Below are positions 1-64,000 of a stretch of DNA of 64,000 bases, piece by piece. The DNA lies in contig FN648396.1 of the NCBI GenBank assembly GCA_000310025.1, positions 91,120 to 155,119 on the forward strand, read 5' to 3'. The position numbers were made by a program, and so were the translations under genes. Numbering within the stretch: position 1 is the first letter of the stretch; each line of letters opens with the position of its first letter. A model generated the notes under the pieces. The model worked only from the letters and a program-made list of their open reading frames with translations, was not told where the DNA came from and searched no databases. This stretch comes from Ectocarpus siliculosus (taxonomy: Eukaryota; Sar; Phaeophyceae; Ectocarpales; Ectocarpaceae).

Positions 1-1558
1 TTTCCCCCCCCCCCCATGGTAATTTCCCCCCCCCCCCCGGTGTTTGCCATCGGGGTTGGGTTTTCGTCGCTTGGCAACGACGTTGTAAAACAAGCCGCCC
101 CCCCCGGTGTTTGCCATCGGGGTTTGGGTTTTCGTCGCTTGGCAACGACGTTGTAAAACAAGCCCCCCACCACTCGGTGTTTGCCATCGGGATTGGGTTT
201 TCGTCGGCAACGACGTTGTAATACAAGCCAATTCACTTCGTGAACTCGGCACCCAGGTTGTTACCGGTTTTTTTTTCACCTCGTTTTTTTTTTTGGAGGT
301 AACCATAATGAATGGTGGTCGAGTAGATCATGTTGTGCGGGGTCGAGAAACCTCACTCCGCACGACGAACGGGGGATGATCGCACCACGTTGTGTTAAAA
401 TGGTCAAGCTTCCTCGAGGCAGTTACACAGTGCTTATAACTGTCTCTGGAAGTGAAAGCACCAGAAAATAAATTAAGTCATACGTAGCTGTCATCCGTAC
501 GCAAGGAAGTAAGCACAAGATGCCGAACACCCTTAGCAGGATGCAGCTCACCCTTCATGCGACTCGCCAAATACCTCACGGCGCTTCGCGCTTGGTGATG
601 TGAGAGCCTGGTCCGGTGAGAACCCGGCGTGCTCCGTCCCGGCTTTGTAGGGATGCGAGGTCAATGGTCAAACGACTACGGCATGCACGACTATGAGTAC
701 ACCCCCCCCCCATGGTCAATTTCCTTTTTTTTTGCGCATACATGTATGTATGTGTATGTATATGGGGGTGTTTGATTTAATTAATTGTTTTTGGGTTCGG
801 GGAGTACATATGCATATACTGTGTCATATTATTAAGAAAATAATAAAAAAGTAGGTACAATTGCACTGCTGAAGCTTGTTGCAATCGCTGGCTTGAAGCA
901 CAGTGCGTAGAAACTCCGGAGAAAAGGAACGTACCTGCCCTCCCGCTGCAGAGAATATCACCGCGGGCACATGTATGTGTACGACTGCGTTTTTGAACAG
1001 AACCCACTACCCGCCAGGCGTTGCCCGTACTGCTGTGGGATTCGCCGCCGACAACGCCGGGTAGAAAGTTAGAGAGAATCCCGACACACATCGGTACACC
1101 AGCATGTGAGGATCAAGGCCTTCGAGTCCGTCTACGGAGAAGTAAGACGTCCGTTCCTGAACGTGCGAGCCAGGGCCGCCGTAGCGTCGTCCCTGATGAT
1201 CGGAGCCATCCTCTTGATGATCGGAGCCATGCTCTTGTTACATGCGTGTCAAGGCACGAAAGCGGCTCTCAGCCTTCTGGTTTGAGAGGTCGGCACCCTT
1301 GCAATTTTGCAATACTCCAAGGTAGTGTTGTTGATCCAGATTGCAGCAGCCCTCGAAGATACAACGCGATATCACCCAAAACCCTAACCAAACCCTAGTC
1401 AGCAAGTCCGGGTAGCATCATAAGACGCCGAACTCAATCACAAGATTGTGTATGGCAAAACTCGACGACGAGTATCGTCGCGTTGCGTGTCTGAAGCTTT
1501 CGATTTTTCCAGCGGGTAACAATCAAGGTAGACACCAAGAAGACGCCCGATGAGCACA
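1..1558. other. Left flank, no supported gene
   Basis: Apart from the tandem repeat near the left edge and several homopolymer C/T runs, I see no convincing gene, RNA gene or conserved protein here. Short open frames exist on both strands but lack recognisable domains. The retrotransposon inserted at its right edge. Confidence 0.6.
39..229. repeat. Tandem repeat, ~67-bp unit, three copies
   Basis: Three head-to-tail copies share the core GTTTGCCATCGGG followed by GGTTTTCGTCG and AACGACGTTGTAA. The third copy is slightly shortened and diverged. The copies are separated by C-runs. No coding function is evident. Confidence 0.85.
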
Positions 1559-1826
1559 TGTAGTGGTATGCACGCGTGATGAAGTCTGGTTGACCCGTGT
1601 TGAAGAACTCACTTGTTGTTACTCTTGCAGAACAGCAGCAGCAGTAGCTGTTGCCTTGGGTATCGGTAGGAATGACACCAAGGGGCACAGGATCCTCTGC
1701 ACAAGCAGGGGCTACTAGATCCTGTCCCCTGCTTTTTATCCTTCCGCGGAGAGTTACATCTCTCCGCGCCTTCTAGAAGGAACCAAGCTCTTCTATGTTC
1801 CGTCTACACATCTGAATCCTATAACA
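1559..1826 (-). repeat. Left LTR (3' LTR in the gag-RT orientation), 268 bp
   Basis: It is a direct copy of 14615-14884 and differs mainly by lacking one GA dinucleotide near 1753. It begins TGTAGTGG and ends ATAACA on the plus strand. It contains two small perfect hairpins: AGCAGGGG paired with CCCCTGCT (about 1704-1734), and CGCGGAGAG paired with CTCTCCGCG (about 1745-1768). On the minus strand GGATAAAAAGC (1731-1741) is a TATA-like sequence. Confidence 0.93.
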
Positions 1827-2447
1827 CTAGCTCACCCTGGAGGTTCTCATACGCAGATACAGTAAACCTCGAGGCTTGGCAAGAAATTGTCGAGTCCTTA
1901 AATGAACGTATCGAGGATGTGGAGCTCCAAAACAGCACAATTCACCCTCCCACACCTCTCACTCGATGAGTCGCAAGACCATCGTTTGACTTCTAAAACG
2001 ACAAAAAGACACAGGAAGGAACTGACGGGGCTAAGAAAAGCCTACGACAACCGGAAGAAGGTCGGAACCAAAGAAAGGAACACACAAAGAAAGGAAGAAA
2101 AACAGAAAGGAAAAACAAAGGTCGTCAAAACGACAAAAAGAAAGGATCACTGTAGGAACCACAACAAGACCGGTATCGAAAGAAAACGATAAGATACGCC
2201 ATTCACGCAGTCGCCACGGCAGTGTAGAAGGGGCAACAATGGGCGCGAAACACCTACAGGTCGCGACCAAACGCTAAAGGCACAAAATAAGGCGAGGAGA
2301 AAGCGAAAACCAACCAAGGCTAAAAAGCAACCCAAGCAAAGTCGAAAGCAACTTAAACAACGCTGAAAATAATCCAGCCATTGCTAAAACGAAGCCCAAC
2401 AATGCGAAGAGCAACAGAAGGCACAAACAACCAAGAATGTCGTCTTA
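1827..2447. other. Internal non-coding segment between left LTR and integrase ORF
   Basis: This part is A/purine-rich on the plus strand. It has several ACGACAAAAAG-like motifs (about 1999-2010 and 2130-2140) and AAAGGAAGAAAAACAG-like runs. No domain-bearing ORF is visible. It would be the 5' leader of the plus-strand integrase gene, or the 3' untranslated region of the minus-strand genome. I see no convincing polypurine tract next to the LTR. Confidence 0.5.
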
Positions 2448-4919
2448 ATGGGGGCGCGCAACGTCATCAGGCAACGAGTCAGTGCCAACGTCGCCACGGG
2501 ACATGTCGATGTTGCGAAGGATGCCCTTGAAAAGGGCACTGCCGCTGTGAACTTGCCTTCGTCTTCGGTTTCCGCTGCTACTCTGCCTTCGGGTGGATTG
2601 CAGCCGGAGCCTCAGGAATCGGCTCCCTCTTCTATCGAGGCGGCTTTACATTCCTCGGCAGATTTAGCCTTCCGGGCGTCTGTCGAACGTTTCTCGTATG
2701 CTGATTGGGCTCGCGAGCAACGTAACGAACCTGTTTGTGATGCAGCTATTCGTTTCATCCTTCTGGGTCGGCCTTCGGCTCTCCCTTCGGATTTCTTGGA
2801 TCATCTTCTGTCCGCTCGTCGACCTCCTCTGTCGGAGATTCGTGACCTGTCCAACAAAGGCCGGTTACAGGTTGACGATGATGGTTTGGTCTTGCTTGTT
2901 CGCAAGCAAACAGCGCCCCCGTCGTCTACGACCACACGTCCTGGCGGGCGTGCTGCTCGCCTTCTCAACGACGAACCCATTCGGATTTATGTTCCCATGC
3001 TCATGCGTCCGTGGATCATGCAAGCCTGTCACGCTGATGCATCCTGCCACCTCGGTGCCGCTCGCACGCTCAGCATGCTGGAACGTTTTTATTGGTGGGT
3101 TGGCATGAGTGTTTGCACGAAGTGGTGGGTAAGGCATTGTTTGCGATGCCAAGCTCGCAAGTCATCTCGTCAAACGCCTAGATGGCCTACTTTGTGCCTT
3201 CCGCTGCCTTCGGGCCCTGGTGTGTCGGTGAGCGTCGATTATTTCGGTCCCCTCCCGTTGACACCGCGCGGAAACACATATATTCTGCTTTTCACTGATC
3301 GTTTCAGCCGCCGTGCTGACATGTACGCGGTTACGGCTGCAGAATTCACCGCCGAAGGCACCGCTGACGTACTTGTCAATCGGTATATCCCTTTATGGGG
3401 TTGCCCTTTGAGTCTCTTGTCTGATAATGGCTCTCAGTTTTGTTCTAAACTGTCGCAGGCTGTATACGCCCGTCTGGCTATCCGCAAAGTGGCTACCAGC
3501 TCTTACCATCCCAACGGCAATGGGGGTGTGGAGCGCGTGAATCACACTATGGCTCAGATGTTGGCTATGGTCGTCAATGAGAGGCAAGATGATTGGGACA
3601 TTCATCTGCCGCACGTTGAGTTTGCCTACAAAAATTCGGTTAGTGCCGCTACTGGTTTGGCACCCAACGAGGTGCATATGAATCGACTGCCACGCATGCC
3701 GATGACGGTTTTTGAGCATCCATATGCTCGAGGCCACCAAAGCTTGCATCGCGATCAACTTGAGTATTGCGATCTTGCTGCTGATCGCCAACGTCGTTCT
3801 TACGATTTAGTTCGCGAACAGCACAACCTGTCCGTTTCGAGGATTGAGCGGCGTAACTCCGCTCTATCGGATGCTTTGCGCAAGGTCCCCTCATACACCG
3901 TCGGTGGATGGGTTTGGGTTGTTGTTGTTGTTGTTGTCTTCACATTAAAAACCGTTCCGATCTCTCTCTACCCAGTACCTTCGTATGTCCGTCCTGATCC
4001 AACACTCGACGCAGTCGATTCCCGTGGTCACAGGTTAACTTACCCTAAAAAGGTACACTCAAATAAACTGGCCCCGAGGATTTGGGTGTACAACACCGAA
4101 TCTACCATTCGCCAAGGTGTTCGTTCAGGCACGGATGACAAGGTTCTCAAGGCTAAGTTGTCTTTCCTCTGGACTGGTCCGTTCAAGATTTTGGCCGTGG
4201 GTCCGTGTCCTGACGCTCCCGATGGTTGTCCTCTGGCTTCCAAGTTACTCTATTTGGTTCTTCCATCGGATATGCCGGGTCCAGACTCGAAAAATCGTGT
4301 GTCGGTTGCGCGTTGCAAGCCTTGCGCTAATCCGCATGACACCGAAGATTTGCCTCGGTTCCTGCCTGCCGGTCTTATACCGTATGTGCTGAACTCCTAT
4401 GCGAATAAATCTCCTCCCTACCATGTTACGGAAGACGACGTGTCGACTCCGGTCGAACGTCTCGAGATTGACCGCATTAGTGGCCATCAGTCTGTTCGTG
4501 GTCGTGGTGGCACCATCGCGGTTTTATACCAAACTCATTGGAAAGGTCTTCTTCGTCCTTCTTGGGAACGTGAGATGGACCTCCAGCATTCCAAGCCCCA
4601 CATTCTCAGGTACTGGACAGGCTCGCCTGATCAACACCGCCAAACGAATCGCCGCTATCGGGCAATGCGTATTGGTGCGGCCAACCGCGAGGTGGCACGC
4701 GCTGTGAGCGCGCCTTGCCCTCGGGCTATTCGCTCGTCTCTCGTTCTTCATGGGACCGTCGCTTGGCCAATACTCCGCTACCTGCAGGCGCCTTCTTCTG
4801 GTACAAGCGCGCGATGGATTCTGGTGGTTGGGCAAGATTACTGGACCGCCCCTACCGTCCGATTTCTACGTCGTCCGCTTCTTAGACGATCCTGGACCTG
4901 TCAAGCTCGCCCTTCCTGA
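2448..4919 (+). CDS. Retrotransposon integrase with chromodomain (separate plus-strand ORF, 823 aa)
   Basis: This enzyme would insert retrotransposon cDNA into chromosomes. It starts with an ATG at 2448 and has no RT upstream on this strand. The N-terminal ~190 residues resemble the linker normally found between RNase H and integrase. A zinc-binding HHCC module follows (about residues 195-235, with HADASCH and CLRC). The catalytic core has D264 (SVDYFGPLP), D326 (SDNGSQF) and E362 (GGVERVNH), with D-61-D-35-E spacing typical of the family. A chromodomain-like segment lies at about 667-725 (YQTHWKG, then PSWERE). A (GTT)n run gives seven valines near residue 490. The last ~70 codons read out of frame: a Tudor-like segment (GFWWLGKITG, then FYVVRFLDDPGPV) continues in another plus frame at about 4800-4945, so at least one frameshift has occurred. 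Confidence 0.93.
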   Translation: MGARNVIRQRVSANVATGHVDVAKDALEKGTAAVNLPSSSVSAATLPSGGLQPEPQESAPSSIEAALHSSADLAFRASVERFSYADWAREQRNEPVCDAAIRFILLGRPSALPSDFLDHLLSARRPPLSEIRDLSNKGRLQVDDDGLVLLVRKQTAPPSSTTTRPGGRAARLLNDEPIRIYVPMLMRPWIMQACHADASCHLGAARTLSMLERFYWWVGMSVCTKWWVRHCLRCQARKSSRQTPRWPTLCLPLPSGPGVSVSVDYFGPLPLTPRGNTYILLFTDRFSRRADMYAVTAAEFTAEGTADVLVNRYIPLWGCPLSLLSDNGSQFCSKLSQAVYARLAIRKVATSSYHPNGNGGVERVNHTMAQMLAMVVNERQDDWDIHLPHVEFAYKNSVSAATGLAPNEVHMNRLPRMPMTVFEHPYARGHQSLHRDQLEYCDLAADRQRRSYDLVREQHNLSVSRIERRNSALSDALRKVPSYTVGGWVWVVVVVVVFTLKTVPISLYPVPSYVRPDPTLDAVDSRGHRLTYPKKVHSNKLAPRIWVYNTESTIRQGVRSGTDDKVLKAKLSFLWTGPFKILAVGPCPDAPDGCPLASKLLYLVLPSDMPGPDSKNRVSVARCKPCANPHDTEDLPRFLPAGLIPYVLNSYANKSPPYHVTEDDVSTPVERLEIDRISGHQSVRGRGGTIAVLYQTHWKGLLRPSWEREMDLQHSKPHILRYWTGSPDQHRQTNRRYRAMRIGAANREVARAVSAPCPRAIRSSLVLHGTVAWPILRYLQAPSSGTSARWILVVGQDYWTAPTVRFLRRPLLRRSWTCQARPS

Positions 4920-4960
4920 TGTTCGCTACTCCACCGTCGAAACCGCCGTCTCCGGATCCT
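4797..4960 (+). pseudogene. Frameshifted Tudor-like C-terminal tail of the integrase
   Basis: In a plus frame different from the integrase ORF the sequence reads GFWWLGKITG followed by SDFYVVRFLDDPGPVKLAL. This is an aromatic-rich beta-barrel pattern resembling Tudor/Agenet-like modules found after chromodomains in some Ty3/gypsy integrases. The segment directly upstream (ANTPLPAGAFFWYKRA) is in the third frame. The tail therefore seems broken by two small indels near 4700-4745 and 4815. Confidence 0.6.
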
Positions 4961-5490
4961 GGCCGAGTGGTCGAAACCGAACGCGTCGAAGATTCCGAAG
5001 AATCGGGGGCAGCAGAAGACTGCTGGGCAGGAGCAACCGAAGTTGCAGGATGCGTCGAAGACGCAAGATCCCTTCCACGAGCCAGAGGCGTATGAAGGTC
5101 TGGGATCGAAGCGTCAGCACCAGGAGTCGAAACCAACCTGGTCAAAACGGGAGGCGTAGTCGATGCGGAAGACGCGGGCGAAGAACGTCGAAACGATCGG
5201 GGCGAAGCGGAGATCCGAGTGGGAGCAGGTGGGTCCTCAGAAAAGCCATAATCCACGGGCGGGAGGGGCTTGCCTGCCACAACCGCCGTGCGACGGCGAG
5301 TTCGCGTGGAAATCAGTTGAGTAGGGTCGAGAGTCCGTCGTGATGCGGCAGTCGGCGAGACGGCCGGCGAAGACTCGGGCTCGAGAGCCAAAATGTCCTC
5401 CACCGAAGAATGTAAGGAGCCAGACCAATCGAGGGTCCTGCCACACAGGCGTCGTAGCGAAGGAGACAACCCGCGGGGGTTGTTGGACGG
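4882..5490 (-). pseudogene. Ser/Pro/Thr-rich segment downstream of RNase H (minus frame)
   Basis: After the TGA/TAA-broken RT-RNase H frame, the same minus-strand frame stays open for about 200 codons. It encodes a low-complexity Ser/Pro/Ala/Arg-rich stretch (for example LEPESSPAVSPTAASRR) that ends at 4882. It overlaps the Tudor-like tail on the opposite strand, so the two strands share about 80 bp of potentially coding DNA. It may be the tail of the polyprotein or simply the convergence zone. I recognise no domain. Confidence 0.4.
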
Positions 5491-7257
5491 TCAGGGTGCG
5501 ATGTTCCAGATGACAGGCGGAGACGAAAGGCCTGACGGCGAGAGACGTGGACCATGCCGACGGAAGTCGACGAAATCATCTGCAGAGGGGGCCAGCCCAC
5601 CCAAGACCGAAGTCGGGGAAGTGGGGACGAGCCCACCCAAGCCAACACCCACGGCGCGATGGCCAGAAGGCGTAAGGCCACACGAACGGATGAAGAACAC
5701 GCCCTCCTGATCGTCGTTCGGTGTCAAGCGGATGCGACCAGACCGGTCACATTCCGCCGCATCGATCGGAAGGCGAGAGAGGAAATCAGCGTTGCCATTT
5801 GCGGAACCCTTGCGGTACTCTAGAGTGTAATTGTAGGCGGTGAGAATTTCGAGTCAACGCTGAACACGGGCATTGTTCTCCCCCACCTTGGCAAAATGCT
5901 CAAGAGATTTGTGGTCGGTAAAACTGCGAAATTTCGTACCCCACAAATAACCGCGAAGTCGTTTGATACACCACACGATGCTACCCGCCTCAAGGTCGAG
6001 AGGGGTCCAATGACGTTCGGAGTCCAAAGTAGCTCGGCTGATGAAAACGATGGGTCGGATGGAGCCATCCGGCTGTTCCTGTTCGAGAGTCCCGCCAAAT
6101 CCATCGCGACTAGCATCACAGTAGAGGCGAAAAGGCCGCGAGCCGTCCGAAACGGCATCCCAATCCGGATAAACCAAGATAGGAGGGTTGGCCAACTCCG
6201 ACAGTAGGACTCGAACAGCTTGCTCCATGGCAGGGGTGAAGACGAACGTCGCCTGCTTCTTGAGAAGAGTGGTCAGAGGTCGAATTCGCGTAGCCATGTT
6301 GGGAAGGAACTTGCGGTAGTAGCTGAGGCCGCCAAGAAGAGAGCGAAGTTGTTTAACATCCTTGGGCATGGGCATTTTGGTGACGGCTGCAACCCTGGCC
6401 CCGTTAGGCCGAACACCGTCGGAAGAGATGGTGTGACCTAGGAAGTCCGCTTCGGTAGCGCCAATGGTGGCCTTCGGTGGGGTGAGTTTCAAGTTGTGTG
6501 TACGCAAACGTTCAAACAGAGCGCGCATGGTATCAATATGAGAAGCAGGGTTGTCGTCGAAAACGATCAAATCATCCAAGTACGATGCAACACCGTGGAG
6601 ATTTTTTATGACTTCGTTGACCACCTTGCAAAACCACCCAGGGGCAGCAGAACTGCCTTGAGGCATCTTCAACCACTCAAAAATCCCGGTTGACGTCACG
6701 AATGCCGTCAAAGGGATTGTATCACGGTGAACCGTGATTTGGTGGAACGAAGACTTCATGTCGAAAAGGGAATAGATTCGCCCTTTCAACAGCTTGTCCA
6801 AAGTATCATCAACTCGAGGAATCGGAAGCTGGCTCAAAGCACAAAGCTTGTTGAGCTTGCGATAATTGACAGTGATGCGAACACCACCAGATTTCTTCGG
6901 TATGACTACCAAAGGACTCGAGTAGGGCGAGGTCGAATGTTGGATCAGACCAGCCGCAAGATATTGATCAAGGATCGCGTCAACTTGTTTCGCCACCGGG
7001 GGGTTTACGCGGTATGGACGAGATGTGACGGGTGCACTGCCCGGAGGAACTATAAGCTTGAAAGGAAAAAGCGAACAAGATCCAAAGTCGGTGGGGGAAC
7101 TCGAGAAGACATCATGATAGTCGCACAAGACGTTACCAAGCTGAGTGATGACATCCGGAGTCCAACCCGGACCATGGAGATCAAAAGAAATCTCACGGAG
7201 ATGGCAGGGGAGCTTATCCCACACGCGGGAAAAACTCTTACGTTGTTCAGACGTCAC
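5491..7257 (-). pseudogene. Reverse transcriptase-RNase H of the retrotransposon (one in-frame stop)
   Basis: It encodes the polymerase that copies the element RNA into DNA and the RNase H that removes the template. From 7257 to 5857 the frame is open. It has typical Ty3/gypsy RT blocks: SSPLVVIPKKSGGVRITVNY, YSLFDMKSSFHQ, and the active site YLDDLIVF (YLDD at 6582-6571, about residue 226). RNase H follows, with YCDASRDGFGG, DLEAGSIVW and FTDHKSLEHF. A TGA at 5856-5854 interrupts the highly conserved ARVQRWLE stretch; it reads as tryptophan TGG turned to TGA. After it the frame continues through YTLEYRKGSANGNADFLSRL to a stop at 5491. The protease lies upstream in another frame, overlapping by about 4 bp, so RT would need a frameshift, or an indel separates them. 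Confidence 0.93.
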
Positions 7258-8430
7258 CGCTCGAGAAGAGCAGGCGGAGGCGACGAAAGAGAAGCACTGG
7301 CAGAACCAGGGTCCTCTTTGCCGCGCGGCGACGGTGTGGGTCGCTCATGCAAATTATACACGAAGGGGTCATCAATGCGACGTTCGGCAGACGAATCAAT
7401 GCCACCTGTCGAAACAGGACCCGGAACCCAGTTGCCCGAAGCAATGGTGGGATCTTTGGCCGCAGATTGAAGACCATCACTCAACGTGTGGCGAGACACA
7501 GCACTGAGAGGCACGCGAAGAAGGGGAGCCGAAGCTGTACCCAGAATGTCGCCTGGTTCGAGTGAAGAGATACCCGCGAGCGGGAGTCTTTGGCAGCCAT
7601 TTTGCACAAAATGTTCCTCGGAAGAAAACATAGCACATTGTGGAAGCATATCCACGAGATAGTTACCCACGAGGGCTGGAGAGCCATCGCTACGCACCAA
7701 ATTAACCGGAACAAGGCTATGTTCGGGGTGAAGTTGGACGGAGTGTTTCCCAGCGTAGCGAAGTTGGTAGTTACCATCCGTGGAAGACAAATCGTGAGCA
7801 AATGCAGTGGCACCGAAACTGCCATGCTGAGCCAGAGTAAGCTCACCAAAAACACGGTCACCAGGGCGTTTCGCACGCAAAGTGCGGTAAGAGCGGTCGC
7901 TAAACCGCATCCAACTGTCTCTCCCGAGGAGTACGTCATAATGCATAACACCATCAGGAACAACGTATGCCCAAACAGCGAGAGAGGAAGTAGGAAGGCG
8001 CTTGCGAAGAAACTGCACGCTCAAACGGACAATAGTCGAAGTTTGAAGCGGAGCAGATTTGCCGAAACCTCCCCAACAGCGAGGTTGGGTTTGTTTCTCA
8101 GACTACGACGAAGCGGCCGAAGCGGCTTTCATGGATTCCCACGCAGATGCACTAATAAAAGACTGCGGGGAACCCGTGTCCAAAAGCGCAACACATCCAA
8201 ACTGAACAGAAGCCGAACCACTGTGAGTGAGGATTTGGGTGGTGAAAGAGTCATCATCGATGGTAACAACACCATCAACCAAATCCGGGCCTTGCTCGGG
8301 AAGCAAAGAAGAGGAAGAGGATGGCTGAGGGCACCCGGAAGACACGGCCCAAACAGCGGTGTCATGATCCGATGGAACATTCGCAGCGTAAATTGTGAAA
8401 ACGACGCGAATCGTTTAGTCGACGGAGGGC
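7254..8430 (-). pseudogene. Retropepsin-like aspartic protease region
   Basis: This region would cleave the Gag-Pol polyprotein. The catalytic loop reads ALLDTGSPQSFIS (DTG at 8180-8172). About 80 codons later comes the conserved hydrophobic-hydrophobic-GRD segment YDVLLGRDSW (about 7934-7911). Between them a TAG at 8105-8103 interrupts the frame, and another stop lies near 8416-8414 just upstream. The C-terminal ~200 codons up to the TGA at 7256-7254 are a Ser/Pro-rich spacer. The frame then changes into RT. The position directly before RT is the usual one for Ty3/gypsy protease. Confidence 0.85.
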
Positions 8431-8483
8431 TTGAGGCCATCCGAAGACGCTGGTGTGTAGAAGGGCTAACTTCATAGACCACG

Positions 8484-10256
8484 TTATGTTGAGACGACGT
8501 CGAAACGCGGTCGTTGGGGGGCAGCAAACAAGAGTTGCGCTCGGGTGGCGGGGCGTTGCATCGCAAAAGACTGCGTACTCGTTGAAGGGCGTTGCCCAAC
8601 AAATTGAGACCACGCTCGAGAGGTGTATTGAGCGTCAGGATCATCGGCTTGAAGGCCAATACCCCAAATACGGTCGTAGGGGCTGGCTTCGGCAAGGATT
8701 TTGTCGCCAGATCCGAGAAGGTGATCGCGCAACTCGGAGTTTTGACTAAATTTTGCGTAAGAGCCAGTGAGCACGATATTTTCGCGCTCGCGTTCCCAAA
8801 GAAGTGGGTCGAAACCACGGACACCGCGGCCAAACTTCTTGTGCAAGGCAGGATCGGACACGCGCATGATGTGCTGTAAAGCGCTATGGTCGTCGAAAAG
8901 ACGAGCTTTTTCCGCAGCGAAAAACTGCTCAGCACACGAGTATACCACTCCATCGACCACAAAAGTCGACGGTGTCCACTGGGAAAAGGGAGAGGGAGGC
9001 TGCCAAAAGAAGACCATGTCAGGAGTACAATACTCGTTAGACGGGTCGAAGACAGCGGGAACTGCAGGAGTCGAAACACCTGGAGTGCGGTCAGCCGAAG
9101 CTGAGGTTGCAGCCGAAGCTGATGTAGCCGAAGCGGAGGCAGCCGAAACGCCCGCATCGTAATTGACGGCATGGACGTCCATGGGGACAGTCTCGGGTAT
9201 GTCAGAGACCGGCGAAGAATCGACGGGAGCCGAATTGTTCGCAATAATTGGGCCAGCGACATCACGCTGGGTGCGCCCCAATCCTAAACCTGGAGAAACG
9301 CCTCGTAAGGTGTCATTGAACAGGCCGCTTTCGCTAGGAACGGCCGCCAAGGCCGGGTCAGTTAAAGAACCAAAACGGGCGTGGTGCTCCTGGCCATTCC
9401 TCCATGACAAGGTACGCGAGACCGCCGGCTGTTCGGAGGTCACTCCGGGAGGGTCCTCCCGAAGCGGTGGTGTCAACACTGTCGACGTCGGTCGCGGCGG
9501 CCTGGGGTGGGGCGCCGTGGGGCGAGCGTGCGTCGGAAGGGATGGAGCGTCCGAAGACGATCCATGGTCGAAATATCTCGTGGCGGAATCTGATGGTGTT
9601 CGGCGGTCAGAACCAAGAGAACAATGTGATTCGAAGCCAGGCGAATTTGACCCTGCAACTTGCCGGTTGGAACCAGTTAAGTTAGCTACTGGTACAACAA
9701 TCGAGGGCGAACCCTCAACGGAAGCGAGCACAGACGAGTTGAGCGTATCCGAAGATTCACCCGAGGTAACCAATTCAGGCGATTCCTCTTCAATCGTCCA
9801 AAGCGCATGGCTACGGCCGGTCTGATCTGCAGACGACGGGGGGAGCGAACGAGCAGTGCCCGACAAACGAGCGGTACTCGATGGCCCCGAAGGTCCTACG
9901 GTTCTGTTCCCGCACCTCAAGACAGTACTCGCGCCAGACTGGTTAGTTTCCGACGGAGCGCCAGCCCGAAGAGGTAGAGACGCAGAGGTGGCAGACGATG
10001 AGTGCGATGAAGAAGGTGGGACGAGAGCATATGTCTGGATACCGACCTGATCGACACTGGGGGAAACAACGGGTACCGAAGTATGGTTGTTATTGTGCGG
10101 CACCGAAGTACCAGAAGGGATAACATTCACCGAAGTGTGGTTATCGTTGCGTAGGACCGAAGTGCTAGAGGCAACAGTGTGAGACATAGCGACAGATACC
10201 GAAGTATTGTCGTTGTTGCATAAAACCGAAGTATTAGGGGCAACAGAGCGTGACAC
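8484..10256 (-). pseudogene. Gag-Pol segment with NADAR (YbiA/DUF1768-like) domain
   Basis: The 590-codon frame begins with ~400 Ser/Thr/Pro/Val-rich residues that include degenerate TSVP(H/R)NNNHTSV repeats. A NADAR domain follows at about 9034-8600. Its signature blocks are FFWQPPSPFSQWTPSTF, VVYSCAEQFFAAEKARLF, KKFGRGVRGFDPLLWERERE, YAKFSQN and LAEASPYDRIWGIG. The canonical end of the domain, NTPLERGLNLLGNALQRVR, is present but in another minus frame (about 8640-8560), so a frameshift lies near 8640. A shift back is needed by about 8415 to reach the protease. NADAR family members (YbiA, bacterial DarT-linked NADAR) are N-glycosidases acting on ADP-ribose or riboflavin-pathway conjugates. 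A role in a retroelement is not established. The frame is continuous with Gag upstream apart from a TGA at 10343-10341. Confidence 0.88.
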
Positions 10257-10340
10257 ACGAGCGTCTTGTGATGAACGAGACGAAGTCCCCGAAGATGCTG
10301 AGGGCGGTCCGGGGGAAGTAGGCGAACCACCACCGATGAG

Positions 10341-12521
10341 TCATCCGCTGCGAGAACGGCCACCATTTTGGAAGTTGCCAGGTTGACGGGCATTGTTATT
10401 GGTCGAAACCATGATGCCAGACGAAGGACCGGTGTGTGCATGTGTTTGTGGTTGATAGACGGACAGAGCACCAGTGTGGTTGGCGTTGATCGAAGGGTGT
10501 TGCTGAGGGTGAGAGTTACCTGCAGAATTCCCTGGGGCATACCCACTGTTGTGCGATTGTGTCTGATGAGTGTGAAGGGAACTACCACAGTCGGAACGGC
10601 GATTCCCAGCGTGGTTTCGACGCTGAGAGGACGAAGAGGAATAGCGCTGGTGGCGTCTACCCTGATTGTTTTGGCGGTTGTCCGCACTTTTTCGTCGAAA
10701 AGACCGCATACGGCCTTGCCAACGTCTAAAAGCAGCAGAATCGTCATTGAGGAGACCCAGCTCGGGGTTCAACAACCCACTAGAATTCGTGAACGGTGCA
10801 ACGCATTGCTTCATGGAATGGTCTTCACCCGAGCAGTTCAGACAGCGATTCCTGTTTTCGCGGAAGGCTTGCGAGCGAGCCTCTTGTGTCAACAAAGGCG
10901 TCCACAAAAAAGGATCATCCGTGTTACGAAAACTAGAAGTGAGAGCGTATACATCAGACCAATCGGCTTGCGAGGCAGACCAAGAATTATAGTTGCGTGT
11001 GAAAGGGTCGGCATCGTGCGATTGTACCGGCAAAACTACAGGGTGCTGAGCAGAACCTGGTGCCCACTGGCCCGAAGGCGCGGGGACGCGGTGTTGGGAC
11101 CGCAGAGGCTGCGAGGAGCCACGCGTCGAAGACAACGAAAAATAAGATGAGCCGCCGATAGCCGGGGTTTTATTTGTCGCTAGAGGCGCGAACGCCTCCC
11201 ACATATCCGCAATCGACACAAAGGGAGTGACGGCCGTGGCCAGATCACCCGGGTACAAAATCGGAGACAAACTCGGAAACTGCTTGCAGACCGAATGCCG
11301 CACTATTTCTAGAACCATGGATACGCTAGGGGCCAAAGTACGCTCAGAGCCAGTTACAGACGAAACCAACAAACGAAAAGCACGAAGGTAATCCACGAAA
11401 GAAGTACCATCTGCTACTCCAAATTGTTGTAGCCTCAAAAACGACTCTTGACGGTTGCCGACATCAAATTGCTCCGCAAGATGACGCAACAGCAACTGAA
11501 AAGCTTCTGGTCCGGTGGCGCCACCGTCCAAGCTTCTCTTCACCTGCTGAAAGTAATCAGCGATGGAAAGGACAAGATCGGCAGTAGAGGGCTTGTCAGG
11601 GGTGATCGCACCCGAAACTTTCTTTTCGAGAGGCCGTTCCCATCCAGGCACGTAATCAGTACTGTCCAACCCTTCGCTTTGGTCATCACACAGCAACTAT
11701 ATGTCGGACAAGGCCGTTCGTGTTGTGCGGATGAGCTGTTGGTAGCCGTCCCCAGGCAACAAAGTTAAAGGGAAGGGCATGGTAGCGACATTTCTAACTT
11801 TTTTCAAGTTCAGAGTGACGTACCCCCGTTGGACAGTAATTACGTGAGCCTTGCGAACTGCCGAAGCAGCCGCATCTACTGTGGCTTGACGAGCATGTGC
11901 AATGTTGGAAGAAAGTGGCAAGACACTATCATCCGAAACGACAGGGGGTACAGCAGCTGCAACCGAAGGAGCAGCACGCGGAACACGATCCCAAGACGGT
12001 ACAACATGGTGAACATCTTGTACGGGCACAAAAGTCGAAGGGGGGGTGGGGTTTGAGAACCCGGGGTTGTGTGCGATTCCTGAGCCTACAGCATAATCAG
12101 CGGTAGAAAAAACAGGAGGTGCAACAGTTTCCGAAGAAACGGGGGGGGGCGAAGCCTGTGGCATGTTCGAAAACGCAACACGAGTTTCCGAAGAAACGGG
12201 GGGGGGCGAAGCCGGAAGGTTCGAAAACGCAACACGGGTTTCCGAAGAAACGGGGGGGGCCGAAGCCGGAAGGTTCGAAAACGCAACACGAGTTTCCGAA
12301 GAAACGGGGGGGGCCGAAGCCGGAAGGTTCGAAAACGCAACACGGGTTTCCGAAGAAACGGGGGGGGGCGAAGCCTGTGGGCATGTTCGAAAACGCAACA
12401 CGAGTTTCCGAAAAAACGGGGGGGGGCGAAGCCGGAAGGGTCGAAAACGCCACACGGGTTTTCCCAAAAAACGGGGGGGGCCCAAACCGGAAGGTTCGAA
12501 AACGCCACACGAGTTTCCCAA
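10341..12521 (-). pseudogene. Gag with CCHC zinc knuckle (one in-frame TAG)
   Basis: This segment supplies the structural protein that would package element RNA. The minus frame is open from 12521 to 11700, hits TAG at 11699-11697, and stays open to TGA at 10343-10341. The N-terminal part is the translation of the 54-bp tandem repeats (FSNLPASAPPVSSETRVA units). It leads into a helical, Gag-like region (for example DGTSFVDYLRAFRLLVSSV). The zinc knuckle reads CLNCSGEDHSMKQC (CX2CX4HX4C, 10844-10803) and is followed by an Arg/Ser/Gln-rich basic tail. Both terminating codons are followed by more matching frame, and TGA at 10343 could derive from CGA. They may be decay, readthrough sites or sequence errors. 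Confidence 0.88.
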
Positions 12522-14668
12522 AAAACGGGGGGGGCCGAAGCCGGAGGAACAAAATCATCCCGCAAAAAGAAACGAGCACCCCAAGTCGCGTCCATAAGAG
12601 ACGGAACTACTTGCCTTTGGCGGCCCGGCTTGCGGGACAAGCTGGTGTCCGAGCCCGACCCGGTCCCGCTCTTGTTCTTGGAGCCACGAGCGCCATCCCC
12701 GCCACGCTTGGCCACCTTTCTCTCCCGGCTACCACCCACCGAAGAGGACGAAGGCGCCGGGGGTCGACGCGATGCTCCGGCCGAGCTCCAGCCAGACTCC
12801 TCTCCCGAGCTACCAGGACCACTCTCCCGACTCGGTTGCGCCTGCTTGACACGACTCGGCGCCGGCTGCTGGAACCCATAGGAAGCCTCTGAAGGCGGAC
12901 CGCTGCAGCCAGGGTACACCACGGGAGCAGTGGCACGGGCGTTGGCCGTCCGCATCCCAGCGAGGAAACGGCCGGCCAGATCCCGAAGATTCGGACGGGA
13001 GGCGTTAGCCACATCCACCGCCTCCTGTATGGTGGCGGCCGCCGGCAACGCGATGGACACTTCCGTGGCCAAGTCCCTGACCGATTGGCTATCCCCAGGA
13101 AGGAAGTTGAACTGCTGATACTGTGCTACATCTGCTAGCTTAGCCGGGGTGAACCTGAAATCACCAGACTCGAACGTGATAGGGCCACGTCGCGACGACG
13201 AGGAGCGGGTGACCGGGCTTGTCGAAGCTGCCGCCGCATACGTTCGAGACGAAGCGGCAGAGGTGGTCGGTGCAGAAGCAGCTCGCCCGCCGGCTCCCGA
13301 GACGCGGGACGACCGCTCCTCACGTTCGCGGAGGTCCTGCTCACGTCGTTTTCCGGCCTTGCGGCCCGCTTCGACAAGCGCGTCCTCCTGGCGCCGGTCT
13401 GCAGTCAGGGTGGCGGCCAGTTGACTCCGCTGATGTTCGCATTTCTTTTGAAGCGCTTCGAGATCGATGATTTGCTTCGCGTTAGAAGCGCGCGTCGCTC
13501 GCAGGAGCCTGAGCTCCTCCTCTCGGACGGAAACTTCCTGGTGGAACTCCTCGTCGGCTAGGTCGTCCTGTGCTTGTCTAGCGGCCGCTCGGTCGGCATC
13601 GACGGCGGCGCCGCTCGCCATGCGAACGGCGTCCGTCCATGCGGTCGAGCGCGCATCCGCGGACATGACGTCCCACAGGGCTGCGGGGACCCACCGCGGG
13701 CAGGAGAGAGGTGCAGCCGTGGCCGGAGCCGTGGCAGAAGCCGTGGCCGAAGCCGTGGCCGAAGCCGTGGCCGAAGCCGGGGGTACTGCCAAAGCAGGGG
13801 TGGCGGCCGAAGCCGAGGGCGCCGCCGAAGCAGCGGTGGTGGCCGAAGCCGAGGGTGCCGCCGAAGCAGCGATGGTGGCCGAAGCCGAGGGTGCCGCCGA
13901 AGCAGCGGTGGTGGCCGAAGTCGCCGACGCCGCGGGGGGTAGAACCATCTGGACAGGCTCGGCCGGCCGGCCGGTGACTGCAGACCTTGTTCCGCCACCG
14001 GTGGTGGAATCCCGAAGCTCTGGAGTCGATATCCCAGCAGAAGACGCCGCCTCGGGCTTGACGGTAGGGGAGATGGCCACCATTGTAGTACGGCGTAGGA
14101 TGTCGTAGAGTTGGCTGTTACGACGCTCTGCGATTTCAAGACGAAACAAGGCATCAGCCGTAGCAGCACGTTCATGCGATGAGGAAAGCATGGGGAGGGG
14201 CGGGGGCACCATGTTAGAAAAAATAAAAGGTGCAGCGGCAGAGGGCACTGCGGAAACAACTGAGGTCGCAGCTAGGGGCGCCGAAGCAGAAGCTAGCATG
14301 GCAGAGTCGGTCGAAACGGTAGGATCGAAACCCGCCGTGTGAACACGTGAATCTGTGGAAAATGCGGGCAGAGGCGTATCTACTGGCATAGAAACAGCGG
14401 TGTTTACAGCAGCCGAAGCCGCTGACACAGAGTTCTGTGTGGAAGTAGTGTGGGCGGGGAAAGGGGCAGACGACACTGTACGCAGGGTCGAAACGGTACG
14501 AAGAGGCGGAGCTGCAGGAATAATAGCATCGCCAGCAGTCGAAACTGTGGGCAGGGGCGGGGCTAATGGAATGGGCAAAAGTACAAGTGCAGCAGTCCTG
14601 CAGACGACGCCAAGTGTAGTGGTATGCACGCGTGATGAAGTCTGGTTGACCCGTGTTGAAGAACTCAC
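12086..14668 (-). CDS. N-terminal retrotransposon ORF, Ala/Ser-rich with coiled coil (860 aa)
   Basis: The ORF starts inside the right LTR (MSSSTRVNQ at 14668) and may begin further in. It contains repeats rich in ASATTAASAAPS and ATASATASA units. A highly charged segment of about 100 residues (HQEVSVREEELRLLRATRA, then KKCEHQRSQLAATLTADRRQ) is predicted by eye to form a coiled coil. A basic Ser-rich region (SRERKVAKRGGDGARG) and then the start of the 54-bp repeats follow. Within those repeats this frame degenerates into PPRFFGNSCCVFE-type translation, while the Gag frame carries the sensible SSETRVAFSNLPAS repeat. A frameshift in the repeats (around 12380-12480) therefore probably joins this ORF to Gag. 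No enzymatic domain is seen. It is most likely the N-terminal part of an oversized Gag. Confidence 0.65.
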   Translation of the reverse strand: MSSSTRVNQTSSRVHTTTLGVVCRTAALVLLPIPLAPPLPTVSTAGDAIIPAAPPLRTVSTLRTVSSAPFPAHTTSTQNSVSAASAAVNTAVSMPVDTPLPAFSTDSRVHTAGFDPTVSTDSAMLASASAPLAATSVVSAVPSAAAPFIFSNMVPPPLPMLSSSHERAATADALFRLEIAERRNSQLYDILRRTTMVAISPTVKPEAASSAGISTPELRDSTTGGGTRSAVTGRPAEPVQMVLPPAASATSATTAASAAPSASATIAASAAPSASATTAASAAPSASAATPALAVPPASATASATASATASATAPATAAPLSCPRWVPAALWDVMSADARSTAWTDAVRMASGAAVDADRAAARQAQDDLADEEFHQEVSVREEELRLLRATRASNAKQIIDLEALQKKCEHQRSQLAATLTADRRQEDALVEAGRKAGKRREQDLREREERSSRVSGAGGRAASAPTTSAASSRTYAAAASTSPVTRSSSSRRGPITFESGDFRFTPAKLADVAQYQQFNFLPGDSQSVRDLATEVSIALPAAATIQEAVDVANASRPNLRDLAGRFLAGMRTANARATAPVVYPGCSGPPSEASYGFQQPAPSRVKQAQPSRESGPGSSGEESGWSSAGASRRPPAPSSSSVGGSRERKVAKRGGDGARGSKNKSGTGSGSDTSLSRKPGRQRQVVPSLMDATWGARFFLRDDFVPPASAPPVFWETRVAFSNLPVWAPPVFWENPCGVFDPSGFAPPRFFGNSCCVFEHAHRLRPPPFLRKPVLRFRTFRLRPPPFLRKLVLRFRTFRLRPPPFLRKPVLRFRTFRLRPPPFLRKLVLRFRTCHRLRPPPFLRKLLHLLFFLPLIML
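12129..12545. repeat. Tandem repeat, ~54-bp unit, about 7.5 copies, inside gag
   Basis: Units read TTTCCGAAGAAACGGGGGGG, then CGAAGCCGGAAGGTTCGAAA and ACGCAACACG. On the minus strand they encode an 18-residue repeat containing PPVSSETRVAFSNLPAS. Units differ by single bases in the G-run and in a TGTGG(G)CATG variant, which moves the reading frame. Units towards the right edge (12420-12540) are more diverged, with CCCAAAAAA in place of CCGAAGAAA. Confidence 0.92.
13709..13940. repeat. GCCGAAGC-rich minisatellite in the N-terminal ORF
   Basis: Short units of CCGTGGCCGAAG, then ~36-bp units of CCGAAGCAGCGGTGGTGGCC type, alternate for about 230 bp. On the minus strand they encode Ala/Ser/Thr-rich ATASATASA and SAAPSASATTAA repeats. 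All six frames stay open through it, which creates many spurious ORFs. Confidence 0.85.
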
Positions 14669-14884
14669 TTGTTGTTACTCTTGCAGAACAGCAGCAGCAG
14701 TAGCTGTTGCCTTGGGTATCGGTAGGAATGACACCAAGGGGCACAGGATCCTCTGCACAAGCAGGGGCTACTAGATCCTGTCCCCTGCTTTTTATCCTTC
14801 CGCGGAGAGAGTTACATCTCTCCGCGCCTTCTAGAAGGAACCAAGCTCTTCTATGTTCCGTCTACACATCTGAATCCTATAACA
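14615..14884 (-). repeat. Right LTR (5' LTR in the gag-RT orientation), 270 bp
   Basis: This copy is nearly identical to 1559-1826, with one extra GA in the GAGAGA run. Its minus strand would be the promoter for the Gag/RT transcript, with a TATA-like GGATAAAAAGC in the middle and the same two hairpins downstream of it. Minus-strand reading frames run out of the LTR into the internal region, so translation could begin inside the LTR. Confidence 0.93.
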
Positions 14885-17800
14885 CACACAGGGAACCGGG
14901 GGACCCCAAAAAACAAAGCATGAAAAATTAAGGAATAATAAAAACACAAAAATATTAGAAACAAAGAAGCGAGAACAAAAGAGCCAGGCGCGACCGTAGG
15001 CTGCAGGGAGGAGGCAAAAGAGAGCATAGAAAAACCACGGTCGTCGCTCGCTCTGGACCGCTGGAAACTCTCATAGCACTCACTGCATATATGCAGCAAA
15101 CGTTAGGTAGGGCCCAAGTCCATTGCTTGGCATAACGCCCATCGCTTCTCATGCAGCAGCAGCCGAATGCACGGGTAGCCTCTTACGCAGCAAGAAGCAT
15201 TGGTTGACGTTCGATGTTGTTGGGACCCCACCGGCGAAAGGAGAGAGAGAGAGAGAGAGGAAGACTAGACAAAGAGAGCGGAGAGAAGGCAAGGCATTAA
15301 CTCTCGAGAAGACACTCCCTCTCAACCCTCTGGCTCACCGCAAGCTGTCAGACATGATGTCACATTGTGTATCGACCGGTGATATCCGATGTCGGCTCAG
15401 CAACAACAAACAAACACAACAAACAAATATAGTCTAGTCGTTGTAGGAAGTGAGATAAAGAGAACATGACTACATAGCACCACGGACGAACTATTATCTC
15501 AATACGCTTGCCGTCCGCGATAGATGCGCACCGCTGCACGAACGAGCAGGACTGCTGGTTATGAGCCGAACTCAATCACAAGATAACCGCCGAGCCAGAA
15601 ATGGCGGTTTTGGTTCTCTTCGGTATGTGTGTTCATAGGGTCGTTCGCCCAGCCTTTGGTGCTTAGATATATCCTCCGTAGAGCCGTGCGCCCAGCCAAG
15701 GCACACGGAAGAATTCCACAGGTAGGTTCGGCTGCTGAATGCGGGAACCTTGGAAAACTTTCACAATGAATTGAATGCTGTACTACGGGTGCATGGCGTG
15801 GGTTCCGTGCAACGATAAATAGTCACTTCCGCCACCATCATCTCCGGTTGGCACACCACACGCTCGTCCTGAGTCAATCGGTGTAAGGGTCCGCCGCATG
15901 CATGGGGTCTTTCGCCACAGACGGGCCATTCGCTTCAAGAAAGCCCTCGAGAAAATCTTGAGCCGCAGCACGGAAGCAGCGCCTACTCGCAAGCGTCGGT
16001 TTTCTTCACTAGGCCCGTGGCCACCGAAGCAATACCTCTTGTCTCGTGCCAGAGAGGCCCGGAACGGAAGAATCGTTAGGATACGGGCATGCTCAAGACG
16101 TCGAGAACCGCACCGCCCAGAGCTACAACCACAGCTGGTTTTTCGCTCAAGATGCAGTATGTACGCGAAAGGATCTGTATTCGGACTGAATTGATAATCG
16201 TACCGCAACGTAACAGTAGTATTGTATTGGTCCGTCACACTTCGTAACCATGGCGCAGTGCTTCACTGGGCCGCAATAGTACTCAAAACAAGCGCTAGGT
16301 AAAAGAGAACGGTTGTATTTTCGTGTTTTCTGCGTGCAACTCACGTGCCGCAAGAAAGTAGCAGCGTGGTGGCAGCACCTACTCGTATTGGCTTCTACGC
16401 GTTGACCCCGCCGAGGTCAGAAAAAAAAAAAACACTCTTTGGGTGTAAAATGGCTGAAGCAAATCCAAACGACACAACCGACTTGCACCTCAGCCCTTAC
16501 AATTTTGTGGTGCATTACCAAAGTCATGGAAGCAAAACACTACACGACAAAGACGGCCACACAGAGCTCAATCGAGATGCCTCCGTACCGTTCCCCTCCC
16601 GCTCATACCACCCCCTCCGCCCCCGTTAATGCCACTCCCCCTCGCTCAGAGAAGGAAACTTGAACAAACATCAAACATCGAGCCAGCCACTCCAAAGATG
16701 CGCCTCCTCTCCGACGTGATACTGAATATTAGTAGTGACTTTCTCCCCTTTGGTCGCCATTCTTCACGCAGGAACATACCTCCACGGAAGCACGAGCGCG
16801 TGAATCTGTGTTGTTGGGAAATTACATGAAAATAATATCGTACATTATAGGGCAAGAATATAAGAATAGCGTATCTTCTACGAAGGGGAAAATCTACGAC
16901 CACCTTGGATGGTGTGAGAGCTGTCCCCATGGACGTCGGCACAATCGTGAGACGCGGCCAATAAATATAGAAGGTTATCGTGCGCGTTGTTTCGACAACG
17001 ACAGGCCTGTGCGCAGGATCACACACGAGAAATTGCAAGGAGGTCATCCGACACCTGAAACGGCACCCAAGGCCAAGGCCTCTTCCGCCCCAGGGGGGTC
17101 CATAACCAGATCTATCCATCCGTAGTATGTGTCACAATTTCCATCGCTGCCCCCCCCCCCCTCCCCCACTCCGCATATGCGTACCACCAATCCGACTCTC
17201 ACTCTCACTCTCTCAATGTCGGCAGACTCACCTAACTCGCGCACTTGTGGACTTGCTGGGAAAGAGACCAAAAGGGACCGTCGTTCGTACCGTATGAATA
17301 GTCGTTGGGCGACATGTATGTGTCATCGCTCACGTCCCATTCGGAAGCGCCGTGCCTGCGTTATCCGATTCCTTCCGTGTGGTAATTCCGGGAAGCGAAC
17401 CGTACTACCGTGCTGCAAACACCTGGCGGTAATCCAGCGTCGGCAACTACTGAGGATGGTTGAGCTGTACTGGCCGAGGGTCCAGGTGCAGACGTCAGGC
17501 CTACCGTGGGTGGCACCTAAGCCCCGCCTGTCCTCCCCCGCCGCTTCCGCCACGTCTCATGTTGCAACAAGTCGATGATTGCCGGACGTTTGGGTGTCAT
17601 TGGCGTCCTGATACACGTTTCATGTAAACAACAGAGCGAAGCACAACCGAACACCATCGTCAAACAGGGGGGGCAGAACTTGTTCAGCAGTTGGATTCCC
17701 CAGGACCTTCGACTCATGTACAGTACTCGGCCGGTTGAAATGTTTTGTGCAGCCCAGTCTGTCGAAGTAAGGAGATTATGGAGGGTGAATGTTCGAACTA

Positions 17801-20679
17801 ATACAGGATACTTTTCGTCGCTTCTTCTGTAAATCCAACACAGGTCAGTACGTGCCGGTCACTTAATCAACAATACCAACGAAGCTTGCTCGTGAAATGC
17901 TTCGTCCACCCCGGAGTAGTGCCCTCAACACTACAATAGTTTGGCTAAAAGCTAAAATTGGTGAACGCAGTCCTGGGGTACAATAAGTAGGAGGTAGGAC
18001 ACGCTGGGCACTGTATTCCACGCATGCATCGAAAAACAGAGGTGTTCGGCCGAGCGGTTCAAACAGGCAATGAGCACATGACACCCATGAACGATCTCTC
18101 AGTCCGTAGTTAAGGACCCAGGTTGCATTGGCGTACTTCTAATGAAGCCATGTGCACTCACACGTCTGTTTCCAGGCGCGACTAGATTCGCGGGAACCTT
18201 GGCTCAAGGGATAGAAGCGTCATTCATGATTCAACTCTTCTCGATACACGTCCCACTCGAGAATAGTATCTAGATAGTCTAAAAGTGGCAATTTCAACGA
18301 AGATAAAAACAACAATCCCATGTCGCGCACGGCGGATGGTTCTCTTGATCAAAGCATCCCACCTTCCACCTTCAACCCTAACGCTCGCACCCTTCAGAAA
18401 TCAACTGGTTCCAATGACTTTCAGAAGACACCTCCCAAGGTTCGAACTTCGTACAGTGATTGCCGAGCGAGGGATAATGCTGTGCATGCCCTTTTGGTGC
18501 AGCCCGCGCTCGGCTCGAACTAGCGGTGAGTATTCATTTGAAGACGGGGCAACTTGTTACGGTTACATAGTGTACGGTACAGGGCGTTGCACCCTTCGGG
18601 ATTAGCGTTGTTCCCATAGGGTGGTGTTGACAGTTCTGTACAAATGCGGAACCCCTTGTCTCGGGCTTCGTGCTGCCCCACGAAGCCCACTTCTCCGTTG
18701 GCATTACAGTGCTCAGCAATTATCAAAGTGCATACCGTATCCACGACTGGAGACCTTCTCCATGCTCCACAAGCCTCCTTCTAGGCGCTCTCTCTACCGC
18801 TGTTCAAGCGCGCATCTTCGAACTCGGTACTGATCGAGAGGCTGCTACCATCAGGTCGGTAGCTTTTGGTAATCGTTCTTGAAAGCGTGACTTCCTTCCC
18901 ATACACACAACCATGTGCCTGTGGCCACGAATTGCCACAAGCACATGCCTAGCGAGACCCACTCAAGTCACGAGATCCAGCCCAAATCAGAGCCTCTCTT
19001 TCCGTCACAGGCTATCATACTACATACATGTACAGTCTGCTGTGTAGTCGCGACACGAACCAGAGCGGCAGGTGAAGGTTGCATCCTGATTTCACCGCAA
19101 AAAAAGCAAAGCACTCCTTAGCAACCCAATACCGGTCGCGTACAGACGTGGTGGTCCTTCCCTACTTCCTACCTCTCCCCCCTTCTTCCACTTCTCTCCC
19201 GGCAAATCTTGAAGTGTATAGTCTTGACCCTCTCTGACAACAGGAAAGTGGCCATGATCCCACTGCGTCATATGCACATGTCTTTCCTTCTAGATTTTCG
19301 TCGCTCTCAGCACCCTTGGCGCCAACACCGTGAACCATTTCCACGTTCACGGTTATCATTGTACACTATGCTGTACTGTACTGCTGCTATGGTGTGTACA
19401 GCAAACAGCGCCGACACGAATGGTCCGACAACCTTGAGAAAAAACAGCGATGCTGAAAGCAGGTTCGCATGTTTGTGTAAGTTGGCGTATCTTGTTGGCA
19501 CAGCAGATTGTTCACACGTCTCTTACTCCCACCACCAAACACGTGCGATACTGCTGTACACGTACACACGGAGTATTAGGAAAAATCAATGCGGGGGTAT
19601 AGACTATTGCCGTAGAGGTTTAAGTTGCAGTTCCTGTTCATGTGCCCACGCCTGACCGCCTGGCAACTCCCAACTCTTGCGATTGGTGCGGCAGGTGTAC
19701 TTACTGCATAAGTTGCATACGTGCAACACAACAGTTGCGTTTAGAGATTGATTCTGATGAGCGCTCTCTGCTGCCCTCTAGCAGTACAGCAGTAGAATAC
19801 TGCTGCTGCTGTGTGGAGCCTCGCAACTTCGCAACTGCAAGCGGTCTGTAAAGATCCGTGACACGATTAGCTGCTGCTGTACAGCAGTACAAGAAAGTTA
19901 TCATTTTCTCACCGAATTTGCACGGCCAACCGTGAATCACAAGCGGAATCATGACCACACACATGCTTCAAAATCTAGCCTCTGCTTATCTTGACGGCTC
20001 CAACCCCTCCTTCGCCCTCCGATGAGAAGATGTTGTGGTGTCTTGTATCAACAGCATGTCGTCTGGTGCGGTTGATTAGTTGCACCGCATTTAAAATAAA
20101 ATAAATATAAACACGCCGCAGGAACCGAAACTTCGATTTCACGGAGCCCCCCACGGCAAGGGCGGCTCACACACCACCCCAACCCATCAGCTGGTCCAAC
20201 ATCACACACAACACAGACCTTGGTACTCTTGAAGGACCCCCCCGAGATATACAATGTGAGGACGTAGCGCTATTCTCTCGGCTCTCGTTCGGTAGACGCT
20301 TTAGTTTGTGCCTGAATTTGACTTACGAGATCGAGGGGATGCACTCTTGACATTTTGACTGGCTTTCCTTCGTTGCGATGAGATGATGAGATCGTGTGGA
20401 CTGGACTCGCGCGCTTTTGCCGGATAGACGCGTTGTACCACCCGCTAGGATCAGCGCGACAAAGACGTGCGTTTGGTGATGGCGCTAGTTCCTATCTCAT
20501 GCATAATCAAACGCGTGCTGCTACGCACCACGTTAGTATCATCACACGCGCACCGCTGCCTCTCTCCCTTCCAACATTTGTTGAAAGAACATGTGTTGGC
20601 TGTGCTTTGCCTACAAGTACTGCTGTGGTGCTGATCTAAACCTCGCCCATGCCATTGTTGTTTAAAATATGCCTCATTC
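14885..20679. other. Intergenic region, no supported gene
   Basis: I find no domain-bearing ORF. Next to the LTR at 14927-14949 lies TTAAGGAATAATAAAAACAC, the same sequence that forms the ends of the repeats at 61031 and 63806. There is a GA microsatellite at 15239-15260, a C-run at 17150-17163, and CTGCTG/CAGCAG-rich short repeats near 19380-19890. An open minus frame at 16238-15783 begins with GTG and has no recognised domain. The last few hundred bases should hold the RRP5 promoter; a weak AT-rich TTTAAAATA lies at about 20661. Confidence 0.55.
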
Positions 20680-20730
20680 ATGGTTGGGATATCCCTTTCC
20701 GACCCACACACCCAGCAGCAGCGGCGCCAG

Positions 20731-23700
20731 ATGACGGACCTCGATCTCTTCCCGCGAGGCAAGAGCGCCGCCGCAGCAGACGCGGCAGCAGCATCCAGCA
20801 CGCCCAAGTCGAGCAGCGGCAAGCAAGATGCTCGAAAACGCAAGTCCTCCGGGGCGGCATCGCCTCAAGATAACAGTAAGAAGGGCAAGGGGGGCAAGGA
20901 CAAGGACTGGCTGTTCGGCGGTGGCGGTGGCGGTGGCGGTGGCGATAAGCAGCAGAGCAGGCCTTCGGCGCCAGGCAAGAGACCTCGCGGCGAGAGCAGT
21001 GCATCGAGCCCCGGCGGTATCGGTGCATCGAAGGGGAAGGTGGGTCTCGAATTGTTGTTTGTTGTTGTTGTCGAGATTTTGGAGTTTGAGCTGTTCGCGG
21101 CTCGAGGTCGCGCAAGTGTACATCCTTGCATGTATGCATACCATATGCTTGCGGCCAGTAGACCAGCAGTAGATCACACTGCAACTGCATTGTATCGCTC
21201 ACCCTTCCGAGCCCAAGGTTATTGTGCTGCTGCTGCTGCCAGACCCTATATCCGACGCATACATGCCCCACTTACTCCTTGGTGTTTGATGTGCCTGTAA
21301 CACTCCAATGACAAAATCAACACGGAAGTTCGTTTATGTGTTGTGGCACTGGCATAGTTGGTGTGTGCACGGCGATGACAGCCGGGTTGTCTGCTCGATA
21401 CCACTCCATTCTCACCCTTCTCTTTCGCATTGTGTTGTCTTGTTTCCCTGCTGTCCGCAGAAGAGAGGCTCGACCGCGAGCGAGGTGGGGTCGGGCATGC
21501 TTGTAGAGCACTCGGGGAGGGCTCCTCGGCTCGAGATGGTTTCCTTCAAGAAGCTGAACAAGGGCACTCTTGCCATGGGAGTCGTCTTCAAGGTCGGTGG
21601 CCCTAGCACGAACGTTCTTCAAGTACTGTAGATACAGGTGGCGTGGTTTTCGACCCAAGGTTTGTTGAATAATACCAGAGAAAGCTCGTCGCGAGTACAA
21701 GTATGAAGATCTGCGATCTAGGTATGCAGATACGCACAGCAGCAATTTTGGGGTGCGAAGCGCTGTCATCCGTGTGGCCTCAGTGTCAGGGGTGTGCGTT
21801 GGGGCTACAGATGTACCGTATGCTATGCCCCAGGGAGCAGGGAAAATGTGTACTTGCCGCGAGATAGTACCTGTGCAGCTATTCTACGGTAAAGCATTAG
21901 TAGCGCTATCCGAGCCGATCCCATGATGTACTGCTTCGCCTCCTGTGCGTCGTTCGGCTCGCTCGGTTTCTACCATGTTTCATCCTCTTTTTTTTCCATG
22001 TACTTCCTACGTGTGTCTTATAATTCTCTGTTTCTCCCTCCTTTCCGATCTGTCTCTCATCTGCCTATTTTTCTCCCTTTCTTCCTCCCGCCCTCCCTTC
22101 CGCCCGCTGTCCATGTCTTGTCAGATCAATGAACACGACATGGTGGTCTCCTTGCCCAGCAGCCTAACGGGCGTGGTTAGACGTCAAGAGGTCAGCGACT
22201 ACTTCCACCAAAAGGCAGCAAGCGCGAAGAACACCGGGTCCAATAGAGCTGGCGGCCGAGGGAGATACTTCGACGAATCACACGCCGGCGAGAAGCCCTT
22301 GACCCACCTATTCCGCGAAGGACAGGTTAGTGGTCAGTATTCGTCTTACCCGCTTGGGTCATTGTTGACATGTATGGCATATGCTCGTACTGTAGTAGCG
22401 CGACTTCGAAGTTGTTTGAAGGATGTGTGAGAAAGTGCTGTTCGCTTGATCCATAAAGCGATGGCTCGTATGGTGCATCTGGCGGGTTGCCTGGGGCGTG
22501 CATGCATGGGAGGGAGGCTGAGTTGGTGTGCGAAATAGCTCTCAAGTTTACAAATTGAGAAATGTCGAGGCTGACTGCTCTTGGAAAATATTTCCCTATC
22601 CCGCTCCATGGCATCCGCTCGGTGGCATGCATGTTCCACCGTGTGACCGTGCTACCTCCTACTGCTTACGGGTTGTTTGCTCTGGGAGCGAAATGCGTGC
22701 TTCGATCATGGTTTACTCTGGAGCGTTCGAGCCAAAGGACCAAGGTGGAACAACACAATCGTAACTTTTTCCTTGTTCATGGAGGAGTCGCCCAGCAGAG
22801 GGTGCATGCAATAGTCGTATTAACAACCTTGGCAACAGAAGTTCAAAACAGCCATGGGGTGTCGATATTGTAATTTGTATTTGCTACACTCGACTGTCGG
22901 GATGACGACACATGCCACCAAGATCGCTGAGACATTCCCCTTCAACAAGAAATGCATCGCTTTCCACGGCTTTAGTTTGAACCGTCTGCGAACCATCACC
23001 ATGCAACCTCATTCATGCCCGTGTATGCGAGGACTTTGGAACACCTCTCTTGACGTGTTTGCCCGTAGATCCAGTTTGACATGACGTGTCAATATCTCGT
23101 GTATTTGTGTCTTGTTTGATGACTGTGTTGAAATACCCTCCTTTGCGTTCTGCCTGCCGGGCCACCGTGGTGCCAGTTAATGAAGTTAAGGTATCGATGA
23201 TGCAACGTATATTTGCTACTCTCGACCGTCGGGATGACGACAGTAACCACCAAGATCGCTGAGATACCGTACCGCCCTTCATTTTCTTCCAGTTTCAAAG
23301 TCATGGCTGCCCTGAAAATACCACGCTCTTGCGCCCCCCCCCCCCCCCCCCCCCCCCCTAAGGTTTGGAATTTTGAATTTTAAGGGTTCAAACCCCTAAG
23401 GTGTTAAAATTTTTTGGGTGAAGCANNNNNNNNNNNNNNNNNNNNNNNNNNNNNNNNNNNNNNNNNNNNNNNNNNNNNNNNNNNNNNNNNNNNNNNNNNN
23501 NNNNNNNNNNNNNNNNNNNNNNNNNTTCCCTTTAAAAAAAAAAGGTCTGGTTTTCCGGGGTTTTTTTTGAGATGTTGGGGGAACATTCCCAGGGAAACTT
23601 TTTTTGGGCGGGGGTGGGGGGGGATTGGGGAAACCTTTTTTGGGGGGTTTGGCCGGGAGACCAATTTTGAAAAGGGGGGAAAATTTTTGGGTTTTTGGTT

Positions 23701-26700
23701 TTTTTTTGGAGGAGGGGGTAAAAAAACCTTTTTTGGGTTTTGCCCGGGGGGGCCCCGGGGGGGCCATTTAAGAAATTTAGGGTTGGGGGGGGGAAAGTTT
23801 TTTTTGTTTTTTTGGGGGGGGGGGGGGGGGAAGGAAACCCCAAAATTGGGGGGAATTGCTTCCCCCCTTTTTTTTTTTTCCGTTTTAAAATTAGGGGGGC
23901 CCAGAAAATCCCCGGGTTTGGGGGCCCCCCCCCCCCCCCCCCCCACCCTTAGGGTTGCGATTTGTGAGTTGTAGGGGTACAAGCTCGTAGGTTGTTAGAA
24001 TTGTTTGGGTGATGCATGTGTTGCGTGCTCCTACAGCAATGCTCCGGAGTGCGGTGGGATCTCGCACATGGCTCCCTGCACCTGTCGTAGACACCAAAAG
24101 TCGCCTGTACAGTGCTGGCCTGTCCAACAAGATGCATACGTACGGAAGTCCCAGTTGCGTGGCAGCCGCAGATGTAAACGCTTGGAAAAACACACCATGC
24201 CACGGCTAAACACGAACACCGCGCCACCCTCGCTTTCGTTCGGTATCGCAGGTTGTCCGCTGCGCCATCATCAGCCTGGCGAAGGAAGCCAAAGGCCGTC
24301 ACATCGAGCTGTCCCTTCGCGCCTCCGTGGTGAACAAGGGGTTGTCGCTGTCCCAGCTGACGAAGGGAAGTGGGGTGTACGGGTCAGTGGCGTCGGCGGA
24401 GGACCATGGGTACGTGGTCACGCTCGGCCTGGATGGCGTTACCGCTTTTCTCCCGAAGAAGGATGGTCCCAAGGACGGCCTCGAACCGGGGCAGCCGGTA
24501 GAGGCTGTCATCCAGGCAAGATGTCACGGCATGGCATGCAGGAAATTTAAAATTTTACAAGTGCACTACTTATCCGAGTGCAGTCGAATTTTGTTGGGCA
24601 TGTATTGTTCTTTGTACTGTTCTTGGGTTGAGGCATGCAGGGTAGGACAATCCATACCAGTGGGTGAACAAGCGCCTGCTTCAATTCAAGCGTGAATGAC
24701 CTCTTTTTTTTTTTTCGCGTAGCCGATGTGTGATACTTCTGTCGTAGTTTCCCAAAGGCCAGACCTCAAGGGCAACACGCACCTCGGGTGTGGTGTTGTG
24801 TGGCGTTGTCATCAGCGTGTGCCAGGATGTACGAGGTGTCGCCACGCACCTCAAGTTGTTTTTCCTGCTGTCTAACCTCTTTCTATTAACTGTTAACAAG
24901 CCTGTGTTATACCCTACCGGAGGAGTTGTTGTAGACCCGCCCGATGCGAACCCCCACCCAAACAGCTCCCGTTTTTGTCACCCCTCCCCTCAGCCACAAC
25001 ATAGCACCCACTGACGATCGCACTCCCCCCCCCCCACCCCCCCTCATCGCTGTTGGGTTGTGTGTTGACAGACGGTAAAGGCTGCTGCTCGCACGGTGAC
25101 TCTGACAGCAGATCCTTCGCTAGTTTCCTCTGCTGTGACCCAGGGCACGTCCTTCGACCTTCGCTCCCTCAAGCCCGGAATGCTCGTCGACGCCATCGTG
25201 GACAGCGTGCTCTCGAACGGGATCCTCGTGAGTGCCGCATTCTATGCATACAGTGCAGCGCAATACTCCCGAGATGTTCATAGAAGCGTTTTAGCTATTG
25301 TAGAAGCATTGTCGTTTGACGTGCTTTCGACTTATGTTCCGTTCCGTTTCCCTCCCGCGCTCCTTCAAGCCAAGCAACAGATGTGATTGTTTTGGGTGGT
25401 CACCAGCTGTAACCCACCAGCTGCATACAAGTAAAAACTAGATCGGTACTTTTGATTTCGACTCCACGAAGTAGGTGCGGCTACCAGATTTTGTAGAGTT
25501 GACTCTCGTCTTGCGGTTCCAGGTACTATACATTTGGTGTACCCCTATGCCTGTTCAGATATTTGTCCGTGGCATGGACAAGTTCACATGCATGTTTCAG
25601 GGGATCATTACTCCTTGGCATGTACTGTATACTAAAAAAATGGTGTTCCAGTGGTTCGGTAAATTAGCCACAACCAACCGGATGGAGTTGCCTCTCATCT
25701 GACATGATTCAATTCCAGGTGAGTTTCCTCGGCTACTTCGCCGGGTGCGTGGACCACAACAACATGCCTCTCGTCTCCGGAGACGGCAAGGACGAGCCCA
25801 AAGGATGGCGACCGCTCTTCAGACCGGGACCAGAACCGGTCCGCGCTCGAGTTCTGCTGGTTGACTACGTGAACAAGGCTATTCGCCTGACTCTCCGTCC
25901 TCATCTGATGGAGATGAGAACACCCTCTGGCTTGCCGCCGACCGGGGCGTTGTTGGAGGGAGAGGTCGTCAGGGTGGACCCTGCGTTGGGCCTTCTGCTT
26001 ACGGTGAGGAACAAGGTTGTGAGGGGAGGAACAGCAAGCTACCCCAGTGGTACGGTTCTGCAAGAGCAGCAAAGATTGGAATGCACGGGTGGTACCGTAC
26101 CGTACCGTACCGTACCGTGGTTTCTATGCTATGGTGAATAAGTTGGTTTCGTCGCTGACAAAATGCAAGCGCTACAGACACGCGGGTCCTTTTGTGTCGA
26201 GTTCTTGGGATGTTTTCCTAAGGGTCGTGTCGTTGTTGTCTTGTTACTTGCGTTTCGCCCAAGCAGTGGCGTGCTTCCTAGACCATTACTGTGTTTTGAT
26301 ATATAGAGATGCCGCCGTGTGACCTTGTTATGCATGCTTTTATCGTTATTCCCTGCTGATACGCTGTTGAATATAGCATGGTATGCTACGGTGTGGGAGG
26401 TCTGACGCCGTCCCTCAACATGGTTAGTTTTTCAGACAGACGCAGGTCATGCTTGATCGTCATGATCAACACCGCTGTTTAATTGCACGATAATGACCGC
26501 TCCGACACGCTGCCTGTCTTGTCTTGTCTTGGTTGAATTTAACTCTCTGAAGGTGCCGTCAACGGAAGAAGACGACGGAAGCGAAGCAGCCGGCAACGCC
26601 CCTGCCGCCAAGAAGGAACGGGGGCAGGGCCGTCGAGAACGTCGAGCGGCAGCAGCAGCAGCAGCAGCAGCGGCAGCGGCTGGCGGCGACGAGGACGACG

Positions 26701-29700
26701 GCGAGGAGCAGGAAAAGAAGTGGAAGACCATCGGCGCGTACGTGCACATCTCCCGTATCTCCGATGAGAGGGTGGAGCATGTGGAGAAATCTTACAAGCC
26801 TGGACAGAAGGTAAGCACGACTAGGTTGAATGTTGTTGTGCCGTTAATCCCTAACTCCAGCCTGAACATGGACTGTGATCGCCGCAAGTGTTGCTTGTAC
26901 CACTGTGTCTTGTGTTACGGAGGTTGTGTTACGGAGGTTGTGTTGATAAATAGCTTGGCTAACGTGGATGTTTTGGATCGTGTTGTTCGGCACGCGTACT
27001 GTGTGCGTGTTCTTTTCGCCATGATGAAGCGTGACATGACGGCAGGATACCTGATGAGAACACCAGTTAGCATTATTGCCGGTAAAGTAGGAAGTAGTCG
27101 TAGCGGGCAGCAAATCGGTGGAGGTTAGATTCCAGTCTCTCTTTTTTATGTAAGTTGTGCGAAGCACGCTTGTCCCTGAATAACCCCCCCACCAATTTCA
27201 ACCCCCCGGCACCCCCCCGCTATTGTGGTGGATCGATCAGGTCCGGTGTCGCGTCACGGGGTCCTCGCTCGTTGAAGGCTGGGCGGCAGCGTCCCTCCGG
27301 CCCTCTGTCCTGTCGGCTGCCGTGTTGCGGTACCAAGACCTGAAGCCCGGTTCCCTCGTGGAAGGGGAGGTCGCTGCGGTGGAGGCGTTCGGTCTCCTCG
27401 TGAAGCTGGGAGAAGGCGTTCGTGCTCTGGTTCCCAAGAATCATCTGGGCGACGTGGGCGTCAAGAACCCCAAGGCTCGCTTCAAGGTACTGCTTTATGT
27501 ATCTGGTAGTTGTGCATGATGCATGTCTCTGGTTCTCTCCGCCTGAAGATATCTAGTCGCTGGGCTAGGGTTGGTTCCTTTTCTTCGTGGCCGCTGTTCC
27601 GATGCGCCCGCGAAGCTCGCGCATCTGTCAAACGGCTTCTCTCCGTGTCGACAGTTGTGACGGTTGCGGTTGTGTAGTGTGTGTGGTTGTTGTATCGCGT
27701 GCTTGAGGCTCGTGATGTACTCGCTTTCCTACCGAAGCCAAGATATCCTGTTGTTTAGTCTGGTATGAAGAGGGATAAGAAAATATAGAGGGGTGTCGAT
27801 GATGCAAGATGTATTTGCTACACTCGACTGTCGGGATGACGACACTTACCACCAAGATCGCTGAGACACCCCACCCGTAGGAAGCTATGATTGTTGCACG
27901 CTGGCACCTGGGAATAGCTCTCTGCTCTGCTACATCGTCAACTCTCTCGTTTATTTTTGACCTAGCGGTAGAGTGGCTGGTGCTGGTGACATTGGATGCA
28001 TTTACCAATTTGATGCCTCGGCCCTGAGAAAGTCATCGCTTGCACAGAGTTGGGTACGAGCAGCTCTACACATGGACACGTCATGCATTGTTTTGTTTTT
28101 TACCAAGGATATCATGGGGTCTCAACGTGTGATTTTGTTGGTGGTCGCGTTGGTCACTCGTTCGGTCGATGCGGGTTCTGTCCCGTCCTTTGTTTTCCAA
28201 GCTGAAGTGGTTATTTTCCAGTTGTTACTTTCCTCCCCACTTACCGCACACTTAACAACGTTAAATCTGGCAAAACACTCAACACCAAGAGTACTCCTTA
28301 CGTCCATCAATCTGCACAGTGCGCTCAAGCCGCTTGTGGTGCATGTTTTCGGCAGTACCCACGTTGAGAACCGCCTACCCTGAGCGAACAAGCACTTCCG
28401 TGCTGGGCCACCTTTCCGAAGGTTGGTGTCCACGCTCCTACAGCACTCTGTGTGCGTTTCATTAAAAGCGTTTTTTTGGATTTTATTGTTTCTTGGTTCT
28501 GTTGGACAGGTCGGAGCGCGTGTGAAGGGGCGAGTGCTGACGGTGGATGCTGGGTCAAGCAAGTCCACGTTGACCTTAAAACGCTCCATGGTCAAGGACA
28601 AGCGGGAGGTCATCTCCACGTACACGGAGGTATGTTGTGTGTTGTGTAGGTGAGGCGAGAGTGAAGCGATGAAGGCAACCACATGGCCAATATTTTTCCT
28701 GTTCAACTTGTTTTGTCCCGTCGCATTTGTTCAACTTGATTTAATCGCTCCCGCACTCCGGCGGTGTACTATCCGATCCGATCCGATCCGATCCGATCTT
28801 ATCCTATCCTATCCGATCTAGATAGATCAGGCGGCGCCACACAGGAGGGAGGACGCACCACAGTGTTCGTTTTCTCTCGCCATTCACTTTTTGTGCTTGC
28901 TTTGTTTTGGTCGCGAGAAGGATTCAGCCGTTCGTTCCTCTACTTGATCGTGAAGTTCAATTGTTTTGTGATCTCGCAATTGATCTCTTTCCAAATTCTC
29001 TGGGCATGTGGTGACATTCGATCGAGCCCACATGTTGAATGTTGAATGAGAAAAGCTTGCCAGGTTACGTGTTGCACCACTCCGCGCGACCGGTCATACC
29101 ACGCTTTGCTGACCAGCCCGACCCCACTTGAAGTATTATTGCTGTGCCACGTTCCCCAGAACTGCCTATTTATAGTTTGGCCGCCACAACCGGCCTTTTC
29201 TTTCTTTTTCATGTGCCAAATCAAGTGCGTTTGAGAGTGGGAAGTGCAAAACAAGTTGCGACGTGGTCAACAACGTGCCCAGTTGATGGGGCCTTTCCCA
29301 TCTCCGGTGTGGTACGGTAACACACGCAATGGTGTAACCGCACACGGTTGGAGAATCCAAAGCGCAATCTATATGATAGACGGGAGGTGGGTCCAATTTT
29401 CGATTGCCGCCTCTCCCTCCAGACCAGGAAAAGTGATGAAAATATCGAGGGTGGTCAGACGACAAGAGAGCGGAGAGGAGAAATGCCGAGAAGGGTCCCC
29501 GCGAGGGGATACCGGGGGGGTACCAAAATGGTTTCGCCCTTCTTCGCGGAGACCTCTTTTGGCATCTCATTTCTTAGTATCTTGTTGTAGACAACGCTCT
29601 CGGTGACTGATTCTCTTTGCCGGGGATTTGAGAGAGAAATGCGGGAATGTGTCTTGTGGATCCACCCAACACTTTCCAGTGACCCTCCCGAAGAAAGGAT

Positions 29701-32700
29701 TGCAACATTGAATTCGGTTTTATGGAGCTATCCTACGCCGCCGCCTGCTCTCCGTGGCGACCGGCGCTTGAGCTCCATCCACATTTATTGCTACGTCATT
29801 TACGGTGGTTGTGTTGATGTGTCATGTACAGCCTTCTCAAGTCTGTTTTTTTTATTTTTGCGCGGGCATCGGGGGCTTGCCGAGCATAACACCACCACCA
29901 CCTCGTCACAAGCATAACCCACATGGACCCAAAGTATCTGAAAGGGCTAGGGCTTCCTGAATTGCAGACTACTACAGTAAGGTAGAATACCACAAGGGCC
30001 GATCGATCGGCTCTCTCGTTCTCCGTGAGAGCTGTTCGTTGATGGCGAGAGCACTTTTCCGCGGTTGGCACCATCTGCAGACCACAAGGCATGACGTTCA
30101 TTACGGGTTTCAAATACCGCATTTCGACAAATAGACGAATGCTTACGCGTGTGGTGTGTCTCGGATGGGTGGCTCGCCAAGTGTTGGGACCAAGAGCCAA
30201 GAGCTGGGAGGAGCACATCTCGCTTGTACCAACTGTTGCACAAGGGCATCTTAAACATCCTGAGATTTTGCTCTCGTACAGCTCGTCCAATGAGAGAACA
30301 GAGAGAAATGCGTAGAAACTGCCACTTTAGGTTGCCTTTCCCGAAACGCGGTGCTCGAAAGCGAGGCCCCAAGGTCGAAAAGCTGCGGCCTGACAACCGT
30401 GCTCACGTCGGTGAAGAGAAGACAACGCTTGTCAGTTGTCGAAGACACGGATTCCTTAACAATATACAGGGTCAAGGTTGCACTTTCGCTGCCTGCTTCA
30501 CGGCCCCGTAGAACCATACTTGCTAATTATTATTATTGCCTTCCTCTCATGTCGCATTTTGCATGTGACTTTGTTGTGGTAGGCGAAGGAGAGAGAGGGT
30601 ACGGCGTGCACGGGTTTCGTGACCAAGGTGGCTCCGTTCGGGCTGCACGTGTCGTTCTACGGGAACGTCTTCGGACTTCTACCTTCCAAGGCCCTGACGA
30701 AGCATGGCATCCAAGATCCTTCGGAGGCCTTCGCCGTTGGGCAGGTGTGCGGACCAGGCCACACGAAATGCGTCCCCAGACGTAGTGCTTGATTCATGTT
30801 GCATGGCGGTATGGCGGGTACTGGCCCCCAGTACGTGTTCACGGCCGTGTGTGATGTTGACAGTTTCGTACTGACAATGTTTCTTGGCCAAATCGACGAT
30901 GATGTTGGTGACGAGATCGCCCGCGATTGAGCACATGGCGGTAGCAGGGGCGCACTAGGTCCCGCCTTCAACGCTTGAGCCATGACATGCATTAATTACC
31001 TTGTTACCGCATTGGACCGCATACAGGATAGCGGACAATTTGGATCGGTCTCTCGGGTTGCTACCGTGAAGTACAGCAGTCGCTCCTCGGTTTAGCACAC
31101 TGTCTTCAAGGGCACTTCCCTCGGTAAAGGACAGCATTTGTTGTCAGGGGCACGGTGCCCCAAGGAATGTAGTGTAAGGACCGTTATCAATCTCGAGCAC
31201 ATTTTCGTACCATGTGTCCTTGAACAAGGAACGACCGTATATCCCTGGTCTCGAGTACGATAAACAATACCGATGCACACTTGACAGGTGACACTTGTCA
31301 CTTCATAGTCGTGTCTCGTTCTGATCTATCTGACCTTGCACTACGCTTTTTCGTTATGCACACAATATCTTGTCACCGTTCTGACGTCTGATATTAGACT
31401 TTTTTCGGTGTCTTCCAAGCCTCGTGACTTGTGACCCTGTGTTCGCAAATTGGTTCGATGTACGGTATTTTCGATGTAGGCGATTTGCGTTTTGGACCAA
31501 CAAATATTCATGTCTCACTCTTCACTCGCGCACCAACAGCCCGTGGTGACCTTTCGAGGACATGACCCCCGGGTATAAAATGCGACGAAGATTAGGCTGC
31601 ATTTTCGAAGCTCCCTCCGTTTGGACGGGAATCGTATTTGCTCTGCCCCCGGCCTCTGACCTGCTGAGACACGATTTTGACCCCCACGTTTCAGTGGGAT
31701 TGAAAGCCGGGTACATTTTACCGAGCCTTGCTTTCTCTCCCGCATGTCTATAGGTGTAGCTTTCCGTAGTTTGACGGATTATGTTTGTTTTTCATGGTAT
31801 TGGAACGGAACAGGGCAGAGACACGTTTGGCATGTTCTGGTCGGCGCTGTGCTTCAATCCTGCGTGTGTTCCATGGTGTATTCACGTTGTACACTACATG
31901 TGCTGCTGGTGGGGTAAGCTTCCCAGGGGTTTATCGAATTCTTGGTGGAGGTTTGCTTTACGCTTTTTTCCTTACCGTCATAACAGGACTTTCCCTCGGT
32001 TCTTCTATTGTTTTAGACGAGCCTATCGTGACCCGTTTCATCGCACAACCCGCGACGGTCCTTATTTTTGTTGGTGCAGGTTTGTGTCTTCTATAACCTC
32101 GCATGAGCGGGATGGTTCTGGTACGGTAAGAAGTTGACCACAACCTTGCTTGACTTGATGATGATTGACACGGCGCCGCCCCGCGTCAACGTGCTGTGTT
32201 GAATGTGGTTTTTGTCAGGTGGTCGGGTGTGTGGTGCGATCGTGCGACGTGACCACCTACCCTCCCAAGCTTGCCCTTTCTCTCGACGTTGCCGGAAAGA
32301 CGGAAGAGATGGGAGGCACCGGTGCTGCTGAGGAGGTAAGCCAGCTGACGCAAGAGACAGACAGAAGATCTATATATCGCACATCGAATTGAAATAGCTG
32401 TGGTGTTTCCGTTAGAGCCATTATTGTACTGCAACATTGACCATCGGTCTGGTTTTGTTGTTTACCGCTGTCCATCCTTACAAAGCATGAGTAGTGCTCT
32501 ACAACGACAATGGCATGGCTCGCGCACCAACAGCCCGTGGTGACCTTTCGAGGACATGACCCCCGGGTATAAAATGCGACGAAGATTGGGCTGTATTTCG
32601 AAGCTCCCTCCGTTTGGACGGGAATCGTATTTGGTTTGCCCCCGGCCTCTGACCTGCTGAGACAAGATGTTGACCCCAACTTCTCAGCGGGATTGAAAGC

Positions 32701-35700
32701 CGGGCACATTTTTGGTTCCCCCTAGGCTTGCGCATTATATTATTAATACTACAGCAGAACCTAGAGGTATGCGCCCCGGATGTAGAGCGTGGAATGTAGC
32801 TGGATGCATCGAAGTAGATACCCGAGAGGTAGCCTTGGTTGTCCGCAATGGGCAGCCCGCGCTGCTGTTGTTTACCGTACCGCTGCACCGCGAGAGGGAC
32901 CCCTACGTCTTGCAAGCCATGCGGTATCTGTTGCGGTTGCCGTTCGCGGCACGAGGTGACGTGTTACGTGTCACCTGTCACTGTTATTTGTTTGTGTATC
33001 GCCATGTCATGGGTTAACTTGTGATGTAGCCAACAGCCGCCGAGGTTTAGGTTTCGCATCTTCTTGGGTCGACACGATAACAAATAATCCGTCAAGTCAC
33101 GTCAAGCGCGGTTCTTCTTCCTTTTACCCCCTGCGATGGAAACTGTACCCATGTACTTTTTATTTCACAGCCAGCACACAAAAGTCGCTTGTTTTCTCTC
33201 CAACTCCAGCCCCTGCAACTGCACGTCGTTTGGTTGCTAAATTGATGTGTACAGGACGAGTCGGATGGCGAGGGAGGAGCAGCATCGTGTCCATTCTCTC
33301 CCGGTGACACTGTGTCAGGAGTCGTGTCCGCCAACCAAGACAAGGAAGGCAAGGTCGTCGTCGACCTCAACCTCCCGGCTGACACCACCCCCGAGGACAC
33401 CTCGACAAAAAAGAAAAAGAAGAAATCTCAAGCCAAGCAGGCGGCGGTAGCCACAACCGCGCCGGGGTTCCTCCCGCACCCCCACCTGGGCGATCACGCG
33501 TCCGTGTGCGGGCAGACCCTTGCGGCGCAATTAACCCCAGGGACTGTCATCGACCAGCTTCTGGTGCTTGAAGTCGACAAGATGGGGGTGCCCATGGTGA
33601 CCCTCAAGCCTCTCCTGCTGTCGGCCGTCGCTCGTAGCGGGGAAGACAAGGAGGCGTTTGTCCCAGGGGCTGCGTCGAACGTGTCCCCTGGAGACCTGAT
33701 CGCCGGGTACGTGTGCCGGGTGGAGTCTTTCGGGGTGTTTGTGAGGTTCTTGGGCAGGTTCACGGCACTGTGCCCGCGGTCCATGGCGGCGGACCGGATG
33801 GTGGAAGACCCCAGTGGGATGTTCGAGGAAGGCGACAGCGCTAGGTGGGTGGTAGGTGGGTGGGTGGATCAAGGCCGTGTTGATTGTTGGTTGTACATTA
33901 AGAGGGAATACATTTGGGAGTGGGTGTCGTGCTTTAACCCCTGGGTCACCTCTGAGGTATCTCTCTTGCGCGTGCGCTGTACTTCTTGGACATGGCCAAT
34001 GAGTTTGTGCCCTGGCACTGAGGGTCAACTTTTTGTGGCAGCACCACACAACACAATTCTCTTCAATACCCTTCTGTTTGTAGATGGACGTCATTGTGCA
34101 TGTAAGATTCCGCCCACGCATCGCAACTGCTGTCATTAACCTCCACCTCCGCCTCCACCTCCCGTCTCCGTTGACCATCAAGGTGTGTCGTACAGCGTGT
34201 GGACGAGGACACGGGGCGTGTGGTGGTGACCCTTGACCGCACCACGGTACCCACCTCCCCAGCCCTCTACCTCCGATCCCTTCTCTCGGAGACATTCGCT
34301 TCTGCCGCTGGTGGTTGTGCTGAAGCAGCACCTTCCGGCAACCTCACCGGAAACGAAGGCGCTGAGGCTTCGGAAGAGGTCGCTCGGCCTTGGGGTCGTC
34401 TTGAGTTTGGGTCAACGACAAATGCGGTGGTGGTGGCGTTGAAGGAGTACGGGGTGGTCTTGAAGGCGAAGGCGTCGAGTGGGAAGCGGGACAAGGACAA
34501 GGGTGGCCAGCTGATGGTGTGTCCCCTGGAGCACTCGATGGACGGTGTGGAGGAGGGCAACGAGGTCAAGGTACGCTGCTGCTTTCCTTTTGTCTTGTTT
34601 TGTGTGAAGGCTTCACCTACCTCGCGTCGGTTTGTCCGCCAGCTTATCTGTTCGCGGCGTTTGAAGAGCGAGCGCGACTCTGCGTCCGGGTCTGGTCTTC
34701 CCTTATGGAAGAATACGGTTCTAGCCCGTTTTGTTGACGTGCCTCTTGTTCATGTGTGCTTTCCTCTGGTGTCGCTGCCGTAGACGAAGTACCGTCGGTT
34801 AATATTTGGCGCGTCTGTATCTCATGTAGGCACCATTGATTTTGCAAGGTTAGCTTGTCATCACTCCTGCGTGTATTTTCTTCTGGTAGTCGCAACGGAT
34901 CCCCCGTGAGGTATTGTACTGGCTCCAACCATTCCAACGTGTTCTCCTTCCTCTTTGTTGCCCGTTGCTTCTCTATTGGTAACAGGTTCGTGTGATCGGG
35001 ATGGACTTGGAGAAGGGCGTCGTCGAGGTGACCATGGACACCGACCTTGTCAAGGTGAGTCGGGCCAAGGCGAATCGAGATGAGTACATAGAATCTGACA
35101 TCCACCAGTTGCGGCAGTCATATACATACCACACACGCCGTCTGGAATTGAGCAGAGTGCCGTGGATGGTTATGGAGAAATCTATCTCCTAGTCTGCTGG
35201 GACAGCCCCATGCTGAACGAGGCGACTGCTGAATTGGAGACACGCGATGCCTACCAAACCTGGATCCTTTCGATCAGATGGGACGGCGGGTGCATTCCTT
35301 GTGTCATACTGCTTTGAGAGGCAGTCAGTCCTTTACGCCGTCTTGTCTTTTGTTGTTGGAAGAGGGAGGGTTGGAAGAATGACCGTGTGCGTGTCGTTGT
35401 TGTCGTTGCGCTTGTTTTTTGGGGTTTTTGACTGATCCGTGCTCGTAGGAGCATGCGTTTCTCAGTCCAATTCGCGATTGGAAGCTCTTCTTTTGCATTC
35501 TGCTCTTTTGTTTTTGTACAACGTTGTGGTGAAAATGCAGCTCTCCATCTTTTACGCGAGTTGACCCGTACGATATATTGGTTGTTGTGCCCAGAGGCTT
35601 TTGCAGTGTCGGAAGGCCAGGCAGTTTTCCTTTGGGAGGTTAATGTTTTTTTGTAGAACACAACACGCTGGCCCAGCTAATCGTGGGGAAGGCTCCGGCC

Positions 35701-38700
35701 AGTTCCCCTTGGTCCGTTTCATGCCAGCAAGATTCATCTTGGGCGATCGCCTTCGTCGGCAAAAGCTAGCAAAGGCCCGCCCAAGGCACCGTATGCCCGA
35801 CCTTCGGTGTTTAGAGAAGCCCCCCTTTGTCCTGTCACCCACTGCTATTCCGTAGAGGCAGCCTTGTTATTATCAGCTTTCGCCCGGTGCACCTAAAAGC
35901 ACCCGTGCTTCCGATGTCAAAAATGATGTCGGGAATGTGGAGTGTGGCGCATCGGGAGGTTGCTGGTTGAGAGGCTGCTGCATATCGGTCGTGCGGTGTG
36001 TGGCGTTGTGGCGTTTTTGGTAAGGGGGGCATTTCGCCGGGGCATGTGGGGAGTCAGTACCCCGCTGCGTCGATCGGGTACGGTGATATTCGTGTGATAG
36101 TCTACGTTTATGTGTGGTATGTGGAGTTATGTTGTACGAAACAGACTACGTGCTCTTTTTGTTGCGATTGTTGTTGGTGAGCTTGACGACCACTGTCGAA
36201 CTCAGGTATTAATGGTGAATTGATGGTGTGTCTGCTGTCAGGGCTCCAAGCTGATTTTATTGTTGTGTTGTTTTGATCTGTGAAATTTGCCAACCTCGAC
36301 AACAGCAACCTTGTTTTGTTGGGCTCAAATGGTTTTTGGGTGTGTCGGTGTGCACCATGAGGGAGTGAAACACGTCGTGATGCTGAACACTCCTTTCGAT
36401 GCCCTTGCCCCCCCCCCCCCCCCCACTTTTTGGCCTGGCCGTGATGGGCAGGACACTACACCACTCATCGTGTGTAACTTAATTGTCGCCTGGTAAACTT
36501 GATCGATGTTTTTACGCATCAGGATCATATGAACCGTAATGGGTGTTTTGCGGAGATACGGCAGATTTTTTTATGCCATTTTCGTACGCACTATTCACAC
36601 CCATACCAACGTGTTCCGTATCCGTGCAGGCTGGGCGTTCGAAACACCTCCGGGCTATGGTGCCGCTAGAGGCAGGGGAGACCGTTCCCGCGAAGGTGTT
36701 GGTGGCCAAACCCAATGCCAAGTGGGCGGTAGCCGTCTCCGATGATGGACAGGGCCGCCTCTTCGTCCTACAGGTGTGCTGTCCCCTTCTCAGCATGAAA
36801 ATCTCGACTCGCGCTGGTTTTTATTAATCCTGCTGGTGTTGAGGCCGCTGATGTCAACACTGTTTGCGAATACTGCTGCGGGAACCGCTGTGGGCACTAC
36901 TGCTGTACATGTACCGTCCAACTTTGTCGGGTGTCAGTTTCTTATGGATCGCGTGAGCATGGATAACTCTGGGCGTAGACCTTGCACCATAAGAATTTTT
37001 ACCCAATACTACAGTCATGGACATGAGGTGCACGGCTCTACCAGACTTTTTGGCGAGCACCCCCAAAATGACATTTGGTTGATCAAAAACTCTCCAAGAC
37101 AACTACGGCACATGGCTCATATGCACATCACTTGTTGTTCTTATATGGTATGTGTCGTTGCATGTGGTTGAAGTGAGTCGGCGCCCTAGTCCGCTCTGTG
37201 GTTGTCTTGAGTCCGCAGCAGGTTGGTCGCTGAAATGCCCATCTCCTCGAATAGCATCACCCGTTCTCTCTCCGTTCTCCATTCGATTTCCCCCAGCAGC
37301 TAGAAGTCACTACGTGTCATGTTACCCGCCAAGCCCGATGCCTCACTGCTGTCCATTTCTCTCTCTTTCGTGCATCTCAATCGATACACTGACTGTCTTG
37401 CTTTTTAAGTGATGACTGCAGCGTGTCAATAGTACCACTAGTTGTCGTCCTCTTGATCACGTCCTGATTGCATTTCGAATCCCGTTGTCACTCCCAGGTG
37501 GCAGATTTCCACTGCCCTCACCGAACCTGCGAAGACGCTGGCCTCTGCCCAGACACCCCAACTGCTGACCCTGCTGACCCCTCGTCATCCGAAGCCAAAA
37601 GAAGAACCTTCGTGGCTAAGGTGGGGGAGTCCTTTACGCCAGGCCTGGAGGGCTACTGGGAGGCAAGGGAGGACGGCGTCGGTGCCAGTGGATGCAATCC
37701 TTACGCTGGAGCGGTGCTGGTTGTTGAGGAGGCTGACGGGAACACCGGCAAGCGAAAGGTGCGTTGCTTTCCTTGCATCGCCGGGCGGACCGTAGATGAC
37801 GTGACAGAAGACACCACACCCCATGGACCGATTTTGAAGGACCGAGTACTCCTCGACCAAGAGGATTCCGAAGGCAAACGATACGTGTACAGAAAGCTCT
37901 AGACCGGAAGATTCGACTCCGATACTTTCGGCACCGTCACTTCTTTCCTAGCCGAGTTATCACGCTTCGAAAATCGGCCCAGGGGGTGGGATCTTGTGCA
38001 ACCAACGGTGTATTGATGGTTTTGATGGATTTTGTCTTGACGTGATTGCAGCTGGTGGGTTGTGTATACAATACTCCTTCTCTCTAGCATCCGTACCGGA
38101 GCAGCTGATACGGACGACTTAGGTGATCACAGGCCATCCACCCAACAAAAAGTGCACCCTTGATTCATGTGTGCTGTTGTGTTATTTTGGTCCTGTGAGC
38201 CTGAAGCGTCGCACCGATCTATTTGATCATGTGGGATCCCTGTGTTTTCATCATATGATAGGACTTGATGTAGTCTGGGCCTCAAGCGTTGGTAGCGAAG
38301 GTGACGACACATCTTTTGATGCGCATACCCATGGAGTTGATCTTGTGCGTCGTCGCTTGGAACAATCAATGCTAACCCATGGTCGGCTACACAACTCCAG
38401 CGATAGGCTTGTTGAAGTAGAGAAACTCAACGACCGTTGTTGCGACGAGACTGGCCACTCGACTCCTACCATGGGTTGATTGAACGCGACCCCCTGTTTC
38501 GCCTTCAATGAACTCATTGTAGGAGTCGAGTGGCTNNNNNNNNNNNNNNNNNNNNNNNNNNNNNNNNNNNNNNNNNNNNNNNNNNNNNNNNNNNNNNNNN
38601 NNNNNNNNNNNNNNNNNNNNNNNNNNNNNNNNNNNGCCAGCCTTGTCGCAACAACGGTCGTTGAGTTTCTCTACTTCAACCATGCCTATCGCTGGAGTTG

Positions 38701-41700
38701 TGTAGCCGACCATGCGTTAGCATTGATTGTTCCAAGCGACGACGCACAAGATCAACTCCATGGGTATGCGCATCAAAAGATGTGTCGTCACCTACGCTAC
38801 CAACGCTTGAGGCTCGAAGCTCACATCACAGGACCAAGCAAAACAAATCACGTGCTTGAAGTGTATACCTACGGAACACGGTATATTGGGTACGTACACC
38901 GGGACCACCGAAGTCGCCGCATCAGCTGCACCGGAAAAGACGCTTGAGAGTGCTGAATGGATAACCCGACAGCTTCGTTAATGTCAAGACAACATGAATG
39001 CTCTGCACCGTTATGTCGTGTGTCTATGGTATGCTGACGCACACGGGATACTTGGTCTAGCGTACCTGAAGTTGTTCATTGGTATCTTCGCTTTTCGAAC
39101 TCTTCATCTTGTGTTGTCTTGGGTGTTCCGAAGAGCCGTCGCAAGGCTCGGGGAGAAGACCTTGATCTGGGAGGAGGTGTCAATGGTGGTGACGGTGCTT
39201 TGGATGCTATTCAAGACGTAGGGGCGCTTATGAAGGCCGGCAGGGTTCCGCTCGGCAAGATCAAGATGGGGGCAAAGGTGAGCACTCTCTTGTCCTGTTC
39301 TCCTGGATACGTGTGGCGAGCTACGACGATACCAGGCCGGATTACGGCTTGATTCTTCGCTGGGTCGTTTGCCAAGTTTAGCACCACATTGTTGGCATAC
39401 GTGGGGACCATTATGACATTGACATTGGCATCCGAGTGGTCCGGTAAGTTCAAAGAGAACACTGGTAGATGCGTGTTTACCTGACAAAAAGGCATCTGTG
39501 GGCCGGCTGGTGCACGTGTCGCTGTGCACGCCGCGAAAGGCCTCTGATTCGCTAGTTGCTCAACTTTTCGGCATATTTTCGCTGATGCACTGATTTTTTT
39601 TCTGTCTCTTGATGTGCTGGCTCGCCCATGCATGCCCCGGCGGACAACAACAACAACGAACCAGGTGGTGTGTGAGGTTCGGTCCGTGCACTGGGACCGG
39701 CTGGACGTGAAGGTAGCAGTCCGGTATCCCAAGAGCTATGGGCCCTCGGTGGGTAAAGCCCGCAATCGGCAGGTTGGGGTGGAGGAGGCGGAGAAAAACG
39801 ATCAAATCGAGGTACAGTAGGTGTACTGCTGTCTCTTCTGTTGTTCTTGAGAAGGCCACCTTCCGACTGAACCGACATCCACTTACCTACACTTCGGCAT
39901 TTGGTAGTGTTCAGGGTACCCCTCTGGTCCGTCGGTTGTACTCTACGGGGAAGAGACAAAGCGATTTGGGTGGTCGTACAATTCGTACGCAGTTGCTGTG
40001 TTGCCACACGAGTAAACATGAATCCTTATCATTGCGTACGTCCTTGGTGAGAAATCTCGGTTTTGAGCAACGGCATATTTTCTTCATTAGCTCGCGCGCC
40101 ATTGATGATCGCTGCGGCTTGTGCGAGAGCGTTGTTGGAAAATCCAATTTGTCTTTTCCCGTGTACTCCTCTATTTGAGTGTCTTTGTGAAGTAAAGGGC
40201 GGTGCAAGTGCATACAGCCCTGGTATAATTGTACAATTGTTTGTGTTGTTTTTAGATACAAGCACGAGATGAAGTAGGCATCCGACCGACCGAGTGATTT
40301 GGCCAAACAAATGCTAATGCAAGGAAATATACTCCGCCGCGCCCTTCGACTGCTCCACGGGGCGAAGGTCTATGAGCCCTTGCTACAGAAAGCGTCTTTT
40401 ATGTGACGCGTCGCGACATCGCGCGTACGACACTCCTCCCTTTCGCCGAATCTGTATAGATCAGGTGTCTGACCATAGGAGTTTCGGCCGCGAGCCCGCT
40501 AACATGCAGTTGTGTATACCAATCTGTTGATTCCTTCATTTTTACAGACGTTTTTGGGTTGTGTTTAGTTTTTTGTTCATGTTTAGGCATCTAGAATGCC
40601 ATGGCAGTGCTATGCGCTTCGCTGTGCAGTGCGCCGGTGGCGTGGCCCTAAACCATGGTTGATGCGGTTTCGAGTGCGAGGTAGAGAAGAAGGACGCATA
40701 CGAGGTTTGTGTCATCTCCTTCCTGACAAAGTATCTACACAAATCCGGCAGGGCAACGACAAGGGCACGGTGGATGCGGAGACCTCGAACAAGGGCAGCA
40801 AGAAGAGGAGACGAGAGAAGACCAACAAGTCCAAGGCTAAGGGTTCAAAGCCTGGGGATGAGGGTGAGCCTGAGGCTGACGCGAAGGCCGACAAGAAACA
40901 CCGAAAGCAAATGGTCCGGATTCGAGCCAAGATCCACTGCACTGCGGCGGGACTTCCGGGGCTCGATGGTCCTGCGGAACGACAGAGGAAGGACACCGCC
41001 GGAGATGGCGTTGCCGACCTGCCTCCTTGGCATCCGCTGGAAAAGGTGGGTTTGCGTGCAAGTCTGCTGTGGTTGGTTGTTACAATAAAATAGCGGCCGC
41101 GTGTGTGTGGCCGTCAATAGAACAGTTGGGCTAGCGCCCATCGGTGTAGTCTGTCTTGCCGTACGCATCTGCGGTGCGGTATTGGACGGCATACATTACT
41201 TTCATGCGCACTGTTTTAACCGATATGCATGGTCAAGGAGCGTAGGAGACGTTGGTTTATGCTTGGTTACTGCTGTAAGTGAAGGCAGTCTCGCTCACTT
41301 GAAAGGCGAATGGAATGCTTTCGTGCATGCAACCAATATATGAAATTATTTCATCACTGTTTTGTACCGTTTTTATTTCAGTGTGGACTCACCCCGAGCT
41401 TTCGATGACAAACCTGTTGTCTTCGCTTCTTTTTTTTTGTTTGCCCACCATGCTGTCAGTTCCACGTCGGACAAGTGCTGACAGCCCGAGTGCTCCACTT
41501 CGAGGACATGACTCAGAAGGACCCCAAGTCGGACTTCGTGTTCCGACTCCTCGAGTTGGGACTCCTGGACGGGGACGGCACTGTCACCATCGACCAATCG
41601 GGGCTAGGCGAAGCAGAAGGAGAAGGAGAGGAAGCTGTTTCTGTTCCTGCAGTGCCGTGGTGGGGAGAGTGCCCCCCCAAGGCTGGGGAAGTACACAGGT

Positions 41701-44700
41701 ACAAATCTGGATGCGATTGTGTACCACCATTACTGTTTTGAATTGAAGGGATGGCGTGGTTGGTTTTCATCATGGTGCGGCGTTGTGTGCTTACCCGTAA
41801 CGCCTTCCGTTGGTAGTACGTAGGGCCAGTTGCACCTGTTCGATGCATGGATCGTCACCAGCTAGCGAGGTGCTGTGACGACAAAAAGTTATCCCTGTCT
41901 TACCTAAGGGCTTCCGCCCGTTCATGGTGACAGAAACCTGGTAAGCTTCCGAGCACCCGCCGAGTTGATCTCACTCGCATATGTATGCAAGTTCGTGGTA
42001 GTGTAGGTCTTGGTACCGTTGGGTTTTGGTTGATGAAGGTGCTGTGACGATAAAAAGTTATCCCTGTCTTACCTAAGGGCTTCCGCCCGTTCATGGTGAC
42101 AGAAACCTGGTAAGCTTCCGAGCACCCGCCGAGTTGATCTCACTCGCACATGTATGCAAGCTCGTGTAGTGTATGTATTGGGTACCGTTGGGTTGAGGTT
42201 GGTGAAGGTGCTGTGACGATAAAAAGTTATCCCTGTCTTACCTAAGGGCTTTGGCCCGTTCATGGTGACAGATACCTGGTAAGCTTCCGAGCACTCCCTC
42301 TCCTCAACGACCCGCTCGCAATTTTTGTTAAATGCACTGCTCTGTGGGCTTCGGACTTGTCATGGATTTTTCAAGGGCTGCACCATAAGATTAGGCCAAT
42401 GGCGCCCAACATTATGTGGATGGACGGCTTGTGTCGTAGATTGCGGTTGTGATGATGCTGGTGTGGAACTGCTGATGTCATGGAAAAGGCGCTTCAATTT
42501 TCCTCCCATACCATTGTGGTCGGAACATGCACTAACATCTATGTAAGGTACTGAAACTGAAACAAGCAGGACTTGGTGAGAAAGTGCAGTGACGATAAAA
42601 AGTTATCCCTGTCTTACCTTTGGCTCTGGCCAGTGCATGGTGACAGATACCTGGTAAACTTCTGAGCACTTGCCCTGTTTCTTGTTCGTTAAGCTTTTAG
42701 CGGTTCCTTCGATGTGATGTGGTGGGACACCTGTCTGTCGGCCGGTAACGTTTTTTCTATTGTATTCGTTGTGGTTCCCGGCCTTGGAAGGAGCTGCAGT
42801 GGTCTCAACACTAGACATCCTAACGCGTTCCCATCTTTTTAGGGTCATGCCTGCGGGCATCGAACGCAAGTTGAGTCGAACACGTTTCTTTTGCGGACCT
42901 TTGCTGACTCTACCGCCGTGCCGTGCCTTGCCATGCCTTGCCATGCCAGGGGTGTCATCACGGAGGTCGCAGAGCACGGATTGCTGGTGTCCTTGTCCAA
43001 CTCGGTCCGCGGCTTGGTGCCATTGGCAAAACTCAGCTCTGACGCGACAGTCACCGCCAAAAACTTCGGCGAGTTTTTCGAGAGGGGAATGGGACTCCGG
43101 GTTCTTGTCCGGAGGGTTGAAGAGGAAAGACGTCGTCTCATCCTCTCTCTCGTCGGTAAGTCGTGTGTATAAGCTAGTGTATGTGTTGTTCATTAAGAAG
43201 AGACGCATCAACCAACTGACCAATAAAAGGCATGAGGCCCAGGGTTGCTACATCGGGAAAAACTCGTACGGACCAAATTTTGGCATGCATGTGTTTTCGC
43301 GCGTGCTCTGCCAAGTTGGGGACCGAACTTGTTGTGTTTTTTTTTTTTTTCTTGAGTAAGGGTTGTACCGTGTGCTCTGCTAGATGTTATTTACGATGCG
43401 AAGGCCGACGCCAGCGTGAGGTGGCTGCTGCCCCCCGACTTTGGCCATGCGAAGATGTAATATCAAGTTGTAATAGCACATGCTGGTGTCGGCCTTTCCC
43501 TTTGGCTAAGCACGCGACTCGAGACCCGTGCAATACAAACGATAAGGTTGTGCTGTTGAATACGTTGCTTATGACCGTGTCTCTTTTGGTCCTTGTGATG
43601 GTGTTTGTGAACCAGGTGTCCCCGACCGCGACACGCTTCCAGACTCAGCCCTCCCGGCCATGTCCCCGGGTTTCCAAGCCGATGTAAAGTCGAAGGCGGC
43701 GAGAAACCTGACGTCAGAGTCCCCTGATGCCGGAGATGTCGTCGAGGGCAGGGTGGACCTTACCGTTAAGGCGTGGTCCCCTCCGTGCGTGATGGTGAGG
43801 TTGGACGGCGGCTGTATCGGGAGGGTGTGCGTGACGGAGCTGTCGGAAGAAGAGGCTTGGAAGGACAATCCCGTTGGACGGTAAGGATGGGTGTGACGTG
43901 TGATGACGGCGTGCACTGCTGTATACATGCTTGCGCTGGCGTGGGATCATTGCGGTTGTTATTTATTCCGCAGACGTGACTCGTGTCGACTTGTGTTTGA
44001 GACGGCTTACGGCGTGTATCACCGCACTGCCGGTTCACTCACCCTCGTACTTTTCACATGGCGTGATTAGAGTCTTCGTTGATCCTTGGATCATATCCTC
44101 AATGCCCTCCTGGCCATGGACTATTGTTTCCCCTTAGCGATAGTCCCGGCCACCGCTTCCTGCCTCAGCCCCTTTGCTAGAGTTCGTGAAAATGGATGAT
44201 AGCGAGGGTGTGGCTCTGGCCATGTGTAGCGGCAATTCGGGGAGGGCTAGATTAACCCCCACACGGGGTATTCGGTGTGACCCCCTTCTATGAGCGCGCT
44301 ACCCTTGAATGGCGGCGTGTGCTCTGTCTGTTTCCAAAGGTGGTTACTATGACATCCCCGTGACATTCATTCATTCATTCATTCAGTCATGTGCTTGGTG
44401 TCGCAACTCCAGTTCAGTTTCTGTTGTCTTGATGTGTTCAGGTGGAGATGGTTTCAGCAGCACAAGGCAATGGGAATGGCTACCCACCGAGTCGTTGGAG
44501 CTACGCTGTTTGTTTTGTATTTCATGTTTTTGGTGGCTTTGTCATTTGTGCTGCGTTGTCTGGCTGGCATTCTGATGACGTCAAATCAACACGGCCGATG
44601 TCCCTCGAGAAACATGAGTGACGACCTGGAGACGGGAACACCTACATGGCATGCGGGCGATGAATCGAATCGCCCACCGTCCCCTCTTAGTGTCCGTCTC

Positions 44701-47700
44701 CGTCTCTTCCTCCCAAAAATACGTGCTATTCGTTGTTTTGACATTGAAAACGGTTCCGGTGTCTGCTCATGGTCATAAGTTCCATCAGGACGTACTTCTT
44801 GTATAATATATAGAGTCCTTACTATGGTATGGTACGGTATATAGCCCGTTTATCTGACGCGGACGCCTTCCTTTCGTCCTTTTTACACTCCGAAGGATAA
44901 AGGATGGTGCTCGCGTGAAGTGCAGGGTGCTGCCCCCTCTCCCGAAGAGATCTACGGAAGCGCAATCCAAGTCACGAAGGCGACGGTCTGGCGATGGCGA
45001 TGAAGACGATGAAGAGGGTGACGGTTACATGGGACCGGTGGAGCTATCGCTGCGACCGTGTAGGGTGGAGGCATCGAAGAACAAGCGAAAAGAGGCCATC
45101 AAGAGGGATGCCGCTCCGAAAGTGGGGTCTACCGCTAAGGTCAGCGGCGGTTTTGGCTGGTGCTGAAATGTGTGGCTTAGGCAGAGGGAAATGCCAACGG
45201 GGCATGCCAATGTTGTGTTGGATTGGCCCATATCAAGAATCATTTGTACTCGCTGTCAAGCGAGGTGGCGCCACGAGGTTCCAGCCCGCTTGCTGTGGGC
45301 ACGTGGAGGCTGGCTCGAGGCAGATTTCCGTTTTTTTTTTGTTTTTTTCAACAACGTAGATGGGGATGCCTGCTGAGGAAAAAATTGGCTGGCACGTGAG
45401 ATGTTGGGCGTAAAAGAAAACGGGCCTTCTTCTCGTCTAGCAGTGCCCATAACTTGGTTGTCTGCCTTTGTTGCCACATTTCGATGCTACACACCGCCCC
45501 TGACCATCCACTCATGCACAGCTACTACTCAACCCATTATTCTTTTGCTATCGGACAACAGACCGGCTTAAACAACCCGGCACCTTTTTCCAACCCGTGT
45601 GTGCAATCGATTTCAAACAAATGTGATGACAGTGCTACGTCGTGGCAACCAGCAAGTCGGGCTGCTTCGTCATCCTCAACGGAGGCGTGTCCGGCAGAGT
45701 ACTACTCAAGCACCTGTCAGACCGATTCGTCTCCGACCCAGCGCAGGAGTTCCCTGCGGGGAAACTTGTCGCAGGGAAAGTTCTTGCCCAGGTGAGCGTT
45801 TCGGTGGCTGTACAGTCAGGACTGTGTTTACGTCACGCGATGGGCGTTCTTGTGTCATGTACCCTTTATCAGTTGCTTGACTTGGACGGGTGGTGATCGT
45901 TGGGGGACGGTCGATTTCGCCACGAATCGGCGTTGCGTGAAAATCTACATGGTGTGTTGTGACGTAGTTCTTCCCCCGCCCACCCCCCGCCTTCGATTTT
46001 GTCGGTTCGACAACCTCTTGACCTTTTTCGCACACGGGCTGTCCTGATGGTGCTCACGATGCTCTGAGTTGTGCCGGTACGGTGGGTGTCCAGCATGCTC
46101 TTTGTGTGAGTGCACGCACGCAAAGTGTGATAAAAGTATTGTACATGGATGGGTGACCGACTGGAATCTGAAATAGTTGAGTGCCCGGCTGATTACCTGA
46201 ATTATCAGAGCTAATCCCCTGATCCTATCGGATGACAACAGCCATTCCCAAAATATCTATGACGGGCCGCCAACTTCTCTCAGACGTTTTCCACCCGAAA
46301 CGTACTTGCTTAGCACCATTACTTTTTTACGGACAGTACTGCGATGGGCATGTCCGTAGAGCTGGTATGTTTTTTCTCCCTCGATTTTTTTCGCTGTTGT
46401 CTTTGTAGTCGTCATGTGGGAGAAACGTGGTGCGTGTTGCCTGCTGCACTGGTGGCTGGATGCGCCATCTAATGGCTATTAGCGTAACCCTTGTCCTCCT
46501 CTTTGACGCTTAGTTCGGTGATCGTGGTTGCACCTTCGGGAATACACCCTGTGCCCCGTAGCATTGTACGGTATGCGTAGTCTAGCTTGTTGGAAATAAC
46601 CTTAGGATTGATGCTCTGTGTGTTTTGTCTGCGTGGCGGTTTAACAATTATGTGCCACGGGATGCATGTACATGCAGACAAATGTCCAGCGACTGTGTGG
46701 TGGATCGAGCCTACCTTTGCGCGTCGTTGTTTTAGTAATTTTGGAGCCGAAAGACAGAAAGAAAGAGAAATCCGAGACCCGGCTGATTACCTGAATTATC
46801 AGAGCTAATCCCCTGATCCTAACGGATGACAACAGCCATTCCCAAAATACCTATGACGGGTCTCGTCTTCCTCTTTGGTCTCAGGCATCCATTCCAAGTC
46901 GCCCCGTAGGCATCAGGTGATGTATGAAATAGTAGCTTGATTGCATTGGCTCGCAGGTGCGACGTGAGAGGTAGCTGCAAAACCAACGTCCCCAGAGTTG
47001 ATCGAAACCTTTCCCCTTACTGTTGGCGTTGGTGTGGGAAAGAATAATTCATTCACGACGCCGTTTCCTTTTTGCTTGTCCCCTACCGCTTTGCTTCTTT
47101 CGTTCGTTGTTGTTCGCTTCGCAGGAAAAGGAGACGGGGCGGGTGTCGCTGTCCCTGAAGCCGTCCGACGTGGTTGGAGGCGAGGGAGGGGCACTCACGT
47201 GGTCTAGTGAGATTCTCAAGCCAGGGCTGAAGGTGAAGGGCACGGTGGATACCGTCAAGGACTTCGGCGTGTTCATCCAGATCCACGACTCGAAGGTGAT
47301 GATGTCACGGTCGATGCTACGAGTACAATGAAGTATGCATACTTGCGGTGGAAGCGGTTGACCCAGCAGTACAGCATGGTGATTGGTTCATGGGCACTGT
47401 CTGCGGGTAGGTGGCGCTGGCCTTTCTTTTCAGAGTTCCATCGAAACACCTGATCGTGCCACTTTTAACTCTCTGCTGCGATTCGATGTGACAAGTACTC
47501 GGCACTGTTGCATGTCCCCCTCTACCCCATTCTCTCCTCTTGATGGTGTCAGATCCAACTGGAAATTCGCAGGGGTGTTACTTGTTTGGGGCAGGCTGAG
47601 GCTTCCGTTGCATTTTGTTTTTGTGCCATGTTCGTGTCATGTGCCGTGTCGTTTGGACTGTGTATTAATAGTTGTGTGTTTGACCCCGATTTGGCGTCGT

Positions 47701-50700
47701 GAACATGTTGATTCGTTTTTGGTTTCTTGTAGGTGCGAGGGATGTGTCATCGCTCTGAGGCTGCTGACGAAACCATCGACGACCTTACCCAAGTCTACGA
47801 CGAGGGAGACCTTGTGAAGGCCGTCGTACTCAAGGTAAGGGTTAGGATGGAGTCTGGCTGAACACAGCCTGTCTGGTTGTATCTGTCCTTCTCGTTGTTG
47901 TATCGTTGGTGTGCGGCGTATGTGGCTCAGTATGAGGCTGAACCCAGCATGCCTGGTTGTAGCTGTCCTCCTTGTTCTAGTGTCGGTAGTGAATGAAGAG
48001 TTAAACGTACAGCGCACGATACCAAGTGCAGGTGTTCGCACGACGAATGCTTACAAGTACAGATTGTGTAGACATGGTAGTTCTCTCCCATTTCCTCCAA
48101 GATCATTCCGTGTTGCAGCCGCGGCGTCCGTGTCGTGCAGCACATGCATGTTATGAAGAAGAAGCGCAGCGTTATAGATGATATTACATAGTTTGCAAGA
48201 ATAATGTCGTTCCGATGCTTATTACATGTAACGATAACTTTTTTGGATCACAGGTGAACAAAAACAACAAGCGCGTGAGCCTCGGTCTGAAAGCAAGTTA
48301 TTTCGAAGACGATCCGGACAGCGACTCAGACGACAGCGGATCGGACCAAGACGGGAGTGAAGACGTGGACGATGGCCACAAGGCAGAAAGCAGCGATGAG
48401 AACGACGACATGGTGGCAGCAGCGGCGATGGAAGTGTCGGACGATGACGAAGGCGAGCAAGATCAGGATGAGGATGATAGCGAGGAAGAAGAGAGTGAAG
48501 ACAGCGATGACGATGAGAGCGAGAGGGCGTCCAAGAGAGCAAAAGGTGGTGTCCTGGGTGGGGGTCTGGGGGGAGAGAAAGTCGGCGGGGCTAACGCCTT
48601 TTGTCTTAACTTCGGGGACCTGGTTAGTTCGATGGGCGGTGCCGGCGCGAGCAGCGATGAGGACGAAGACAGCGACGAAGACGACGGCAGCGATCAGGAT
48701 GGGGGTGCATCGGGGTGAGTCTGGGAACAGCTGTTTTTTTATTCGTGTTATTCAAATGAATGAACTTGTGCGCGTTTATGGGATGACTTGTCGTGGGTGA
48801 TGTGTTGTGGGGACGATGTTGAAGCTATGACTCACCTTTGTGAGATGTAGGTTAACTTGGGAAGTTCGAAAACATCGAAATCTGTCGATTGTAGTTACTA
48901 GCTGAAACTTGGCGCGCGAAGTCTCGCTGCCTGGCTTGTTGCAAGATGCGGTATATGGTAGATTAATATGACGTGCTTCTGGGGCCGTGGTTACACTTTG
49001 AAGTGCCGTACATGACACAAGATAACACACCTACATCAGAAAGCACCCCCCCCACAGAATACGACACCCCGGTGATAGTTTTGGGCGCTTCTGACAAACC
49101 ATCGATTTATCACCTGGGGTACATGAGATATTTTTGGTTACATGTACGCCGCATATAGTCACGGGGCCCCTCCTTCTTTATCACCGGGTTGACAGCATCT
49201 GCCCTGGGCAATCACACACACAACCATGTCAGCTGTGTGAGGGGAAACATCCCGCATGGAGACCCCCAACAACATGAACGTGCAGGCTGAGCAGAAGGCA
49301 GCCACAAGTACCTCTGCTCCTTCGACAACTGCTTCGACAGCAGCGCAAGCGCCACAGCACATCACCCCCGTCTTTGGGTGTTCGGACGCGCTATCACCCC
49401 CCCTGATTTATCACACCCCCTTAGGGGCCCCTGCGAGCTGCACTTTATCACCCGGGGTACACAAGATAACACACCCCCCACATGATACCACACCCGAAGG
49501 TAATATTTTCAAACTCCAAAATATTATCACCGGGGTGTGTTATCTTGTGTCATAGACGGTATTCACACGCTGAAGGTGTCATAGCAGCAGCACGTACCGC
49601 AGTTCCTGCTGTCACGCTTCCTGTTTGCTCTCCCGATACTATTAATAGCATCATTAGCACATGCCGTGTCTTGTCCCGTCATGACATGCCTCATCCTTCA
49701 TCCGCCATCCTTCATGGCCTTACGGCGTGCTCTGCTGTTGATTGCTGTTGATTTCTGCAGGACTAAGAGTCACCGATCTCGCAAGAAGGCGAAGGAGAGG
49801 AGAGAGGAGGAGGACCGCATCGCCGCTAGGGAACGAGCCCTGCAAGACGAGGTAAATAATACTCACAGCACTTGTAGGTGCTGTTGATAATGTCGCTGGA
49901 GCTGGAAACACCCCGCGGGACGACGAGGCCGCCGCCACGCAGAATGCGCGGGAATTGGTACGACGAGACCGGGAGCAGAGTTGCGCCAAGGCCATTAAAT
50001 GGGCTGCGGGACCAGCGCGCCGCCGCGACCGATCGCCCCCGGCAACTGGTCAAATTGACGGCCGCCCTGGGGCGCCAGCCACGCGACATCACCCGCAATC
50101 GAAAAGGTAAGCCAGACTGACAAGCAACGGTCAACGAGATGGACAACCCCGTTGATTCAGTTGCTTGTCGCGCTGGCTTACCTTTTCGATTGCGGCTTGC
50201 GTCGCGCGGCTGGCGCTTCAGGGCGGCTGTCTTTCAAGGAGTTGGTCGAGGCGATCGGCTGCGGTGGTAGGATGGTCCTGCAGCTTTTGTGGCCCTTTAA
50301 ACGATATGAGTAGCACTACAACCAACGACCGCGAGAGCGCGCGTCGGCACTTGCGTAAACGCTGGTGCTGTCAAGGCGCGTGACGCGTGTCCACTGCCGA
50401 CTGATTTCAACAAGTCGCGTCTCGTCTCATGTCTCGTGCGTGTAGCTATGGGCCGAGTGCTGCGATATAGAACAGAGGATAGGTCTGTCTGCCTCCGCTG
50501 TACATACCTTCCGGCCGTCATTCTATGTTCCGGGGCATTTTGTTTTTTTTTTACATAAGGATGTGCTTCGCCGTGCATTCATGACGTGACGAACGAGACT
50601 TGAACGGGTTGCTAAATGGTTGGTTTCTTCTATTTTTTTAATGCTGTGCGGTTCAGGATGCGGCACCAGAGACGGCTGGCGATTACGAGAGGCTTCTGGT

Positions 50701-53700
50701 GGCGACGCCAAATGACTCCCTGTTGTGGGTCAAGTTCATGGCCTTCAAACTCTCCCTCGCTGACGTTGAGGTGAGTTTGCTATTGGTACAATGCAGTGCC
50801 CTACAAGCAGTCGCTCACCTCACACACCTAGTTTTCTTTTGAATCCGTCAAATGCTGTTGTCGTGGTTTAAGGTTTGAAGGACTCCACGGGTCTCAGCAG
50901 GCGTTGCCCCTCGAATGTTTTCGCCTTCCGTCCAAAATGGATGGAGCGCGAGGTTGTCGAGGGGTGTCATGAACCCGAAGAATGAATCATAACCCAATGA
51001 GGTTGCCGCCAGTTTTAAAAGCCTGCCCCGCATTCCTCACGTTGGTGGACGAAAAATCGTCCTGTGACTTGGAGGGGTTTCGTGCGTGGTAAGACCTGTC
51101 GACTGGTACATTTCTTGTTGATTTTTTGCAATTTTGTTCGGATTGTTTGTGTCGAAGGAAATTCGAGACCGCTTTCCGCCAGTGGCCTTTCGATGTTGTG
51201 TGCCGTTGCCTTTGCTCAAAGTCTTGGTGTTGCCTCGAGTGCCAAGTATTGTCTGTTTCTAGTGTTTTTTTATCGTAGAGTTATGGCCCTAACCCTGAGA
51301 CATTGTCGGCGCTCTGAATGGACCTTTTTGTGCACAATTTCTTTGATTTTCAGAAACAGTCGATATTTGTTACATGTGCTTGCTTATTTTGCAATAGAGT
51401 CTTCGCTAGTCCGAAGTGTAATTCTAACGTGCTCTTTATAGCATACATCATCACCACCACCCGCCGCACGGTATCACCGCTTTGCCGTCGTGCACATTGC
51501 ATATACTGGGGCTGGTCGTGGCACCTTTGTAAATTTGTACAACATGCAGGGTGCTCGTGCGGTGTGCGAGAGAGGGTTGAAGGCGGTGTCTTTCCGAGAG
51601 GAGCAAGAGCGGTTCAACCTGTGGGTCTCTCTGATCAACCTCGAGCACAAGTACGGCAGTCGTTCTACCCTCAAGGCCGTGTCGGAGAGAGCTTGCCAGA
51701 ACAGCAACCCCAAGAAGGTCTACCTCCACATGGCAGAGGTGATTTTTATTGTATTTTTTTTTGCTGTATATAAGCGATGCATCTGTACGTAAAAACAAGG
51801 CGCGGCAGCATCCTACTGCAAGTGACTGTACGTTAGAAACAAGGCGCGGCAGCACTCTGCTGCAAGGGGTGTTCCGCGTGTTTTATCGTTATGGTAATCC
51901 ACGTAGTAGGCTTGAGGTGAAGGCAATAATTTGTTGGTGTTGATGTGTGTGTTGCACCTCAGACGTGCCGGCTTGAGTACACCGCCCGAAATTGTGTTTT
52001 TTTTTTAGAAAAAGTTGCGGTGAAGAAAGGACAACCCCGTTTTCACAGGACACAGTGAGCTGTTCGCTTCTTCTTTTGTACATCCGATACCTCGATTCTA
52101 GTGCTGGCGTGTGTGACGTCGATCGCGTGTGTTGAGGCCTCGTGGGTATCGTATCGTGTCATTCCCATCCTTGAATGTATTATTTTTCGGCATCACGTGT
52201 GTGCGATCGATTAGCGAAGTATGCGTGCACCTTCGTTTTTTTTTTGCCGTTACGGTGGTCTCCAGATGCACGAGAAGGCTCAGGAGAGCGAGGAATGCGA
52301 AGAAGTTTTCCAGGCAGCCGTGAAGAAGTTCAGACATTCCCAGAAGGTCGGTGTACTTGCAACGTTCGAGATTGCCTTGCCAGATGTATGCGTATTCTTG
52401 CCACAGATTGTTTTTTCTTCATCAACCCAGTTCGCCGCCAGGCAGCTTGCATTCGCAATGGGGGAGCTTGTTGCCTCTCTCTTGCTGGGTCAAGTAGACA
52501 TCGATATCAATATTGACGGCTAGGCCACTGCTTTTCTACAGTACGGTATTGTACAGTAGACCTGACGACCCTTCGGTCGTGGCTACTCTGTGCTCATACT
52601 GTACATGTATGTCGCGCCCTCCATTGTCAAACCGCCGCGTCGATGCCCTCCATTGTCAACGTCCATCCAGTGACTGCACAAGTAGTTTTTCATTCCATAT
52701 TCATTCATGCGACGCTGCCTCTTGTGCCATGAAATGTTTCTGTGGTCAGGTGTGGGTAGCGTATCAGCTGTCGCGACTGAAGAGAGGGGACGACGCCGGT
52801 GCTCGAGAGGCACTCAAGCGAAGCCTGCAGTCCCTGGCTAGGCACAAGCACGTCTCTGTCATCTCGAGGTACATTCTTCCATGTCATCCGACAGGAATTC
52901 GCGCATTCATCATGATTCCAGATATGTTGTGGCTGTACCGTAGCCAAGTGGTTGGTAAGTGTAGTGCGACGAGGACTGGCAAGTCGATGTCACTGATCAA
53001 TCGCCCAAGTGGCACCGCTAATCCGCGAATCATGACCCATTGTCATAGGGGCATGATCTATTGGCGTGTCCACACGACTTGATAGATGTTGCACCTCACG
53101 CTTACAAAACGCCTCATACTGTACGTAAATGTGATGTAAATTGTGCCTACAGGTTCGCTCAAAACGAGTTTGAGCACGGGTCGGTGGAGCGGGGTCGCTC
53201 GGTGTTCGAGGGCCTTATGGCGTCCTACCCCAAGCGCCTGGATCTGTGGAACGTGTACTTCGACAAGGAGGTGAAGGCTGGAGACCTGAGGGCGGCGAGG
53301 AATCTGCTGGAGCGATTGGTGAGGGAACTGTCATGTGGATGTGGGCCTTGTATTCCGTGCATGTATGCATAGAAAACTCGTAGTCTAGGCCTCTCGCGTG
53401 CAGAGTTTCCATCCGTCGGTCGAGTGCACAACAGGCCGGTGTAGTGATGCTGTTGGGTTTATGTAGCGTGTTTCACCTTGAGTGCCGGTTGCCTCACGTG
53501 AGTCCCCATCAAACCTCAGTCTTCCCGGCGATTGCTATTTGCATCTGCGACTTTGTTTACAGTGTACGTTCAACGCTCAAGAAGATTTGTCTCTTGATTC
53601 TCCGCCGTAGGCATCCATACACTACATTCCATTCCATTTGAACGTTGAGCTCTCGGGGGTGCGGGTGAAGAGGGGGAAGCAAGAGGGGTATGTCTCATGT

Positions 53701-54713
53701 GTGAACGCCAAAACTCGAAGATGCGCCGTGGTGCTCCAGAATTGTGCCGCTGTCTTTCGATGATGTCACCCGCAATATCGTGGCCACATACTTCCCCAAG
53801 CATGTTTATCTATCACGAGCGTCTGCCAGATAGCATGTTCAATTGGAATATTAATACTAGCGAGTTTCATGATTCTCCTTTCCGCGAAAAACTCTACATC
53901 ATCGAAGACTTTAGACAAAGAGAGGGAGAGAGACGTCAAAAAGCCGATATCCTAACCCGCCGACGGCGAACGCAAACTGGCGTTTGCCAAAAATTGATCG
54001 TCAGCCACACACCTCTTCATGCCAGCCACAGTCAATACTGGGCGCACGTCCCTCCCTCCCGTGCTTGACTTAGTAGGGCTCTTGACCGCGGCACACACGC
54101 TGGCCTTGAAACGCGACTTTTGCTACCCTCACGAAAGAACGCGCTTCAAGTCGATCATGTGCCCCGTGATTAAGAAGCGTGACGTGGTGAAGCACGGGAG
54201 GAACGCGCGAAGTATTGTATTGGGTGGCAAGAAGCGAGCGGTCTTGGCTGCCCCCCGGTGTAGGGTTGGGTTGCAATAGTTAGAATACACGAGTTCCTGG
54301 CATCTCCTGGCAGCATCTCCTCCCGAAGTGGAGGAGGGGTAACACAGCCATGCCATGCTGTCCAGGAGCAGTGAAGAATGCTGTATTGTACACGAAAACG
54401 GAGAAGGGTTGGACCTCCGGCCTCCCAGCACTAGAGGCCTGATCCAAGTCCTATACTTCGAAAGTAAAGTATACCACATTATGTAAGACTAAGAGCGAAA
54501 AACAACTAGCAGTATTTGTATTTCCCTTAATCACACCTTGGTCATTGTGTGTCTTTCCTCTCACTTGCGCAGACGGGCATGGACTTCAATGCGAAACGAA
54601 TGAAGGGGGTGTTTAAGAAGTACCTTCAGTTCGAGATGGAGCACGGCGACGAGGCCCGTGTGAACGCCGTCAAAGCCAAGGCCACCGAATACGTGGCGTC
54701 TTTGGCTGGATGA
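20731..54713 (+). CDS. RRP5: RRP5/PDCD11 homologue, rRNA-processing factor, 34 exons, ~2344 aa
   Basis: RRP5 is a nucleolar SSU-processome and pre-60S factor that binds pre-rRNA at cleavage sites needed for 18S and 5.8S production. Exons: 20731-21039, 21461-21592, 22125-22325, 24252-24515, 25072-25227, 25719-26003, 26553-26810, 27241-27486, 28510-28629, 30583-30744, 32219-32335, 33255-33844, 34183-34570, 34986-35054, 36630-36773, 37498-37758, 39134-39277, 39665-39811, 40752-41045, 41460-41698, 42950-43155, 43616-43880, 44896-45139, 45633-45791, 47125-47295, 47733-47834, 48254-48714, 49761-49851, 50657-50770, 51550-51738, 52266-52346, 52750-52868, 53153-53318, 54573-54713. Every junction keeps frame. 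Exons 2-27 encode about 15 S1 modules (for example [46 protein letters not shown]). Exons 28-34 encode the HAT-repeat tail ([31 protein letters not shown]). An in-frame ATG at 20680 could add 17 residues; 20731 is preferred because [10 protein letters not shown] matches the conserved N-terminal FPRG. Confidence 0.95.
22858..22940 (+). repeat. 80-bp dispersed intronic repeat, copy 1
   Basis: It shares TATTTGCTACACTCGACTGT, CGGGATGACGACA and ACCAAGATCGCTGAGA with 23185-23275 and 27787-27872. The ends GGGGTGTC and GAGACA(C/T)TCCCC are imperfect inverted repeats, so this looks like a very short MITE-like or SINE-like element in RRP5 intron 3. Confidence 0.8.
23185..23275 (+). repeat. 80-bp dispersed intronic repeat, copy 2
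   Basis: This is the second copy in RRP5 intron 3, 250 bp from copy 1. The ends are GGTATCGATGATGC and GCTGAGATACC, an inverted match that has co-varied with the copy (GGTATC/GATACC against GGTGTC/GACACC elsewhere). That pattern suggests the terminal bases pair. Confidence 0.8.
23332..23945. other. Low-quality sequence around a 100-N gap (assembly artefact)
   Basis: The gap runs 23426-23525. Around it every homopolymer is inflated (runs of G, C, T and A of 6-20), as in unreadable trace ends. The segment 23356-23425 is a corrupted copy of 23944-24014: AAGGTTTGGAATTTTGA and GGGTGAAGCA mirror AGGGTTGCGATTTGTGA and GGGTGATGCA. Open frames here are meaningless. Confidence 0.9.
24516..25071 (+). 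other. RRP5: RRP5 intron 4 with non-canonical GC-AG boundaries
   Basis: Exon 4 must end at CAG (24515) for the S1 module to stay in frame, and the intron then begins GCAAGA. The acceptor is GACAG at 25067-25071. No GT nearby gives a consistent phase. The CAG|GCAAG donor matches the known GC-AG minor class spliced by the U2 spliceosome. All other RRP5 introns inferred here are GT-AG. Confidence 0.75.
26092..26118. repeat. GTACC microsatellite
   Basis: About five tandem copies of GTACC/TACCG lie in RRP5 intron 6. Confidence 0.9.
27787..27872 (+). repeat. 80-bp dispersed intronic repeat, copy 3
   Basis: This third copy is in RRP5 intron 8. The ends GGGGTGTCGATGATGC and GCTGAGACACCCC are the best-preserved inverted termini of the three copies. 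Confidence 0.8.
28770..28820. repeat. CCGAT/CCTAT pentanucleotide microsatellite
   Basis: A run of CCGAT units passes into TTATC and CCTAT variants in RRP5 intron 9. Confidence 0.9.
31524..31719 (+). repeat. ~195-bp direct repeat, copy A
   Basis: This RRP5 intron 10 segment recurs at 32519-32711 in intron 11 with only a few changes. Shared blocks include GCGCACCAACAGCCCGTGG, CCCCCGGGTATAAAATGCGA and TTTGGACGGGAATCGTATTT. The element is shared by two successive introns and is likely a short non-autonomous transposon. No clear terminal repeats are seen. Confidence 0.9.
32519..32711 (+). repeat. ~195-bp direct repeat, copy B
   Basis: This is the copy of 31524-31719 in RRP5 intron 11. It carries TATAAAAT within CCGGGTATAAAATGCG, as copy A does, plus small indels. 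Confidence 0.9.
38279..38813. repeat. ~195-bp-arm inverted repeat (palindrome) interrupted by a 100-N gap
   Basis: The left arm 38279-38472 is the reverse complement of the right arm 38519-38813, separated by a ~46-bp loop. Matching pieces include GCCTCAAGCGTTGGTAGC on the left and GCTACCAACGCTTGAGGC on the right, and ACTCGACTCCTAC against GTAGGAGTCGAGT. The N run 38536-38635 falls inside the right arm where the left arm shows essentially no missing bases, so the gap is probably spurious. It lies in RRP5 intron 16. Confidence 0.9.
41867..42680 (+). repeat. ~169-bp tandem repeat, three units plus one detached diverged unit
   Basis: Units start near 41867, 42036 and 42206, with a fourth at 42583. 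Each has GTGACGATAAAAAGTTATCC, CTGTCTTACCTAAGGGCTT, CATGGTGACAGAAACCTGGT and AAGCTTCCGAGCAC. The first three are separated by variable GGTACCGTTGGG linkers. All lie in RRP5 intron 20. They resemble no tRNA or known RNA that I recognise. Confidence 0.92.
46171..46264 (+). repeat. ~90-bp direct repeat, copy A
   Basis: The segment CCCGGCTGATTACCTGAATT, ATCAGAGCTAATCCCCTGAT, GATGACAACAGCCATTCCC recurs at 46778-46864 in the same RRP5 intron (24) with two or three substitutions. Confidence 0.9.
46778..46864 (+). repeat. ~90-bp direct repeat, copy B
   Basis: This is the copy of 46171-46264, about 600 bp downstream. Both end near CCTATGACGGG or TCTATGACGGG. Confidence 0.9.
48254..48714 (+). other. 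RRP5: RRP5 exon 27: end of last S1 module plus acidic linker
   Basis: The exon opens with [17 protein letters not shown], the final strand of the last S1 module. It then encodes about 120 residues dominated by Asp, Glu and Ser ([34 protein letters not shown]). This linker separates the S1 array from the C-terminal HAT repeats, as in other RRP5 proteins. A short neutral stretch ([20 protein letters not shown]) interrupts the acidity and resembles the conserved FxWN-like element in that linker, although the match is weak. Confidence 0.85.
49006..49559. mobile_element. MITE with CCGTA(C/T)ATGACACAAG termini, 554 bp
   Basis: It starts CCGTACATGACACAAGATAA and ends TTATCTTGTGTCATAGACGG, the reverse complement apart from small changes. 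It is followed by TA. The same termini bound the 217-bp element at 62561-62777. Inside are several degenerate copies of the terminal motif (for example TACACAAGATAACACACC at 49457). No transposase is present. It lies in RRP5 intron 27. Confidence 0.85.
49940..50350. repeat. ~200-bp-arm imperfect foldback
   Basis: Left and right arms around a ~16-bp loop (50135-50150) are inverted and complementary: CGCAATCGAAAAGGTAAGCC against GGCTTACCTTTTCGATTGCG, and GACAAGCAAC against GTTGCTTGTC. Pairing decays outward. It would form a long hairpin in RRP5 intron 28 RNA. It may be a MITE or an inverted duplication. Confidence 0.8.
50657..54713 (+). other. RRP5: RRP5 exons 29-34: HAT (half-a-TPR) repeat region
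   Basis: These exons encode helical repeats that in yeast RRP5 are sufficient for 18S production and bind the SSU processome. Recognisable pieces are [16 protein letters not shown] (exon 29), [19 protein letters not shown] (exon 30), [13 protein letters not shown] (exon 31), [20 protein letters not shown] (exon 32), [20 protein letters not shown] (exon 33) and [20 protein letters not shown] (exon 34). The TGA is at 54711-54713. Confidence 0.92.
51783..51870 (+). repeat. ~44-bp tandem duplication
   Basis: Two adjacent units share ACAAGGCGCGGCAGCA, CTGCAAG and GTACGT in RRP5 intron 30. Confidence 0.85.
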
Positions 54714-56168
54714 AGATCAAGAGCACAACCCAAGCGGTGGCTGCGAGATCTTCTTTTTAGCGGTTAACTTTTCGGCTGTATCGGTCGGTTTGACTACTGT
54801 ACGGCAAGCGTCGTGGTAGGAGTGTGAGGCAGGGACGCTGCAGCACTAGATCCTCGTTGTATTGCTTTTGCCTTTAATCGGTGTCACGTCGTAAAGTCTC
54901 ATCTGTCTTTGCTTTTTTGGGTGCGAAGGGTTTGTTGTTGCTCTACAGGTGATTTTGATGGTTAATGATTATTGTGTCTACCGCGGGTCAAACGACTAGA
55001 TACTTCCGTTTTATCCGCATGATAAGTGGGCGCGTGAAATGTAGCGTTCAGCGCGCGGGGGTGATATTCATTTAGTGTCCCCCAATTGTAACTATCCCAC
55101 CGGATGTAGTTTTTGTGTAATTTTCGTGTTTGTTTGGTTCCTGGCGTCACGGCGGTAGGATAACGCCTTTTATTTGGGTGGCAAGGAATTGGCTGCACAA
55201 GTATGTAGCAGCTCCGTGTTGCTCCATGTTTCTTGGCATGGTGTGATCGGCCATTCATGTTGTTGAGAGCGATTTTGCGTGACGTTTTTCTGGAGGCAGG
55301 GGTGGCAGTTTGGGCTCCGATACCTGTGATACTCCGTTTTGGTGTGAGGAACGCCCATGGTCCATCAAAAGTGGCGCGTGTGACTTGTTGTGGTCGGTAT
55401 GTAAATACAATGTGATGCAACACTTTGGAGAGAATGCACGTTAGAAGAAGCAACTGAGAGGTGGTAAGTTTCTAGGAGTGAGCAGTCTGCCTCTCCTGAA
55501 GCCCCCCCGTTACATCAAGAATATACGTGTCGAGTTTCAGTGTTACCAAGCACAGATGAACAATTTGCAACAAGTCCAGCACAAGGCGCGTCTTCAGTAG
55601 TGCACAGACTGTTGCTTTTCGCAGGAAGTGTCTCAGTTCCGAAGGAAAACGTTCCACGTCACTACCGGCCGAGAAAGAAGGAAAGCGAAACCCAGTGGGA
55701 AGATTCGGAACCTTCTCGGCTTGTCTTTGCCCATGGGGCGTACCCGCAGCATCAAGCCGGATGGCTATGTATGTAAAGAGATTGACAAAACTATCAAGAA
55801 CAAGAAGCGCGTGTCTCAATTCAGCGCCGCCTGTTGTCTGCAGATAAAAGCATCTATGTATATGTCTCTGGACCAGATAAATCCGGTCCGGCGACAAGAA
55901 AAAAAGCAAAACGAAAGGAATGGAAACCGAAGGATTGGAGGCACGGGCAACCTATCTAGAGATCGAGAACTGCGAAACTAGACTGCAGCCGTGGGCACAG
56001 ATGTTTTCCAACACTTCCGGGCAAGTTTTTCTTCGATGGAGTCATAACACTATCTGGTATCTATGACTATCCACGCCACCCAGTATTTCATTTGTCACTA
56101 CACCTATGTAGCACTGATTGAATTGGTGCCGCATCGTACGGTACAACTATCTTGCATGCATGTTGCTG
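54714..56168. other. Region between the convergent RRP5 and unknown genes
   Basis: It holds the 3' ends of two convergent genes. I see no clear AATAAA-type signal. Open frames at 55628-55981 (+) and 55909-55472 (-) overlap each other. The minus one starts with TTG and neither shows a domain I recognise. The plus one is very basic (RRKTFHVTTGRERRKAKPSG) and follows a splice-like CGCAG at about 55621-55625, so it may be a gene fragment. Confidence 0.5.
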
Positions 56169-59100
56169 TCATACACGGAAGGCACGCTTGGCGTCCTGTA
56201 ACCCACATCCACCACCACAACCTCTGTTGGTACCATCTCCCTTCCCTTGCACCTCTTTGCCCGTCATGCAAACTGGGTCATGGTCTTCTTCGTGTTCTGC
56301 CGCAATCTCGCAAATCCGCTTTGACGTCCTAGCTCCAGCTTCTTGCCCTTGATTTATTGTGGCCATAGGCGTCCGATGTGCCACTGCTCCTTGTTTCGGC
56401 ACGGGATGGTCGGGCGTAATCTCGAGATTGAGGTTGCTGTATCGACGAAGAGGCTGCGCGTGGCCTTCGTCTTCGGGCTTGACTGGAGCAGGCTGGCTCC
56501 GATCGCGCAGTCCTCGCGACAGGGCTACGCGCGCCAATCGATTACTTTCGCTTGAGGCGGCCTTGATTTGCTTGGTCTGCGCCCGGAATGTGTCCATGTA
56601 ACCGTACACCTTCAACAGCCAGCCGTAGAACGAAGCCGAAAAATGAACGGACGATCAGCCACCGGATTGATGGATGGATATCGAAATCGATTTGTCGAGG
56701 TAAACGTCGTAATGCTCGAGCGAAATGAGGCAATGAGGCAAACGAAGCTGCTACTGCTGTACTAAACAATGGATGTATTTTCCCTCGCTGAAGGCATATA
56801 TATTCACGCTGTCTCACCATGGCACAGGTGTCGCAAACCGTCACCGCACGAGTGGCTGTTGTCGGGTGCAAGTGACTGAGCGGTTCCTCGTAGAGAAGTT
56901 CCTCGACAGCTCGTTGTGTCACCTCCGGTGCCCCGGCCGTGGAGCGGTCGGACGAGCGGAGACTAAAGTACTGCCCACCCCCGCGATCGCTGAGGCCAGC
57001 GGCTAGGAGTCGCATTCGCTCGGCAATCAACGACGCCAAGCTTGGCTTGTTCCCTCTCTGCGTCTGATGAGTGAATGGCGACAATAATAATAGAGCTGGG
57101 TCACAGACTGTCGCATGCCGAAGAGGTGAATGGCGATGGGTTGGAAGGCCATCCTGGCTCCCGCCTCGTCAACGCAGGAGAGCCGTCATGAAATAAAATG
57201 TATTGTTTCCCTACTTCATGTATGAACCGAAAGGTCTAGACTACTACATGTACCAGTACTTGAACAATTTTCAACGTACGTGTAAAACAAGCATTCTGTA
57301 GGCAACACTAAAAAAAAACAACCTACATACATCACATGTGGGTATCGTCCAGTAGGTAACTTGGCAATCGATTCCCATTTCAGCATATATCGGCACAGAA
57401 CCGCTCCAACTGGCCAATTCTATGGAATGATTCCACCCCGTGGGCAGGAAAAACCTCAACTAACTTACGTTAAGCTTAACAATGAACGAACACGTTGGAG
57501 CACCGGTCGGTATGGTGTGGTGCCTCCTGATCACCAATCAATGCTAGCGTTGCACCCCCCCAACTGTTTCATAGGCTGGCGGCAGTGAACTAACTGATTT
57601 TTAATTGAGGACTCCCCCGGTCACCTGTCTGTTGTGTCCGCCACCCTCGCCGAAGCCACCCAGGACGGGGAGGTGCGCCCGTTCTCCTTTGCACCCGCCG
57701 GTCCCGAGCTTGGCTTTCACTCTTGGATTTTGTGCAGACGGGGATGATAATGACCAGGCAGACAGTGCTTTCTCCTCAGCCCTACTTTTCAAGATCGACC
57801 TGAAAGACACCACCTTGGAGATGGGGGAACTATTTGTTTCGTTGTGTTGGTCGTTGACTCCACGGCAGCTTCCTCGTTCACCGGCTGCGCGGGTGCCGTT
57901 ACTGCTGCTGCCGCTGCTGCGGTTGGGGGACCACGCGTCCTTGTAGTGGCAGTAGTCTCCGAAACATCTATCGCGCGACATAGAAAGACAGTATCACGTA
58001 GTAGTAGGATGTCAGGGCGGGCTGACAATACGAGGATGGAGTGGGTATCAGATGGATTGCAGTCTTCATACCGCGAAGACCCGTTTTGATCTCGAACGAA
58101 CGTTGTCGGTATTGGGTAGAAGAAACATGTATGTGCGATTGATAACTGTTTTGACCGAAGGAGAAAGGGCAGGATGAGTGCATGTACAACGAACGGCTGT
58201 TTAGAGTGTTGCTCTAGTGAAAGGCAAATAAATGTCCTCCGACGGTCATCATGTCGTCAATGATGGAGACTCGTAACAGTACAACGCGAAAGAAGCGATC
58301 GTGCTCACCCCTTCCCGCCTGTTCGGCTGACGGGACACGTCCATGGGCGCTGACGGTCAGCCACACTCCTCAAGTATTCCGATCTATTTCGGAAACCATC
58401 TCGCCAAATTGTGGTTCTCATGGTTGTTCCAGTGGACCTCTTCCTAGGCCAGTGCTCCTTCAGAGATAGCTCCTCGGTGCCTTCACCTTTGTTTTCGGAG
58501 GAGGAACGGTCCCTCCTTGGTCGAGCCGAGCGATGATGATGCACCCAAGCTTCTGTAGGCAATGTGAAGTTTTCATTTTGGGCATCACCGGTGTGACGGT
58601 AGCGACCAGCAGGACAGAAACCGCTGCGTGGCTCACGTTCAGGGTCCTGATCTTGAGAAATGACGCCCCCACCATAATCGCCCACACCCGCTGTTGCGGC
58701 AGAATCAAGCACCCTAATACCTCTTACTTCATCCTGCGCGACACAAGACGAAGAGCTCTCCCTGCTATTGTTTCCTGGTGATACCTCGTTGGATCGATGG
58801 CATGTCGCCGGCGATGCGCTTGTCCTCCTCTTGTTGTGCGGGTACGCTGATCGTGTACTACCCCCAGATAGACTGGCTCCAATATTCCCCGATGTCCCTG
58901 TCCGGCCCGACACTATATCTCCAATCTTCGGAGGGAAAAATGTTGTCCACGAGCGATTACCCTCTCCCAACTCTTGCGTGAGCCGCATGAACTTGCTGTT
59001 CGGGTCGTTGTCAAACTCCACCCAAGCGCGATCGTTGACCTGCTGCTTAGAGTTCACCGTACGGACGGAGTCTAGCCAAAGGAGCGTTGGCTGACCGGTG

Positions 59101-60608
59101 CCCGGCCGGAAAACGAACTGAGCAACGACTGTCAGGATTATCTCTCCGGTCTGAATGTTTCGAAGAAGGTGGGACAGGCAACCGTTCGTTGATCAAGGGG
59201 GCGTAAAGCTGGACATTCCTTTTTTTACTTGCACGCAGCGTTAAAGGATCCATAGAGATGGCGGTATCTATTCATCACCTGATCAGGGACAATCCTGTAT
59301 GAAGGCAGCACAGCTTTCCTCAAATAAAATAAATGCTTTTCATCCACGTGGTGCTACTTTATCTAAGGGTCGCTTGTAGTTCGTCCCGGTTGAAAGTTTC
59401 TGATCCCGGGTCACACGACCAAACACCTCGCTCGGCGGTGCCCACCTTTCTACATTCACCAGATCCTTGCCTCGGGCACACTCAATCGAGTGCCGGGCGA
59501 CCAGCACATCGTATCCTACGGCCGGAATGGAGAATTTAGGCTAGATCTATTTTAACCCACCGCTCGTTCGACGTGCTCAATGATCCGCTTGGTTGTCGCC
59601 GCGAGCATTCGATGAATCACGCCGTATACGCGCTTCGCAGAACCATCCCTTGCGCGCTGCGGTGCAAAGCTGTTTCCGTCTCGTTGGCTGCTGTTGGCAA
59701 CAGAAAACTCATCGACGTCTCCGAACCAGTGCACGTCGCTCTCCGGCCAACGCAGGAGCTCATACGTCGCGACGACCGCCTGCGTGGTATGGTTGTTCTG
59801 TCCCTTTCGCTCGAACTCTGTTTCAAAAACGCCGCATCCGGTGAAAGGATCCTTGGCCACGAAGGGTTGTATCGCCACGATCTCGTCTAACAGGTGTGCG
59901 TTGTGCTTCTCCCGGAGCGAAATCACATCGCGGGCTGTCAACATCACGGGATACGTACGCCCTTCTCTAAGTCTTCGTGCTGTGGCGACGATATCTCCTG
60001 ATGTTGTGTGCGGGGCTTGACCCTTGGTGTGTTTTCCCTTGCTCGTGGTGCTCGATGCGCAACGAACGAGGAACTTGAGAAACTCATCCCATTCCAGCCG
60101 CTTGGTCGCGCGCTGAACGATTTTTGGACGAGGATACACGAGAGAGAACTTGCTCTTTTTGCGGAAGAAGAATCCAGCCTAACAACAAAACTTACAAAGA
60201 TGCGTGCAAGATGTATGTACTTTGGCTCGTGGCAAGAAGCCTACCGGGCTGCAGAGGACTTCTTGTGCTGCTGCTGTGGATCTACCCAAGGTCGCGTTCG
60301 GTGCCAATCGCTTGCTACACCACAGCAGAGAAAAGTGCGACACGTCGAAGAAACCCCGTCGGAGATGCCACGTACTCTGACACCACCAATGCAAGAATTG
60401 TACACACCTTGAGTATGTTGCCAGATTTCGCACTGGTGAAGAACCAATGCAAAAGGTGGCCATCCTGCAGGAGCACAGTGTCCGGCAACGAAAGCCGCAG
60501 CTTTTGTTCTGGCAAGGTGTCCTCCTGCCACAGGCTCTTCATCATCCACCACGATAGGGAGCCCACCACCACCTCAGACTGACTTTCCACCTCTCCATCG
60601 TCATCCAT
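56169..60608 (-). CDS. Unknown conserved-looking protein, six exons, ~840 aa
   Basis: I do not recognise the family. A gene model on the minus strand keeps phase through all junctions: exons 60608-60408, 60178-59561, 59150-58309, 57799-57625, 57063-56818 and 56609-56169. It starts at an ATG (MDDDGEVESQ) and ends TGA. Donors are GTGTGT, GTGGGT, GTGAGC, GTGACC and GTGAGA; acceptors are TTAG, TTCAG, TTTCAG, ATCAG and GAAG. Exons 1-3 encode a folded-looking part with Trp/Phe-rich stretches (VLLQDGHLLHWFF, RKKSKFSLVYPRPKIVQ, VAQFVFRPGTGQPTLLWLD). The C-terminal half is polar, rich in Ser, Arg, Gly and Glu. The product has no obvious signal peptide or membrane segment. It converges with RRP5, about 1.45 kb apart. 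Confidence 0.6.
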
Positions 60609-60977
60609 GGCACGCGCAGCTGCGCGTACGTGTGAATTGAGTACTGCTGTGGGCCGGATGCGGGTATTGTTGTTCCACCGCTACTCCTAATACAGCCGCA
60701 TCCTCGGCAGGCCGTTGCGTCCCGCTCTCCACTCAGGAGGATAGAGGAGGAAGCTGTCTGTCCACGGCACGCATGCAGGCCCACGGTTATGCAGGCTGAG
60801 ATAAACTCTATGTGCTTGTATTGGGGCGACGCTTACACGTGTACGTGTACTCAAGCGAGTTCGGGTCATGCGGTGAACGTTGTCGTTAAATGGTTGATCG
60901 GTTCTGGAACTTTGTTTGTTGGTTCCCCCTTGTAGTCCGAGCGCGAAACGTTTTTGGTTCCCCCGCTGTGTGGTTTC
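60609..60977. other. Upstream region of the minus-strand unknown gene
   Basis: About 370 bp precede the ATG at 60608. A CGTGTACGTGTACT-type short repeat lies at about 60838. No TATA box is clear on the minus strand. No other feature is supported. Confidence 0.4.
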
Positions 60978-61386
60978 TAATAAACCAGCAAGCTGTCAAT
61001 AGACAAACTGCGCCGTGTCCCCTGTGAAGGTTAAGGAATAATAAAAACACACACAGAAAGACTACCCATTCGAGATATACCCACAGTCGAACGGGATGTG
61101 GTGGAGTCTTTTCAGTGAGTGGAGGGAAACCGGCTGGGTACTGGACTTATTTCGAGTCTTATACATACACTGATGATATATACCAGTGATGCCAGCTGGT
61201 GCTAAGTACAAAAACATGTGTATAGATAGATAGGTAACTTACATTTTACAATACATCCCCTGTAGTTCTCTACTGGGTCAACGACAAAATATCGGGGAGA
61301 ATCCCTCCGTTGTGTCGTGTATTGTAAAATGTAACCTTCACAGGGGACACGGCGCAGTGTCTATTGACAGCTTGCTGGTTTATTAG
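60978..61386. repeat. Inverted-repeat element, ~410 bp with ~56-bp arms
   Basis: The arms 60978-61033 and 61331-61385 are reverse complements: AATAAACCAGCAAGCTGTCA against TGACAGCTTGCTGGTTTATT, and GTGTCCCCTGTGAAGGTTA against TAACCTTCACAGGGGACAC. The interior is the unit that is also found inverted at 63497-63806. No coding capacity is seen. Confidence 0.88.
61031..61335 (+). repeat. ~305-bp repeat unit, left copy
   Basis: It begins TTAAGGAATAATAAAAACAC and ends TTGTAAAATGTAAC. A nearly complete inverted copy lies at 63497-63806, so the intervening 2.2 kb is flanked by inverted repeats. The first 20 bases also occur beside the right LTR at 14927. Confidence 0.9.
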
Positions 61387-61477
61387 ACATATCAACATAT
61401 ATATTAGGAATAATATTGTAAATTCATGGAAGGTGGAACAAAATCTACAGCAGTACATCACCACCCCTACATCACTC

Positions 61478-63044
61478 GTTTTTTAAAGGGAAATAGACAC
61501 AAGTGGGTATTCCCACCCCTTTCTCGGACAAAAGTGGGTACTCGAAAATCCAGCGCGCGCGCACTCCATAGGCGACCCCCAAACGACTCAAAACCCCATT
61601 CTGACACCTGGGCGACACAGCCAGGGACCATACACAGCACGGGCATCGATTTTTACCCACTTACTTTTAGGCACACCTTTGGCCCTACTATCGCACGCGC
61701 GCAAGGCCTCACCAGAGTGCCCACTTATGTCCGACATCGCGGTGGGTATACCCACCGGCGGCGTCAACTAATTTTTTCATGTACGTACCCACTTGTGTCT
61801 GTATTTTGACCCACTTTTGTCCAAATTGTACCGACTTTTGTCCACTTACGGACGGCGAAAATCGAGCGGAAATCGACCTCCACGTCACCGCGCGGCAGAA
61901 CATCGAATAGCCTCGGAACGTCTCAGAACCTCCCAACACCGTATCCATGGCATCTTTCCTATCCATGGCTGCCGACTGCGGACCGACCACGGAGGAACAT
62001 GTCAGAAACATGCCAGACCCCTTCGGTACCGACCGGCACGGGAAGATACCCGCGACAAGCCCGGCAAGCAGCGCACTAACTGCACGCCACAAATAAATGC
62101 GTGACACACAACGGACAACACAACCAACGGGTCGCGCATACAGAACAAAAAGACGCGCAAACAGTAACAACACACACACACACAAGAACACCAACCACCA
62201 CGACGAGTGCACACCGACTCGTCACGGCAACAGTAGTAGGTATAGGCTTGCCGCGGGTATCTTCCCGTGCCGGTACCGAAGGGGTCTGGCATGTTTCTGA
62301 CATGTTCCTCCGTGCGTGGTCGGTCCGCAGTCGGCAGCCATGGATAGGAAAGATGCCATGGATACGGTGTTGGGAGGTTCTGAGTTCTGAGACGTTCCGA
62401 GGCTATTCGATGTTCTGCCGTGCGGTGACGTGGAGGTCGATTTCCGCTCGATTTTCGCCGTCCGTAAGTGGACAAAAAGTGGGTACAATTTGGACAAAAG
62501 TGGGTCAAAATACAGACACAAGTGGGTACATGAAAAAATTAGTTGACGCCGGTGGGTATACCGTATATGACACAAGATAACACACCCCCTTGGCCGATTT
62601 TCAAAGCTCGATTTCTCAACAGCAGGAAGAGTCACGGCGCCGAAAACGGCAGCGTTGGAATCGTCTCGTCGAGAAATTTTCGAAAATGTATCGTTTTGTT
62701 TGTGTATCCTCTTCATCGTGGAGTAATCGAGCTTTGGAAATCGGTCCAGGGGGTGTGTTATCTTGTGTCATATACGGTACCCACCGCGATGTCGGACATA
62801 AGTGGGCACTCTGGTGAGGCCTTGCGCGTGTCGGCGATAGTAGGGCCAAAGGTGTGCCTAAAAGTGGGTAAAATCGATGCCCGTGCTGTTTATGGTCCCT
62901 GGCTGTGTCGCCCAGGTGTCAGAATGGGGTTTTGAGTCGTTTGGGGGTCGCCTATGGAGTGCGCGCGCGCTGGATTTTCGAGTACCCACTTTTGTCCGAG
63001 AAAGGGGTGGGCATACCCACTTGTGTCTATTTCCCTTTTTTAAA
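61478..63044. mobile_element. Foldback element with ~590-bp arms
   Basis: The left arm 61478-62068 and right arm 62245-63044 are reverse complements around a ~176-bp spacer. The right arm is longer by the 217-bp MITE inserted at 62561-62777. Both arms contain many spaced copies of CCCACTTTTGTC or its variants (CCCACTTGTGTC, CCCACTTATGTC), which look like subterminal binding-site arrays. The spacer is CA/AC-rich and has no ORF of note. No transposase is present, so the element is non-autonomous. Confidence 0.9.
62561..62777. mobile_element. MITE nested in the foldback right arm, 217 bp, TA target
   Basis: The perfect termini CCGTATATGACACAAGATAA and TTATCTTGTGTCATATACGG are each flanked by TA. 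The uninterrupted left arm of the foldback at about 61740-61757 preserves the empty site GGTGGGTATACCCACC with a single TA, so insertion duplicated TA. That is the signature of Tc1/mariner-type transposition. The family matches 49006-49559. Confidence 0.9.
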
Positions 63045-64000
63045 TCTACAGATTTTTGAATTTCACGGACAGTAAGTAGGTGTTTCCCGCCGTTTTTTTT
63101 AATTTACAAATAATCGTTTTTGATCCTTTGGGGTAACGTATCAGGGATGTTTATACAGCAGTAGATGAGAATGGTATAATACCTGGTGCATGGTAGGTAG
63201 GGCATACCATTCAGGTTGTATCATGTTAGCTTGTTTCTTGTTATGTTGGGTGTTGGTAAACACCATCAGTAGAGCATGGAAAGTTTCCAAATGATAAACA
63301 TCTAAATGTGGTGGTTGTTGTCAACTTCCCTGGTGTTCCTCAAAGCGGTTTGTCGAGATATCTTGTCGCAACCATGTGTCGTAATCACGTCGTAGAGCAT
63401 CCGTCATGAAGGTCAGCAGCAGCAGCGAGTAGCAGTTGGTCTCTCCGTGTGGAGCAGTGGTGTGGACATGTTACGGAGTGGCGAAGGATACAACACGTTA
63501 CATTTTACAATACACGACACAACGGAGGGATTCTCCTCGATATTTTGTCGTTGACCCCGTAGAGAACTACAGGGGATGTATTGTAAAATAAATGTAAGTT
63601 ACCTATCTATACACATGTTTTTGTACTTAGCACCAGCTGGCATCACTGGTATAAATCATCAGTGTATAGACTTAAAAAGACTCGAAATAAGTCCAGTACC
63701 CAGCCGGTTTCCCTCCACTCACTGCAAAGACTCCACCACATCCCGTTCGACTGTGGGTATATCTCGAATGGGTAGTCTTTCTGTGTGTGTTTTTATTATT
63801 CCTTAAGTTTCTTGAATGGGTATAGTCTTTCTGTGTGTTTTTAATATACTTGCTTCACTGAGTTTTTCCGGCTCTCTGTCATACGACTTTGAGGTACTGG
63901 TGTAACTGATGCGGCTGTGGATGACAGAATGGGGTGGAACGACGACACGACGACACGACGACCTATGTTCGTTTGTAAAAAGACGTGGGGGATGTGGACA
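63045..64000. other. Right edge, apart from the inverted repeat unit nothing recognised
   Basis: Outside 63497-63806 the sequence is AT-richer, with a GCAGCAGCAGCG run near 63417 and a GACACGACGACACGACGAC short tandem at about 63943-63962. No ORF with a recognisable domain is present. Confidence 0.5.
63497..63806 (-). repeat. ~305-bp repeat unit, right inverted copy
   Basis: This is the inverted copy of 61031-61335, from GTTACATTTTACAATACACG to TTTTTATTATTCCTTAA. It differs by small indels (for example AAAATAAATG against AAAATGTAAG). A partial repeat of its outer end, GAATGGGTATAGTCTTTCTG, follows at 63814. Confidence 0.9.

Follow-up and report, generated by a model that had tools for sequence, protein, structure and literature searches.

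A Ty3/gypsy-type LTR retrotransposon with many copies in the genome includes one defective copy in which a block of about 2.4 kb, carrying the integrase, has been flipped in place; we assign this reading a probability of about 0.9. The copy lies in the window, the whole stretch of 64,000 nucleotides of Ectocarpus siliculosus DNA analysed here (C56:91120-155119), and was compared with the rest of a genome assembly of 189 Mb in 492 contigs. Pfam domains and comparison of the LTRs bear out the observation of the earlier, sequence-only reading that the integrase stands opposite to the reverse transcriptase (RT) within a single LTR pair: between two near-identical LTRs, the integrase is encoded on the plus strand, and the minus strand encodes Gag, NADAR, protease and RT. 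The layout nevertheless has an ordinary cause, a rearrangement, and does not define a novel type of element. The claim of a new class of ambisense retrotransposon is thereby removed, the arrangement being confined to one copy among those scored.

Structure of the element

Besides a NADAR domain, this defective copy has the full Ty3/gypsy domain set (RVT_1, RNase H, H2C2 and rve) in Pfam searches (Table 1). The sole difference between its LTRs is a 2-bp indel, with no substitution, and the CACA on the outer side of each forms a 4-bp target-site duplication that encloses the whole element. Among the three other copies for which both LTR flanks were compared, such duplications are seen in C21 (GGGG) and C85 (GTAT), and the flanks of the C457 LTR pair show no matching repeat; the comparison covered one LTR side of C26, C39 and C41, and the 5′ LTR of C33 was not found in L057.

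Table 1. Features of the inverted element and its surroundings (window coordinates).
Feature	Position	Strand	Evidence or remark
Target-site duplication CACA, 3′ end of element	1555..1558	.	LTR-flank comparison; 4-bp repeats also in 2 of 3 other LTR pairs
3′ LTR, 268 bp	1559..1826	-	LTR pair comparison
Tail (between integrase and 3′ LTR), uninverted	1827..2555	-	of 7 loci compared, C33 is nearest
Chance plus-strand start of the 823-codon ORF (36 codons including the ATG), antisense to tail	2448..2555	+	
Inversion junction 1, one shared base	2555..2556	.	base-level comparison
Inverted block with integrase: H2C2 (ORF residues 182-240), rve (257-355), weak chromodomain	2556..4962	+	
Dispersed repeat end with (GTT)n/(AAC)n tract, ~7-bp flanking repeat	3918..4079	- (inferred)	
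Inversion junction 2, one added base	4963..4963	.	base-level comparison
RT-RNase H and following spacer, uninverted; in-frame stop within RNase H at ~5854	4964..7257	-	
Protease region, two separate ORFs (7254-8024 and 8103-8345)	7254..8345	-	DTGS motif in 8103-8345
NADAR-domain ORF	8484..10256	-	PF08719, E 9.8e-37
Pair of Gag-like ORFs (CCHC-type motif in 10341-11696; tandem repeats in 11697-12521)	10341..12521	-	
5′ LTR, 270 bp	14615..14884	-	LTR pair comparison
Target-site duplication CACA, 5′ end of element	14885..14888	.	LTR-flank comparison

The sequence-only reading placed RT-RNase H at 7257-5491 on the minus strand. The strand is upheld by Pfam (RVT_1, E 1.2e-26; RT_RNaseH, E 3.1e-26); the RT ORF extends from 7257 to 5854, where the in-frame stop within RNase H closes it. 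We take the DTGS motif as the mark of the protease; the ORF at 7257-8024 has no Pfam match, and the Asp_protease_2 match in the C33 copy is weak (E 0.26). The two upstream ORFs, both of which lack a Pfam match, are presumably Gag, judging by their position and the CCHC-type motif. A tandem repeat with a period of ~54 bp occupies eight register positions at 12083-12599, mostly within a Gag-like ORF, and a 68-bp unit, C-rich at its start, stands in three tandem copies at 27-231, ~1.3 kb outside the element.

Gene order in other copies

Integrase region, RT region and left part of the window served as queries in genome searches, 40 candidates being scored of 2179, 242 and 2800, respectively; the integrase query yielded 39 other integrase copies. 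RT and integrase are co-directional in all 33 copies that have a listed RT match within 50 bp, and the tail and integrase follow each other in the usual same-strand order in all 38 that have a listed tail match within 1600 bp. The six remaining copies have no listed RT match, and one of these, on C10, has no listed tail either. The tally took 39 integrase rows (first-part matches, window excluded), 38 tail rows and 39 RT rows; of the 43 RT rows listed, the window's own and secondary pieces on C92, C134 and C14 were left out. The usual order is also seen in the L051 copy, in which a single minus-strand ORF of 2552 amino acids (191-7849) spans the match positions of NADAR, RT and integrase. RT-RNase H upstream of integrase on one strand is therefore the arrangement of the family wherever it could be tested (33/33) and is not that of the window copy, whose opposite-strand layout recurs in none of the 39 other scored copies. 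The sequence-only reading had weighed an ambisense element with convergent genes, an inversion in this copy and an error of assembly, and had proposed the strand layout of other copies as a check. Since RT and integrase are co-directional elsewhere, this comparison rejects the first option and supports a local inversion in the present copy only, canonical order being found in other copies on the RT side and on the tail side alike.

Breakpoints of the inversion

Aligned base by base with C33 and nine to ten other loci, the inverted segment runs from 2555/2556 to 4962, the edges of the block lying at 2555 and 4962/4964. The breakpoints are nearly devoid of homology: the losses come to 3-4 bp at the RT/integrase boundary and 6-7 bp where the integrase block ends, ~10 bp together, with one base added at junction 2 and one shared at junction 1. 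A 32-base probe spanning each junction, with up to three mismatches allowed, has the window as its sole match in the 189-Mb assembly, and the reversed control of the probes has no match there. Small losses together with an added base at junctions nearly free of homology are the typical footprint of end joining. The inversion probably involved two breaks, one at the RT/integrase boundary and one near the end of the integrase, after which end joining would have restored the ends with the middle segment reversed; the flip may have occurred before insertion, at the cDNA stage, or afterwards, in the integrated DNA.

The same footprint makes it improbable that the contig was mis-joined inside a repeated element, an error to which the multicopy nature of the element would lend itself. 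Mis-joins at repeats in assemblies normally fall within shared sequence, whereas both junctions here lie in non-homologous sequence and bear small losses and an added base; moreover, part of the block and its flanks have the same nearest copy, as described below.

Origin of the inverted block

The inverted part at 4078-4960 differs from C33 by 14 mismatches, against 45-52 in 13 other rows (11 copies). On the uninverted side, the tail shows 17 mismatches to C33 and 33-46, with more gaps, to six others, and the RT side shows 59 to C33 and 68-99 to six others. An inversion in place is favoured by C33 being the nearest copy both to the tail and to 4078-4960. The remainder of the block behaves differently: over 2556-3919 there are 29 mismatches to C33, more than to 10 of the 12 further full-length rows, the best being L002 with 18. 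The argument from a common nearest copy thus rests on 4078-4960 and the flanks, and the mismatch pattern of 2556-3919, which could reflect exchange between copies, weakens the case for an inversion in place without overturning it. This pattern is also what would speak for an integrase fragment of another copy having been joined in reverse and having replaced the original, which we consider very unlikely, since the block sits exactly where the native integrase would be, and its other part goes with the flanks in being of the C33-like subtype.

The plus-strand integrase ORF

The 823-codon ORF contains an integrase zinc-binding domain (E 4.9e-13) and an rve core (E 1.2e-9), both on the plus strand, and the catalytic residues D264, D326 and E362 as well as the H2C2 residues are found at the positions given by the sequence-only reading. 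The same reading held that the integrase starts from its own ATG, and took the long and intact ORF as an argument against simple decay; this description is misleading, and the argument from an intact ORF does not hold. Similarity to the sister integrase of C33 begins at codon 37, the first 36 codons being antisense of the tail, so that the inverted block does not include the ATG at 2448. An insertion of ~56 codons, derived from a repeat (~3918-4079), separates the integrase core from what we take to be the ‘GPF' motif, and from codon 753 onward (~71 codons) the reading frame departs from that of C33. The antisense start, the repeat insertion and the frameshift, together with the in-frame stop of RT, indicate that the copy has several separate defects. 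The plus-strand ORF is best viewed as a by-product of the flip, and a working ambisense gene would not be expected. An element whose normal layout is ambisense, with a convergent integrase gene, would correspond to a long plus-strand ORF with integrase motifs; it is ruled out for practical purposes by the comparison with the 39 other scored copies and by junction probes that find each junction only once in the assembly, as well as by an ORF of antisense start with an insertion and a frameshift.

The inserted stretch at 3918-4079 is covered by none of the 39 other integrase matches scored. As a ~160-bp repeat end, it recurs in at least 40 other places of the genome with 97-99% identity, in addition to one partial match at 94%; it opens with the (GTT)n tract and extends over at least ~1.6 kb in other loci. 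It probably represents a sequence resembling the 3′ end of a 5′-truncated LINE.

For the chromodomain attributed to the ORF, the matches stay below the cut-off. A 101-residue piece searched on its own matches PF00385 (E 0.0026), with a score of 18.1 bits that lies below the cut-off of 25.1, and the whole 823-codon ORF gives no chromodomain match at E 0.01. The corresponding region of C33 is likewise below the cut-off (PF00385, E 0.061), the best hit of a PDB sequence search with the chromodomain region is not significant (MPP8, E 0.48), and the stretch that follows this region in C33 (L018 1231-1608), considered as a second chromatin-reader domain, has no Pfam match up to E 5. The element probably carries a chromodomain.

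Timing of the damage

Positions private to the window copy amount to 22 of 2334, 8 of 1364 and 9 of 883 in three parts of the element compared with 7, 12 and 11 other rows, respectively, small comparison sets in which the alignments held 8, 13 and 12 sequences and the last 11 other rows represent nine copies. The tail, for which two of the seven other loci were kept, was left out of this comparison. The LTRs are free of substitutions, although the body carries private changes together with a stop, a frameshift and a nested insertion; this would be compatible with mobilisation of a defective lineage in trans. Part of the damage may be older than the last insertion; the inversion itself is left undated by these substitutions. 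A tentative suggestion, which we hold to be possible but doubtful, is that template switching or the joining of cDNA ends produced the inversion while reverse transcription was under way, and that the copy integrated already inverted. In that case it would illustrate cleanly how an LTR element can integrate with an internal inversion and be moved in trans.

Relatives and analogous rearrangements

The combination of NADAR and Gypsy is already reported for Ectocarpus. According to a 2025 description, a NADAR/chromodomain Gypsy lineage exists in this alga (for example, Gypsy-12_Ec32), NADAR occurs in Pol in one of its four Gypsy lineages, and putative C-terminal chromodomains occur in three of the four (PMC12477816). 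The window copy resembles the NADAR lineage in its PF08719 domain, as does the L051 copy in the NADAR match of its RT and integrase ORF; it differs from the Gypsy-12_Ec32 lineage in the inversion of its integrase block, the likeness being one of description and not of sequence comparison.

Inverted proviruses of HIV-1 offer a parallel: internal inversions form a class of defective provirus (6/575; PMC11219899) and a named category (PMC11014653). Both cases present an LTR-bounded insert with an inverted internal segment (PMC11014653, PMC11219899). HIV-1 is, in contrast, a retrovirus in human cells, and the likeness is an analogy only. Judged by titles and the openings of abstracts, none of the papers listed in searches on internal inversion in LTR retrotransposons deals with such elements.

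Two further domain families were counted in the genome. EsV-1-7 domains, described as having proliferated in brown algae (PMC12477816), give at least 150 matches to their cysteine motif (880 candidates) and are found in 0 of 14 control genomes; their abundance points to a probable brown-algal host. NADAR (YbiA-family) domains also give at least 150 matches (230 candidates), some of them in other copies of the element family, and have matches in 3 of the 14 control genomes.
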